The notes beneath the pieces were generated by a model. The model saw nothing but the letters and a program-made list of their open reading frames with translations, did not search any database and was not told the origin of the DNA. DNA of 64,000 nt. Origin: Orobanche coerulescens (lineage: Eukaryota > Streptophyta > Magnoliopsida > Lamiales > Orobanchaceae). The translations under genes and the position numbers were made by a program. The stretch lies in NCBI GenBank assembly GCA_033398695.1, contig CM065814.1, positions 108,378,501-108,442,500 of the forward strand, written 5' to 3'. This document shows, one piece after another, positions 1-64,000 of this stretch; the stretch's first letter is position 1, and the number at the start of each line of letters is the position of its first letter.

Positions 1-28
1 CTGCAAAATTTATTTTAGAAATAAACTC

Positions 29-295
29 ATGGGAACTGCTACATTGTTAAATGGAATGTATCATCTAAACCTTAGTAACAAAGTCGTTGTGAATACTATG
101 ACTAGAAAGCGTGGTAGGGATGAAACCAATCAAGTTTTGAAATGGCATCTTATACTTGGTCGTGTTGGTCACACCAAGGTTTATAAAATGGAAAAATATG
201 GAGTTATGGGTCCATTGGGATCAGATCCCTTTCCTACTTGTAAATCTTGCCTTAAAGGCAAAATGACCAAGCCCCCCTTCACAGGGAATTTTTGA
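29..295 (+). pseudogene. copia GAG-pre-integrase (zinc-binding) segment
   Basis: This 88-codon stretch encodes the zinc-binding segment that precedes a copia integrase core. The WHLILGRVGH stretch supplies the histidines and CKSCLKGKMTKPPF supplies the C-x2-C pair and the conserved GKMTK-PF tail. A stop at 293-295 and a frame change separate it from the integrase core at 312. The true polyprotein start is off the window, so the first ATG is not a real start. Confidence 0.88.
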
Positions 296-311
296 AAGAG
301 CCGATGATAAA

Positions 312-992
312 ATGGCATTAATCCATACCGACGTATGTGGTACTTTGGAAGTAGCACGTGACGGATATCAATATTTCATTACGTTTACATACGATCATAC
401 TAGGTATGGTTATGCATATTTAATGAAACATAAGTCCGAGGCCTTTGAGAAATTTCAGGAATTTAAGGACCTAGTCGAGAAACAAACTGGAAATCATATC
501 AAAGAACTCCGGTCGGACCGAGGTGGCGAGTATATGAGTATGGAGTTTAACGAGTTCCTTAAGGAACATGGAATAGTTTCACAACTAACACCTCCATGTA
601 CTCCTCAGTTAAATGGTGTGTCAGAAAGAAGGAACCGGGCCTTGTTGAACATGGTCCATTCCATGCTGGGCTATACTAACTTACCGATTTACGTATGGGG
701 GTATGCACTCCTGACTGTCGCTTACATCTTGAATAGATGTACTTCCAAATCCGTTCCTAAAACTCCACATGATATGTGGGAGGGCAGGAAACCAAGTCTT
801 AATCACATTAGGATTTGGGGATGTCCCGCCTATGTCAAGAAGACTAAGGTGGAAAAGTTGGAAGCGAGGTCCGTGAAGGGACGTTTCATTGGATTCCCAT
901 CTGGGATGATGGGTCATCTATTCTACATGCCCAAAGATCGAAAGATCGTTGTTGCTTTGCATGCACACTTCCTGGAAGATGAGTTCATTTAG
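312..992 (+). pseudogene. copia integrase catalytic core (rve)
   Basis: The frame encodes a full integrase core with all three catalytic acidic residues visible: D in HTDVCG near the start, D in LRSDRGGEY about 65 residues later, and E in NGVSERRNRALL. The GCPAYVKK segment and the following GRFIGFPSG are also typical of copia integrase. In life the protein would insert the element cDNA into host DNA. The frame is open from 312 to a stop at 992, but it is disconnected from the segments on both sides, so it is a domain relic of a dead polyprotein. Confidence 0.93.
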
Positions 993-1032
993 GAAGGCGG
1001 AGCAGGTAGAAATATTTCTTTAGAAGAATACA

Positions 1033-1274
1033 ATGAAACTTCTCATGAGACACCTGTGCAAGAAATTAGAACCGAACCTTCTGAAACACAAGTACAACCA
1101 CCTCGTAGGTCTAGTAGGGTGTCTCATTTACCTGAGAGGTATGGACTTGTGCACTTGGAGGAGCTGGGTCTCCATGAGGTTCCAAGTGATAGTCAAGAGA
1201 CTGACCCAACGACCTATGACCTAGCAATGGTGGATGTAGACTCCATGAAATGGACTGTAGCAGTCTTCATGTAG
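1033..1274 (+). pseudogene. copia linker between integrase and RT
   Basis: Residues such as PRRSSRVSHLPERYGL match the low-complexity PRRS-R-S..PERYG linker found between integrase and reverse transcriptase in plant copia polyproteins. The frame runs to the acidic segment before the RT domain (DVDSMKW) and then stops. What should follow is the RT core, but the sequence jumps to the late RT region, so roughly half a kilobase of RT appears deleted around 1275-1310. Confidence 0.75.
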
Positions 1275-1299
1275 TTGGGACTTTCGTTTTCACGAGATA

Positions 1300-2346
1300 G
1301 TCAAAGAGTTTGACATTGTGCAAAATGAAGAGGAACCTTGTGTATACAAGAGGGTTAGTGGGAGCAAGATCACATTCTTAGTACTATATGTAGATAACAT
1401 TCTACTAATAGTAAATGATGTTGGAATGCTCAGTTCTGTGAAAGTTTAACTTTCGAGTAATTTCTCCATGAAAGACTTGGGAGAACCTACCTATATTCTT
1501 GGTATTCGGCTCTACCGGGATAGAGCGAAGAGAACAATAGGTTTTTCCCAAGCCCTCTATATAGATGAGATCTTAAAGAGGGTTCCTTCTGATGCGACAT
1601 GGAATAACACTCACCTTGAATATGTGTCCTCATAGTGAGGAACAATGAAAGGAAATGAGTAATATACCATATGCTTCGGCCGTGGGTAGCCTTATGTATA
1701 CTTTATTGTGTACGAGACCTGACATTACGCATGCTGGGAGCGTGGTAAGTAGGTTTTGGGCTAACCCAGTTAGGGAACATTAGACCGCCGTAAAAGAACG
1801 TTCTCAAGTACTTTAAAAGGACTAGAGATCTGGTTCTTAAATATGGTGGTGAAGAACTGGATGTAATGGGATTCACAATATTGGACTTCCAAGGACATAA
1901 AGACAATTCTATGTCTACTTCTAGCTACATTTACTCTTAATGGAGGAGCAGTATCTTGGCATAGTGCCAAGTATAGCGCGACTGCTGGTTCCACCTATTA
2001 GGCTGAGTATAAAGCGGCCTCGGAGGCCTCCAAAGGAAGGATTAAGAAGTTACTGGGTAAACTTCACATGACACCATGTGCTGCGCTGCCTATTTTTCAT
2101 TTTTTATACGATAACAATAGAGCGGTAGCACAGGCCTAAGAGCCGAGGTTTCACAACATTACAAAACATATTGAGAGAAAGTATCATCTCGTAAGAGAAC
2201 TTGTTCGCATAGAGATACATTGTGCTGCATAGAGTAGAGTCAGCCAACTACGTCGCTGATCCACTGACCAAGCCACATTCTCAGATTAGCTTGGAGCGTA
2301 ATCTGGAGAACATGGGTATTAGATACCATAATGTGTGGCATTGAGT
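1300..2346 (+). pseudogene. copia RT C-terminal part and RNase H, decayed
   Basis: Translation across several frames shows EEPCVYKRVSGSKITFLVLY near 1330-1390, then an active-site box reading YVDN instead of YVDD, then SMKDLGEPTYILGI near 1465-1505. Further on are SAVGSLMYTLLCTRPDITHA (1680-1735) and RNase H pieces near 1900-2010 (GGAVSWHSAKYSATAGSTY, then AEYKAASEA). The end near 2245-2300 reads SANYVADPLTKPHSQ. The Asp-to-Asn change in YVDD, the missing RT front and several stops rule out activity. Confidence 0.82.
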
Positions 2347-2348
2347 GT

Positions 2349-2359
2349 AAGTGGGAGAT
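2349..2359 (+). other. copia polypurine tract
   Basis: AAGTGGGAGAT lies immediately before the LTR start TGTTAGGAG. This is the usual plus-strand primer site of plant copia elements. It fixes the 5' edge of the 3' LTR at 2360. Confidence 0.85.
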
Positions 2360-2369
2360 TGTTAGGAGT
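2360..2369 (+). repeat. copia 3' LTR, first ten bases (interrupted)
   Basis: TGTTAGGAGT is cut by element A. The last five bases (GGAGT, 2365-2369) are repeated at 42469-42473, and the LTR continues there as GGAGTATGCCCTC. This is a 5-bp target-site duplication of A. Confidence 0.9.
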
Positions 2370-3346
2370 TGTTGTGTCGAGATTTATACACCTCAACAGG
2401 CGATCAGCACAAAAACCAGGCGACCAAACCGGAGTCAAATGAACCACGGCACACCTATAGAATGGAGATTCGAGATCAAGTCCAAGTGCCGAGCGATCGA
2501 CATCTAAGGCGATCGTCTCTTGGCACCTGGCGATCGACTCTGGTACCCGGCCAAGGACGACCGCCTCATGCCCCGTATAATGCCATCATCCGCCAAGTCA
2601 GCGAAGGCCAAAACTCGGAATAGAGACCCACATGTAGATCCGGAAAAGGCGCCGTAGGATAAGGCCCTTTGACCCCAGCCTGTCACCATCTTCTCACCTA
2701 CCGACAAACCCGCCTAAAGGTGCAAAGTGGGACCTTCCGAGACAACGACTCAGGACGCGTGCAGACTTCTCATTGGTTCGCACAGCTGGCTGCCAGCAGC
2801 AGCCGCAGATTTTAAGGCAACCAGTCCATGTGCTAAAATACGGTTGCCCCCTTATTATAATACAGAAAAGGCGATCGCCCGTCAGAGAAAGACATCCCAG
2901 CTCCTATAAATAGAAGGCATCCTGCACTTGGAAAGGGGTCGGCTTTCTCGCTGCTTTCTCGCTGCTTCACTATTGGCTTCTCACTCTTGGCTACGCTATA
3001 AACTTCGGACATCTTTCTCTCTCACTCTCAAAACCTCTTAAACCAAAAGACGGTCGATAGAAACGAGAATAAGAACTCAGATCAACTCTAGTTCTTCCCG
3101 CAATCACCAGCACTCAAGAGCTTGATAACTAGGGTCTTTTACATTCTTTGTGACTGTACTCTTACATTAATATTTGTATTCCAATGTATTCGTATTAATA
3201 ATATCTCGCGAGAGCATTGAAGCCCGGGACTAACAACCCCGACAAATCTTGTGTTATTTACTTTCCCCACGGACGTGCTCTCACATTTGTTTGTTACTCG
3301 TACATTCCAGCAATATCATCTCCGGATAATATTTTGGGTAACAACA
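2370..3346 (+). repeat. Element A 5' LTR (977 bp)
   Basis: It begins TGTTGTGTCGAG and ends GGGTAACAACA, with short terminal inverted repeats TGTTG/CAACA. It matches 24015..24773 plus 42253..42468. A TATA-like CTATAAATAG lies at 2904-2913. The LTR is rich in GCGATCGCC-type palindromes. Confidence 0.92.
2904..2913 (+). promoter_or_regulatory. TATA box of element A LTR
   Basis: CTATAAATAG is placed mid-LTR, about 440 bases before the LTR end. The equivalent CTATAAATAG is at 27286-27295 in element B, so the position is conserved between the two families. Confidence 0.6.
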
Positions 3347-3348
3347 AT

Positions 3349-3365
3349 TGGCGCTAGAAGGAGGG
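3349..3365 (+). other. Element A primer-binding site
   Basis: TGGCGCTAGAAGGAGGG starts two bases after the LTR, beginning with the TGG expected opposite a tRNA CCA end. The same site follows the B LTR at 27872-27888. I cannot assign the tRNA with confidence. Confidence 0.75.
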
Positions 3366-3474
3366 CATCTTAACCTTCATTTTTATTCCGACCGTCCCGG
3401 AGAACACTCACTGTTCTCCGGGGCATATACTTGAAGAAACACTCACTGTTCTTCAAAGAGAAACCTTCAGAATC

Positions 3475-5037
3475 ATGGTGTCTGCCACCACAGCGAAGAG
3501 AGCTACTCGCAGAACCGCCGAACGTCTTGTTCCGGCTCAATCCGAGCCCCAACCTATGGCGGAGGGTAGCCACAGAGGCACGAGACTCTCGATCCCACCC
3601 CCGAGGGACGGCCCTAGCCTCTCGCTCGATCAGTTCCAAACAGCGGAACAGATCGAGGAGGCAATGGCCATTCTGCGGGAGCGACGGAGAGCATGCGGTG
3701 CGACCGCTATTACTCCATCAGCCATCCGCCGCGCGGGAAAACGGAAGCTCAAGGGGTTACTTGTCGAGCGATCGTCAGGAAGCCCCGATTCACGAGCAGA
3801 AGCACTCGCGAGGCGGGACAGTTCTGTTTTCAGCCGCCTAGGAAGCGACCCATCATGGCGACCGGGGCATTCTGGTCCCAGCCATGAGACGACGGAGCCC
3901 AAATCCGTCACCAGGAGTTCGGCGTACCCAACTCCCAAAAGGCAGGTCGGCCACTTAGCTCCCCCTCGTCGAAGAACCAGTATCGGCAGTGACGATCTCA
4001 TCGCCTACCACAGAGCCAGGAGATCAGTACACGATCGCCTCAGCTCCCGCTTCGAGAGCCAAACCACGAGCGACCAAGCTACGGCGATGGCCGCAATGCA
4101 ACGCCAGCTCGACGCCATGAAGGCGCTCCTAGAAACTGGGGCAGGCGCCAAGAGAGAGATCGCTGGGCCGAGCGAGCTGCTCGCGGTCCAGATCGAACTC
4201 GCCCCCGTGCAGCCAAGAATCCCTCCTCCTCAAACACCTTTATACGAGGGGAGATCGGACCCCGAGACTCACCTAAGCAAGTTCCGGATCTACATGACCG
4301 GATGCGGGGCATCAGACGCGACCAGGTGCCGAATGTTCCCGTTAACACGGGGCGATCTGGCCCATAGGTGGTACACCTCACTGCCACCGCGATCTATCAG
4401 TTCCTTTGAACAACTGGTGGGCGACTTCACATCATACTTCGCAGTCAAGGTCGCTCGACCAGAAGGACCCCACCGCATGATGAAAATCAGGCAGGAGGAA
4501 GAGGAGTCCGACGAAGACTACATCGACCGGGTGGATGAGATAATCCTCAACGGCGAGCCCGTAAGCGACGAGATTGCCCTCTACTCAGTCCTAGGGGGAT
4601 TCAATGGTCTTTCGCCCATGTTCAGGCACCTTACGAAGGACATCTGCCTGACCTACGCAATCTTCCGCGCTAAGGCCGCAGACTTTTTGGCCAGGCGGAG
4701 GTTGCTCGCCCTTCGCCAAGACGAGGGGGCAGAAACGGCGATCGCCAAGTCCAACAAGGCGGTCGCCAAGCCACCCGGAGATTTCAGGACCTTCGAGGAC
4801 GTGGAAGCCCATCTCTACCACAACCTCAATCTATCGCCGGCTCATATTTTCTACGCCATCCGGGGGCACGAGCGGCTAAGCAAGCCAAAGGCGGTAAGGG
4901 ATCACGGTCATCTGGACCACAACAAATTTTATGCTTACCACAAGAGTCCCGGCCACAACACCGATCAATGCCGCGACCACCTCAGGCAACTCTGGATATT
5001 GTTCGAGGAGGGCAAGCTGGACAGTCTGTTAACTTAG
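3475..5037 (+). CDS. Element A gag polyprotein (520 aa)
   Basis: The ORF is uninterrupted from ATG 3475 to TAG 5037. The first ~200 residues are basic and Ser/Arg-rich. Residues ~245-360 form a Retrotrans_gag-type capsid domain (HLSKFRIYMTGCGAS, then LAHRWYTSLPPRSI, then DYIDRVDEIILNGEPVSDEI). The C-terminus carries a zinc-knuckle-like AYHKSPGHNTDQC. The first Cys of the C-x2-H-x4-H-x4-C pattern is Tyr here, while B keeps the Cys. It would form the particle that packages element RNA. No protease or pol follows, so A depends on another Tat element. The leader from 3366 to 3474 contains two ACACTCACTGTTCT repeats. Confidence 0.88.
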   Translation: MVSATTAKRATRRTAERLVPAQSEPQPMAEGSHRGTRLSIPPPRDGPSLSLDQFQTAEQIEEAMAILRERRRACGATAITPSAIRRAGKRKLKGLLVERSSGSPDSRAEALARRDSSVFSRLGSDPSWRPGHSGPSHETTEPKSVTRSSAYPTPKRQVGHLAPPRRRTSIGSDDLIAYHRARRSVHDRLSSRFESQTTSDQATAMAAMQRQLDAMKALLETGAGAKREIAGPSELLAVQIELAPVQPRIPPPQTPLYEGRSDPETHLSKFRIYMTGCGASDATRCRMFPLTRGDLAHRWYTSLPPRSISSFEQLVGDFTSYFAVKVARPEGPHRMMKIRQEEEESDEDYIDRVDEIILNGEPVSDEIALYSVLGGFNGLSPMFRHLTKDICLTYAIFRAKAADFLARRRLLALRQDEGAETAIAKSNKAVAKPPGDFRTFEDVEAHLYHNLNLSPAHIFYAIRGHERLSKPKAVRDHGHLDHNKFYAYHKSPGHNTDQCRDHLRQLWILFEEGKLDSLLT

Positions 5038-5316
5038 CCGGAGCCCCGGGCGGAAAGAATCAATTGCCGCGATCGGCATCAGAATGACGATCACCAGTCT
5101 TCCAACCCGATCGCCAGAATCAAGCAACATCTCCAAAAATACAGGACTCGCTCGCCACCTAAAGTTCATCATCTAACATGATGGACCTAGGCACGAGATC
5201 GCCTCCCTCAGCACAACGTATACCGTCAAGGATCGCCATCTAACATGACGATCCGAGGTAGAAGAGTGCAGCCATGGTCCTGGAAGTCGATGGAACCGAC
5301 AGCTTCGTCCATGCAA
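5038..5316 (+). other. Element A internal, non-coding, truncated at 5316
   Basis: This stretch aligns with B at about 29714-29878 (shared: ccgtc...catctaacatgac, agtgcagccatggtcctgg, gatggaaccgac). It stops abruptly at CATGCAA, where Athila LTR sequence begins. I see no ORF. The matching part of B continues for about 3.9 kb, which is missing here. Confidence 0.75.
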
Positions 5317-5785
5317 GTCGAGTTGTACTCTTCCGGAAAATAGATTTTTAACTGTAAAGAGACCCGGCGGTGTTATATGGCACGGCCGAGTTGTTTTCTT
5401 CCGGTTTTTGGTCTTTTTCGGCTTGATCCCTCGTTCTTGTATCAATACACCTCGGATTTTAGCATATGATATACCGTTTCGAAGCTAATTTCACGAGGAA
5501 TTTATATCAAAGGAGAAGATATCTCAATTCGGAGTGGAGATTCTGGAATTTAGAAGATTCGACCGATACTGCTTCAATCTTTTGTCGTTTTAGTCCCTGT
5601 TTTAGCTTTTGATCGTCATAAACTCCAATATTAGCTATGAAAACGCATATTTCACCACAAACTTCGCTTGGTTACCTATAAATTAAAAACAACATACCAC
5701 GCATAAAAGAGAACAAAAATACTAAAAAGCAAACAAAAACACGACTAGAGAGAACAGAATGAGTCGATCAAGAATCGACTCATCA
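5317..5785 (-). repeat. Athila 3' LTR remnant (469 bp)
   Basis: It matches 16885-16952 joined to 23518-23931 and ends CGACTCATCA at 5785. The part equivalent to 15617-16884 is absent. The junction with element A at 5316/5317 has no TSD, which indicates a deletion across the left boundary and not a clean insertion end. Confidence 0.88.
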
Positions 5786-5802
5786 AACCCCCCCAAACTT
5801 GA
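5786..5802 (-). other. Athila polypurine tract
   Basis: On the minus strand this reads TCAAGTTTGGGGGGGTT directly before the LTR start TGATGAGTCG. It sets the orientation of the element and the LTR boundary at 5785. Confidence 0.85.
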
Positions 5803-7359
5803 ACTTTGATCGTCCCGAGCATTGAATTTTAAAGTATTCACTCACAAAAGGGGACCTCAACTGTCAAAATACCTCAAAGGACCTCTTCGAAAATTTCATC
5901 AATACTCACAAGTAAAATAAGTCGAGTTCTACAAAGTTTTCAAACCTCCGGGGTGTTTCCTTAACATCATAGTCAATGCTTGGCAATATAAACCTCACCG
6001 GTCAAGTGTATTCACACACTCTCAAAGTGAAAGGGATAAGTATACTCTCGGAACTCATTCAATGAAATAAGGAACCCCATAAGCTTGCCAATCGTCTTCA
6101 TCTCTACCACTGTTTTGTGCATGCAATATTTTCGTGAATCAAAAAGGGCTTTACTCGGCTTGTAATGTAGGCTTGGGTCGAGGTGGGATAAATATGGCTA
6201 AAGTGACTTTACTTGAGCAATTTTTAGAACTATATCACCATTTTCGCTATAGAAGCTCAAGATTTTTGAAGTTTCCTTCTTTCATCCCCTTAATTATGAA
6301 TCACTTGCAACAAGCACTATCGAAAGTGAAAAGTGCAGCATCAAACCCTCCTTATTGCTCCGATTTTTTTTTTTGGCTTGGGTTGTTTTAGGATCCATTT
6401 TACGCGAATGTAAACGATGGGTCGCATGAATACACCCGGTTACTAGGATCAAAACATACACAACTGCTTCCAAGCATACTCATATCTAAGGTAACCGTTT
6501 TACGCGAATATAAACATGGGTCACATGAATACACCCGGTTACTAAGTTCCCAAAAATAGCGGAGTAATTATTTTCACCAATTCAATCACTCCCAACAATA
6601 TGTATATCACCCAATGTCACCACAATCTTAGTATCTTCTTCAAAAATATTTTCTAATCGCTCAAGTATGGATCGAAGGATTATAGTAATGGAAAGCTCGA
6701 TATGTGGTTTAAAAATGAAATAGATAATGACCTCAATTGGGTTTATTTAAGGAATGATCAAATGTTGGGTTAGCCAAAGTCGAAGGGTTAGGATCAAAGG
6801 CGCCAAAAATCATTTTCACTCAATTTGCACACACACACACACTAGTGGTTTTGAACAAGATACCAAGGCAAGTTCTAGAGTCTTAAATCAAGAATGAAAC
6901 ACTCGACAATGAAACTTGCATTTTAGAAAATGCACGAAGGCTCAATAGCTCACAAGTAGGTTTGTTCATACCTCCAAGATATTAAAACTACTTATTCAAT
7001 TTCACACCCGTTTCGATTATCAACAATTTTCCTCAACAAATTTTCCTCGATTTGTATATCAAAACAACGAAATAAATCCCGAGGCATTCCAAAAAAAATT
7101 CATATTTCAAAGTTTTTATCAAGTTCGCAAAATGCTCAAAACACACCAAATAAAAACACACCACAAATAAGTACAAAATGCTCAAAAGAACCAAAAATAA
7201 ACAAACAAGCATAATAGTATCCGAAAACAAATAAAAACAAGAGTAATGAAGTATTTCTTGACCAATCCCCCCCAAACTTGAATTAAAGAATATACGAACG
7301 AAGGGGGTATAGTAGTTAAACAAAAGAATTTCATTGGTCAAGAAATACTTACGATCGGT
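5803..7359 (-). other. Athila 3' non-coding region downstream of env-like ORF
   Basis: About 1.55 kb is AT-rich with no convincing ORF on either strand. It contains a near-repeat (ttacgcgaatgtaaac and ttacgcgaatataaac with shared gcatgaatacacccgg, 6399-6450 and 6495-6545), a short CA run near 6830, and a second polypurine-like tract at 7267-7282. Confidence 0.6.
7267..7282 (-). other. Internal polypurine-like tract, 3' side of env-like ORF
   Basis: On the minus strand this reads TTCAAGTTTGGGGGGG, almost the same as the terminal tract at 5786-5802. It lies about 80 bases after the env-like ORF stop. A related copy sits just 5' of that ORF at 8772-8784. Confidence 0.5.
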
Positions 7360-8720
7360 TTACTGGTGGGGCGGAGGGAAGTGGCCTTGCTGGACATGCC
7401 ACTCGTGCATTTGTCTCACAAGATACAATATCTCGCGTCGCTCCCGTCTAGCCTCCTCTCGGAAGGCTACGAACTCCTCCCTTAATGATGGGCGCGAGGG
7501 GACACGTCTAATTTCGGCCCGCCTTGACGTCTCGGGCCGATCTCTCGTGCTTTCTTCTTCTTCTTCGCTCTCTTCTTCTTCCTCGTCATCCGGGCCTCTT
7601 TCATAAGCCTCCTCCTCTTCCATCCTCTCTGCTCTATCTTCATCCATAATGCGCCTAGGTCGAACATTTCGGTCGAGAGGGCTGTGACCTGGGGAGCCAA
7701 TCCAGCTGATATCCTTGCTCGTCGATGTGCCTCCATAGCCATTTGCAGATTTCCCATGTCCCGAATATTATTTATGGTTGTCAAAGGCGGATTCGGGAGA
7801 AGGAAGTGGTCGTTGTCGGTCTGGAGGAAGACTGTGCGCTCTTCATAGTCCAGGATGTTCATCACCTTCATCACGGAGATCGAGAGTAGCTTATTTCCAG
7901 GAAGGGGAGTCCTCTGAGCTAAGGAAATCCCGAAGTGAAGTGCGATAGGGGTAATCAAACCCCCTATCCATATCTTCCCCTTTGGCTTTGTCGCGACATC
8001 CTCAAAATATTCCGCTACCATAGCCCCGGTTGCTGGAATTGAGTCATCGAGCATGTGAGTCAGGATGTATAACTCCCGCAGTGAAATGGGCCCGGTTTCC
8101 TTTCGGCCATATATAGTATTCGCAATCACCTTGTGTAGATATCTGAGTATTGGATTGAGAATGTTTGATCCTTTAGCCGACCTTGCAATATAATATCGCG
8201 CCTCGCTCCCCGGGTATTCCACCATGGCTCTCCAATAGGTTTCGCAAGTGAACCGGTTTATCGGGTAATGGCCGTTGTGTCTTGCATGATAAATTTCTTC
8301 CAGCTGGACGATGGTTAGTCTCTCTTCATTGTTGTTCAGCCGGAATATCATTTCGGTTGGTTCTCTAGTCACCGGATATCTTCTGACAGTAAGAGTGCTG
8401 AGAAACTCCATCATCAGACACCTATAAGTCGGCCATTGTTGTGTCATCATCCACGCCCAGTTCACTCTCTCAAGGAATTTCATCACGTCTTCTCTTATCC
8501 CCATTGCGTTCATGCATTCGTCATCGGGCCACCTCGTAGGGAGCATCTTTTTCTGACCCAACATTTCCCACCTTTCATATTGTGTTTCAGGGAGATTGAT
8601 TCCATAAGAATCCGGAATTTCCACAGCCCTTTGAATAGCCATTCTTGCCGGTTGCACTTGTTCCCCGCCGTTCCTACCCCTTCCGCGCTGTGAATTTCCT
8701 CGTCCTCTTCCTCATGCCAT
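7360..8720 (-). pseudogene. Athila env-like / ATHILA ORF-1 family protein, broken
   Basis: The main open frame runs from 8657 down to 7482, followed by a Glu-rich, coiled-coil-like tail in another frame to 7360. Motifs such as MLPTRWPDDECMNAMGIREDV, EFLSTLTVRRYP and EMIFRLNNNEERLT resemble the plant ATHILA ORF-1 family (PF03078), which occupies the env position. A plausible start is ATG at 8720, but its third codon is TGA (probably a former CGA). A one-base shift near 7650 separates the body from the acidic tail (DEDRAERMEEEEAYERGP). I see no strong signal peptide or membrane segment in the readable part. A possible 3' splice site (TTTTTGCAG) ends at 8724, just before the ATG. Confidence 0.8.
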
Positions 8721-8723
8721 TTT

Positions 8724-8739
8724 CTGCAAAAATTTCAAT
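8724..8739 (-). promoter_or_regulatory. Candidate 3' splice acceptor before env-like ORF
   Basis: On the minus strand, TTGAAATTTTTGCAG is followed by AAAATGGCA, which is an acceptable plant acceptor three bases from the candidate start codon. Spliced env messages are known for env-class LTR elements; use here is an inference. Confidence 0.4.
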
Positions 8740-8771
8740 CTATCATTATCTAAGGACTTGATAACGTATTC

Positions 8772-8784
8772 CTCCCCCAAACTT
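8772..8784 (-). other. Internal polypurine-like tract, 5' side of env-like ORF
   Basis: On the minus strand this reads AAGTTTGGGGGAG. It lies about 50 bases upstream of the env-like start, so the env-like ORF is bracketed by two copies of the AAGTTTGGGGG motif. Confidence 0.4.
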
Positions 8785-9316
8785 ATATCAAACAATGAAA
8801 TTCCCCCAATATAAACATTATTGATCAAAACAACTCCCAAGCAAAATCTATCGTTTGAATTCATCATCTTCATTATGGAAAACATCCCTTAATTACAAGA
8901 ATTTCCAATCGAGAACTTTAATCATCAAGCATGAAGAATTATCGAAAATCCCCAAATTTCATCACCTTCAATTTATTTAAGAACCCTATATACTTAAAGA
9001 CTAGCGATTCAAATCATCATAGCATGTTCATAACCAAGAATAATTATCAAAAACATGAGAAACATACCTTGATTTCGGAGATATTGAAGAGAGAGAAAAA
9101 ATTAAAAACCGGTCCCAATTTGTCCGATTTGCCCCCTTGAAGAGTGAAATTGGTTAAAGAATGATGATTATGTAGTAGATTCTTGTATCTCCTTTTGATT
9201 TTGCACAAAATTTCTTTGAAAACCAAGAGAAAAACCGATAGTATATATGCTAGGGTTCGGAGGGAAGAAAAATAAAAATCTGGAGAAGATGAAAATGGCG
9301 ATTCGGCCATGCTTCT
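8785..9316 (-). other. Putative leader of env-like transcript (non-coding)
   Basis: This is AT-rich sequence between the internal TATA-like box and the env-like ORF. Open frames here are short and do not resemble known proteins. If transcription starts about 30 bases past the TATA box, this is a leader of roughly 550 nt. Confidence 0.4.
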
Positions 9317-9325
9317 CTTTATATA
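9317..9325 (-). promoter_or_regulatory. Internal TATA-like box upstream of env-like ORF
   Basis: On the minus strand this reads TATATAAAG, directly downstream of the palindrome array at 9341-9660. The LTR of the same element has the same order (array 16733-16950, then TATA at 16654-16663). It is therefore a candidate second promoter inside the element. Confidence 0.5.
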
Positions 9326-9340
9326 GGTCCGACCGACACG

Positions 9341-9660
9341 GCCGTGTTGCATCTGACACGGTTGTGTCGTACTATTCAGAATAAGCAAATCCCACTGCCT
9401 CGTCGACTCGGCCGTGTCCTATGACACGGTCGTGTCATACTATCCCAGAAAATCAAAATTCACTGTATTGACACCCGGCCGTGTCCTGTGACACGGTCGT
9501 GTCGTGCTGTCCCAGAAAAACAAATTCTCACTGTCCCAAGACTCGGCCGTGTCCTGAGACTCGGCCGTGTCCTGAGACTCGACAGTGTCCTACTAGCCCA
9601 GAATACCAAATTGCTCATGTTTTGAGACTCGGACGTATTAGAGGTAACTCGGCCGTGTCC
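9341..9660 (-). repeat. Array of ACACGGCCGTGT-type palindromes inside Athila
   Basis: About ten partly degenerate copies of GACACGG(C/T)CGTGTC or ACTCGGCCGTGTC occur, spaced 15-60 bases apart and separated by recurring CCCAGAA-A-A segments. The same motif array is in the Athila LTR, but here it lies between pol and the env-like ORF. Confidence 0.8.
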
Positions 9661-9852
9661 AACCTGCCCATATTATTAGTTTTTGAAAACGCACTCCTTT
9701 CCTGCATTTTTAACACCCACAGTTGAACCGGACAGTTTTGAATCGAGTAAAAACAAATAAGGAAAATAAATTCGAAAAACAAAAGACGAAAAATCTAACT
9801 AAACCATTGGCTTGCCTCCCAAGTAGCGCTTTTTTATAGTCATTAGCTCGAC

Positions 9853-10806
9853 TTCTTCCCGTTTTGCTCAAGTTTCAACATCGTGCACCGCTATGCACTC
9901 AAACGCATTGATTTCTTCGATTCGTCCGAAATACGGCTTCACTCTATGCCCGTTTACCTTAAAGTGCTTGTTCTTCTGTGGATCAAGAAGTTCTACTGCT
10001 CCGTGTGGCCATACTTTAACGACCTTAAACGGTCCGCCCCATCGCGACACCAATTTTCCGGGCATGAGCTTAAGACGGGAGTTATGTAACAAAACATCCA
10101 TCCCGGGTTCGAGAGATTTGCGAACGATATGCTGATCATGATACTGTTTCGTCCGTTCTTTGTAGAGTTTAGCGTTTTCGTACGCCTCATATCGCATCTC
10201 ATCAAGCTCATTTAAATGTAAAAGTCGTTCCTCGCCCGCCTTTCCTTGATCTAAATTGAGCGCTTTGATTGCCCAATACGCCTTGTGTTACAAATCAACG
10301 GGTAGGTGACACGCTTTCCCAAATACTAGACGATACAGGCTCATTCCAATTGGAGTTTTTTAGGCCGTGCGGTATGCCCATAAAGCATCATTCAACTTCA
10401 ATGCCCAGTCCTTTCTTGTCGGTTTCACCGTCTTTTAAAGTACTGCCTTTATTTGTCTATTGCTCACTTCGACTTACCCGGAAGTTTGTGGATGGTATGC
10501 CGTTGCGACCTTATAAATCACATTATACTTCTTAAGCAAGCCTGCAAGTTGTTTATTGCAAAAATGTGTGCCTCTATCGCTGATTACAGCTCTAGGCGTC
10601 CCGAACCTATAGAAAATCACATCCCTAAAAAAATTACAAACCACGTTAGCATCGTTAGTTCGGGTTGGAATTGCTTCCACCCACTTAGAGACGTAGTCCA
10701 CAGCAACTAAAATATACTCAAAGCCATGTGAAAGTGGAAAAGGACCCATAAAATCAACTCCCCAAACATCAAAAAGTTCCACAACAAGATTGTTTGTCAA
10801 CGGCAT
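9853..10806 (-). pseudogene. Athila integrase core and C-terminal domain
   Basis: The minus-strand frame from 10806 encodes an integrase core with D in [11 protein letters not shown] and D in [12 protein letters not shown], and reaches AYHPQTSG before a TAA near 10470. The third catalytic acid follows in VEVSNRQIK. After more stops near 10360-10290 the C-terminal part is open again at 10197-9868 ([18 protein letters not shown], then [10 protein letters not shown]), matching the gypsy integrase tail. Stops make it inactive. Confidence 0.88.
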
Positions 10807-10812
10807 CTCATT

Positions 10813-11406
10813 CTATTTGCTTATATTCCCCGTTCGTTGACAACGATCGCAACTCTTGCAATGGGAATAGGCATCCTTAAATAATGTTGGCCAGTAGAAT
10901 CCCGATTGAAGGACCTTGTGCGCCATTTTCTTTGCGCTAAAATGTCCCCCACAGTGCAACTCATGGCAAAATAACAATATGCTTTCGTGCTCTTCCTCCG
11001 GGACGCAAAGTCGGAATATCTGATCAGGCCCCAACCTGAATAAGTAGGGCTCGTCCCAAAAGTAATGCCTGCACATGGAAACAAACCTCTTCTTCCCTTG
11101 ATAGGTCAAGTCGGGCTGCAAAACACCACTAACAATGTAATTGACAATATCAGCATACCAAGGTGTCCTTGTTACATCGAATAATTGCTCGTCAGGCAAA
11201 GTTTCAACAATTGGCAAAGGATTATCGAGCTTAAAATTATCTCCCTCGGTTAGCCTAGATAGATGGTCGGCAACTATGTTTTCCGACCCATTTTTATCTT
11301 TAAACTCCAAATCAAATTCTTGCAGCAGAAGAACCCACCGAATTAATCTTGGTTTTGCATCGGATTTTTTTAATAAATATTTCAATGCGGCGTGATCCGT
11401 ATGCAC
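10813..11406 (-). pseudogene. Athila RNase H end and integrase zinc-binding domain
   Basis: This 197-codon minus-strand frame begins in RNase H ([14 protein letters not shown], then [16 protein letters not shown], then IVADHLSRL). It continues through a linker into the integrase HHCC zinc-binding domain ([17 protein letters not shown], then [11 protein letters not shown]). A stop near 10810 separates it from the catalytic core, and a shift near 11400 separates it from upstream RNase H. Confidence 0.88.
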
Positions 11407-11728
11407 AATTACTTTTGAGCCAGGATCGAAATTTGTCTAAAGAAAACACTACGACTAAAAATTCTTTTTCGGTGGTGGTGTAATTAGTCTGAGCTTCATC
11501 GAGCGTTTTGCTAGCATAGTAAATCACGTGGAAAAATTTATTCACTCTTTGCCCCAAAACGGCACCAATAGCAAAGTCGGACGCATCGCACATAATTTCA
11601 AACGGGAGAGACCAATCGGGAGCAACAACAATAGGTGTGAAAGTTAACTTTTCTTTCAAAGCATTAAAATCGACTAAACATTCCTCGGTAAAATCAAATT
11701 TGGCATCTTTGCACAAAAGGTTACTCAA
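11312..11728 (-). pseudogene. Athila RT connection / RNase H N-terminal part
   Basis: The frame shows the end of RT and the start of RNase H: FNALKEKLTFTPIVVAPDW, FEIMCDASDFAIGAVLGQ (with the catalytic Asp) and HVIYYASKTLDEAQTNYTTT followed by EKE. After LDKFRSWL the frame slides; the next frame carries on with the HTDHAAL segment. Confidence 0.87.
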
Positions 11729-12483
11729 AGGGCGGGCAATTTTCTAAAAATCTTTAATGAAATTCCTATAAAACCCGGCATGCCCTAAAAAGCTTCGAAC
11801 CTCTTTTACACATGAAGGTGGAGGTAATTTAACAATTAAATCAACTTTAGCCTTATCAACATCCATTCCTTTATTGGAAACCACATGACCTAGAACAAGA
11901 CCTTGTTTTACCATAAAATGACTCTTTTCCCAACTAAGTGTAAGATTACACTCAATACATCATTCTAGCACAATAGTCAAATTATTTAAACAATCATCAA
12001 AAGTGGTTCCAAACACAGAAAAGTCATCCATGAATACCTCAATAGATTTTTCTAACAAGTCGGAGAATATGGATAGCATGCACCTTTGAAAAGTAGCGGG
12101 AGCATTGCAAAGACCAAACGGCATCCTCCTAAAGGCAAAAGTGCCAAAAGGGCAAGTGAAAGTGGTCTTCTCTTGATCCTCCGGAGCAATAGGAATCTGA
12201 TAGAAACCTGAAAGACCATCTAGAAAACAGTAATAATCATGCCCAGCTAAACGTTCCAACATTTGATCAATGAAAGGAAGGGGAAAATGATCTTTTTTGT
12301 TACGGCATTTAATTTCCGGTAATCAATGCACATTCTCCAACTGGTTACTGTTCTAGTGGGCACCAATTCATTTTTATCATTACGAACCACCGTTATTCCA
12401 GATTTCTTAGGCATGACATGCACAGGGCTCACCCACTTACTGTCGGATATCGGGTAGATGACTCCGACATCTAGCAATTTCAA
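11729..12483 (-). pseudogene. Athila reverse transcriptase, frameshifted
   Basis: The N-terminal part (12483-12247) reads WVSPVHVMPKKSG, WRMCIDYRKLNAVTKK. After a shift near 12255 the part 12262-11960 carries DGLSGFYQIPIAPEDQEKTT, FAFRRMPFGLCNAPATFQRC and the active-site box FMDDF (in place of the common YVDD). Further RT sequence continues degraded to about 11730. At least two shifts break it. Both Asp of the DD pair are present. Confidence 0.9.
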
Positions 12484-13603
12484 AACTTCTTTTTTTCACA
12501 ACTTCCTGCATGTTCGGATTCAAACGCCGTTGAGGTTGCCTAACCGGTTTAACATTTTCCTCAAGAATTATTTTATGCATGCACCTAACAGGACTTATTC
12601 CCTTGATATCGGAAATACTCCACCCAATTGCTTCCTTTAACTTAGTTAGAACTTCTACTAATTTGTTTTCTTGCAAGGGAGTTAATTCGGAAGACACAAT
12701 TACAGGGTAAGTGTCACTTTTGCCTAAGAAAACATATTTAAGATGCGCCGGAAGTTCTTTCAATTCAAGTTGGGGTGGGGTGATTTCAACGGGCTCCTCA
12801 AATTTTAATTCCAATGGTATCTTAAAACCGTCAACTTCATCAATTGTTTCGGAATTATCTAACAATGCAACATATTCTTCAATTTCTAGATTATTAAGCC
12901 CCATATCATGCTCAACGGTTAGAGCATCATGCAACATGTCCCCTACATCATCATGAAAATATGTATCATTAACCAAAGAATCAATGCAATCAATAAAATT
13001 CACATCATGAGCAGCATAAATATGAGAAGGGATATGAGATGAACCGAACACGTTGATTTCTACGATTTCGCCCAAGACGGTCATGGTGACCTTTCCTTCA
13101 TCAACATCGACGATTGTTTTTGTTGTACGCGTGAATGGCCGTCCTAGAAGTATCGTCCCTTCATTTTCGCTTGTTCCGAAATCGCTCATCTCCAAGATAA
13201 CAAAATCGGCCGGAATCACCAACTTGTCCACTTGCACTAATAGGTCTTCAATGACTCCCTTTGGGTATTTCACCGACCTATCCGCCATTTGAAGAGTCAT
13301 TCTTGTTGGTTTGATTCCCCCGAGTCCAAGCCTCAAATAGGTCGAGTATGGCATGAGATTCACACTTGCTCCCAAATCTAACATCCCACGAGCAACTTTC
13401 TTATCTCCCATAGTGATGTCGATCATAAAACTTCTGGGATCGCCTTTCTTTTGACCCCTTGCTTCTACCTCGCAGAGCACCACTTTCTCGTTCCCATTGT
13501 ATCTTCTTTTGTTGGAGGTCAACTCTTTGAAAAATTTTGTATAAGCGGGAATGTTCTTCACAACATCCAAAAGAGGTAAGTTGACATGAACTTTTGAAAG
13601 CAT
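12437..13603 (-). pseudogene. Athila aspartic protease region
   Basis: The 388-codon minus-strand frame encodes a retropepsin-like domain. MLDLGASVNLMPYS carries the active-site Asp in a DLGAS context, followed by the hydrophobic ILLGRPF signature about 85 residues on. Long acidic segments lead into the RT. The N-terminal end connects to gag but is separated from it by a stop near 13620. Cleavage of the element polyprotein is the expected role. Confidence 0.85.
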
Positions 13604-13621
13604 GTCGTAGATTTCGGAAAA

Positions 13622-15396
13622 TTACTCATCTTGCTTTGCTTTTCTAAGTCGGCTCGGAAAAGGGATTGGTGGCTTATATGGTTGAGCGGATTTGTGAAGC
13701 TTGGAAGTTGAAGTTTCTTCGTCTATTTTCTCCTCTTGGTTTCCCGACTCGTCTTCTTTCTCATCGCCCCTTTCTTTTACTTCGGAATTAGCTTCTTTAT
13801 TAATCACTTTACCACTTCGGAGAGTGGTAATAGCTTGAGCTTGCTCGGGTTGACTTGGTAGTTTACCCCTTTCTTGTCTACGTGCCTCGGTAGAAAGTTG
13901 CCCAATTTGAATCTCCATTTTCTTCATCGAAGCTTCTAAAGATTCGAACCTCTTATTGTTCTCCTCTCGGTTTTCCTTGCTCTCCTTAATGAATGCCGCA
14001 ATACTCTCCTCAAGAGAGTTCCTTTGTTGTGGAGGTGGTTCACTTCGCGTTGGTTGTTGGGCTTGGCTTCCTCCGTTGTATTGAGTTTGGACATTTGTGT
14101 CGTATGGCATCAGGTTGTTGTTTCTCCATGAGAAATTCGGATGGTTTCTTAGCCCAGGATGATAAGTATTTGGGAGAGGTGCATTTCTTGCGTTTCCCCC
14201 ATAATTATTTCTCCTCTCTTCCCATTCGGGCCTTCCGTGCTTTGTCCCATAGCCCAATTAACTTGTTCAGTTTGTTCTCCTGGAAAAGTATGAGGGCATG
14301 AATTGGCATCATGTCCGGGTGCTCCGCAAATCTCGCAAACTCGTGAGCTAGAATATTTATTTTGAGTCTTGAGTTGTCTTAGTTCATTTGTCAACTCATC
14401 GATTTTAGATTGCATCTCATCCTTCTCGCTTACTTGGTGCACGGCTCCCCTACGAACACGTACACTTTTTTGTTGAGAATTGGCTCTCAATGTTTCATAC
14501 ACATCATACGCTTGTCTCTCCGTCAAACCCCAAAACAAACCACTGGCTGCATTATATACCGCTCCTTGGCAATATTGAGTCAATCCGTCATAGAAGAATT
14601 GATTAAGTAGTTGAAGTGGATAGTGATAGTGTGGGCATTGAATGAGTAGCATTTTGAATCGGTCCCATGCTTCATGAAATGCCTCTCCGTCTTGTTGTCC
14701 GAAAGTTGAGATTTGAGTTCTCAATTGCGTAGTCTTTGAATGAGAGAAGTACTTGGTAATGAATTTATCGTAAACTTCATCCCATGTTCTTAGTGAGCCG
14801 GGCGCCAAAGTCATCAACCATTGTGTCGCCCCATCCTTGAGTGTATAAGGGAAGCACTTCATTCTTAGTTGATCCTCGCTCAACCCATTTAATGGGAAGT
14901 TATCAATCGCCACATAGAAGTCTCGGATGAATGATAACGGATCCTCTCGTGCTAATCCGTGAAATGAGGGCAATTGCTCGATGTGAAATCCGCTTATGTG
15001 GTAGTTCCTTGCGGCCGATGCTAATTGGATGCATGAAATGGCGGTGTTCACCATGGGCTTTGCATAGTCCCGCATTAGATGTTCGACCGGAGGTTGTTGC
15101 GGAATGTTGTAGTTTGCTTCCATCCCATATTGAGGTCCCGGATAATAATTTGCTCCATATTGCACTCCAACGGGTGGTTGTCTCGGATAGAAGTATCTCC
15201 CTTGTTGAGCTTCGGGTATCCCTTGATTGCGCCCAACATTCTCATATCTCGGAAACCTTGGTTGACGAATTTCTTCCTCATCTATATTTTGTGCAACATT
15301 CTCAACCCTCGGTTGACGAGGGCTATCTTCTTGGAGCAAAAGTCGCTCTTCGAGATCCGGATTCACCTCGTCGTTTGCTATTGATGTTGTGGCCAT
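13622..15396 (-). pseudogene. Athila gag, one frameshift
   Basis: The 415-codon frame starts at 15396. It holds a Retrotrans_gag capsid domain (DPLSFIRDFYVAIDNFPLNG, then KDGATQWLMTLAPGSLRTWD, then FITKYFSHSKT) and a CCHC zinc knuckle CEICGAPGHDANSC near 14300-14345. Near 14200 the reading passes to a second frame (14257..13622) with a Gln/Glu-rich tail and a coiled-coil-like segment (NNKRFESLEASMKKMEIQI). The start ATG lies 220 bases from the primer site, as expected. Confidence 0.88.
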
Positions 15397-15593
15397 TATT
15401 TTTGGTGCTCTAAAATCCTTTGAACTTCGTCTATGGGCGGAAGAATCGGGTTGCCCAACGATCTCCTACCAAGCATAAACAAAAGAATTTAGAGCGAATT
15501 TTTAAATTTTATCGAAAATAATGAAAACGGAGAAATGATCAAGAAAAACAATTCAACTATTATTAAAACAAGATAAAAAATTAAACGCCAATT

Positions 15594-15610
15594 CCCCGGC
15601 AACGGCGTCA
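15594..15610 (-). other. Athila primer-binding site (tRNA-Asp type)
   Basis: On the minus strand this reads TGACGCCGTTGCCGGGG, six bases from the LTR end. It matches the 3' end complement of plant tRNA-Asp with one mismatch (TGGCGCC expected). The same site, without the mismatch, primes element II. Confidence 0.85.
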
Positions 15611-16653
15611 AAAACTTGATGGACAAATTATATACTCGCAAGTGTACGAATCGCTTTTATAGGAAGCGGCAAGTAACTCCGAGGTCGATCTCTCGAGGAT
15701 TTGGAAATGGTTTAAAGTTCGATAATGTTCGGCAAATAGTCGAATAAATTAAAATACATCATTGGTTGATAGATTTACAATTAATAACGCATAAAAATAA
15801 ACAAAGCGATAACAACACCAAATTAATTGTCGGATAATTGAGAGATAACAATAATGAGATTGATATGGGAATTTAGAGTCACCGACACGCACGTAATCAA
15901 TTATTAATTCCGATACTCAAACAAATAAGGTTTGGAATTATCGATTGCTCACGATTAAAAGAAATCCGTTTGATGGCGGTAATTCTAAAAATCACGATTG
16001 TTCTCAACGAAAATAAGGAAACCTCTTTTGATGGGGATGAATTCGTAACTAACAATCAATTAACCGACTACTTTTGATGAGGTAAATCGTTAAAAGATCG
16101 CGCGAAAAAGCTCGAGAACATTAACAATCGTTTCTATCGGGTCGTTTGATGGCGAACACCGACAAAAACCCTCGATTGGAATAATTATAACAACAATGAA
16201 AAAGGTTTGATGATCTAAATCAAAAGTTCTTATACGAAGAACGAACAAGCGGAACAATCCCAAACTTTACCCGGAAAATCAAAAGGAACTAACAATCGAT
16301 AACATGTGTGTGGCTATATCTAAAAACCCATATGAAATATTTAGCTACACATGATTATTTCAACAACAATAATGGAAATTGTAAAACAAAGCATGGTAGA
16401 AACTTCCCTTATAAATGCCGAAATTGAATTCCTGATGAAGGTTTGATGATCTTCCTTCAAAAACGCATGACAATCGATACAAGGAAATGTAATATCTCAC
16501 AAATGTATTTTTCACTCCAAGAACATACAAGGAAGATGATGAAACAATCTCACTTTTTCCTCACTTTTGGTGTTTTCTCCCCCAATCTTGTGTTTTTCCA
16601 CCTCAAAATATCTCCCACAAGATAAGAATATCTCATCAAGGGTCACCACCTCC

Positions 16654-16663
16654 TTTTTTTATA
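16654..16663 (-). promoter_or_regulatory. TATA box of Athila LTR
   Basis: On the minus strand this reads TATAAAAAAA, about 70 bases downstream of the palindrome array in the direction of transcription. Confidence 0.5.
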
Positions 16664-16732
16664 GCCAAAATATCAAGAAAAGGCTCAAAATTGTGCAAAA
16701 GTGTCAAAGAAAATGACTTGCACCGAAAAGTG

Positions 16733-16950
16733 ACACGGCCTGTGTCCTGGAACACGGCCGTGTCGTACTACTCTGATAAGAAGGAAGAGTGTTCTGTCCA
16801 CGGACTCGGCCGTGTCCCATGACACGGCCGTGTTGTACTGCGCAGGAAATACATTTGTTGCTAGATAGGGGCTCGGCCGTGTTATAGAAGACACGGTCGA
16901 GTTGTACTCTTCCGGAAAATAGCTTTTTAACTGTAAAGAGACCCGGCCGT
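16733..16950 (-). repeat. Palindrome array in Athila LTR
   Basis: Copies of GACACGGCC-GTGTC and CTCGGCCGTGTC are spaced about 20-60 bases apart, as in the internal array at 9341-9660. Element II inserted into one motif (target CGTGT). Confidence 0.75.
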
Positions 16951-16952
16951 GT

Positions 16953-18528
16953 TGACACGCTTTTAGTGTAACTATCGCAAGTGCACGATATCGTATCAAG
17001 TAGTAAAGTGGACTTTTTCAGTCCGGTTTATCGATCCCACAAGGAAGTTTGGTTATAATTTGAATTATACACTATTAGTCTATTTTTATAGATACTATGA
17101 TAAGTGAAACACACAATTAAAAAGTTTGGTTTAATATTTGCAAAGAAAATGCAATAATAGTTCTAATATTATAAGGAAATAAAAAGATAGCAATAATAAT
17201 AGATTGATTAACGATAAAATGAAATAGTTGGGATTACAAACTTAGTTCGTCATTAGTTATACAAGATGTATAGGAGATCATAAAATGAATTTACTTATTA
17301 TGTTGTGTAGATTCGATTTTCCTTAAAAAGACGGTTTCTCTTTCGAACTATAAAACGCCCCTTACATATTGAATCAATCCACTATATTTCTATGTTGATT
17401 GGCTTCAATACATAGCATTAGGATTTATGAAAATAACTCAAAGAATCATCTACGGACTAGGGGTATATTTCTATCCCCTAGAACAACTTAGAGTGAAGAT
17501 CATTTGATCTAATCAAATATATTTTCTTTCGAAACATATGAAGACCATAAATATCGTCATTTATTTGCCAAATAAATAAAGATTGTTAAAACAATGAAAA
17601 TCACACACAATAATAAGTAATTCACAATAGATCTTTATACAAACATAAATAACATGACTAACCTTGTTTATAATCCCAACTAAAGATTACTTAGCCCATG
17701 AAGGGTTTATTACACATATTACAAGCTTGTGTGGTCATTATTAGTTGAATCAAGAGAAAGAATTGATCCTAACTCCCTTAGTAGATAAAGGAGATAGAAA
17801 CAATAAACTCTCTGAACAACATATGTTATACCACACTTACAAAGATCACTCAAGAACACAAGTGTGTTCTTCACACAAAAAGAAAAGTTTACAAAAAAAA
17901 TGGAAAATTATAAGATGAATGAATGATGAAGGATCTAAGGGGTCTATTTATACACCTAAAGTCATCTAATAGCTCCAAAACTCCAGCATTATTACATTAG
18001 ATCGTATCAATGCCAGCCATCCCCTCAATAATACACAAAAAGTATAAAAAATTAGACAAATCATAGTAATGCATCAAGAGTTACGGTAGTAACATTCGGG
18101 AGTTACGGTAGTAACTAGTGACTTACGGCCGTAACTCTGAATGTTACGGCCGTAACGTGGCTTCGTAAATTTGCTCATTTGAAGCTTTGATAGTTACGTT
18201 TTCAGCCGAAATTTCTCGGACTTTGCGTTTTTGCCCCAGATCTTCTTCGGATGATAACTTTTGATATATAACTCGATTTTGAATCGGAAAGACCGCCGAA
18301 TTCGTCTCGGAAAGCCCTACAACATGAATATATCAAAATTCAATAAAGAGAATATTTATTAAACATGTTGTTTCTTGAGTAATTCGATTATTTAATCCGA
18401 TCATCATCCGATAAAAATAAAATTATTAAAACTAATAAATTAAAAGCAAAAATGAGTAGACTAGCTCAATTATGGGTGAATTTTATCGATACAAACCATG
18501 GATAAGTGTACAAAATCGACACTTATCA
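16953..18528 (-). repeat. Element II 3' LTR
   Basis: It is near-identical to 21929..23512. Many of the differences fall at CAG/CTG/CCG sites. Palindrome motifs GTTACGGCCGTAAC lie around 18070-18160 and a TATA-like box (minus strand TATAAATAG) at 17944-17953. Confidence 0.92.
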
Positions 18529-18546
18529 CACCCCCAAACTTGAATT
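18529..18546 (-). other. Element II polypurine tract
   Basis: On the minus strand this is AATTCAAGTTTGGGGGTG, adjacent to the LTR. It shares the AAGTTTGGGGG core with the Athila tract. Confidence 0.8.
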
Positions 18547-19000
18547 CTTGCTAGTCAGCAAGACTCTTTATTATTCACACTCCAAAAATAAAAAAAATAA
18601 AAAGTAAAACAAAAATAAGAAAATTAATACACACATAAATTAAAATATAAAAAGAGAAAAGGAGATCAAAATGCCATTAATAAACAACAACCAGCTTTAT
18701 ACAGTAGATAGAAATGAATCAAGATTCAAAATAAATCTACTAATGTTTTTGAAGTTAAAACACGGTTTTTATTTTGTAATTCCAAAATGTAAGGTTTCCA
18801 CCCAAAAGGTTGATTATTTCTTTCCCACTCGTGATACACACGATTCCCTTTAATGGTTGCTCTCGATCACTCGTTTATTTTTAGACTCAATATGAAGAAG
18901 AATTTCATTGGCGTCATCAAATATTGTGATTTTCACAAAATTGAGTGTATTGAAATTCAACTGCTAATTAATTCAAATGTGCTCATAAACTACATCCCTT
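18547..19000 (-). other. Element II 3' non-coding region
   Basis: This AT-rich stretch lies between the polypurine tract and the hairpin repeats. It is conserved at high identity in element III (45625-46097). No ORF here looks coding. Confidence 0.6.
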
Positions 19001-19312
19001 TTAGTGATAGCTTTCACACCGTTATTTGCTAACGTGTAGCTCTTTTCACTAACACAATTTCTATCTCATTATTTTTCCTTTCGTAAAAAGGTGATAGCTT
19101 TCACACCGTTATTTGCTAACGTGTAGCTCTTTTGACCAATTTTTCTGAGACGGCAGCTACGCACCAACAATGGTTAGTCTTTTATTTTTCGCAAAATTTA
19201 AGACTTCCAAAATTAGGCAGCTATTGCTGCTCAACATTTCTCCTTTTCGTCATTTATTTTTTTAGGTGATAGCTTTCACACCGTTATTTGCTAACGTGTA
19301 GCTCTTTTCACC
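19001..19312 (-). repeat. Three copies of a conserved hairpin (element II)
   Basis: Units are at 19001-19052, 19090-19137 and 19265-19312. Each has the plus-strand plan GGTGA-t-AGCT-ttc-ACAC-c-GTTA-tttgc-TAAC-GTGT-AGCT-cttt-TCACC, a long imperfect stem with a 5-nt loop. Unit 1 has TTAGTGA paired with TCACTAA where units 2 and 3 have GGTGA with (T)CACC, a compensatory change. The same three units occur at matching positions in element III. Confidence 0.85.
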
Positions 19313-20163
19313 AATGACTCCATTTTTTTTAGGGAATAGAATTTTTGCAGAAAATCATTTTTTAATTAAGCATGAAAAATCAAAAACTCCACAAATTAAG
19401 TAAATTTCAGTTTTATTTTTCATCAACCAATTGATTCTTCTTTTCTCAAGGTAACGAATGACTCGATTTTATATGATAATTACAAGGCTTGGAAAGAGAG
19501 ATTAAGGCTCAAAAATTTTTGGAATATACAAAAAAAAAATTTACCGGTTAAAACGATTTAGAAGCTTGTATATAGCTAATTTATTGGTGTTATGGCCAGA
19601 TCTAGAAATCTCAAAAATCAAAATACTATAAATATATATATATATTAATAAAAAAAATTAAGGCAAATAACCAAATCAATCAAAACACACCAAAAACCAA
19701 ATCAATCAAAACACACCAAAATTACAACACTCCAAAATAATAAAACAAACCACCCCCAAACTTGAAAATAAAATTGTCCTCAGTTTAAAAATAAAAAAAA
19801 ATAAAAATCAATGCAGAAAAGCAGAATACTCCATGTTAAGAAAGTTGATGTTTGAGCTAACGCCTTTTAGAATCTGCAAGAGAATAAATATACGAGGCAC
19901 ACAACAAAAGAAAATAAAATATACTCGTAAGTATAACACAATTTTTAAGATGCGCATCAAGAAAGTCCGAAGAGTCGCCTTACGCTGCCATCAAAGTTTT
20001 TATAAAAAAAAAACAATAAATATTACAGTAATAAAATAACAATACATAAATCGCGAATAGATGCGCGTCAAGAGATCAAGAAGAAACTCCTTAAGCTGCC
20101 ATCATTTAGCACGATTATTACACACGACAGAAAGTAAAAATACAAGAGGTCCAACATGGGTTA
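19313..20163 (-). other. Non-coding region downstream of LOG-like gene
   Basis: This holds a polypurine-like tract at 19751-19765 (minus strand CAAGTTTGGGGGTG), a duplicated block (gatgcgc(a/g)tcaaga...aagaaagtcc or aagaaactcc...gctgccatca, 19950-20105) and A-rich runs. I see no coding ORF. Element III keeps the same layout. Confidence 0.55.
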
Positions 20164-20815
20164 TCAAAGGGAGAGGAATGAATCCACTTTTCGTTTTCTC
20201 ACGGTAAAATCTTCTACCCAGACAATTTTAGCTAGAGCTCGATCTGGTTGAGGAACAAATTCATTGAGTTTTTTTATTAGTTCTTCTGGTGTTGTTGCAG
20301 CGACTATGATTCGTTTTGCACGCTCGGAAATAAAGTCCTTTTCAGCAGAGTAGTCGATGAAAGACAGTAAACCATCAAAGAAACCATTGACATTAAGCAC
20401 ACCTATTGGTTTTTGATGAACATTTAGCTGGGCTCTGGTAACCACATGAAAAAGTTCCTCAAGGGTGGCAAAACCACCGGGAATGGTGATAAAGACGCCA
20501 GAATTATTTATCATGTGAGTTATGCGATCTTGCATATTCACAGATCTAAACTCATCTCCAATAGTTGACCCGGTGATTTTACTTTCAGCCAGAGGTTTTG
20601 GGATTATTCCCAACACTCTTACTCCTTCCATATAGCGACGTGACTCGTCCCATTAATCCTAGACTTCCTCCTCCGTAAACTACATGAATACATTTTTCTC
20701 CTAAGGTACGACCCAAGTTGTGGGCTGCTTCAGTGAAGCATGCCTCTTTTCCAGAACTAGATCCACCAAAAATGCAGACTGTGTTAAATTTTTTTGTTGA
20801 AGATGATGACTCCAT
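20164..20815 (-). pseudogene. LOG: LOG-like cytokinin riboside 5'-monophosphate phosphoribohydrolase captured by element II (one apparent frameshift)
   Basis: LOG enzymes release free, active cytokinin from its nucleotide. From ATG 20815 the first 61 codons give NTVCIFGGSSSGKEA and VYGGGSLGLMG, the N-terminal half of the LOG fold. After a one-base shift near 20630 the second frame (155 codons, to TGA 20164) gives VLGIIPKPLAESKITGSTIG, the phosphoribosyl-binding signature as PGGFATLEE (20455-20481; usual PGGxGTxxE, so Gly to Ala), then HQKPIGVLNVNGFFDGLLSF. Total length of about 215 codons is that of plant LOGs. There are no introns, as expected for a cDNA capture. It is in element sense orientation, downstream of the cysteine-rich ORF. 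Odd residues: GGS for the usual CGS, and MQDR before the signature. The same shift is in element III, so it is either old or a shared sequencing artefact. Confidence 0.88.
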
Positions 20816-21134
20816 TTTTGAAAAGACAAAAAAAAAATTTTAGGGAGAAACAGAGAAAAGTGCAAGTTTTAGGGATGAATGAAAGAAACCAATAGAAAGT
20901 TTATTTATAGAAGAAAAAGAAGGTAAAAAATTGTTTAACAAGTTTGTGATTGCGTTTGATTGTGTTTCAACTACTCAATAGAATAATGAAAGCTTTTATC
21001 GCGTATCACATTTTTTTATTCAGAAAATCTCACCACACGACAAAAATAAAAGATACTTATGCGTATGTACAGTAGTTGTGATTGTGGCTCACATCTTCCT
21101 CTGATTTTACGTTCAGAAACGGCCTAAACGCCTT

Positions 21135-21590
21135 CTATGAGTCGGGAAGAAGCTTCCCATCCACTTTTCTTACAAATTGGCAAACAGGGTCTTTTAACGT
21201 CAGATTTCCAAGACGTTGTTCATATTCTGGTTTGAATTTATTCCACAAACATTGAATTCCGTAATATACAAGTCCACTAGGATGCGTGTCAAGAGAAATT
21301 TCGATATTATCTAAATTCTCCTTATTCAGACCATCATTAATTAACTGAATTTTATCTTCTCTGTTTGTAGATGGAATTCCTAAAGATCGACATTTTGCAT
21401 TACAGTTCCATCTAGCACATTTAAAGCAAACGGCTAGCATCTTTGCTCGTCGTTTCTTGGCATATGAACTTTTTCCAAGCCCTGGTAAAAATCTAGTTGG
21501 TGTTTCTGTGAATTCACCTTCTATTCTTACTTTGGCTTCGATAATAAATCTTATGTCAAAAGGTATGCTTTTATTCGTAAGCAACCTCAT
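21135..21590 (-). CDS. Cysteine-rich basic protein of element II, function unknown (151 aa)
   Basis: The ORF is intact, starts 316 bases from the primer site where gag would be, and is followed by the LOG-like gene about 320 bases on. After a first ~45 residues of mixed character comes a strongly basic patch (SSYAKKRRAKML) running straight into a cysteine cluster C-x2-C-x4-C-x3-C (CFKCARWNCNAKC). The C-terminal half is mixed and ends in VRKVDGKLLPDS. It is not gag: there is no capsid domain, and the spacing is not a CCHC knuckle. The basic-then-cysteine layout recalls small nucleic-acid-binding silencing suppressors of some plant RNA viruses, but that is only an architectural impression. The element III copy differs mostly by synonymous changes. 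Confidence 0.65.
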   Translation of the reverse strand: MRLLTNKSIPFDIRFIIEAKVRIEGEFTETPTRFLPGLGKSSYAKKRRAKMLAVCFKCARWNCNAKCRSLGIPSTNREDKIQLINDGLNKENLDNIEISLDTHPSGLVYYGIQCLWNKFKPEYEQRLGNLTLKDPVCQFVRKVDGKLLPDS

Positions 21591-21905
21591 CCTTTCAAGC
21601 CTTGTCTTGTAAATTTTTAAAATTGCATTTTTGCTTAGAAAGGGAAATCATTTTTCAATTTTAAACAATGTTTCGTCCATGATAAAAAAAAAAACAAAAA
21701 TAAAAAGACAATGAAAATAATTGAATAAAATATCTACAAATATCAGTTGTTGTGGGAAACTGAAAAATCCGACTTTAATAGTCACGGAGTACCGTTATCC
21801 GCCACTTGACCGGACAAACACAATTTAGTACTAAGTTACAACGTCGAGAAATTTGTACCTATAAAAATAGTTTACAATGTAAGATTTCAAATATAACTTA
21901 TACTT
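21591..21905 (-). other. Element II leader, non-coding
   Basis: About 315 bases lie between the primer site and the cysteine-rich ORF. The sequence is AT-rich, and I see no further ORF. Confidence 0.5.
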
Positions 21906-21922
21906 CCCCGGCAACGGCGCCA
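21906..21922 (-). other. Element II primer-binding site (tRNA-Asp)
   Basis: On the minus strand this reads TGGCGCCGTTGCCGGGG, the complement of the plant tRNA-Asp 3' end, six bases from the 5' LTR. Confidence 0.9.
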
Positions 21923-22920
21923 AAAACTTGACACGCTTTTAGTGTAACTATCGCAAGTGCACGATATCGTATCAAGTAGTAAAGTAGACTTTTTGAGTCC
22001 GGTTTATCGATCCCACAAGGAAGTTTGGTTATAATTTGAATTATACACTATTAGTCTATTTTTGTAGATACTATGATATGTGAAACACACAATTAAAAAG
22101 TTTGGTTTAATATTTGCAAAGAAAATGCAATAATAGTTCTAATATTATAAGGAAATAAAAAGATAGCAATAATAATAGATTGATTAACGATAAAATGAAA
22201 TAGTTGGAATTACAAACTTAGTTCGTCATTAGTTATAAAAGATGTATAGGAGATCATAAAATGAATTTACTTATTATGTTGTGTAGATTCGATTTTCCTT
22301 AAAAAGACGGTTTCTCTTTCGAACTATAAAACGCCCCTTACATATTGAATCAATCCACTATATTTCTATGTTGATTGGCTTCAATACATAGCATTAGGAT
22401 TTATGAAAATAACTCAAAGAATCATCTAAGGACTAGGGATATATTTCTATCCCCTAGAACAACTTAGAGTGGAGATCATTTGATCTAATCAAATATATTT
22501 TCTTTCGAAACATATGAAGACCATAAATATCGTCATTTATTGGCCAAATAAATAGAGATTGTTAAAACAATGAAAATCACACACAATAATAAGTAATTCA
22601 CAATAGATCTTTATACAAACATAAATAACATGACTAACCTTGTTTATAATCCCAACTAAAGATTACTTAGCCCATGAAGGGTTTATTACACATATTACAA
22701 GCTTGTGTGGTCATTATTAGTTGAATCAAGAGAAAGAATTGATCCTAACTCCCTTAGTAGATAAAGGAGATAGAAACAATAAACTCTCTGAACAACATAT
22801 GTTATACCACACTTACAAAGATCACTCAAGAACACAAGTGTGTTCTTCACACAAAAAGAAAAGTTTACAAAAAAAAATGGAAAATTATAAGATGAATGAA
22901 TGATGAAGGATCTAAGGGGT

Positions 22921-22930
22921 CTATTTATAC
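22921..22930 (-). promoter_or_regulatory. TATA box of element II 5' LTR
   Basis: GTATAAATAG on the minus strand is the likely promoter for the cysteine-rich ORF and the LOG-like gene. Confidence 0.55.
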
Positions 22931-23051
22931 ACCTAAAGTCATCTAATAGCTCCAAAACTCCAGCATTATTACATTAGATCGGATCAATGTCAGCCATCCC
23001 CTCAATAATACACAAAAAGTATAAAAAATTAGACAAATCATAGTAATCTGT

Positions 23052-23140
23052 CAAGAGTTACGGCCGTAACATTCAGGAGTTATGGCCGTAACTAGGGTGA
23101 CTTACGGACGTAACTCTTGAATGTTACGGCTGTAACGTGG
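23052..23140 (-). repeat. Palindrome array in element II LTR
   Basis: Four GTTACGG-CGTAAC-type motifs (one perfect 14-mer, others with one change) are separated by ATTCAGGA-like or ACTAGGGTGAC-like spacers. Confidence 0.75.
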
Positions 23141-23517
23141 CTTCGTAAATTTGCTCATTTGAAGCTTTGATAGTTACGTTTTCAGCCCAGAATTTCTCAG
23201 ACTTTGCGTTTTTGCCCCAGATCTTCTTCGGATGATAACTTTTGATATATAACTCTGATTTTGAATCCGGAAAGACTGTCGAATTCGTCTCGGAAAGCCC
23301 TACAACATGAATATATCAAAATTCAATAAAGAGAATATTTATTAAACATGTTGTTTCTTGAGTAATTCAGTTATTTAATCCGATCATCATCCGATAAAAA
23401 TAAAATTATTAAAACTAATAAATTAAAAGCAAAAAACGAGTAGACTAGCTCAATTATGGGTGAATTTTATCGATACAAACCATGGATAAGTGTACAAAAC
23501 TGACACTTATCACGTGT

Positions 23518-23931
23518 TATATGGCACGGCCGAGTTGTTTTCTTCCGGTTTTTGGTCTTTTTCGGCTTGATCCCTCGTTCTTGTATCAATACACCTCGGA
23601 TTTTAGCATATGATATACCGTTTCGAAGCTAATTTCACGAGGAATTTATATCAAAGGAGAACACATCTCAATTTGGAGTGGATATTCTGGAATTTAGAAG
23701 ATTCGACCGATACTGCTTCAATCTTTTGTCGTTTTAGGCCCTGTTTTAGCTTTTGATCGTCATAAACTCCAATATTAGCTATGAAAACGCATATTTCACC
23801 ACAATCTTCGCTTGGTTACCTATAAATTAAAAACACAACATACCACACATAAAAGAGAACAAAAATACTAAAAAGCAAACAAAAACACGACTAGAGAGAA
23901 CAGAATGAGTCGATCAAGAATCGACTCATCA
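23518..23931 (-). repeat. Athila 5' LTR, part 2
   Basis: It continues the Athila LTR after element II, starting TATATGGCACGGCC once the duplicated CGTGT at 23513-23517 is passed. It matches 5375-5785 and ends CGACTCATCA. Confidence 0.9.
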
Positions 23932-24014
23932 GTCGCCCGTCATTATCTTAAACGATCGCCAGTGGAACCACCTCATCCCATGTCTTCAAACATCGGAGCA
24001 AGCTGGGGGGCAAT
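23932..24014 (+). other. Element A 3' internal tail with polypurine tract
   Basis: It is similar to B at 33790-33870 (cgatcgcca, ccacctcatccca, gagcaagct). It ends AGCTGGGGGGCAAT directly before the LTR, the polypurine tract of the Tat-like elements. Confidence 0.8.
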
Positions 24015-24773
24015 TGTTGTGTCGAGCTTTATACACCTCAACAGGCGATCGGCACAAAGACCAAGTGACCGAACTGGAGTCAAAAGAACCACGACACACC
24101 TATAGAACGGAGATTCCAGATCAAGTCCAAGTGTCGAGCGATCGACATCTAAGGCGATCGTCTCTTGGTACCTGGCGATCGACTCTGGTACCCGGCCAAG
24201 GACGACTGCCTCATGCCCCGTATAATGCCAGCATCCGCCAAGTCGTTGAAGGCCGAAACTCGGAATAGAGACCCACATGCAGATCCAGAAAAGGCGTCGT
24301 AGGATAAGGACCTTTGACCCTAGCCTGTCACCATCTTCTCACCTACCGACAAACCCGCCGAAAGGTGCAAAATGGGACCTCCCGAGACAGCGACTCAGGA
24401 CGCGTGCAGACTTCTCATTGGTTCGCACAGCTGGATGCCAGCAGCAGCCGCGGACTTTAAGGCAACCAGCCCATGTGCTAAAAGACGGTCGCCCCCTTAT
24501 TATAATACAGGAAAGACGATCGCCCGTCAGAGAAAGACATCCCAGCTCCTATAAATATAAGGCATCCTGCACTTGGAAAAGGTCGGCTTTCTCGCTGCTT
24601 TCTCGCTGCTTCACTGTTGGCTTCTCACTCTTGGCTACGCTATAAACTTCGGACATCTTTCTCTCTCACTCTCGAAACCTCTTAAACCAAAAGACGGTCA
24701 GCATAAATGAGAATAAGAACTCAGAGCAACTCTAGTTCTTCCGGCAATCACCAGCACTCAAGAGCTAGATAAC
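24015..24773 (+). repeat. Element A 3' LTR, part 1
   Basis: It begins TGTTGTGTCGAGC and matches 2370 onward. It is interrupted at 24773 by element C. ATAAC at 24769-24773 is duplicated at 42248-42252. Confidence 0.92.
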
Positions 24774-25329
24774 TGTAATATCCGCAATTTTCGATTTTCG
24801 GTAAATTTCTTTTTTCGGCCGGAGTCCATTTTGACAACTCTCTCATGACCGTTTCGTCATTCTGAGAATGATTAATTCTACGCTTTTTGTCATCCGAGTT
24901 CGTTTCGGTGTTGTTTTGTTGAGTTCCGTGCTTTTTAGCGGTTTTTCCGCACTTGAGTTCGATTCTTGCGAATCTCGTCCGAAACTGTTGTTTCGACTTT
25001 CTCGTAAGTTCATTTAATGTTATTATTCATGTTTCAAGCTTCGGCTTGGTGTTTAGACCATGTATCGTGTATTTCGAACGTTTTGGGCCATTTTCGTAAT
25101 TTCCCAAAGTTTGGGGTAATTACTTTCCGTTGTCGAATTTCGGGCCTTCGGGTGGTCGGAATCGTGTGTTCTCTTAGTGCTCGAATTCGTCTTTGCGAGT
25201 ACTTCGTAACCGTATCTTCGATTCGTATTCAGGTTCGGGTTTCGGGGTCGTTCGAGCCGTCGGAGTTGGCCCCGGCCGAGTCATGGCCGGCGATGCAGGC
25301 CCGGGCGGCCAGCCAATTCGGCCCGGTAG

Positions 25330-25485
25330 TGCTCGGCGATTACGTCGTAAGGCCGGTTACGTCGTAGACTCGGTCGATTACGTGCGTAACGATGCGGCAT
25401 TTACAGGCGAGACTTCGGCCATGGCGATTACGTGCGTAAGGGCCGGCCGATTCGTCGTAAGCGTCGTGATGTCCGCTATTTAAGG
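25330..25485 (+). promoter_or_regulatory. Palindrome block and TATA-like box of element C LTR
   Basis: Motifs such as TTACGTCGTAA and TTACGTGCGTAA recur, then CTATTTAAGG. The 3' LTR copy (40048-40165, TATA-like at about 40186-40195) has variant palindromes such as TTACGACGTAA and TTACGCACGTAA, so base changes keep the inverted symmetry. Confidence 0.55.
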
Positions 25486-26426
25486 CCTGGACCGAGTCAT
25501 ATCCGGCATTTTCCACTTTTCTTCGTTCCTTCCGCAATTTTTCACCATAGATCGATGGTTTTGAGTAGAATCAACTTATAACAACATGTTTTGGAAGTTG
25601 GAATCATGGATTAACATCATCTTCCACCCGGATCGAAGGTAAGAACACCTAAACTTTTGGTTTTTGGATGTTCTTGGGGTTTCTTAGTGTTTTGGCCGAT
25701 TTTCTTTGTTTTGATTCAGATTGCTGATGAAACTTGATTGTAAACTCGTAATCATTCAATAGCCTTGAAGTTTTGTGGAACGGATTTGAGTATTTCTTTG
25801 AATAATCGATTGAATTGGACTACGCCTTCAAAGTGTCCGATAAAATGCTTCAATGGGTAAAACTTAGGAAGTTCCATACGTTTTCGTAGAATTGTGATTG
25901 AATTGATATCGTTGTGACTTAGGAACGAATTCTTGTGAAGAACTCGAGTCGGAACCCTTCCGTTCGTTGCCTTCTTTGGGGTTCGAGCTTCCCGGTCGAA
26001 CCGTGTTCTTCGGAGCGTTCGGTAGCAGTTATTAAGGCAAGTATCTTATTATACGACTTGTATCTTGTGAATAGTAATTACGTATGATATGTATGACGAT
26101 TTTGCTTGCCTCCGTAAATATGTTCCGTTTGAGTTGGTTGTGTTTTCCGAAATTTGAAGGCTTTGTGATAATAGTGATATATTGGTATACGTGTTAGGCG
26201 TTGTGCCATTTGTGCAGGATTGCGATGTACATATGAGATGGTTGTACACGTGTTTGTTCAATGTATTGTGTACCGAATGTGTGTTATGTTGGTTAAGAGT
26301 CGTTGTGATGATCATGATGTTTGTGTTGTTTTGGTTTACATACTTGATTGTACATTTCGGTGTAATGTGGAATGGCTTGACATTTAATGATTATGAATTG
26401 TGTCGTGTCGATGTGTGTGTGTTCCA

Positions 26427-26726
26427 GGTAGGGTATGACGAGGCCTCTGGAGTTCGGTACATGATGTGTACGAACAAGGTGTGTGATCCAGGTAGGGTCT
26501 GACGAGGCCTCTGGAGTCCGGTACATGACGTGTACGGACAAGGTGTGTGATCCAGGTAGGGTCTGACGAGGCCTCTGGAGTTCGGTACATGATGTGTACG
26601 AACGATGTTGTGGCCGGGTAGGGTCCGTTGAGGCCTCCGGAGTTCGGTACATGATGTGTACGAACAGTGTGTGTGGCCGGCTAGGGTCCGTTGAGGCCTC
26701 CGGAGTTCGGTACATGATGTGTACGA
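26427..26726 (+). repeat. 63-bp minisatellite in element C 5' LTR (five units, one more after B)
   Basis: Units share GGGTCTGACGAGGCCTC or GGGTCCGTTGAGGCCTC and GTTCGGTACATGATGTGTAC, which contains the inverted repeat GTACA/TGTAC. The sixth unit is on the other side of element B at 35012-35075. Confidence 0.85.
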
Positions 26727-27869
26727 TGTTGTGTCACGATTTATTCATCCCGACAGGCGATCGACTATAAGGCCGAGCGATCAAGTCAACTCCAGTCAAA
26801 CTTTGGCTAGCTCGCCTAATTGAAGATATCAGACCACCATCAGGTACTCAGCGATCGACTCCCAAGGCGATCGCCATTTGGTAGCTGGCGACCGACTCTA
26901 GTATCCGGCTACGGACGATCGACCTACGTCCCGAGCAGGGATGATCGCCCGTCAAAGTCATCGAGGATTGGATCTCAGAACAGCACCCACGTGCAGATCC
27001 ACCAAAGGCGCTGACAAGATCTTCGCTAACAGACAAGATCTTTTGCTGACAGACAAGACCTTTGACCACAGCCTGTCACCTACCTCACCTACCGGCATGC
27101 GCACCGAAATTTGTCAAGTGGGACCACCCGTGACAGCAACTCAGGACGCGTGTAGGCGTCTCATTGGACCGCACGGTTGACTGCCAGCAACTCCTGTAGA
27201 CTTTAAGGGAACAAGCCCATGTGCTAAAGGACGATCGCCCGATTATTATAATGCAGAAAAGGCGATCGCCCGGCATACCCAAGTCCTATAAATAGAGAAC
27301 CTCCTCCTACTGGAAAAATGTTCCCAATTCATTTGACCTACGGTTCGAAACTCATTTCTGTGATTGAGAACACACATATGATCAAGCTCCCGGCTTTCTC
27401 ACCGGAATCCATCTCAGGACTTCTCTCTCCGAATCTCTCGTCCAGAACACGATCGGCTGGAGCAGCAAGTCTCCACCAGACAGATTCCAAGGGATTCATA
27501 AGCCCAGGAGCCCAAGCATCCAGCTAAATACTCGCCGTGAGAGACTGTCGATCTCTCACCGCCGCGACTGTTCATCTCCTTTGTTACAAGAACTCACAGA
27601 GCATCAAATCTGGTTCTTCCGGCAATCTACACGCTCACTAGCTAAGATAACAAGAATCCTTACACTCATTGTAATAGTATTCTTACATTAGTACTTGTAT
27701 CCCCGAATATTAGTATTAATAATATCTCGCGAGAGCATTCAAGCCCGGTACTAACAACCCCGGCAAATCTTGTGTTATTTATCTTTCTCACGGAAGTGCT
27801 CTTGCATTTGTTTGTTATCCCATCCATTCCAGCAATATCTATCTCCGGATAATATTTTGGGTAGCAACA
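26727..27869 (+). repeat. Element B 5' LTR (1143 bp)
   Basis: It is nearly identical to 33871..35011. TATA-like CTATAAATAG is at 27286-27295. It contains repeated AAGATCTT-type and GCGATCGCC-type short palindromes. Confidence 0.92.
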
Positions 27870-27871
27870 AT

Positions 27872-27888
27872 TGGCGCTAGAAGGAGGG
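27872..27888 (+). other. Element B primer-binding site
   Basis: TGGCGCTAGAAGGAGGG sits two bases after the LTR, identical to element A. Confidence 0.75.
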
Positions 27889-27995
27889 CGTTTACCTTCG
27901 AACTTTTATTCCCACCGTCCCGAAGAACACTCACTGTTCTCAGGGCATATACTTGAAGTGACACTCACTGCACTTCAAAGAAAACCTTCAGAATC

Positions 27996-29534
27996 ATGAC
28001 ATCCGCCGGTACATCGAAGAAAGCCGCTCTCCGAACCGCCGGACACCATATCCCGGTTCAGTCCGAACCCCAGCCAACGACAGGGGGAAGCCGCAGCAAC
28101 GCGAGACTCTCGATCCCGCATCCGAGAGGTGGCCCCAACCTCTCACTCGATCAGTTCCAAACCGAGGAATAGATCGAGGAGGCTATGGCCATCCTAGAGG
28201 AGCGACGGAGAGCATGCGCGTCGCCCGCGATAACTCCCTCGATCATCCGCCGCATGGGAAAACGGAAATTCAATGGGCTACTGACCGAGCGATCGTCAGA
28301 AAGCCCCAATTCGCGAGGAAAGGCTTTCGCGCGACCGGACGGATCCATATTCAATCGCTTGGCGCGCGACCCAACCTGGCGACCGGGGCACCCTGTTTCC
28401 AATCTCGAAAAGACGGAATCCGAATCCGTCACCAGGAGTTCGGCCTATCCAGCTCACTGCCGAACGCAGGTCAGCCATCTGACTCCCACCCCGATCGCCA
28501 GGGGATCAGTACTCAATCGCCTCGGCTCCCGCTCCGAGCGCCGAGCCGCAAGCAGTCAGGCCACGGCGATGGCCGCTATGCAACGCCAGCTCGACGAGAT
28601 GAGAGCACTCTTGGACACTGGGGCAAGCGCCAGCAAAAAGATCGTCGGACCGACTGAGCCACTCGCGGTCCACATCGAGCTTACCCCCATACAACCAACG
28701 ATTGCTCCTCCCAAAACACCTCTATATGAGGGGAGATCGGACCCCGAAACCCACCTGAGTAAATTCCGAATCTACATGACTGGGTGTGGGGCATCTGATG
28801 CAACCAAGTGCCGGATCTTCCCGTTAACATTGGGCGAGCTGGCCCATAGGTGGTACGTCTCACTACCACCACGATCAATCACCTCCTTTAAGAAACTGGC
28901 GAATGACTTCACGTCATACTTCGCCAGCAAGGTCGCTAGACCAGAAGGCCCCCACCGCATGATAAAAATCAAGCAGGGGAAGGACGAGTCAGATGCAGAT
29001 TACATTGACCGAGTAGACGAAATCATCCTCACCGGCAAACCTGTCAGTGACGAGCTCGCTCTCTATTCGGTCATGGGGGGATTCCACGGTCATTCTCCCA
29101 TGTTTAGACATCTCTCCAAGGATATTCCCCCAACTTACGCGATCTTCCGCGCTAAAGCTGTCAACTTTCTGGCCAGGCAAAGGCTACTCACCCTCCACCT
29201 AGGCGAGGAAACGCCACCTCCTGTCCAGAAGATAGCGATCGCCAAAGCAAAGAAGGCGATCGCCAAGCCACCCGGAGATCTCAAGGCCTTCGAGGACATG
29301 GAAGCCCATCTCCTCCACACATTCAACCGAACTCCGGCACATATTTTCTATGCCATCAAGGGGCACGAAGAGCTCAAAAAGCCAAAAGCGATAAGGGACC
29401 ACGGTCATCTGGACAACAATCAATACTGTGCCTACCATAAGAGTCCCAGCCACAGCACCAACCAATGCTGCGACCTCCTCAAACAGCTCTTGAGATTGTT
29501 CGAGGAAGGCAAGTTGGACAGCTTATTGGCCTAG
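27996..29534 (+). pseudogene. Element B gag, one in-frame stop
   Basis: The natural start is ATG 27996, matching the start of A gag. Codon 59 is TAG (28170-28172) where A has CAG in the context GAACAGATCGAG, a C-to-T change. After it the frame is open for 450 codons from 28185. Capsid-domain motifs match A (HLSKFRIYMTGCGAS, LAHRWYVSLPPRSI, DYIDRVDEIILTGKPVSDEL). The zinc knuckle CAYHKSPSHSTNQC keeps all four ligands. Translation from the internal ATG at 28185 could still yield most of the protein. Confidence 0.88.
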
Positions 29535-30763
29535 CCAAAGCCCTTACCAATCTCTATAGACGATCGTCCGAGTCGAACACAAAACAGGCTGGAGAGCTCA
29601 AACGAGCCGACCCCTGGATCAACCTCGACGACCGTCTCTACATACTTTAATCAATAGAAGGGAACCTCGGAAGTCTCCCCGATCTCCATCCTTATTTAGG
29701 AAACTGGAGGACTCGATCGCCATCTACAGTTCACCGTCTAACATGATGGACTAAGGCACGAGATCGCCTCCCCTGCACAACGTACACCGTCGAAGGTCGG
29801 CATCTACATGACGATCCAAGGTGGAAGAGTGCAGCCATGGTCCTGGTGGTCGATGGAACCGACTGCTTAGGCCATGCAAGGTCCCTTTGGGCCAAGATCG
29901 CCCGCCCTTCGTTTAAATACGAGGCCGGCGTAGTCTGAGGGCCCTCCAAAATTAATCAGTGGACACGATCGCTCGCCCTCAAAGGTTCATCATCTAACAT
30001 GGTGAACCCGGACAATGCGATGTGCCACAACCCCCGTCTCAACGTACACCGTCGAGGTTCGCCATCTTCATGGTGGGCCGAGGTGGAAGCAGAGCTAAAC
30101 AAGCTGCGGGCGTGGAGTTGAATCATCCGACGCTGCCCCGCGCAAGGACTCCTCTAGACCGAGACCGCACGCCCTTCGTTTAAATACGAGGCGAGGCGCA
30201 GCCTAACAGAGGACCCTCATAATAAAGTGAGTCACGAGACACTCAATGTCTTCGCGCATCAAGACATGATCAAGGAGTCGGTCCATCGAACTCCGCGATC
30301 GTGCACAGTTCCTCAAGACGGACGACCGTCCCCGAGGATTCGACAAAGTTGAAGACCGCTCACTCAACGAATTATTTTCATCCCCTTACTTCCGCTAAGT
30401 GAATAAAAACAAGGGGCAATAAGAGTGCGGACTACCTATACGACGATCGTCGCTATTCAACAACATATGGAGGTCGTCATTTTCAGCAAGTTGTGCAGCG
30501 ATCGAATTTGTTGTAAAAAGTTATCTTTATGAGTTTATCAATTCATTTAGAACTACCCTCGCAACGATCTCTCCTCACACATTTGTACAAAGTCAAACAA
30601 AGACTCAAAAATAACCATTCATTCAAGTGATAAGTCAGAAATCCAAACGTTGGTTTCATTACTTGAAAAAATCGGAGTACATGGTCGCCCGAAGGCCCAA
30701 ATGCTACAAAAGAAAGCTACAAGTTACAAGGAAGTAAGCTAAAAACGTCAAAAATGAAGCGCC
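29535..30763 (+). other. Element B non-coding interval with diverged internal duplication
   Basis: Two related blocks (about 29714-29930 and 29967-30191) share the order of catctaacatg, cgtacaccgtcgaggt, aggtggaag and CCTTCGTTTAAATACGAGG. I see no convincing ORF. The left block corresponds to the last part of element A kept at 5160-5316. Confidence 0.6.
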
Positions 30764-31579
30764 TCAGGCCCCTGCCTGGCCTTCGCCATCAGCATTCGGC
30801 GCGGTCCCCTCATCTTCCGGAGCGTCGGGATGAGCAAGATTAGCCGGAGACGGATACCAGCTCAAATCCACGCCGATGTCCGCAAGGTCCAAGATCGGCA
30901 AGGAGAAAGCTGAATGGAGAGGATGCTCCAACGCATACGCCTTGAAGTTCTAGGCAAGAGGCCCGACCTCCAAACCTCCCTTCTTAGCCGCTCGGATCGA
31001 GTCGGCGAACGCCAAATAATAGGCGAACTCGCTGACAAACTCCAAGTTTTGAAAGGGATCGGCCTTGGTCGCCTCTACCTCTCCTTTCAGCTCCGTCATC
31101 GCCTGTTGCGACCCCTGGAGCTCAGCCTCCCTTGCAGCAACTTTTTCCCTCGCCTCCGTCAGCTCGCTGGTCAACCGAGCGATCGTCACCTTCTGGCGAT
31201 CGGCCTCCTCTTCAGCAACCTTCTGCGCCTGGACGGCATTCTGCATCTGGTCCCGAAATCGGTCAACCGCCAGATGATATTGCTCAGTTTCCTTCTTCTC
31301 CAGCTCAATCTCATGGCTCGCCCGCTTGGCCGCCTCCAGAGAGTCCTTCTCCATCGCCGCGATCTTATCAGCAAACTCGGCGTTCTCTTTCCGAGCCGCC
31401 TCGAGATCCGCCTTCAGGCGAATAGTGGAGGGCCGCCCCTCAAACTCTGAGCACTGACCATGGTCAGCCGTCTGGAGAGAAAGGGCGAGAACGGATGCAT
31501 CGAACTCCCGATCGCGACGAGCGATCGCATCCAGATCGGTCGTCCATGCCTTCGGCAGAGCGTATGACCTTGCTAACAT
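30764..31579 (-). pseudogene. Antisense ORF of element B: coiled-coil part
   Basis: The minus-strand frame opens at 31579 and runs 209 codons of Glu/Lys/Ala-rich heptad-like sequence (LKADLEAARKENAEFADKI, LTSELTEAREKVAAREAELQ). It meets one TAG near 30950 and continues in the same frame (YALEHPLHSAFSLPILDLAD) to a natural TGA at 30764-30766. Plant Tat-lineage gypsy elements are known to carry antisense additional ORFs in this position; the role is not established. The stop is again of CAG-to-TAG type. Confidence 0.6.
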
Positions 31580-33464
31580 ATGGAGGAATGTCGCAGGAAT
31601 GGCGAGGAGATCGGCTCGCTAGGAAATCCACGACCATCGGCGGGCAAGACGGATCTGCGCGACGGATCCTGCATCAAAACAACTAAGTTAATACAACTCC
31701 TACGCAGTTGCAGTTTTCAACACAAAAATGCAATCTACCTCTCAGCCTTCTCGGGGTCCCGACCGAAATACGGTTTCCCTCGAGGGGTCTCAGCATCCGC
31801 GATCGCCATCTCCCGCATAAAAGCCGCAGAGGGCGGCTCATTCTCCGGAGCAACGATGGTGATCGGAGGCGCGGCGATCAGCACTTCATCGCCCGGGGCA
31901 GGAACCGAAGTTTCTTCGGCCTCGGCCTCTTGCGATTCGCTCGAAGCCCCTCATCCGGAATTCCCTCCTCAGCCACGACTGGATCCACGCGAGGCTCCGC
32001 CTCCGGAATTATTGGCAACGCAACAGGTGGGGCCCGAGACGACCTCTTTTGGCGGAGTCGGCCTAGAACTCCAGGATTCGACATAGCGATCTCCGTCGGG
32101 GGCTCCAAAAACCGAGGAAAGCGAACCTCTACAGTTAAGACGATCGATCAACAATCAGATACTGTCCTCAAGTAAGGCGATCGCCTAGAAAGTGAAGGTC
32201 GCAGAAACTCATACCTGGCACCGCGAGATGTCTCGGGAAACGGAATAGTCGAGCCGACAACCAACGACTCTCCTTGTTGATCCGAGTGGCGTCAAGGTCG
32301 TCGTCCGACAAGCTCCTTATCCGCTCCCAGACAACGAGAAAGTCAAAAGGCAGCTCCTCGATCGCCGGAATGTGAAAACCTGCAAAACCGAAATCAAATT
32401 AGATCAGTCCAAAATGCATCCAAACGAAGGGAGAGTCTAAACCCTTACCGGTATTCCTCTCCCGAAACTCAGTGGGGATCTCCAGCTCGCCCGAGGGATT
32501 GTCGCTCGCAGAAGCCCTCCACTTGCCGGCGACCCAGAACCACTTCGTCTGATCGCCCCGCATCTTATTCGGGACTCCGTGAATCACCCGACTGGATCGG
32601 CCCTGAATATGGTAACCGCCGACCAACCCTTTATGAGCCGTCAGTTTGAACAAATGGTTCATCTCCAACGGCGATGGGAGGCGGTACAGGCGGTGACCGC
32701 CGAAAAGGGTGAGAGTGCAGTTAATTTGGAGCCAGGCGTTCGGCGTCAGCTGAAGTGGCGCCACATTCCAAGCGGCCAACAGATGGGAGACAGCAAAGGA
32801 TAGAGGGAAGCGCACCGGCCTCCATAATCGCCTCATTCACGGCGACCATACCCATCGGAGGTCGGGTCGGCTCGTTCATTCTCCGCCGGCGCGAACATGT
32901 CCACATCTCGAAGGAACATGGAATCTTGTCCTCCAGACGGCGGATCTTTCCCGGTCGTCGAACTCCGTATTTGGCCAAGCGACCACAACGATCATTGCCG
33001 CGCAGATCGCGACCGCTTGGGGAGCACATAGGGGTAGGCGACGAGTATCCCTAAATCAAATCTCGGAGTAGGACCGCCAACTTCTCCATTATTTCAAAGA
33101 AAGGCCTTATAGGCCCGACCAAAGCGCTATGTTGCTCCCAAGAAGCCCTAATCGCGGATCTCTCTCGATATGCGATCGTCTTTCTTCAAGAACTCCTTAG
33201 CAACATCGGCCTCATTGAATAAAGCCTCGACTTCAGCAGGTCGATTCCGCCCGAATAGCACCATTGCCTCCTGTGGAAGACGGAAGAAGTTTCTCCCGGA
33301 CAACGATGTCCCGGCGAATCGTACCCGCTCCAAGTGATGATGAGGTTCCGGCCATTCTCGAGATACAAAAGGAGAAAAGGATTTTTCTTACCCGAAAGTG
33401 AAATCGAACGACGATCGGCACTAAGATCTTCGTAAAATTCGGCAACAAGTCCTTCGTTCTCCAA
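31580..33464 (-). pseudogene. Antisense ORF of element B: N-terminal and Transposase_28-like part, decayed
   Basis: Frames at 33464-33186, 33029-32721 and 32836-32399 together resemble the plant putative gypsy-type transposon family (PF04195, Transposase_28). Visible motifs are EMNHLFKLTAHKGLVGGYHI and KWFWVAGKW near 32520-32660. A Pro/Arg-rich stretch follows at 32108-31878. Whether breaks are introns or frameshifts cannot be decided here. The region is antisense to gag and runs towards it. Confidence 0.5.
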
Positions 33465-33855
33465 TAAGTACGCGTGAGTATGAAATCAAAGACCGCGCCC
33501 CTTTTATAGGAGAAGGCAGGGACTCGTTTGTAATAAGGGAAAACCTCAGGGGTCAGATCTCAAACGACGCATTAATTGACCCCCTCGAGACCCGCGTACG
33601 CGTCTTTTCAAGGACGCGTCAGCCGAGGAGTCATTAATGACCGTTGGCGTCCTCCAATAGAAGCCCGACACGTGCGTGGAGACTTTTCCACACCCATTGT
33701 TTTTTCCCGCGCAGTTTAGCGGCCAACCAGGTCGTCCGAACCCAGAGTATATCAGCTCAAAGACGATCGCCAGTTCAGTTAAACACAAAGTCGCTCGTCA
33801 AAAGTTCAGCGATCGCCAAGAGAGCCACCTCACCCCACGTTTCCAATGTATGAGC

Positions 33856-33870
33856 GAGCTGGGGGGCAAT
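33856..33870 (+). other. Element B polypurine tract
   Basis: GAGCTGGGGGGCAAT immediately precedes the 3' LTR. Confidence 0.8.
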
Positions 33871-35011
33871 TGTTGTGTCACGATTTATTCATCCCGACAG
33901 GCGATCGACTATAAGGCCGATCGATCAAGTCAACTCCAGTCAAACTTTGGCTAGCTCGCCTAATCGAAGATATCAGACCACCATCACGTACTCATCGATC
34001 GACTCCCAAGGTGATCGCCATTTGGTAGCTGGCGACCGACTCTAGTATCCGGCTACGGACGATCGACCTACGTCCCGAGCAGGGATGATCGCCCGTCAAA
34101 GTCATCGAGGATTGGATCTCAGAACAGCACCCACGTGCAGATCCACCAAAGGCGCTGACAAGATCTTCGCTAACAGACAAGATCTTTTGCTGACAGACAA
34201 GACCTTTGACCACAGCCTGTCACCTACCTCACCTACCGGCATGCGCGCCGAAAGTTATCAAGTGGGACCACCCGTGACAGCAACTCAGGACGCGTGTAGG
34301 CGTCTCATTGGACCGCACGGTTGACTGCCAGCAACTCCTGCAGACTTTAAGGGAACAAGCCCATGTGCTAAAGGACGATTGCCCGATTATTATAATACAG
34401 AAAAGGCGATCGCCCGACATACCCAAGTCCTATAAATAGAGAACCTCCTCCTACTGGAAAAAGGTTCCCAATTCATTTGACCTACGGTTCGAAACTCATT
34501 TCACCAACAGTTGAGAACACACATATGATCAAGCTCCCGGCTTTCTCACCGGAATCCATCTAAGGACTTCTCTCTCCGAATCTCTCGTCCAGAACACGAT
34601 CGGCTGGAGCAGCAAGTCTCCACCAGACAGATTCCAAGGGATTCATAAGCCCAGGAGCCCAAGCATCCAGCTAAATACTCGCCGTGAGAGACTGTCGATC
34701 TCTCACCGCCGCATTATTCATCTCCTTTGTTACAAGAACTCACGAGCATCAAATGGTTCTTAGGCAATCTACACGCTCACTAGCTAAGATAACAAGAATC
34801 CTTACACTCATTGTAATAGTATTCTTACATTAGTACTTGTATCCCCGAATATTAGTATTAATAATATCTCGCGAGAGCATTCAAGCCCGGGACTAACAAC
34901 CCCGGCAAATCTTGTGTTATTTATCTTTCTCACGGAAGTGCTCTTGCATTTGTTTGCTATCCCATCCATTCCAGCAATATCTATCTCCAGATAATATTTT
35001 GGGTAGCAACA
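33871..35011 (+). repeat. Element B 3' LTR (1141 bp)
   Basis: It matches 26727..27869. Differences cluster at CHG sites around 34710-34765. Confidence 0.92.
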
Positions 35012-35805
35012 TGGGTAAGGTCCGTTGAGGCCTCCGGAGTTCGGTACATGATGTGTACGAACAATGATCGTGTAGCAGTGATTGTTCGGGTAACATTTTA
35101 AATATGGATCTCGGACTCATAATGATATATTATTTAGTATGCTTTGAAACGAGAATCGGGCTAAGGCCCTAATGTTTACGAAAAGGTTTTGTAAATTAGG
35201 ACTCGAGGTCCCAAAGAATTTCTGCTTTAAAATCCCCGAGATGATGTGTTCCTTTTCAAATATCTCTTACTTGAGTTCGAAATTCTAAAACTTCTCGGGA
35301 ACATTTTGATAATTGATTTCCGTATTAAATTCATAGTTGCTATTTGCTTGTTACATTTCGTATGGTTTGATACTTGCACTAGTAAAACAGTGGAGTTTTA
35401 CTAACCCCCGAGTATTCGGGGGGTGGATGTCTGTTTTGCGTCCAGGTACATGCAGATTCAGGGGAGCAGTCACAGGATTGGCACAAGAGGATGACGAGCT
35501 GCGATACTAATCATGAGTCGAGAGTTGTTTGATTTTTGTTGTGTTGTCAGAGTTGATTTCAGTCTTCCGATATGTTGTATTTCGACCCCTGCGTGGGTAA
35601 TGTTGTTAGTCAGTCCTGTTGATAGAGTTGTGTGACCTCGTCGGTCTGTGTGTTTATGTGTAAGTGACCTTAACGGTTTGTATTATCATATTGTTTGACC
35701 CTGGCCGGGCAAGCATTTGGTTGTTTTTGGACGTTTAGCCTGGTAGATCCTTGCGGAAAGGGTTTACGGCGTGTAATATTCCCATACGGTTTTGGGGGTG
35801 TTACA
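35012..35805 (+). repeat. Element C 5' LTR, part 2
   Basis: It resumes at GGGTAAGGTCCGTTGAGG of the minisatellite and matches 41454..42247 to the end GGGGGTGTTACA. Confidence 0.92.
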
Positions 35806-35809
35806 TTTA

Positions 35810-35821
35810 TGGTATCAGAGC
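35810..35821 (+). other. Element C primer-binding site (initiator tRNA-Met)
   Basis: TGGTATCAGAGC, the standard plant initiator-Met complement, lies four bases after the LTR. Confidence 0.92.
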
Positions 35822-37651
35822 TTAGGTTGCGGAAACCTAGGCTGTCGGGTCGAGTCGAGTCGTGGTTTGTCGAGTAATGTGTTGTCTTGTCGTTCGAGTC
35901 GTCAGGTGACAAGTTGAGTTGTGCGTAGTCACAACGTGTCGGATATGTTTTCGGATGAGATTAGTATCGTGGGCGACCGTCATCTCCGTACGGCCTATGG
36001 ACGTAAGTCTCCTCTTTTATGCGAAGTACCTGTGTATCATGATTGTATCTAAATGAGTTAATTGCGGTGCATAATTTTATTTGCACGGTGTTGTGAATAT
36101 AGTTGTATTTAATACGTGTGACATATAGTATATGTATAAAACTAGGCCTATTGTTGTTTTACCTTTGAACCACTGTGAGGGGAGGTATGGTGTGAAAATT
36201 GTGAACCTTGTTGGGTTTCGAATAAGGTATCGACGATTGAGTTCGCGAGAAACTCCGAGGAATGGTTTTGTTATATGTTTAAACTAGATGCTGTGAGACG
36301 TATTCAATTGGATTGTGCATGTTGGACTGTATTTTTTTTTATCCACTGCGTGAATTATTTTGTAAGGGCTTTCGGTATTTTACCGACTGAGTTTTATTTT
36401 GAAAATCGATTCCCTTAACCGAGTTTTTGGCATTATGGCCTTGATCGTTTTGGCGAAATTCTTATGAGGGTATTTAGTATTTTGTAAATGGCTTTTGTGA
36501 GTTTTTGAAATATTACCGTCATCGGCCCTTTTGGCATTTTTGTAAATGGTTTTTTATCCTGGTGGGTTCCGGCGCGGGACCCACAGCACTATAATGTTCC
36601 GTGTAATTACCTGAGATTTTTGGGCATTCTAGCCCATTGAATTATCTTTGAAAACCTTGAGTATCCTAGAAATAAATTTCGAGACGTACGTTTAAAATGA
36701 ATTATTTTCTCGTGGTACATCCAAGGTGCCACAATATGTTTCAAAATTCTTCTACCTCGAGGACCAAAATGTTTTGAGATATTTCCAATGTTTTAGAAAC
36801 ACTTTTACTTAGACCCGAGGGTCGAATATTCTGAAAGTTTTCCACTAAGAGAAAGTGTCCTCATTTTTCTCAAATGCGAAATGATTTTCCAAAGTCTCGA
36901 TAACGATGTTTCACGGTTGTACTTTTTTTGAAAGGTGATACTCAAGATCAACTAGTGTTTTTCTAAATTATTTTCAAAAGGTGGTTTTTATTTCTTTTTT
37001 TTTAAACCTATCAATTCCCGTTTGCGTTTGGGAATGTATGTATGATTTTTGCTTTGTCGTTTTGATGTTCCTCCCGAGTATGATCGAATTGGTGGCATGA
37101 AAGTCGAGGCGTTGCCACGCAATTATTGTACTAGCCCTCTGTGAGAGGTGTGAACTGGTGTTTACTGTTTATCGCCTCGTGGCGATTTGCGTGTTGTCAC
37201 ACGAGTGTGAGATGTTGAAGCTTGGGTTTGTACGTTTGTGTACATGTGTGATTGTTTCATAATGTTTGTAATTATGTGCTGATTATCATTCGGGCCGTTG
37301 AGGTCGCCGAACGATACCGTCGTTGTTGTAGTGTTTGTGTGTGTATTACTTTACGATGGTAATCGTTGTATATGATATGTGTTATGATTCTTTGTCATGC
37401 TGAGTTGGCATCTCCGGTATGTTGTTCTGCGGTGTTATGTTCCATTGTATCTAGCATCTGTATTTTCGATATGCCGAGTCGAGGCATTCCGAACGTATTG
37501 TGCCGGGGGCATGTACGTGCAAATTGTCCTTCTCGTCAGTAACGCTTTTCAAGTGTGGACCCGAGAGACACAGGATCCAGTTTTGCGAGTTGGGTTCCGA
37601 GTATTTCGGGGCGCGAACTTCAGTACAGATATGAGGATCGGCTCTGAGAGG
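35822..37651 (+). other. Element C interior, left part, non-coding
   Basis: About 1.8 kb is T-rich with frequent stops in all frames. I recognise no gag, protease or pol motif. Confidence 0.6.
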
Positions 37652-37659
37652 CCCATGGG

Positions 37660-38349
37660 TAGACCCGGCAAAATAGGCCCAGGCCCGCGGGCCGGGCCAG
37701 CCCGCCCGTTTTTGGGCGGGCATTGGGCTTCATATTTTTGGCCCAAAAACCGGCCTTTGGCCCAGATTTGGCCCGCCGTGGAGGCCGCCCATGGGCCCCC
37801 GCCCAGTTTTTTTTTTTTTTTATATATTTATGTTATATGTAATTATAATATTTAAAATTTTTCCTTATTTGTTAGATTAGATTACATCTATATGTTAATT
37901 ATTGATGTAGTTTTATTTTTTATGGGACTTTGTGATTACTTTGTAGTATCTCATATCAATAATAATATTATTTTATGATTTTTATAAGAAAGTAGTAGTG
38001 ATAAATGAAATGATGATCAAATAAAAATATTTATATATTTGTCTTTTGATTGTGGTAGTGTAGTAAATAATATAATTATCAAATAAAAATAATTCTACAT
38101 TTATTTAATTGATTGTGATAGTATAGTGAATAATATAATAATTACGGATCGAAAAATATTTCTATAATTATTCAGAAATAATATTTCAAAAAAAAAAAAG
38201 TCGAGGCCATGGGCCGGCCCGCCGAGGCGGGCCACGGGCCTAATATTTTTGGCCCAAAAAAAATCGGGCCTTTTTGGCCCGGCCCAGATTTGGCCCGCCC
38301 GTTTTTTGCCCGGCCCGTTTGGGCCGAGCCCGCCCGTTTGCCAGGTCTA
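37660..38349. mobile_element. hAT-type MITE in element C
   Basis: The terminal inverted repeats are TAGACCCGGCAAA and TTTGCCAGGTCTA, with an 8-bp palindromic TSD CCCATGGG (37652-37659 and 38350-38357). Subterminal regions are GGCCCG-rich and the centre is AT-rich (about 37810-38190). It has no transposase ORF. TSD length and termini fit hAT. Confidence 0.9.
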
Positions 38350-38357
38350 CCCATGGG

Positions 38358-39471
38358 AGATGTTTCTGTCGTTTGCTTTTTGTGTTGTCACCTTACTCCA
38401 GTTGTTGTGAGTTGCGGGAATGACATTTCTTTTATAAGAGGTCGAATGTAATGCCCGTATCGTTTTGACTTCTGCATTTCCTCTTTCTCATGTCTATCGA
38501 CTCGCTCGTGTTTGTTGATACTTTCTGAACTTGTTCTGTATTCCGGTTTCATCGTTCGAATGAGCTGTGATCTTGTTGTGGGTCGATCTGGTTATCGCTG
38601 TGACTTTTTCGAGTTCGGTTCGATTCTTATGAACCTTGTTCGGAAGTGACATCATCTGGTTTTATTAGTTCTTCTATTCGAAGTGGATCGGATTTTGAAC
38701 CTCTGTATTTTCGACTCTGTCGACTCGTTTATGTTCGTTGACATTTTCTGAGCTTGTCCTGCCCCTTGCTTTTGTTGATCGAACGAGTGTGGTATTGTTT
38801 CGGAATAACTCGTTTGTCGTTGTGATTTTTCAATTGCTATTCCCTTTCCTGTGGATCTTATGTGTTTGCGCATCTTGTTGTTTTCACCGGGTCATGTTTT
38901 GTCTCGAGTCGAGATGTGAACTTCGGAGTTTGTCGGTTGAACCTTATTGTTCTTCGTGATCCGAACGTGATTATTCGATTTTTGTTGACTCGATCGTTGT
39001 GGTTGATCATTGATTGTTCGGTTTTTTGTTGATCTCGTTTCGTGATTGTTGAACGCCTGCACTCTTCGTAATTCCCTTAAGTTCGAGAAATTAGTCTCGT
39101 TTCGATCTTCCAACCCTTGGGCGGTGGAATTCCGTATTTGTTCAGCGTTTGGCTCGCGTTTTGATTGATGAACCGTTGGGTTGGTCAATCGTATTGATTT
39201 TTGTTCGTTGTGTTTTGTGATTGTTCAGATAATCGACTCGATTGTATTATCTGTTTGATGACGCTTGTCACTTATTGATTTTATTATGTCTATATCGGTG
39301 GCGTCGTGTTGGTCGTCGTGGAGCGTGTTTTCACGCCGTATATCCCGTTGCGTTGCTTGTAACGTTTCGCCGTTGGGCATGAGTTACGCGCTTCTGGTGT
39401 ATCTCGTTGAGTTTTACTGGCGGGATATTTCTTCTCCCTACTTGTTTTAAGTTTCGGGACGAAACTTCTTT
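38358..39471 (+). other. Element C interior, right part, non-coding
   Basis: A loose pattern of TTCG and GTTG words recurs (tcgactcg, cgttgtgatt, gttcg), but there is no recognisable coding domain. Confidence 0.55.
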
Positions 39472-39485
39472 TAAGGAGGGTAGAA
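39472..39485 (+). other. Element C polypurine tract
   Basis: TAAGGAGGGTAGAA sits immediately before the 3' LTR. Confidence 0.8.
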
Positions 39486-42247
39486 TGTAATATCGGCAAT
39501 TTTCGATTTTCGGTAAATTTCTTTTTTCGGCCGGAGTCCGTTTTGACGACTCTCTCATGACCGTTTCGTCATTCTGAGAATGATTAATTCTACGCTTTTT
39601 GTCATCCGAGTTCGTTTCGGTGTTGTTTTATTGAGTTCCGTGCTTTTTAGCGGTTTTTCCGCACTTGAGTTCGATTCTTGCGAATCTCGTCCGAAACTGT
39701 TGTTTCGACTTTCTCGTAAGTTCATTTAATGTTATTATTCATGTTGCAAGCTTCGGCTTGGTGTTTCGACCATGTATCGTGTATTTCGGACGTTTTGGGC
39801 CATTTTCATAATTTCCCAAAGTTTGGGGTAATTACTTTCCGTTGTCGAATTTCGGGCCTTCGGGTGGTCGGAATCGTGTGTCCTCTTAGTGCTCTAATTC
39901 GTCTTTGCGAGTACTTCGTAACCGTATCTTCGATTCGTATTCAGGTTCGGGTTTCGGGGTCGTTCGGGCCGTCGGAGTTGGCCCCGGCCGAGTCATGGCC
40001 GGGCGATGCAGGCCCAGATCGGCCGAGTTACGGCAGTAGTGCTCGGCGATTACGTCGTAAGGCCGGTTACGACGTAAGACTCGGCCGTTACGCACGTAAC
40101 GATGCCGGCATTTCGGCGAGACTTCGGCCATGGCGATGACGTAAGGGCGGCGATTACGTGCGTAAGCGTCCCGACCTTTGTCCCGGCTATTTAAGGCCTG
40201 AACCGAGTCATATCCGGCATTTTCCACTTTTCTTCGTTCCTTCCGCGATTTTTCACCATAGATCTATGGTTTTGAGTAGAATCAACTTATAACAACATGT
40301 TTTGGAAGTTGGAATCATAGATTAACATCATCTTCCACCCGGATCGAAGGTAAGAACACCTAAACTTTTGGTTTTTGGATGTTCTTGGGGTTTCTTAGTG
40401 TTTTGGCCGATTTTCTTTGTTTTGATTCAGATTGCTGATGAAACTTGATTGTAAACTCGTAATCATTCAATACCCTTGAAGTTTTGTGGAACGGATTTGA
40501 GTATTTCTTTGAATAATCGATTGAATTGGACTACGCCTTCAAAGTGTCCGATAAAATGCTTCAATGGGTAGAACTTGGGAAGTTCCATACGTTTTCGTAG
40601 AATTGTGATTGAATTGATATCGTTGTGACTTATGAACGAATTCTTGTGAAGAACTCGAGTCGGAACCCTTCCGTTCGTTGCCTTCTTTGGGGTTCGAGCT
40701 TCCCGGTCGAACCGTGTTCTTCGGAGCATTCGGTAGCGGTTATTAAGGCAAGTATCTTATTATACGACTTGTATCTTGTGAATAGTAATTACGTATGATA
40801 TGTATGACGATTTTGCTTGCCTCCGTAAATATGTTCCGTTTGAGTTGGTTGTGTTTTCCGAAATTTGAAGGCTTTGTGATAATAGTGATATATTGGTATA
40901 CGTGTTAGGCATTGTGCCATTTGTGCAGGATTGCGATGTACATATTAGATGGTTGTACACGTGTTTGTTCAATGTATTGTGTACCGAATGTGTGTTATGT
41001 TGGTTAAGAGTCGTTGTGATGATCATGATGTTTGTGTTGTTTTGGTTTACATACTTGATTGTACATTTCGGTGTAATGTGGAATGGCTTGACATTTAATG
41101 ATTATGAATTGTGTCGTGTCGATGTGTGTGTGTTCCAGGTAGGGTCTGACGTGGCCTCTGGAGTTCGGTACATGATGTGTATGAACAAGGTGTGTGATCC
41201 AGGTAGGGTCTGACGAGACCTCTGGAGTCCGGTACATGACGTGTATGGACAAGGTGTGTGATCTAGGTAGGGTCTGACGAGGCCTCTGGAGTTCGGTACA
41301 TGATGTGTACGAACAATGTTGTGGTCGGGTAGGGTCCGTTGAGGCCTCCGGAGTTCGGTACATGATGTGTACGAACAGTGTGTGTGGCCGGGTAGGGTTC
41401 GTTGAGGCCTCCGGAGTTCGGTACATGATGTGTACGAACAGTGTGTGTGGCCCGGGTAAGGTCCGTTGAGGCCTCCGGAGTTCGGTACATGATGTGTACG
41501 AACAATGATCGTGTAGCAGTGATTGTTCGGGTAACATTTTAAATATGGATCTCGGACTCATAATGATATATTATTTAGTATGCTTTGAAACGAGAATCGG
41601 GCTAAGGCCCTAATGTTTACGAAAAGGTTTTGTAAATTGGGACTCGAGGTCCCAAAGAATTTCTGCTTTAAAAATCCCCGAGATGATGTGTTCCTTTTCA
41701 AATATCTCTTACTTGAGTTCGAAATTCTAAAACTTCTCGGGAACATTTTGATAATTGATTTCCGTATTAAATTCGTAGTTGCTATTTGCTTGTTACATTT
41801 CGTATGGTTTGATACTTGCACTAGTAAAACAGTGGAGTTTTACTAACCCCCGAATATTCGGGGGGTGGATGTCTGTTTTGCGTCCAGGTACATGCAGATT
41901 CAGGGGAGCAGTCACAGGATTGGCACAAGAGGATGACGAGTTGCGATACTAATCATGAGTCGAGAGTTGTTTGATTTTTGTTGTGTTGTCAGAGTTGATT
42001 TCAGTCTTCCGATGTGTTGTATTTCGACCCCTGCGTGGGTAATGTTGTTAGTCAGTCCTGTTGATAGAGTTGTGTGACCTCGTCGGTCTGTGTGTTTATG
42101 TGTAAGTGACCTTAACGGTCTGTATTATCATATTGTTTGACCCTGGCCGGGCAAGCATTTGGTTGTTTTTGGACGTTTAGCCTGGTAGATCCTTGCGGAA
42201 AGGGTTTACGGCGTGTAATATTCCCATACGGTTTTGGGGGTGTTACA
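39486..42247 (+). repeat. Element C 3' LTR (2762 bp)
   Basis: It is a complete copy, TGTAATATCGG...GGTGTTACA. It includes six minisatellite units at 41137-41510. Confidence 0.93.
41137..41510 (+). repeat. 63-bp minisatellite in element C 3' LTR (six units)
   Basis: The first three units carry GTCTGACG-GGCCTCTGGAG and the last three GTCCGTTGAGGCCTCCGGAG (one with GTTCG). Each has GTACATGATGTGTAC or a one-base variant. Because most units are 63 bp, the minus strand reads open through them as a repeated 21-residue motif. Confidence 0.85.
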
Positions 42248-42252
42248 ATAAC

Positions 42253-42468
42253 TAGGGTCTTTTACATTCTTTGTAACTATACTCTTACATTAACATTTGT
42301 ACTCCAACGTATTCGTATTAATAACATCTCGCGAGAGCATTCAAGCCCGGGATTAAAAACCCGGCAAATCTTGTGTTATTTACTTTCCCCACGGACGTGC
42401 TCTCGCATTTGTTTGTTACTCGTCTATTCCAGCAATATCATCTCCGGATAATATTTTGGGTAACAACA
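42253..42468 (+). repeat. Element A 3' LTR, part 2
   Basis: It follows the duplicated ATAAC and matches 3130-3346. It ends GGGTAACAACA and is followed by the TSD GGAGT. Confidence 0.92.
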
Positions 42469-42473
42469 GGAGT

Positions 42474-43477
42474 ATGCCCTCGAATGCCACCCAGAGGATG
42501 TTGAGTGAAGGCATTGTACTTGTAATTATGTAAATTATTAATATAAGGCAATGGATGTTTCTTTATTTACTGGTAGTTAGTGGCATTCCTAACTCGTATA
42601 TATATATATATATATAGAAACTAGTCCGTGTATTTGAGAGCAAAACGTTCCACTCCTTATTGGATAAGTGGGTCGGCACTGGAAAGGTTTATAGCTCAAA
42701 TACTTAATCGTTCGTAAGTCGATGAAACTTGACTGGGCCTTAAGTTTATATGAAGACTTGTATGACATGTTCTTTGACATGGAGAGTGTCTGTCGAACAC
42801 AAATGGTTAGTGGGAGCACACGTTATAGGTATGCTAATTGGATTAGTATACTCGAATCGACTCACCCTCGATTCCTCACATGGATTTCACTACGGGACAG
42901 TCAATGACGGAATCGAAAGGTTGTGATAGGTATTCGTGAACCTTCGACTTGAGGATTTAGTAGGGATGTGCTTGTGACGTCAAGATTTTCATTAGAGTAG
43001 TTCGACCCTATAAACTGGGAGGCAGGGGTCAACCTCGGCGTGTATCTTGACGAGAAAGTAGCAGGTCCTACTGAATACCAAGATAGAATTCTTTCTCCCG
43101 TTAGTGAGCGGGTTATATGTCCTATGCAGTTATTGGCATATGAGATCGTAAGTCTTTGGCCAAAGCATTGGATCTAGTTGTATTGGATACACAAAAGCTC
43201 GATGATCTCGATTTGCATTAACGCATGCATAACGTCAAGTACAGATAGGGTTTGACTGACCGTGACCCTATAACTTGATCGGGACATTTGAAAGAAGGGT
43301 TTATAAACTTTATACGTATACTGGTATTCACGACAGAATGGTTCTTGAATGATCCCAATCATTCGTTCTCAATTGGGGTACAGTGTAGGCCGCCAGGCTA
43401 GCTAAGTGGTGCTACTACTATTTGGTTCCTCCCATTGCTGATTGAGACGGACCTACCAAGTCGCGCAATAGGATTGA
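42474..43477 (+). repeat. Copia 3' LTR, middle part
   Basis: It continues TGTTAGGAGT as ATGCCCTCGAATGCC. It contains a TA run at 42597-42616. It is cut at 43477 by element III (target ATTGA, 43473-43477). Confidence 0.85.
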
Positions 43478-45608
43478 TGATCGGTCAAAAACTTATCCTA
43501 AAAATAGGATTTTTTGAGTCGCTCGCAAATATATACGAGGTAGAAGTAGTTTGTGGTAAGTTCTACCAAGGTCTTTTCTCTCGAGGATTGTCCAACAGGG
43601 CTTCGTATAATTTTTTGTTACAAATTGCGAGAAGTAAATACTAAAATATACTAAAATATATTTTTGGGTTTTTTTTTAACTAAATTAAAATGCACTATAC
43701 TTTAAACTAAACTATTTTTTAATAAGACTATTTATATTAAGACTATTTTTATTAAGACTATTTATACTAGACTATTTATATTAAGACTATTTATACTAGA
43801 CTATTTATACTAGACTATTTATATTAAGACTATTTATACTAGACTATTTATACTAGACTATTTATATTAAGACTATTTATACTAGACTATTTATACTAGA
43901 CTATTTATATTAAGACTATTTATACTAGACTATTTATATTAAGACTATTTTTATACTAGACTATTTTTAACTAGTGAAAATGAATAGAATTAAAATGAGT
44001 TTGGAAATTTATAAAATCTAGGGGAATACGGGTTCATTAAATTAGGTTTTTAATTAAGTATAGGAATTGATTTATATGGATATAAAAGAAAAAATGAATG
44101 TTTATCGAGTCATCAACTTTTCACCTCCGTACTTTCGTAATCAAAGATGTCTTAATCGTCGCTACTTTTTAAGATGTTGATAACAAGATTAACACTTGAT
44201 AGATTGAAAAGATGTGTTTCCAATACACTTAACAATCAATCAAGGAGGTTTCACTAGTAGAAATAGGATATGATCAATCTCTATTTAAACCAATTAGTCC
44301 TTTCATTTCTCTAACTTGACTATTTTTAGGATAAACGATCGTTCATCGAGTAATCAACTTTTCACCTCCGTACTTTCGTAATCAAAGATGTCTTAACCAC
44401 TTTCGCAATCTTAAGATGTTGATAACAAGATTAACATTTGATAGATTGAAAAGATATGTTTCCAATTCACTCAACAATCAATCAAGAAGGTTTCATTAGT
44501 AAAAATAGGATATGATCAATCTCTATTTAAACCAATTAGTCCTAAAAATAGTTTAAATCAATCAAATACTCAATATATAACCTAATAGAAATCCCCCTTC
44601 CCCTAGGAAGAAAGATTAGCTACTCATTGGTTTATAGAAACTAAAATTATAATAGAAATAATGATATATATAATATATATATAGAAACTTTTAATTACTA
44701 GAACTTAATGACAATAGATAAAACTTACTTGAATATGATGAATCAAAGTGCAAGAAACAAACTTCAAAATATAACTTCAAACTTGTTTAAAGGTTACAAG
44801 CTTACAAAAATTGAAAGTAAAATACTAAGTGCTTATTGATCAAGCACTTTTCAATTACAAACTAAATGAAAGAAAAACTTCAAACCAAAAATAAAATACA
44901 AACTAAAATTGAAAGTTCTAAGGAAAATATATTGCTAAAAGAAAGGAGTATTTCTTAGCAAGAAGTTGAGGATTTCTTGGTAAGAATGTGGGTTTTGCAA
45001 TGGGTGAAGATGTCCTTTTATAGGTGATTTTCAAGAATACAATTGATTATTTAATTCAAAATATCTATTGTAATATCATTTTTTTAATTCTTTGTTCACA
45101 CTTCACCCATGTCTTTGAATTTTCAGATTTTTGAACAAAAAATATCTTGTGGTTGAGTTCACAAGTTGGTCAAAAGTGGACTAATTTTGCATGGCATCTG
45201 CTGAAAAACGGCGATGAAAAACGGCTCAGTTTGCCCCGTGTTGTGCGCCGTTTTGTGGTGACTCTGTCTCTTCCGGAATACGCGTGAGGACACGGCGCTA
45301 AATGCCGGCCGTGTGTGAAACGGCCCAAGACACGGCCCTTGTTGCGCCGTATGTGAAACGGCATACATAACACGGTCCTGTTTGCGCCGTGTTGTAGGTC
45401 GTTTTGCCTTGAAAAAATCCCGTCGTTGGATTTGGTCTTGTTTTCCGTCCTTTTTGATGCTTCATGTCAGTAATCTGTAAAATAACCATTTTTCGCTCAT
45501 GTTTGGATATATCTGTAAAATATATATTCTTAATCACAAATCAGTACAATTATGCCCGGAAAAATGAATATTTTGTATATGAATTTTAGATCAATTATGC
45601 ACCAATCA
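43478..45608 (-). repeat. Element III 3' LTR (2131 bp)
   Basis: It contains a 14/15-bp tandem array (43711-43975), a ~240-bp imperfect direct duplication (about 44100-44300 and 44342-44545), a TATA-like box near 45013-45021 (minus strand) and a palindrome-rich block at 45200-45400. Confidence 0.92.
43711..43975. repeat. Tandem array of ACTATTTATACTAG / ACTATTTATATTAAG
   Basis: It has roughly 17 units of 14-15 bp in a partly higher-order pattern (two of one type, then one of the other). It is repeated in the other LTR at 49118-49375. Confidence 0.85.
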
Positions 45609-46097
45609 AATACCCCACACTTAAATTCTTGCTAGTCCCGAGCAAGACTCATTATTAATCACACACAAAATAAAAATTAAAATAAGACACAAAATAAAAA
45701 ATAAAAAATAATACACACAAATTTAAGAAAAATAATTATATATAAAGATAAAAAGAGATCAAAATGCCATTAATACACAATAACCAACTTTATACAGTAG
45801 ATAGAAAATGAATCAAGATTCAAAATAAATCTACTAACGATTTTGAAGTTAAAACACGGTTTTTATTTTTGTAATTCCAAAATGCAAGGTTTCCCCCCCT
45901 AAAGGTTGATTATTTCTTTCCCACTCGTGACTTCACACGACTCCCTTTAATGGTTGCTCTCGATCACTCGTTTATTTTTCGACTCAATATGAAGAAGAAT
46001 TTCATCGGCGTCATCAAATATTGTGATTTTCACAAAATTGAGTGTATTGAAATTCAGCTGCTAATTAATTCAAATCTGCTCATAAACTATATCCCTT
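45609..46097 (-). other. Element III 3' non-coding region with terminal purine tract
   Basis: On the minus strand, TTAAGTGTGGGGTATT abuts the LTR. The rest aligns with 18547-19000 of element II. Confidence 0.65.
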
Positions 46098-46405
46098 TTA
46101 GTGATAGCTTTCACACCGTTATTTGCTAACGTGTAGCTCTTTTCACTAACACAATTTCTATCTCATTATTTTTCTTTCGTAAAAAGGTGATAGCTTTCAC
46201 ACCGTTATTTGCTAACGTGTAGCTCTTTTCACCAATTTTTCTGAGACGGCAGCTACGCACCAACAATGGTTAGTCCTTTATTTTTCGCAAAATTTAAGAC
46301 TTCCAAAATTAGGCATTATTCGCTCAACACTTCTCCTTTTCGTCATTTATTTTTTTAGGTGATAGCTTTCACACCGTTATTTGCTAACGTGTAGCTCTTT
46401 TCACC
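46098..46405 (-). repeat. Three copies of the conserved hairpin (element III)
   Basis: Units are at 46098-46149, 46186-46233 and 46358-46405. Stem and loop are the same as in element II, again with TTAGTGA/TCACTAA in unit 1 and GGTGA/TCACC in units 2 and 3. Confidence 0.85.
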
Positions 46406-47243
46406 AATGACTCCTTTTTTTTTTTTAGGGAATAGAATTTTTGCAGAAAATCATTTTTTAGTTAAGCATGAAAAATCAAAAACTCCACAAATTAAGTAAA
46501 TTTCAGTTTTATTTTTCATCAACCAATTGATTCTTCTTTTCTCAAGGTAACGAATGACTCGATTTTATATGATAATTACAAGGCTTGGAAAGAGAGATTA
46601 AGGCTCAAAAAAAAATTTGGAATATACAATTTTTTTTTACCGGTTAAAACGATTTTAGAAGTTTGTATATAGCTAATTTATTGGTGTTATGGCCAGATCT
46701 AAAAATCTCAAAAATCAAAATACTATAAATATATATATATAATAAAAAAAAATTAAGGCAAATAACCAAATCAATCAAAACACACCAAAATTATTAAACA
46801 AACCACACCAAAATTACAACACACCAAAATACTAAAACAAACCACCCCCAAACTTGAAAATAAAACTGTCCTCAGTTTATAAAATAAAAAATAAAAATCA
46901 ATGCAGAAAAGCAGAATACTCCCTGTTAAGAAAGTTGATGTCTGAGCCTAACGCCTTTTAGAATCTGCAAGAGAATAAATATACGAGGCACACACAAAAG
47001 AAAATAAAATATATTCGTAAGTATAACATAATTTTTTAGATGCGCATCAAGAAAGTCCGAAGAGTCGCCTTACGCTGCCATCAAAGTTTTTATAAAAGCA
47101 AAACACGAAATAAAAATTACAGCAATACATAAATCGCGAATAGATGCGCGTCAAGAGATCAAGAAGAAACTCCTTAAGCTACCATCATTTAGCACGATTA
47201 TTACACACGTAAAGTAAAAATACAAGAGGTCCGTCATGGGTTA
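46406..47243 (-). other. Element III non-coding region between hairpins and LOG-like gene
   Basis: It aligns with 19313-20163 and includes the internal polypurine-like tract at 46844-46858. Confidence 0.6.
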
Positions 47244-47877
47244 TCAAAGGGAGAGGAATGAATCCACTTTTCGTTTTCTCACTGTAAAATCTTCTACCTG
47301 ACAATTTTAGCTAGAGTGGATCTGGTTGAGGAACAAATTCATTGAGTTTTTGATTAGTTCTTCCGGTGTGGTTGCAACGACTATGATTCGTTTAGCACGC
47401 TCGGAAATAAAACCCTTTTCGGCGAGTAGTCGATGAAAGACAGAAACCATCAAAGAAACCATTGACATTAAGCACTCCTATTGGTTTTGATGAACATTTA
47501 GTGGGCTCTGGTAACCACATGAAAAAGTTCCTCAAGGGTGCCAAAACCACCGGAAGGGCGATAAAGGCGCGAATTATTTATCATGTGAGTTATGCGATCT
47601 TGCATATTCACGATCTAAACTCATCTCCAATAGTTGACCGGTGATTTTACTTTCGGCCCGGAGGTTTTGGGATTACTCCCAATACTCTTACTCCTTCCAT
47701 ATAGGCGAAACACTCGTCCCATTAATCCTAGACTTCCTCCTCCGTAAACTACATGAATGCATTTTTATCCTAAGGTACGACCCAAGTCGTGGGCATGATG
47801 AAGCATGCCTCTTTTCAGAACTAGATCCACCAAAAATGCAGTGTGTAAAATTTTTTTGTGGAAGATGATGACTCCAT
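47244..47877 (-). pseudogene. LOG: LOG-like gene of element III, many apparent indels
   Basis: It is collinear with 20164-20815 of element II, including start context and stop. At least eight small indels break it, for example TTCACGATC for TTCACAGATC, GGCGCGAATT for ACGCCAGAATT and TTAGTGGG for TTAGCTGGG. Most remove bases at CAG, CTG or CCG sites, which suggests base-calling loss as well as or instead of decay. The one-base shift after the GLMG segment is also present here. Confidence 0.8.
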
Positions 47878-48187
47878 TTTGAAAAGAAATTTATTTAGAG
47901 AGAAAAAGAGAAAAGTACAAGTTTGAGGGATGAATAAAAGAAACAAGCACAAAGGTTATTTATAGAAGAAAAAATGAGGAAAAATTGCTTAACAAGTTTG
48001 TGATTGCGTTTGATTGTGCTTCAACTACTCAATAGAATAATGAAAGCTTTTATCGCGTATCACATTTTTTATTCAGAAAATCTCACCATACGACAAAAAT
48101 AAAAGATACTCACGTGTATGTACAGTAGTTGTGATTGTGGCTCACATCTTCCTCTGATTTTACGTTCAGAAACGGCTTAAACGCCAT

Positions 48188-48641
48188 CTATGAGTCGGGG
48201 AGAAGCTTCCCATCCAATTTTCTTACAAATTGGCAAACAGGGTCTTTTAACGTCAGATTCCCAAGACGTTGTTCATATTCTGGTTTGAATTTATTCCACA
48301 AACATTGAATTCCGTAATACACAAGTCCACTAGGATGCGTGTCAAGAGAAATTTCGATATTATCTAAATTCTCCTTATTTAGACCATCATTAATTAACTG
48401 AATTTTATCTTCTCTGTTTGTAGATGGAATTCCTAAAGATCGACATTTTGCATTACAGTTCCATCTAGCACATTTATAGCAAACGGCTAGAATCTTTGCT
48501 CGTCGTTTCTTGGCATATGAACTTTTTCCAAGCCACAGTAAGAATCTAGTTGGTGTTTCGTGAATTCACCTTCTATTCTTACTTTGGCTTCGATAATGAA
48601 TCTTATGTCAAAGGTATGCTTTTATTCGTAAGCAACCTCAT
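48188..48641 (-). pseudogene. Cysteine-rich ORF of element III, two small indels
   Basis: It is collinear with 21135-21590. One base is missing in a T run near the start (CCTTTGACAT against CCTTTTGACAT) and one at a CTG site (TTTCGTG against TTTCTGTG). The basic patch and cysteine cluster are kept, with Phe to Tyr inside the cluster. By eye there are about six synonymous and five non-synonymous differences from element II. Confidence 0.7.
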
Positions 48642-48871
48642 CCTTTCAAGCCTTGTCTTGTAAATATTTAAAATTGCATTTTTGCTTAGAAAGGAAATCT
48701 TTTTCAATTTTATACAATGTTTCTTCCATGACAAAAAAAAATTAAAATGAAAACGATAAAATATCTACAAATATCGGTTGTTTGTGGGAAATCAAAATCG
48801 ACTTTGATAGTCACGAGTACCGTTATCCGCCACTTGGCCAGACAGAAAAATTATATTTGGCCTAAAACAAT

Positions 48872-48887
48872 CCCGACAACGGCGCCA
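48872..48887 (-). other. Element III primer-binding site (tRNA-Asp type)
   Basis: On the minus strand this reads TGGCGCCGTTGTCGGG, one change from the element II site, about five bases from the LTR. Confidence 0.82.
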
Positions 48888-48892
48888 AAATT

Positions 48893-51012
48893 TGATCGGT
48901 CCAAAACTTATCCTAAAAATAGGAGTTTTGAGCTCGCAAATATATACGAGGTAGAAGTAGTTTGTGGTAAGTTCTACCAAGGTCTTTTCTCTCGAGGATT
49001 GTCCAACAGGGCTTCGTATAATTTTTGTTACAAATTGCGAGAAGTAAATACTAAAATATACTAAAATATATTTTTGGGTTTTTTAACTAAATTAAACTGC
49101 ACTATACTTTAACCTAATCTATTTTTAATAAGACTATTTATATTAAGACTATTTTTATTAAGACTATTTATACTAGACTATTTATATTAAGACTATTTAT
49201 ACTAGACTATTTATACTAGACTATTTATATTAAGACTATTTATACTAGACTATTTATACTAGACTATTTATATTAAGACTATTTATACTAGACTATTTAT
49301 ACTAGACTATTTATATTAAGACTATTTATACTAGACTATTTATATTAAGACTATTTTTATACTAGACTATTTTTAACTAGTGAAAATGAATAGAATTAAA
49401 ATGAGTTTGGAAATTTATAAAATCTAGGGGAATACGGGTTCATTAAATTAGGTTTTTAATTAAGTATAGGAATTGATTTATATGGATATAAAAGAAAAAA
49501 TGAATGTTTATCGAGTCATCAACTTTTCACCTCCGTACTTTCGTAATCAAAGATGTCTTAATCATTGTCACTTTTTAAGATGTTGATAACAAGATTAACA
49601 CTTGATAGATTGAAAGATGTGTTTCCAATACACTTAACAATCAATCAAGGAGGTTTCACTAGTAGAAATAGGATATGATCAATCTCTATTTAAACCAATT
49701 AGTCCTTTCATTTCTCTAACTTGACTATTTTTAGGATAAGCGATCGTTCATCGAGTAATCAACTTTTCACCTCCGTACTTTCGTAATCAAAGATGTCTTA
49801 ACCACTTTCGCAATCTTAAGATGTTGATAACAAGATTAACATTTGATAGATTGAAAAGATATGTTTCCAATTCACTCAACAATCAATCAAGAAGGTTTCA
49901 TTAGTAAAAATAGGATATGATCAATCTCTATTTAAACCAATTAGTCCTAAAAATAGTTTAAATCAATCAAATACTCAATATATAACCTAATAGAAATCCC
50001 CTTCCCTAGGAAGAAAGATTAGATACTCATTGGTTTATAGAAACTAAAATTATAATAGAAATAATGATATATATAATATATATATAGAAACTTTTAATTA
50101 CTAGAACTTAATGACAATAGATAAAACTTACTTGAATATGATGAATCAAAGTGCAAGAAACAAACTTCAAAATATAACTTCAAACTTGTTTAAAGGTTAC
50201 AAGCTTACAAAAATTGAAAGTAAAATACTAAGTGCTTATTGATCAAGCACTTTTCAATTACAAACTAAATGAAAGAAAAGCTTCAAACCAAAAATAAAAT
50301 ACAAACTAAAATTGAAAGTTCTAAGGAAAATATATTGCTAAAAGAAAGGAGTATTTCTTAGCAAGAAGTTGAGGATTTCTTGGTAAGAATGTGGGTTTTG
50401 CAATGGGTGAAGATGTCCTTTTATAGGTGATTTTCAAGAATACAATTGATTATTTAATTCAAAATATCTATTGTAATATCATTTTTTTAATTCTTTGTTC
50501 ACACTTCACCCATGTCTTTGAATTTTCAGATTTTTGACCAAAAAAATATCTTGTGGTTGAGTTCACAAGTTGGTCAAAAGTGGACTAATTTTGCATGGCA
50601 TCTGCTGAAAAACGGCGATGAAAAACGGCTCAGTTTGCCCCGTGTTGTGCGCCGTTTTGTGGTGACTCTGTCTCTTCCGGAATACGCGTGAGGACACGGC
50701 GCTAAATGCCGGCCGTGTGTGAAACGGCCCAAGACACGGCCCTTGTTGCGCCGTATGTGAAACGGCATACATAACACGGTCCTGTTTGCGCCGTGTTGTA
50801 GGTCGTTTTGCCTTGAAAAAATCCCGTCGTTGGATTTGGTCTTGTTTTCCGTCCTTTTTGATGCTTCATGTCAGTAATCTGTAAAATAACCATTTTTCGC
50901 TCATGTTTGGATATATCTGTAAAATATATATTCTTAATCACAAATCAGTACAATTATGCCCGGAAAAATGAATATTTTGTATATGAATTTTAGATCAATT
51001 ATGCACCAATCA
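48893..51012 (-). repeat. Element III 5' LTR (2120 bp)
   Basis: It is nearly identical to 43478..45608. On the minus strand a palindrome-rich block at 50604-50800 lies upstream of a TATA-like box TATAAAAGG at 50417-50425. Confidence 0.92.
50417..50425 (-). promoter_or_regulatory. TATA box of element III 5' LTR
   Basis: TATAAAAGG on the minus strand, about 180 bases downstream of the block with AACGGCGC and GCCGGCCGTGTGTG words. Confidence 0.5.
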
Positions 51013-51017
51013 ATTGA

Positions 51018-52026
51018 CGACAGAATGAATCGAGCTTATTCTCTCATTATGAACATTAGATATTGGATATCTAATTTGGGACATTAGATGTCTAAATTGA
51101 TTTATTGGATAAATTAATTTACGGCCTAATGAATTAAATAAATTACTTGGTGATTAATTTAATTCATGAATATAATTATTTCTTGGAGAAATTAATTATT
51201 TTAATTTTGTATTTGATATGATTAATTAATTGGATTAATTGATCGATATAAATACATCAGAATGGAATCGGAATTTTTCTGTTTGGACTCATGGGAGTCC
51301 GAAACGGACCGAACTCACCCGGCACCTTCCAGATGGCCGCCCCAATCACCTACCCTCCTTAGTCTTGGTCTTCACTTGGTGGGGTTCAAGCCTTGTGACC
51401 AATCAAGGGGACAAAATATCACCTTGGGTGATTTTGTCAAAAGATGATTGATATGGAGAGATATGAGGTGAATATATGGGAATACCATATCTCCTTGGCC
51501 ATGACATTGTAGCTCACGTTTTTGGAAAGAGAAGAGGAGAGAGGAAAAGTTTTTCCAAGGCTTCACCATATTCATCATCATCTTCACTTCTCTTCATAAT
51601 TTTTTCTTGGAGAAAAATATTTGTGAGATAGAGAGATACTAGATTAAACACTTAGAGTGTTGTAATCTTGATTTGCATAGCTTCTATAACCTTGTTCTAG
51701 CCGTATCCTTGGAGGATAACGAGGTTTAGTCATTCCGGTCCTTTTTCCGTCGCGTGGCAAGTAGAGACGCAGTCTTTCGGCGTTGGATCATCCAAGAGCT
51801 TGGAGCATATTGGATTCATGGAGAACAACTAAAGCTTGGGGAATAGCTCAATAGAAGGAATCCATTTAATCAACGAACTACAAGGGTGAGTTTCTAATAT
51901 CTCTTGTGATTTCGTTTATATATTCGTATATACGTAGCTCGATCGATCCTCGTAGGGATTCGGATCGAATTAATTTTCGTTTAACCGCTTCCGCTGGGCC
52001 TTCGATTTAGGTACCGAATCCCAACA
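51018..52026 (+). repeat. Copia 3' LTR, last part
   Basis: It resumes after the duplicated ATTGA (51013-51017) and runs to GGTACCGAATCCCAACA, a TG...CA terminus matching the LTR start. Summed over its three pieces the LTR is about 2.0 kb. The copia 5' LTR is off the window, so its TSD cannot be checked. Confidence 0.85.
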
Positions 52027-52872
52027 ATATACACCTCAAGTTCACTAGCCCGTGCCCAAGCATGCATGTCTAATATCCAGTCATAGCCAGAACAAATTGC
52101 CCAAATCATAACACATGGGCTATCCCGATGTTCCTTGGGATCCACCAAAATCATGGCTATCGAAAGTGCCTAATCATAACATATGGGTCACCACGACGTG
52201 TCCTGGGCCTAAAAGATACTCCACATGTCAACATGTTTATATACAACAACTCTGGCATTGAGAAGCATCTCAGTCAACCTTGTAGGCTTGGTAGTTTGTG
52301 TAATCACCTGTATCACAAGAATTAAACTAAATGAGCGAAAGCTCGGTAAGTAGTGACTATACAATGCATGTATGTACCCATGAATGAGCTCATGAAACAT
52401 GACTTGTATTTCTTCATTAATTTCGAATTCTCTTACACGTGCACTGTTATATATACCTCAAGTTCACTAGCCCGTGCCCATAAGCATGTATGTCTAACAT
52501 CTAGTCATAGCCAGAACAAATTCCCCAATCATAACACGAGTTATCCCGGCGTTCCCCGGGATCCACCAAAATCATGCCTATCGAAAGTGCCCAATCATAA
52601 CATATGGGTCACCACGGCTTGTCCTAGGCTCCACTTCAATATGAATTGTATTATTGTGTTCCCCAAGGCCCACTACAACAATTAATCCATTTTAGGCCCC
52701 CTACCAGTAATTCAAAAAATGTACATAACCAAATTGGTTTACTCATATCTCTTTTAAACCTTCGTGCCATGCCCAATGCATGCAACCAGCACATCCCAAT
52801 GCGACGCTATGAATATATATGCATAACTGAACGCTTCATGTAACTCGTAATACAAGTATCATCATTAACATA
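52027..52872. repeat. Gypsy LTR-like relic with a ~185-bp block repeated
   Basis: Blocks 52027-52212 and 52449-52633 share cctcaagttcactagcccg, gtcatagccagaacaaatt and ggatccaccaaaatcatg, about 90% alike by eye. Between them, gagcgaaagctcggtaagta is a phrase common in plant gypsy LTRs. No TSD or full LTR can be delimited. Confidence 0.5.
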
Positions 52873-52880
52873 GTAGCCAC

Positions 52881-53529
52881 CAGTGTTTTCAGTTGCGTTG
52901 CGTAGGTATGTAGCGTTTTTGTACAGAATTGCGTAGCGCAAAATAGCGTAGGTAATTCGAACATGACATTTTTAAGTGAAAAAATAAAATAATATTCTCG
53001 TGTAAGATCAATAGGTAAATAACCCAAGTAAAATAGCCATGAAATAATTTCAAAATAAGCAAAACAACTTAGAACTGTTATAATAATCCAAAATAACAAA
53101 CTTAAATAAGTAATGCAAAAGATTTCTGATGATATTCTCCTGTATTGCTTCACTGTTATGCTGTCCGTCTATAATGTTCTGCTTTGCTGCGCAACTTTTT
53201 TTTTTCCCGAAGGCTGAGGCTCACTGGGCAGATTAGTTTTTTCTGACTTAATTGTTATAAGTACTTAAGGGGCATATTAGTAACTAGCTACACTAGGGTT
53301 TTTGATTCATGCGCCGTTCTTAAAGTGGCAGATTTAAGATTAGTGTTTTCTGATGCAAACCCAAATAGCGCAGGTAACTTGCGCTATCGCGCGATTTCGA
53401 TGCCAGCGCATCAATAGCGTGCGCAAAACAGGAGCCAGCGCAAGTTGCAGCGCGCTATGTCGCGTTTTCTAGAATATTTGCGCAAAAGTGCGCGACATAG
53501 CGCGCTGTTGAGCGTGATTCAAAACACTG
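52881..53529. mobile_element. hAT-type MITE with CAGTGTTTT termini
   Basis: The 649-bp element has terminal inverted repeats CAGTGTTTT/AAAACACTG and an 8-bp TSD GTAGCCAC at 52873-52880 and 53530-53537. Subterminal words GCGTAGC and GCGCTA recur at both ends. It encodes no transposase. Confidence 0.92.
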
Positions 53530-53537
53530 GTAGCCAC

Positions 53538-53990
53538 GTAACTCAGGATACAAAGCAACCTCAAACCGCCAAACAATAATTTAAACACGTAATGCTCTTG
53601 CGATACAATTTTAAAATCATTTACTACTTACGCGAGTCCAAGTCGTACTGTACTGCAAACATACTTAGATAAGCTTCTATACTGAACAACATCAGAGCAT
53701 GCTATAACACAACTTCTATACTGAAATCAAGACAAAAATTATATATTAATCTATCAATTGAACCATAACATTAAAATCCTTATCTTCCATTAATGTCCTT
53801 AAATTTACATATTATATCACAACTCATTCACATACAATATATGTATATATTATACATATAATATATCTATAAATATATAATTATAGATTATGTGTTCACA
53901 CTTAAATCCCTTATTTCTGATCTTAAAACCCAATTTTAACCTCTTTATGTTCACATACTTGCATTTAAAATTTTTATTTTGATAAATTTT
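53538..53990. other. AT-rich spacer, nothing recognised
   Basis: It is AT-rich with a TATA-type run near 53840-53880. I see no ORF or repeat boundary. Confidence 0.4.
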
Positions 53991-53993
53991 TTT

Positions 53994-54419
53994 AATGTTA
54001 TAATACGGGCCATTAATGCCGATTAAAAAATCCTCATCTTAACTGCATGTTAACACATATACATATTTTTCTCACTTACTTCCTCTCACTTCTTAATACA
54101 TGTTTAGAATTTATATTTTTTCCCATGGGCAATTTCAACTGGTTCTTGGGTGGCGGTCTTCTGAGGACGTATGTTCGAGTCACGTGATCGCGATGTGTGA
54201 GTTTTTAATGTTATAATACGGGCCATTAATGCCGATTAAAAAATCCTCATCTTAACTGCATGTTAACACATATACATATTTTTCTCACTTACTTCCTCTC
54301 ACTTCTTAATACATGTTTAGAATTTATATTTTTTCCCATGGACAGCTCAACTGGTTCTTGGGTGACAGATTGCTACAAGGACGTATGTTCGAGTCCTGAC
54401 AGTCGCAGTGTGTGAGTTT
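53994..54419. repeat. 213-bp tandem duplication (flank plus SINE head)
   Basis: 53994-54206 and 54207-54419 share an identical flank of about 130 bases followed by the SINE 5' region. The flank copies show no difference by eye, while the SINE-head parts differ at several places, mostly around CAG/CTG words. Confidence 0.85.
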
Positions 54420-54574
54420 TATCCCTTCAATGTGGGGGATAGCTCCTTGTGGGCACCAGACACCGTTCCTCCCACCTATTGGGCCGTTGAGTCACTATGA
54501 TTTAATTCCTCCACCAATCCCTGTCGGGCCGGGGGTGGAGACCCTGAGGGCGAGGGATTTCGCCTTTTGCTATA
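54340..54574 (+). mobile_element. tRNA-derived SINE (Au-like)
   Basis: The head GGACAGCTCAACTGGTT carries a box A-like segment, and GTTCGAGTCC is a clear box B. The body ends GAGGGATTTCGCCTTTTGCT in the style of plant Au SINEs. A target duplication of about 21 bases (AGAATTTATAT, then a T run, then CCCAT) flanks it, differing only in T-run length. Confidence 0.82.
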
Positions 54575-54596
54575 AGAATTTATATTTTTTTCCCAT

Positions 54597-55539
54597 ACGC
54601 TTTTTGCTCTTCCCCATATATTTACTTCTCAAGTTTTTGTATTTATTCTTCGTCCTTTGTCCTGAGTACCTCTAAGAGGCTCGACCTCACTCCTGGAAGT
54701 AAGTTTTCTAGCATGACATGTTCGGGTAGTCGCTTCTTACATTTTTCTTACTACATCTTCTTTTATTAATTCTCAATTCTCTATGCATCCAGAAACATGT
54801 GTATCTGATTTGCACCATTGAGACTTTGGCGTTTCATATCCTCTCTTTCCTCCGGCATGTATCTTCTTCTTCTTCTTCTTCTCGCAATTCATTTTGTCCC
54901 CCGTTTTTATTCCACCTTAATTCATTTTCTGCATTATCTCCGTCTCTTGACGATTTATTTCAATCCGATCTTCGATTCGTTGTCGGTTCATGTGGTAGCT
55001 ACTCTACCGCAATTAATCTACTCTGCTGTTGAAACTTTTCTTAGAATTCAAGGGTTTCTAATCGCAATCACCACCGATAAATGAGATCAGATTATCCAGC
55101 TCGGCTAAAGGTGGCTGAGCTAAGCCTAATTCCACCAAATCCATTTCCCGTTCGGAAGTTGGGGATTTTCAGGTTTGATTTTTCTTCAGACATCAATTCC
55201 TCGTCATCTTTCACACTGTTTGAATTATTTCCATTGTCTTCATTCATCTTAGGTTTCAGCTCTTGAAACCATAGAAAGGAATAAATTACACATAAAAAAG
55301 CTGCTAAGAACTGAACAGTAAACTGATAATTTTGATTGAGAACAGAAGAAAATTTAGTGAAAAAGAGCTATTTTATTGAAATTGAAAAGGAAGCTAGCAT
55401 TCGAGAGGCTATAACTCTCCCAGATGAAATAACAAACTATCACAATGATGCCCCTGAAAAGATTCCTCTCCTCCCACTAAATACTACTGTTGTAACAACT
55501 TATGAAGTAATTGCCGAAAATACCCCTAAGCTAACGGTA
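54597..55539. other. Unassigned stretch, right part probably LTR of element D
   Basis: There is no convincing ORF. On the minus strand the right part (about 55270-55539) reads like a plant chromovirus LTR end (TTTAGTGGGAGGAG, CCTCTCGAATGC, CTGTTCAGTTC). It probably continues the short 58616-58665 segment across hAT-1. The outer LTR edge could not be fixed. Confidence 0.4.
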
Positions 55540-55839
55540 TCTCCGGCTAGAGGTGCCCAACCACGGGTCCGGGTCCGGGTCCGGGTCGGACCCGCCGGGT
55601 CGCCGGGTCGGCAGGACAGGACCCGGACCCCACCCGTACATATGAAATGTACGGGTTGGCGGGTTGGCGGGTCGACGGGTCGGCCACGGTCCGGTCCGGT
55701 CCGACTCCGGTCACGGGTCGACCCGTCTATTTTTTTTTTTTTTTTTAAAAATGTATATAAAACTTTTATTTGTTATCATTTTATACACGAAAAATAACTA
55801 TAAGTGAAAAAGGAAATCATTTGAAAAAATTAGCTTGTA

Positions 55840-55974
55840 TTTAATTTTAAGTTTTTACTTAAAATTAAATTGCCACGTATCCCGTGAGGAATCAAAGCTC
55901 CACGTAGTTCTTTACTTGAGAAGAGTTAAAAAAATGGGCTTGTATTTAATTTTAAGTTTTCACTTAAAATTAAA
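55840..55974 (-). terminator. Duplicated perfect hairpin in hAT-1 3' region
   Basis: TTTAATTTTAAGT pairs with ACTTAAAATTAAA around a 4-base loop, at 55840-55869 and 55945-55974, inside a ~105-bp direct repeat. hAT-2 has one copy near 61656-61685. It lies downstream of the transposase, so a role in transcript ending is possible but unproven. Confidence 0.35.
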
Positions 55975-56287
55975 TTGCCTACGTATCCTCGTGAGGAATC
56001 AAAGCCCTACGTAGTTCTTTACTTACGACTTACCTTACTTACCTTTAGTCGAAGTCGATGTCGCTGTCGTCTTGATCGTCGGTTTGACTCATTTGACTAG
56101 ACTCTCCTTCTAGTGCCTTCTTGATAGGCATCTTGGTCCGCTAATAGGTCATCCCATTTATTTTCTTGATCTCGTAACTCGGCTTTTGTTGCGTCTTTAA
56201 GTATCATTTGAGCCTCGAGATTTTTGGCGTCATTCGGGATCTCCGCTCGTCAAAGATATAGCCTCCTTCACTAAAAGCACTCTCAAC

Positions 56288-57416
56288 GGGATTGTGGATG
56301 CGGGCACTGCAAGAATTTCTTGTGCCATAATGGAAAGTATGGGAAATTCGGTTCCCCTTCTTTTCCACCAATCCAACAGATCAAAGGTACTGCATTGTCA
56401 TCCTCCCAAGACAAAACTAGTTGCATAATATCTACTAAGGTCATTTCTTTGACCGACGTTACTACCACCCCTATTTCTTGCTATATTATAGAGTTGTTGA
56501 AATGGGTTAGTGGGAGTTCTGTCGAATTCCATGTTAAATGTATTTGTAGTCTTAATTCTTGTTTTTTGAGTTTGAATCTTATCACCGTATTTAGAAGAAT
56601 ATTCAGAAAAACAGGTTTCTAAACTATTTTTCAAATCAATTTTTACTTGTTCAACATCGGAATATTTTCAAATAAAGTTTGACTTTCAACAGTATCCTCA
56701 ATATTAGGAAAACCCAAATTTTTAAGAATATTATAATATATTTCAAGTAATTGTTCTACTTGAGCTAAATTTAAATCGGGAGATAAAACAGCACTAATCA
56801 AGAAAACATCATGAATACGATTAAAGTATTTTAGCCATTTTAAACACATATTGTAAATAGCATTCGATAATCTTTCGGATTTACTACAAGCATCCATTTC
56901 AGATACAATAAAACAACAATGAAATAAAACTTTGGGAGACGTGGGATAATAACAACCACTTAAATCTTTAGTTGCATTTTCAAAAACCCTTAATAGTTTT
57001 ATTAAATCTTTAGTTTCATCCCAATACGTTGGCAATAAATAAAATCCTTCTACGTGAAAATACGTATCAAAAAATTCACACAATAATTCTTTATATTCAT
57101 TAGTTGAATTTAACATCTCATAAGTTGAGTTCCATCTATATTTGACGTCTGGAGTAAAAAATTTGGGTTGAATTTGTTTTGACTTTAAAAATAAAGCTCG
57201 TAGTGCAAGTTTATGTTGTTTGGCTAAGTATACTACTTGTCTAGTCATTGTGGTACGGGGAATTCTTTTAATAGCAGGATTATAGGCATTTTGCATCCTG
57301 TATTCCCAACCCGTACTATCCGCAAAATTAAAAGGTAAAGATTCTTGTGCACATAATTTTGCCATTTGTTCTCTAGCAATTTTTTCATTATATTTATAAA
57401 GTTGAGATTCAGACAT
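56288..57416 (-). pseudogene. hAT-1 transposase, C-terminal half
   Basis: From 57416 the frame gives a short N-side block (CAQESLPFNFADSTGWEYRM), then an abrupt join near 57240 to KFFTPDVKYRWNSTYEML and LPTYWDETKDLIKLLRVFEN, DLSGCYYPTSPKVLFHCC. After a shift near 56640 a second frame carries TFNMEFDRTPTNPFQQLY. A third near 56340-56365 has FDLLDWWK, the hAT dimerisation-domain signature. The catalytic DDE centre is missing at the join, so the protein would be inactive. Confidence 0.88.
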
Positions 57417-58183
57417 ACCTTGATTGCCGTCGCCGGCTCGATAGAAGGTTGGAAGTTGAGTTGACTTTGTGACTTTTGTTCTCCGTGGACCGAGGCATGG
57501 TTATTTTCAAAATGCCTTTTAAAATTTCCATATCCATCCCCGGCTTTATACGGATACTCTTTCGAGCAGTAGTTGCAAGATACCTTCATCGAACCATCCG
57601 GCATTTTTTCCTTCTTAAAGTGTTTTGAAAAAAGTACGGATACCGGTCTCCTTTCTGCAACAGGGGCAGGCTTGTTTCTTGCTTTAGTTTTCTTGCTTCC
57701 TCTGCCTTTCACATTTTCTTCCTCCTCGGACGATAACTCCTCAACATAAGGAGGTTCTTCTTCAGCTTGGCTTGCCGCAGGACGCTTCGACTTTGATTTT
57801 TGCGTCGGAGTTGGTACGCCATGAAGAGTGCGCTCGAATGTTGCATATGTTTGATTTAACATAGCTTCATCGATTTCATGGTCCATTTCTTCGTCGATAT
57901 TTTGCAGTTGTTGACGATTCGGGACACGTCGAAATCCCCGGAGATCAACTTCTTCTTCACTGGTAGTTGTTGTACTACCGTAATAGATATTTTCATGTGT
58001 AACATCATATTCAGGATCTTGACTTTCATTTTCAAAACCGGGTGGAGTTTGGTTTTGGGGCTCCCGAATAATTATTCCAGATGGTTTCTTCGATTTGCCC
58101 CAAAGACCCATTCGCTCGAACTTGGACATTTTGGATTTTTTGGGAGATGTAGCAATACCCTTTCCCTTGTCAGAACTCGACAT
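57417..58183 (-). pseudogene. hAT-1 transposase, N-terminal BED zinc-finger part
   Basis: It starts at ATG 58183 with a Ser/Lys-rich region (MSSSDKGKGIATSPKKSK) that could act as a nuclear signal, then an acidic stretch. Next is a BED-type zinc finger with CNYCSKEYPYKAG and FKRHFENNH (C-x2-C...H-x4-H), the DNA-binding module of Ac/hAT transposases. The frame passes to the C-terminal half by a one-base shift near 57420. Confidence 0.88.
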
Positions 58184-58615
58184 AATGATAAAATGCGAAA
58201 AAAAAGAGAGAGATTAAGTAGTATAGTAATTAACAATGAGAGTTTGAGAGATAGATAGTATTGAAGGTGTGGAAAAATTGTGTTGGGGAGGGGGGTATTT
58301 ATAGTTAGGAATTTTTTTTTTTAAAAAATCGGACTAGCCGTTAGACCCGCCGGTCACGGTCCGACCAGCCGGTCCGGTCCGACCAGCCGGGTCCAACGGC
58401 CATTTTTGATTTTTTTTTTTTTAATTTCCGCGGTCGACGGTCGGACGGCGGTCGACGGTTGGGAAGCTCGACCCGGACCCCACCCGTGTATACCATGGGT
58501 CCGGGTCGGCGGGTCACACGGGTCGGCCGGGTCCGGGTCTTGCACGGGTCAGCCGGGTCCGGGTCGGCGGGTCGACCCGGCGGATTGGGTCGTTTTGGGC
58601 ACCTCTATCTCCTGC

Positions 58616-58665
58616 ACCTTTTGCCCCTTTTAGAATAGGTATATTTTATTGGTGGCTTAGCAATA
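58616..58665 (-). other. Short segment of element D between hAT-1 and pol
   Basis: On the minus strand, GAGGTGGGGTATTGC follows pol and resembles a polypurine tract. The rest may be the start of the D 3' LTR. Confidence 0.4.
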
Positions 58666-59303
58666 CCCCACCTCAAAGAGCCACCTTGTCCTCGAGGTGG
58701 AAAAAAAAGAAAGTTGTGGTGGATACTGGATAATGTCTAAGTCCTCCCAAGTAGCTTTAGATGAGGGTAGCCCTTTCCATTTGATACATACTTCTTTGGT
58801 GGAAACATTGCTTGGTCCTTGACGCGCACTCCCAACAGTTCGTCCGGCATTACTTTTAACTCCAGTTCAGCCGTCAACTGTGGTGGTAAGTCCAGGGCAT
58901 TGGTTACCGTTCCAATAGCCCGCTTCAGTTGAGAGATATGTGACACCGGGTGAATGCGGGATGTTTCCGGCAGTTTAAGACGATAAGCTACTTTTACGAT
59001 TCTATGTAAAACTGGAAAGGGTCCATAAAACCGTGGTGCAAGCTTCTCATAGGGTCGGGATGCTAGAGATTGCTGCCGATAAGGTTGCAGCTTCAGATAT
59101 ACATTGTCCCCTACTTCGAAGTTCACGTCTCTTCTTGATTTGTCTTCCAGTTTTTTTATCTTTTGTTGAGCCTTCAGGAGGTTGAACTTAAGCACATACC
59201 GTTCCGCAAGTAATTCATCTAAGGAAGACACGGAAGTTGATCCTGTGGAGTGCTGGATGAGACGAGGGGGTCCCGCCCCTATAATGCTCGGAAAGGGGTA
59301 CAC
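58666..59303 (-). pseudogene. Element D (chromovirus-type gypsy) integrase C-terminus and chromodomain
   Basis: The minus-strand frame from 59303 shows VGDNVYLKLQPYRQQSLASR and LAPRFYGPFPVLHRIVKVAY and SRIHPVSHISQLKRAIG, the GPF/Y-type integrase tail of chromoviruses. It then passes into a degraded chromodomain (SNGKGYPHLKLLGRT, then in another frame EDLDIIQYPPQLS near 58715) and FHLEDKVAL near 58690. The chromodomain marks a chromovirus, whose integrase is tethered to heterochromatin. Confidence 0.82.
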
Positions 59304-59385
59304 TTCGTCGAGGAGTGGAAAGAGGTGTTATACCAATATTCCGCCCAAGGCAACCATTTGGCCCAAGATTTTGGTTTACCTTGAA

Positions 59386-60109
59386 TTAAACACCATATGT
59401 TTCCTCAGTTTTGTTGACCACTTCCGTTTGCCCATCCGTTTGAGGGTGGTACGCCGTGCTACGTTTTAACACCGTTCCTTGCAATCGGAACAATTCCCGC
59501 CAAGAAATGCTCGTAACGATTTTGTCCCTGTCTGAAGCAATGGATAAAGGGAACCCGTGCAGTATTACTATTTCCTTGATAAACAAACTGGCAATTGAGG
59601 ATGCTTTTAATGGATGTTTAAGGCTTAAAAAATGCCCGAATTTTGAAAGTCGGTCCACCACGACCAGGACCGTGTCTACGGGCCTCTACAAAATCCATGG
59701 AGATCTCATCCCGCACCTGATTTGGGATAGTAAGAGGTTGTAGCAAACTTGCCGGCTGCAAAGTAGAATGCTTTTGCTGCTGACAAACCTTGCACTACTG
59801 CACATCCTTGCTGACTGATTTGCGCATGCTGGGCCAAAACCACTCCAGTGCAAGCCGTTGATATGTTTTGCACTCTCCTGAATGGCCTTCCACTGCTGAA
59901 TCGTGGTTTCCGTAGAGTAATTTGGTAATGAAAGACGAAGTTTTTGGTACGAGTAACCGTCCTTTAAAATGAAGGCGTCCTTGCTGGATGGTGAACCCGG
60001 CTAGTTGCTTTTCTTGAGACTGCATTTGTTCACGTAACTGTTGAATAAAAGGGTTCTTAGAAATCTCTTGGTATAGTGGATCGAGAGAAAATCCACATTT
60101 GGAGTGCAA
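59386..60109 (-). pseudogene. Element D integrase zinc-binding and core domains
   Basis: The zinc-binding part is at 60109-59795 (HDSAVEGHSGECKTYQRL, LEWFWPSM). After stops and a shift near 59700, the core is at 59661-59386 with [33 protein letters not shown] and the [16 protein letters not shown] box carrying the third catalytic acid. Confidence 0.85.
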
Positions 60110-60186
60110 TGAACCACATTCTATTGCAGCAGTGATTTTTCGGGATAGGGCATCCGCCTTGTTGGACGCCCCTGTCTTATAGTGAA

Positions 60187-60837
60187 TTAAATCCCATTAA
60201 TTTGCATAGCAATTTTTGATAATCGCTGCCTATTTCGCGCTGCTGGAGAAGAAATCAGGCTCCTTTGGTCCGTTCGAATTAGAAAGTGCATCCCCACCAA
60301 ATAGTGACGCCATTTTTGGACAGCCATAACTATGGCCATAAGTTCCTTCTCATAGATGGGCTTTAAGCGGTTCCATGGACCCAACACTTGGCTATAAAAA
60401 GCCACAGGATGAGAATCCTGCATTAAGACGGCTCCAACCCCAAAACCTGAAGCGTCCGTTTCCAAAATGAATGGCTTCGAAAAGTCAGGGATTGCCAAGA
60501 TTGGGTCTGTTGTCATGGCCTGTTTGAGGTTGTGGAATGCTGCAGGCGCTTATTGGGTCAAGCAAAACTACTCTTTCTTGAGTATTCGGTCATCGGGGCT
60601 GCTACCGATGCGTATCCCGCAATGAATTTTCGATAGTAACCTGTGAGCCCCAAGAAACCCCTGAGATCCTTTATGTTTGTAGGCTCAACCCAATCCAACA
60701 TGGCTGCGATTTTATCAGAATCCACCGCCACTCCATGTTTTGAAATTACATGGCCTAAATAGGCTACCGACTCTTGACCAAAACTGCACTTGTCCCGATT
60801 GGCATTTAGGCGGTGTTCCTTTAGTGTTTGTAGCACT
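60187..60837 (-). pseudogene. Element D RT C-terminus and RNase H
   Basis: 60836-60558 encodes the end of RT (NANRDKCSFGQESVAYLGHV, KDLRGFLGLTGYYRKFI). 60516-60187 encodes RNase H ([47 protein letters not shown]). The remainder of RT should lie to the right but is displaced by hAT sequence. Confidence 0.87.
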
Positions 60838-60967
60838 TAGAGGTGGACAGAAAACCCGGACCGGTGGGTCGACCCGTCGACCCGCACCTGCCGGACCCGT
60901 GTAGGACCCGGAACCCGACCAACCTGTCGGACCCGGGGACCTGGACCCGTCGTATACACGGGTGGGG
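60838..60967. mobile_element. hAT terminus fragment (first copy)
   Basis: It begins TAGAGGTGGACAGAAAACCC and matches the inverted right end of hAT-1. It is truncated by the tandem duplication. Confidence 0.75.
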
Positions 60968-61190
60968 TCCCGCAATGAATTTTCGATAGTAACCTGTGAG
61001 CCCCAAGAAGCCCTTGAGATCCTTTATGTTTGTAGGCTCGGCCCAATCCAACATGGCTGCCATTTTATCAGAATCCACAACCACTCTATCTTTTGAAATT
61101 ACATGGCCTAAATAGGCTACCGACTCTGTACCAAAACTGCACTTGTCCCGATTGGCATATAGGCGGTGTTCCTTTAGTGTTTGTAGCACT
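60968..61190 (-). pseudogene. Element D RT fragment, duplicated copy
   Basis: The minus strand encodes the same RT end as 60837-60615 with changes (ANRDKCSFGTESVAYLGHV, KDLKGFLGLTGYYRKFI). It runs out where hAT sequence begins on its plus-strand left side. Confidence 0.85.
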
Positions 61191-61401
61191 TAGAGGTGGC
61201 CACAAAACCGAACGCGGCGGGTCGACCCGTCGACCTAGACCCACTGGACCCGGACCCGGCCACCCGTCGGACCCGGGGACCTAGACCCGTGGTATACACG
61301 GGTGGGGTTCGGATCCTACATTTCGTGACACGTCGGCCCGACTTGGAATTTAATTTTTTTTAAAAAACTGACCGTTGGACCTTGCGGGTCGGACCCAAAC
61401 G
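61191..61401. mobile_element. hAT terminus fragment (second copy)
   Basis: TAGAGGTGGCCACAAAACC and the following subterminal repeats match the reverse complement of the hAT-1 right end. The fragment stops near 61401, where another, differently oriented hAT end begins. Confidence 0.7.
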
Positions 61402-63214
61402 TAGATGTCGCCTGACACGTGTCCTGGTCCGGGTCTGGGTTCGACCCGTCGGGTCCACCGGTCGGCCGAACAGGACTCGGACCACACCTGTACATATGAA
61501 TGTACTGGTTGGCGGGTTCACGGGTCGGCCACGGGTCTGGGTCGGACCCGTAATTTTCTTTTTGAAAAAGTATTTGTAAAATTTTATTTATTATCATTTT
61601 ATACACGAAAAACAACTAATGAACAAACGAAATAATTAGAAAAAATGAGCTTGTATTTAATTTTAAGTTTTCACTTAAAATTAAATTGCCTACGTATTCT
61701 CATGAGAAATCAAAGCGCTACGTAGTTCTTTTACTTACCTTTAGTCGAAGTCGAAATCGATGTCGTCGTCTTGATCGTCGGTTTGACTCATTTGACTAGA
61801 CTCTCCTTCAGTAGTTCCTTCTTGACAGGCGTCTTGGTCCGCAAATATGTCATCCCACTAATTTTCTTGATCTCGTAACTCGACTTTTGTTGCGTCTTTA
61901 AGCATCATTTGAGCCTCGAGATTTTTTGGCGTCATTCGGGATCTCCGCTCGTCCAACAAATAGCCTCCTTCACTGAAAGCACCGTCAACGGGACTGTGAA
62001 TGCGAGACTGCAAGAATCTCTTGTACTATAATGGAAAGTATGGGAAATTCAGTTCCCCTTCTCTTCCACCAATCCAACAGATCAAGTGTACCTGCATCAT
62101 TATCCTCGGGCACAAAACTAGTTGCATAATATCGAATAAGGTCATTTCTTTGACCGACGTTACTACCCCATATTTCTTGTTATATTATAGAGTTTTTGAA
62201 ATGGGTTAGTGGGAGTGCTCTCTAATTTTATGTTAAATGTATTGGTAGTCCTAGTTCTTATTTTTTGAGTTTGAATCTTATCTCCATATTTAGCTAAATA
62301 TTCAGCAAATAGAGTTTCACAACAATTTTTTAAATCTATTTTTACTTGTTCAACATCAGGAATATTTTCAAATAAAGTTTGACTCTCAACACTATCCGCA
62401 ATATTAGGAAAACCCAAATTTTTAAGAATATTATAATAAATTTCAAGTAATTGTTGTACTTGAGCTAAATTCAAATCCGGAGATAAAACAGCACTAATTA
62501 AGAAAACATCATGAATACGATTAAAGTACTTTAGCCATTTTAAATACATCTTGTGAATAACATTCCCCAATCTTTCGGATTTACTACAAGCATCCATTTC
62601 GGATACAATAAAACAACAATGAAATAAAATTTTAGGAGACGTGGGATAATAACCACTTAAATCTTTAGTTGTATTTTCAAAAACTTTAATAGTTTTATTA
62701 AATCTTTGATTTCATCCCAATAGGTTGGCAATAAATAAGATCCTTCTAAGTGAAAAAATGTATCAAAAAATTCACACAATAATTCTTTATATTCATTAGT
62801 TGAATTTAACATCTCATAAATTGAGTTTCATCTATCTTTTGCATCTGGAGTAAAAAATTTGGATTGCATTTGTTTTGATTTTAAAAATTTAACCCATTGT
62901 CTTGCTAACTTAGTATGATTATTTAAAAACAAGACACATTTTCTAATTGGTTCTTGTGCCTCATCTACACAAATTTAGAATATAACATATACATCTAGTA
63001 TGAAATAATCGACCTTGTAAAATATAATTGCAAGCTTGTATTAAAGCTGGTACACTAGCAGTATTAGAACTAACATTATCAAAACCAATTGTGAATTTTT
63101 TTTTCATTTAAGCAATTAAATAAAATTTTAATTGCCGGCTCCAGTAGAAGGTTGAAAGTGAGTTGACTTTGCGACTTTTGATCTCCACGGTCCAAGGCGT
63201 GGTTATGCTCAGGA
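61402..63214 (-). mobile_element. hAT-2, related to hAT-1, right end lost
   Basis: The left end TAGATGTCGCC is a degraded form of the hAT-1 terminus, followed by matching CGGGTCC subterminal repeats, one copy of the hairpin, and a minus-strand transposase relic. It is cut at 63214 by a new LTR, so the right end is not in the window. Confidence 0.8.
62010..63195 (-). pseudogene. hAT-2 transposase relic keeping part of the catalytic region
   Basis: 62597-62163 is open and close to hAT-1 (NRIHDVFLISAVLSPDLN, TPTNPFQKLYNI). Upstream at about 62880-63110 the minus strand reads IGFDNVSSNTASVPALIQAC, then C-x2-H-lacking but recognisable ILNLCRDEAQEPIRKCVLFL. This includes the LDN-type Asp motif of the hAT catalytic domain that hAT-1 has lost. 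Stops and shifts occur throughout, and only traces of the BED region remain near 63150. Confidence 0.78.
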
Positions 63215-64000
63215 TGTAACACCCCCAAATCCTATTGGGTTATTACAGTGCCGTGGACCCCACGCCAGGAGATCCACCAGGCGAACATGACTAAAATACA
63301 TTAAATTAAACAACAAGGGAAAATCATAGTCCCTACCATGATATCCGACACAATATTCCGATAAGGAATTCCAACGACAACGATGGGCCTACATGGCCAA
63401 GAGTAAGAATACAACATCCACGAGCATCTGCTCGGGTAATACAAAATGACGATGACTGACAAACTGAAGAACACTCCAACCGACTGACCAACATGAACAA
63501 CTCGGACTAGTATCGCTCGAATGCCTCGTCGCCATCATCATGCCCCTGTGTCTCAACTCTCTCCTCGCAAGCACCTAAAACATGAAAAACATGTTCCGCC
63601 CCCACGGGGTCAGTCATCCAGATAATGAACATCAAATACATGTATAACATGATATGCATCCAAAGGCAGAATGAAACGGTACAATGATGATAATAATACG
63701 AGATGCTCACAAACCAAGGTAAGAACCGAGCATTCGTGAAATACTATGCCCACGGCATACTATTAATACCTGTTCGACAGGTTAGAACATAAATGCCCAA
63801 CGGCGAATCATAATCACAGAATACCACAATGAATTAAACGACATGAACCAAACCAGAACTGAATTTAATATGAATCGTAATGCCCAAAGGCTCCAATGAA
63901 AATACCAAGACATTACAAAAGGCCTGAAAGTCGTTCAGCGGAAATTAACAAATATCACAAACACCTGAAGTCAAAACAGCCCGAAGCTGTATCAATGAGG
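63215..64000 (+). repeat. Start of a further gypsy LTR, running off the window
   Basis: TGTAACACCCCCAAATCC is a typical start of plant chromovirus-type LTRs, and it cuts hAT-2 abruptly. The rest of the window has no ORF of note. The other end and the TSD are outside the window. Confidence 0.65.

Follow-up and report, generated by a model that had tools for sequence, protein, structure and literature searches.

A gag/pol-less LTR retrotransposon of Orobanche coerulescens carrying a LOG-like gene and a gene for a virus-type nucleic-acid-binding protein homologue

In 64,000 nts of the Orobanche coerulescens genome (contig CM065814.1, positions 108,378,501 to 108,442,500; hereafter the window), we found an LTR retrotransposon, element A, that carries two sense-oriented cargo genes and in which neither gag nor pol was recognised. 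The structure of the element, the thousands of LOG copies in this genome, their independent insertions, the recurrent pairing of the two genes, and the stronger constraint on shared than on singleton variants are direct observations. Our overall reading, to which we assign a probability of about 70%, is that element A is a non-autonomous element copied in trans, most likely of the Athila type, that its LOG and binding-protein cargo acts on the host, and that the scrambling of a site within the LOG gene is a base-calling fault.

Structure and insertion of element A

The features of element A are listed below in window positions.

16953..23512, minus: element A, non-autonomous LTR retrotransposon, whole (LTR pair, target-site duplication, primer binding site, polypurine tract)
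16948..16952, no strand: left target-site duplication (TSD), CGTGT, read directly
23513..23517, no strand: right TSD, CGTGT, read directly
21929..23512, minus: 5' LTR in sense (TGATAAG...GTGTCA), from repeat comparison
22921-22930: TATA-like CTATTTATAC (plus-strand reading) in the 5' LTR
16953..18528, minus: 3' LTR in sense (K2P to the 5' LTR, 0.022)
21905..21922, minus: primer binding site (PBS), which we take to be of the tRNA-Asp type, exact 18-mer
18531..18544, minus: polypurine tract (PPT) preceding the 3' LTR
19753..19766, minus: second copy of the PPT motif, downstream of LOG

The earlier note on this DNA had reported LTRs, a TSD, a primer site and a PPT in this 6.56-kb element, and all of them were located, the two LTRs being about 97% identical; paired LTRs, a 5-bp TSD, a PBS and a PPT are the features of an LTR retrotransposon. 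The absence of gag and pol, which it had also claimed, agrees with our scan: the interior ORFs of at least 60 aa are the cargo frames and two frames (60 and 68 aa) on the opposite strand, and neither gag nor pol was recognised among the three cargo frames scanned, the two opposite-strand ORFs lying outside the scan. Judged by these data (ORFs ≥60 aa listed, three scanned), element A does not have the gag and pol between LTRs of an autonomous Ty3/gypsy element. Since it has no RT or pol, it holds no sequence for RT/RH/INT placement in Athila.

A genome-wide search for the words that flank LOG matched at least 3,245 copies of the gene, whatever their carrier, versus 0 matches for the reversed-pattern control. 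The search with the element A LTR gave 4,357 first-look candidates, 40 of which were scored. Among ten 9-kb loci used to check insertion, four had both LTRs complete, two had a second LTR match that was cut, and four had no usable pair; all four of the other copies with both LTRs complete carry their own perfect 5-bp TSD, with LTR K2P values of 0.012-0.022. That the LOG gene is a single host retrocopy or an assembly chimera (chimerism and a count of only one or two copies being grounds that the earlier note had named against itself) is contradicted both by the 3,245 pattern matches and by separate copies with independent TSDs, and we give it practically no chance. Nothing was found in favor of that reading.

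No autonomous partner with the LTRs of element A was seen among ten LTR loci read, two of which are the window's own. One candidate, a 12-kb LTR spacing, was rejected by eye as a piece of the interior together with RT/RNase-H-like frames of another element.

The two cargo genes and their constraint

Three further features of the window concern the cargo.

21135..21590, minus: ORF A, homologue of flexivirus/carlavirus-type nucleic-acid-binding proteins (Carla_C4, Viral_NABP)
20164..20815, minus: ORF B, LOG-like, in two overlapping frames here (PF03641; At2g37210 match)
43478..51013, minus: element B, same interior, unrelated 2.1-kb LTRs, ORFs broken

ORF B lies in sense orientation on the minus strand within element A, as had been proposed, and its LOG-like identity is borne out by the match of the longer piece to PF03641 (E=4e-30) and by At2g37210 as the best solved-structure match. 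The full length that the earlier note gave it is not supported in the window, where it is split into overlapping frames of 76 aa (20815-20585) and 155 aa (20631-20164) that do not form one open frame, and its PGGFGT motif is changed to PGGFAT (PGGFATLEE). Among 40 copies examined, 8 have the whole gene open and the other 32, as assembled, do not; the open copies have both the family match and the PGGxGTxxE motif of LOG proteins. Homologues with full-length coverage occur in other plants (60-63% in most Rehmannia and Paulownia matches). Pfam also gives a match to SLOG cluster 4 (PF18306), a group whose members are not all cytokinin enzymes, which would suit a LOG domain repurposed for nucleotide pools or for a nucleotide-binding accessory role instead of cytokinin; we consider this unlikely, because M-x2-R and PGGFGTLEE are intact in the open copies, which can be aligned with plant LOG.

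ORF A, the second sense ORF, was missed by the earlier note. It is open over 151 aa in the window, while the intact copies reach 181 aa at their longest, and it scores above the curated Pfam cut-offs for both Carla_C4 (7.2e-6; 26.3 bits, cut-off 20.9) and Viral_NABP (2.6e-5; 24.7 bits, cut-off 23), while one other copy (L010) is above the cut-off for Carla_C4 only. A total of 238 homologues were found, and the named organisms among the best 120 of these are plants; homologues with full-length coverage (57-63%) are present in Xanthoceras, Populus, and Acer. No viral relative was confirmed in IMG/VR, and a plasmid search gave no match. The predicted structure of the protein has low confidence (mean pLDDT 60.7).

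The two ORFs co-occur repeatedly, also in other Orobanche species. In O. minor and O. gracilis they have neighboring gene numbers, and the sequence of one O. hederae gene model holds both, with Pfam naming only LOG there. Four contigs above 2 kb (8723, 4511, 2425, and 2128) are common to the match lists of both ORFs, their identity being taken from equal size. In one gene model of O. minor, the binding protein is fused to a segment similar to the protease of the window's Athila element (E=4e-8). Within the window, element B, likewise missed before, has an interior 92% identical over 3.3 kb to that of element A, and its LTRs show no detectable similarity to the element A pair. Within the window, the core 10-mer of the PBS is confined to elements A and B; the window's Athila element with ORF-1 has no such primer site. 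A tRNA-Asp-type primer site presumably fits the Athila lineage.

With regard to selection, the nonsynonymous/synonymous ratios of variants found in at least two copies were 0.33 for the main LOG piece, 0.60 for the short N-terminal LOG piece, and 0.31 for ORF A, versus 0.72, 0.75, and 0.68, respectively, for singletons (pooled Fisher p=0.018, with 79 shared changes that are not independent events, and with copies selected because they resemble the window). Variation is thus not simply neutral, the outcome that the earlier note had set against its own proposal, and both cargo genes show signs of what may be maintenance by selection. The two genes might instead be passive passengers, trapped once and copied along with an element to which neither product matters. 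Many copies are broken as assembled, and the singleton ratios (0.68-0.75) are taken as near neutral, as would be expected of passengers; however, constraint is stronger on the shared variants, the short LOG piece (0.60) showing this least clearly, and distantly related plants have kept homologues of both genes with full-length coverage. The binding protein also retains 70% mean column identity over 39 chosen sequences, and 120 of 129 scored genomic matches, a best-scoring subset biased to intact copies, have no internal stop. We therefore regard passive carriage as improbable.

The scrambled site within the LOG gene

20631..20652, minus: scrambled site within LOG, an unreliable stretch at which the window frame breaks

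Among the first 100 listed copies, 47 show scrambling at this site, in 40 distinct forms. Its probable cause is faulty base-calling of long reads where CTG/CAG triplets cluster, which makes the frame of the window copy as assembled an unreliable guide to the true one. At four CTG/CAG sites in the LTRs, 15 of 82 readings deviated, 10 of these giving CpG words, versus 1 of 28 readings for a pair of control sites, although the four sites were picked because the window LTRs differ there and the controls were not. In other repeat pairs of the window the CTG/CAG excess was weaker or absent (element B 1/16, AthLTR 0/7), and control triplets were enriched too. CpG in the scrambled fillers was slightly above a letter shuffle (36/47 vs 67%).

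Alternatively, a sequence-specific nuclease or another hypermutation process could be rewriting this CTG/CAG-rich site in roughly every second copy. Besides the number and diversity of the altered forms, this is favored by a gradient along C1 (16/24, 14/28, 9/26, 8/22; trend p=0.019), by another altered stretch, some 90 bp upstream, that shares an 8-mer with the site (by eye), and by the mostly uniform site in the listed Orobanche gene models, which favor open frames. On the other side, the LTR sites show the same kind of CTG/CAG-to-CpG change, having been chosen for differing, the forms resemble by eye mixtures of few left and right pieces, and so short a target should be expected to hit genes too. 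Real scrambling is thus rather unlikely in our judgment, and a fault at CTG/CAG clusters is the more likely origin. Frameshifts at such clusters in the present assembly are not trustworthy without other reads.

Three other origins were rejected. DNA-transposon footprints received no support, with 0 transposons in the 20 places read of 28 with a predicted right junction. Simple clonal descent was also rejected, albeit weakly because the whole family shows low linkage: two of the 147 common variable positions were clearly associated, both inside the site (next best, p=0.020, uncorrected), and the scrambled/unscrambled label is scattered across a poorly resolved tree. Dependence on age was not significant (p=0.18).

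Proposed mechanism and comparison with known systems

Under the main reading, element A would be a non-autonomous element, most likely of the Athila type (Ty3/gypsy), that has kept its cis signals (LTRs, primer site, and PPT) and may be copied in trans by the gag-pol of other elements. Its cargo would be two sense-oriented accessory genes, one for a small nucleic-acid-binding protein of the carlavirus/flexivirus type, rich in cysteine, and one for a putative LOG-type cytokinin riboside 5'-monophosphate phosphoribohydrolase. Intact copies could produce active LOG, free cytokinin locally, and thereby favor division of the expressing cells, from which a germline or meristem advantage for a LOG-carrying element might follow. 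Viral relatives of the cysteine-rich protein counter silencing or regulate transcription, and the protein may do likewise here. More tentatively, by analogy with DNA tumour viruses and agrobacteria, the two-gene cassette might belong to a lineage of plant retroelements older than the rosid-asterid split, which would use its virus-type regulator of silencing or transcription and its hormone-activating enzyme to steer host cells to division; here the cassette would have spread on gag/pol-less carriers with exchanged LTRs. We hold this possible, yet doubtful.

If the main reading is true, a mobile element with genes for an enzyme that activates a hormone and for a regulator of viral type exists in thousands of copies in a parasitic plant, and whether changed host cell fate benefits retroelements becomes directly testable. 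The number of LOG genes counted in such plants may in part reflect copies of the element that annotation has taken for genes. Steinbauerova et al. are said to have described in 2011 two Athila-like elements similar to LOGL4.

The cysteine-rich region of ORF A matches the carlavirus/flexivirus nucleic-acid-binding proteins (Pfam PF01623, PF05515) above the curated cut-off; unlike these, the protein is encoded by a retrotransposon and reaches 181 aa. According to PMC2410132, non-autonomous Athila families of Arabidopsis have intact frames under purifying selection, and distant families have recombined with one another; element A would likewise be a non-autonomous carrier of frames that selection may have kept. 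The genes recombined there are gag, pol, and env, whereas here accessory genes are found between two unrelated LTR pairs. Another parallel is the orchid Ty3/gypsy element with an ORF for an AlkB-type m6A demethylase (available part of PMC9289625), which also keeps a captured enzyme gene whose domain is known from flexiviruses. The orchid element has a Gag-Pol ORF and an enzyme assayed in vitro, whereas element A has a putative LOG enzyme and a putative binding protein.

The earlier note knew of no LOG-carrying element, yet Ty3/gypsy elements with a LOG ORF have been described before: PMC9289625 states LOG/YgdH ORFs in such elements of Citrus sinensis and C. clementina and, under less strict filtering, of Populus trichocarpa, and cites Steinbauerova 2011 for LOG/YgdH domains in LTR elements. 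'Carla', 'NABP', and PF01623 are absent from its main text, as available, and 'Carla' and 'nucleic acid binding' were not found in the available part of PMC6317226. In the literature examined (titles and abstract openings, with few subscription papers), we found no report of both genes together in one element, nor of a carrier that lacks gag and pol, has been amplified on a large scale, and holds such a pair of genes, with the pair also lying between a second, unrelated set of LTRs. Element A thus shares with the known LOG-bearing Ty3/gypsy elements a LOG-family ORF inside an LTR retrotransposon, and differs from them in having no gag or pol, in its second conserved ORF, and in the at least 3,245 LOG copies within one genome.

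Structure and setting of the element

Element A is a mobile non-autonomous LTR retrotransposon without recognised gag or pol, and it carries two repeatedly linked genes: a homologue of carlavirus/flexivirus nucleic-acid-binding proteins (ORF A) and a LOG-like gene (ORF B) of the cytokinin riboside 5'-monophosphate phosphoribohydrolase type. Its features are as follows:

16953-23512, minus strand, element A, with LTR pair, target-site duplication (TSD), primer site and polypurine tract
23512-21929, minus strand, 5' LTR (sense order)
21922-21905, minus strand, primer site, which we take to be of tRNA-Asp type
21590-21135, minus strand, ORF A
20815-20164, minus strand, ORF B (LOG)
19766-19753, minus strand, first polypurine motif, downstream of LOG
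18544-18531, minus strand, polypurine tract
18528-16953, minus strand, 3' LTR

The TSD is CGTGT (5 bp), and the target appears to be an LTR belonging to another element (pieces of this LTR at 5370-5785 and 23514-23931). Gag, protease, integrase and ATHILA ORF-1 were matched in the interior of that other element. Three 54-nt repeats (87-100% identical) lie at 18999-19314 in the 3' region downstream of LOG, and the LTRs hold palindromes of the GTTACGG/CCGTAAC type (18080-18160 and 23060-23140) within LTR positions 377-456, a stretch that matches itself when reverse-complemented. Elsewhere in the window, hAT-like transposase pieces were found at 56643-58183, namely a BED zinc finger and an RNase-H-like part whose match falls short of the Pfam cut-off. 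The surrounding assembly comprises 3.65 Gb in 1,279 contigs; contigs C1-C19 recur among the matches, and the 17 of these with a size shown measure 138-237 Mb.

Copy number, age and possible exchange between elements

LOG copies in any carrier were counted, as a minimum, by exact genome-wide matches to a pattern inside LOG that allows a free gap, giving 3,245 matches (1,588 and 1,657 by strand) vs none for the reversed pattern. The earlier note had named a copy number of only one or two as a refutation; the genome holds at least 3,245 LOG copies. Both LTRs were complete in four of ten 9-kb loci, and all four have a perfect TSD of their own and an LTR K2P of 0.012-0.022; of the remaining six, two had the second LTR match cut, leaving the TSD not judgeable, and four had no usable pair. 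Element A itself has an LTR K2P of 0.022. Plant substitution rates are 0.7-1.3e-8 per site per year, and K2P values of 0.012-0.022 correspond to insertion ages of roughly 0.5-1.6 million years, a figure that base-calling faults would inflate.

A second element in the window, element B (43478-51013, minus strand), has an interior 91-92% identical to that of element A over 3.3 kb, and its LTRs show no detectable similarity to the element A pair. These LTRs are 2.1 kb long and 98.6-98.8% identical; because their K2P is only 0.0076, element B is the younger of the two. Its ORFs are broken. Recombination between distant families is described for Arabidopsis Athila in PMC2410132. In 40 loci holding family copies (L001-L020 and L031-L050), variant linkage falls quickly with distance, with a mean r2 of 0.54 below 20 bp, 0.15 at 20-100 bp, 0.07 at 300-700 bp and about 0.05 farther away. 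Such rapid decay suggests frequent template switching between element RNAs.

Identity and integrity of the two genes

The earlier note had claimed a full-length LOG gene in element A. Its family assignment holds, a 155-aa piece matching PF03641 at 4e-30 and also Arabidopsis At2g37210 and At5g11950; its full length does not, the window copy consisting of two overlapping frames. The window motif reads PGGFATLEE vs PGGFGTLEE, and LOG is open over its full length in 8 of 40 copies as assembled. In Orobanche minor, element-type LOG proteins (P0131 and P0183) bear the host-gene name 'Cytokinin-activating enzyme working in the direct activation pathway'. Proteins named in this way may make the LOG family look too large when its members are counted in such genomes.

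Window ORF A scores above the curated cut-offs of Carla_C4 and Viral_NABP, and a 181-aa copy above that of Carla_C4 only. There are 238 homologues at E<=0.001; named organisms among the best 120 are Orobanche, Xanthoceras, Populus and Acer. Across 39 chosen aligned rows, the mean column identity is 70% and a cysteine cluster is conserved; the predicted fold is mostly helical (mean pLDDT 60.7, a low confidence). In this genome, 120 of 129 scored matches (from 26,837 first-look candidates, longer query) lack an internal stop, in a best-scoring set biased towards intact copies.

Constraint was examined in the 40 copies that best match the window (38 for ORF A), a change being shared if present in at least two copies. 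Per-site ratios for shared changes were 0.31 in ORF A (17 synonymous, 20 nonsynonymous), 0.60 in a short LOG piece (5, 10) and 0.33 in the main LOG piece (13, 14), vs singleton ratios of 0.68 (31, 79), 0.75 (6, 15) and 0.72 (28, 65), respectively. Pooled, the contrast has an odds ratio of 1.95 (p=0.018), with shared changes not being independent events, and fits selection on copies that breed, with most resident copies drifting.

The window LOG frame breaks within 20631-20652, a short CTG/CAG-rich stretch that is variable in most copies read and, homopolymers and low-complexity AT/TG stretches aside, is the most variable place in 40 copies. Of the first 100 of the 3,245 pattern matches, all on C1, 41 show the common CTG-rich form and another 12 lie 1-3 substitutions from it, chiefly C>T or G>A. 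The other 47 are scrambled and fall into 40 different forms. CpG is only mildly enriched in the scrambled fillers (36/47 vs 67% under letter shuffling), and the scrambled fraction drops stretch by stretch along the first 110 Mb of C1 (16/24, 14/28, 9/26, then 8/22; p=0.019 for the trend). Orobanche LOG gene models listed are mostly uniform here, gene models favouring open frames. Another altered place lies about 90 bp upstream and, judged by eye, has a CTG/CAG-type 8-mer in common with this site. DNA-transposon footprints were considered and rejected: 20 of 28 places expected to hold a transposon were read, and none had one.

Methylated CTG/CAG clusters that were miscalled in base-calling are probably the source of most of the scrambling. 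Four LTR CTG/CAG sites were altered in 4/22, 3/22, 3/20 and 5/18 readings (CpG words in 10/15), a fifth, whose main form lacks CTG/CAG, in 2/22, and two control sites in 1/28, the five sites having been chosen for differing between the window LTRs and hence bound to vary, and the controls not so chosen. CTG/CAG makes up 3% of the alignment of the two window LTRs and is touched by 10 of their 34 differences, some of which reflect ordinary CpG decay; the corresponding figures for other repeat pairs are 1/16 (cover 1.7%), 6/48 (3.5%), 9/21 (10.5%), 2/7 (7.2%), 15/42 (13.8%), 0/7 (2.9%) and 32/160 (5.6%). The control triplet G[AT]C is likewise over-represented at repeat-pair differences. Lineage differences in methylation are expected to reduce nanopore base-calling accuracy, CHG not being named in the available text (PMC9749173). 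Since a base-calling fault is probable, the window frameshift can count neither as proof nor as disproof of a working LOG in element A. CTG/CAG is a frequent place of difference between repeat copies in the window pairs and at L001-L082, and some changes to CpG words recur. A base-calling fault in the assembly may break frames in repeats generally.

Linkage, spread and comparison with known elements

An ORF A line was found at 15 of the first 20 LOG loci (none at L004, L005, L015, L017 and L019, under a keyword and 60-aa filter), and the ORF A stretch lies inside the window-interior match in all ten 9-kb loci, L022 starting at its second base. For both genes, the closest named proteins belong to Orobanche (O. 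minor, O. hederae and O. gracilis), which makes a broomrape or close relative the probable source plant. ORF A and LOG have neighbouring gene numbers in O. minor (020768/020769, 009434/009435) and O. gracilis (024430/024434), and one O. hederae gene model contains both, Pfam (0.01 limit) naming LOG only. Contigs of 8723, 4511, 2425 and 2128 bases occur in both match lists, sameness being assumed from equal size; matching sizes below 1.2 kb are chance because such contigs are too short for both genes. In one O. minor model, ORF A is fused to a stretch like the protease of the window Athila (E=4e-8), an indication that some elements carry pol as well as ORF A.

Reevesia, Diplodiscus, Pterospermum, Populus, Paulownia and Rehmannia each have several to many LOG proteins of this type, one Pterospermum cluster having 327 members. 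In a 38-row tree built without host LOGs of the same plants, these LOGs and a sister Xanthoceras protein, which looks host-like, stand apart from two Arabidopsis sequences (99/94); Paulownia, Rehmannia and Orobanche rows cluster with one further row (100/99). The simplest reading would be a single old capture of LOG followed by mainly vertical descent.

In the proposed mechanism, gag-pol of an Athila-type element would be supplied in trans to element A, the cargo would be transcribed from the LTR promoter, and LOG would release active cytokinin in cells expressing the element. Carlavirus cysteine-rich proteins are silencing suppressors and nuclear regulators; by analogy, the cysteine-rich ORF A protein might shield element RNA or alter transcription. 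Together these effects might help the element into the germline. The texts available to our literature search contained no report of an ORF-A-type second gene beside LOG in an element. Steinbauerova 2011 reportedly agrees with a LOG domain in LTR elements. A LOG-carrying element, of which the author of the earlier note knew no example, was already anticipated: PMC9289625 states a LOG/YgdH domain for LTR elements of Citrus and Populus.
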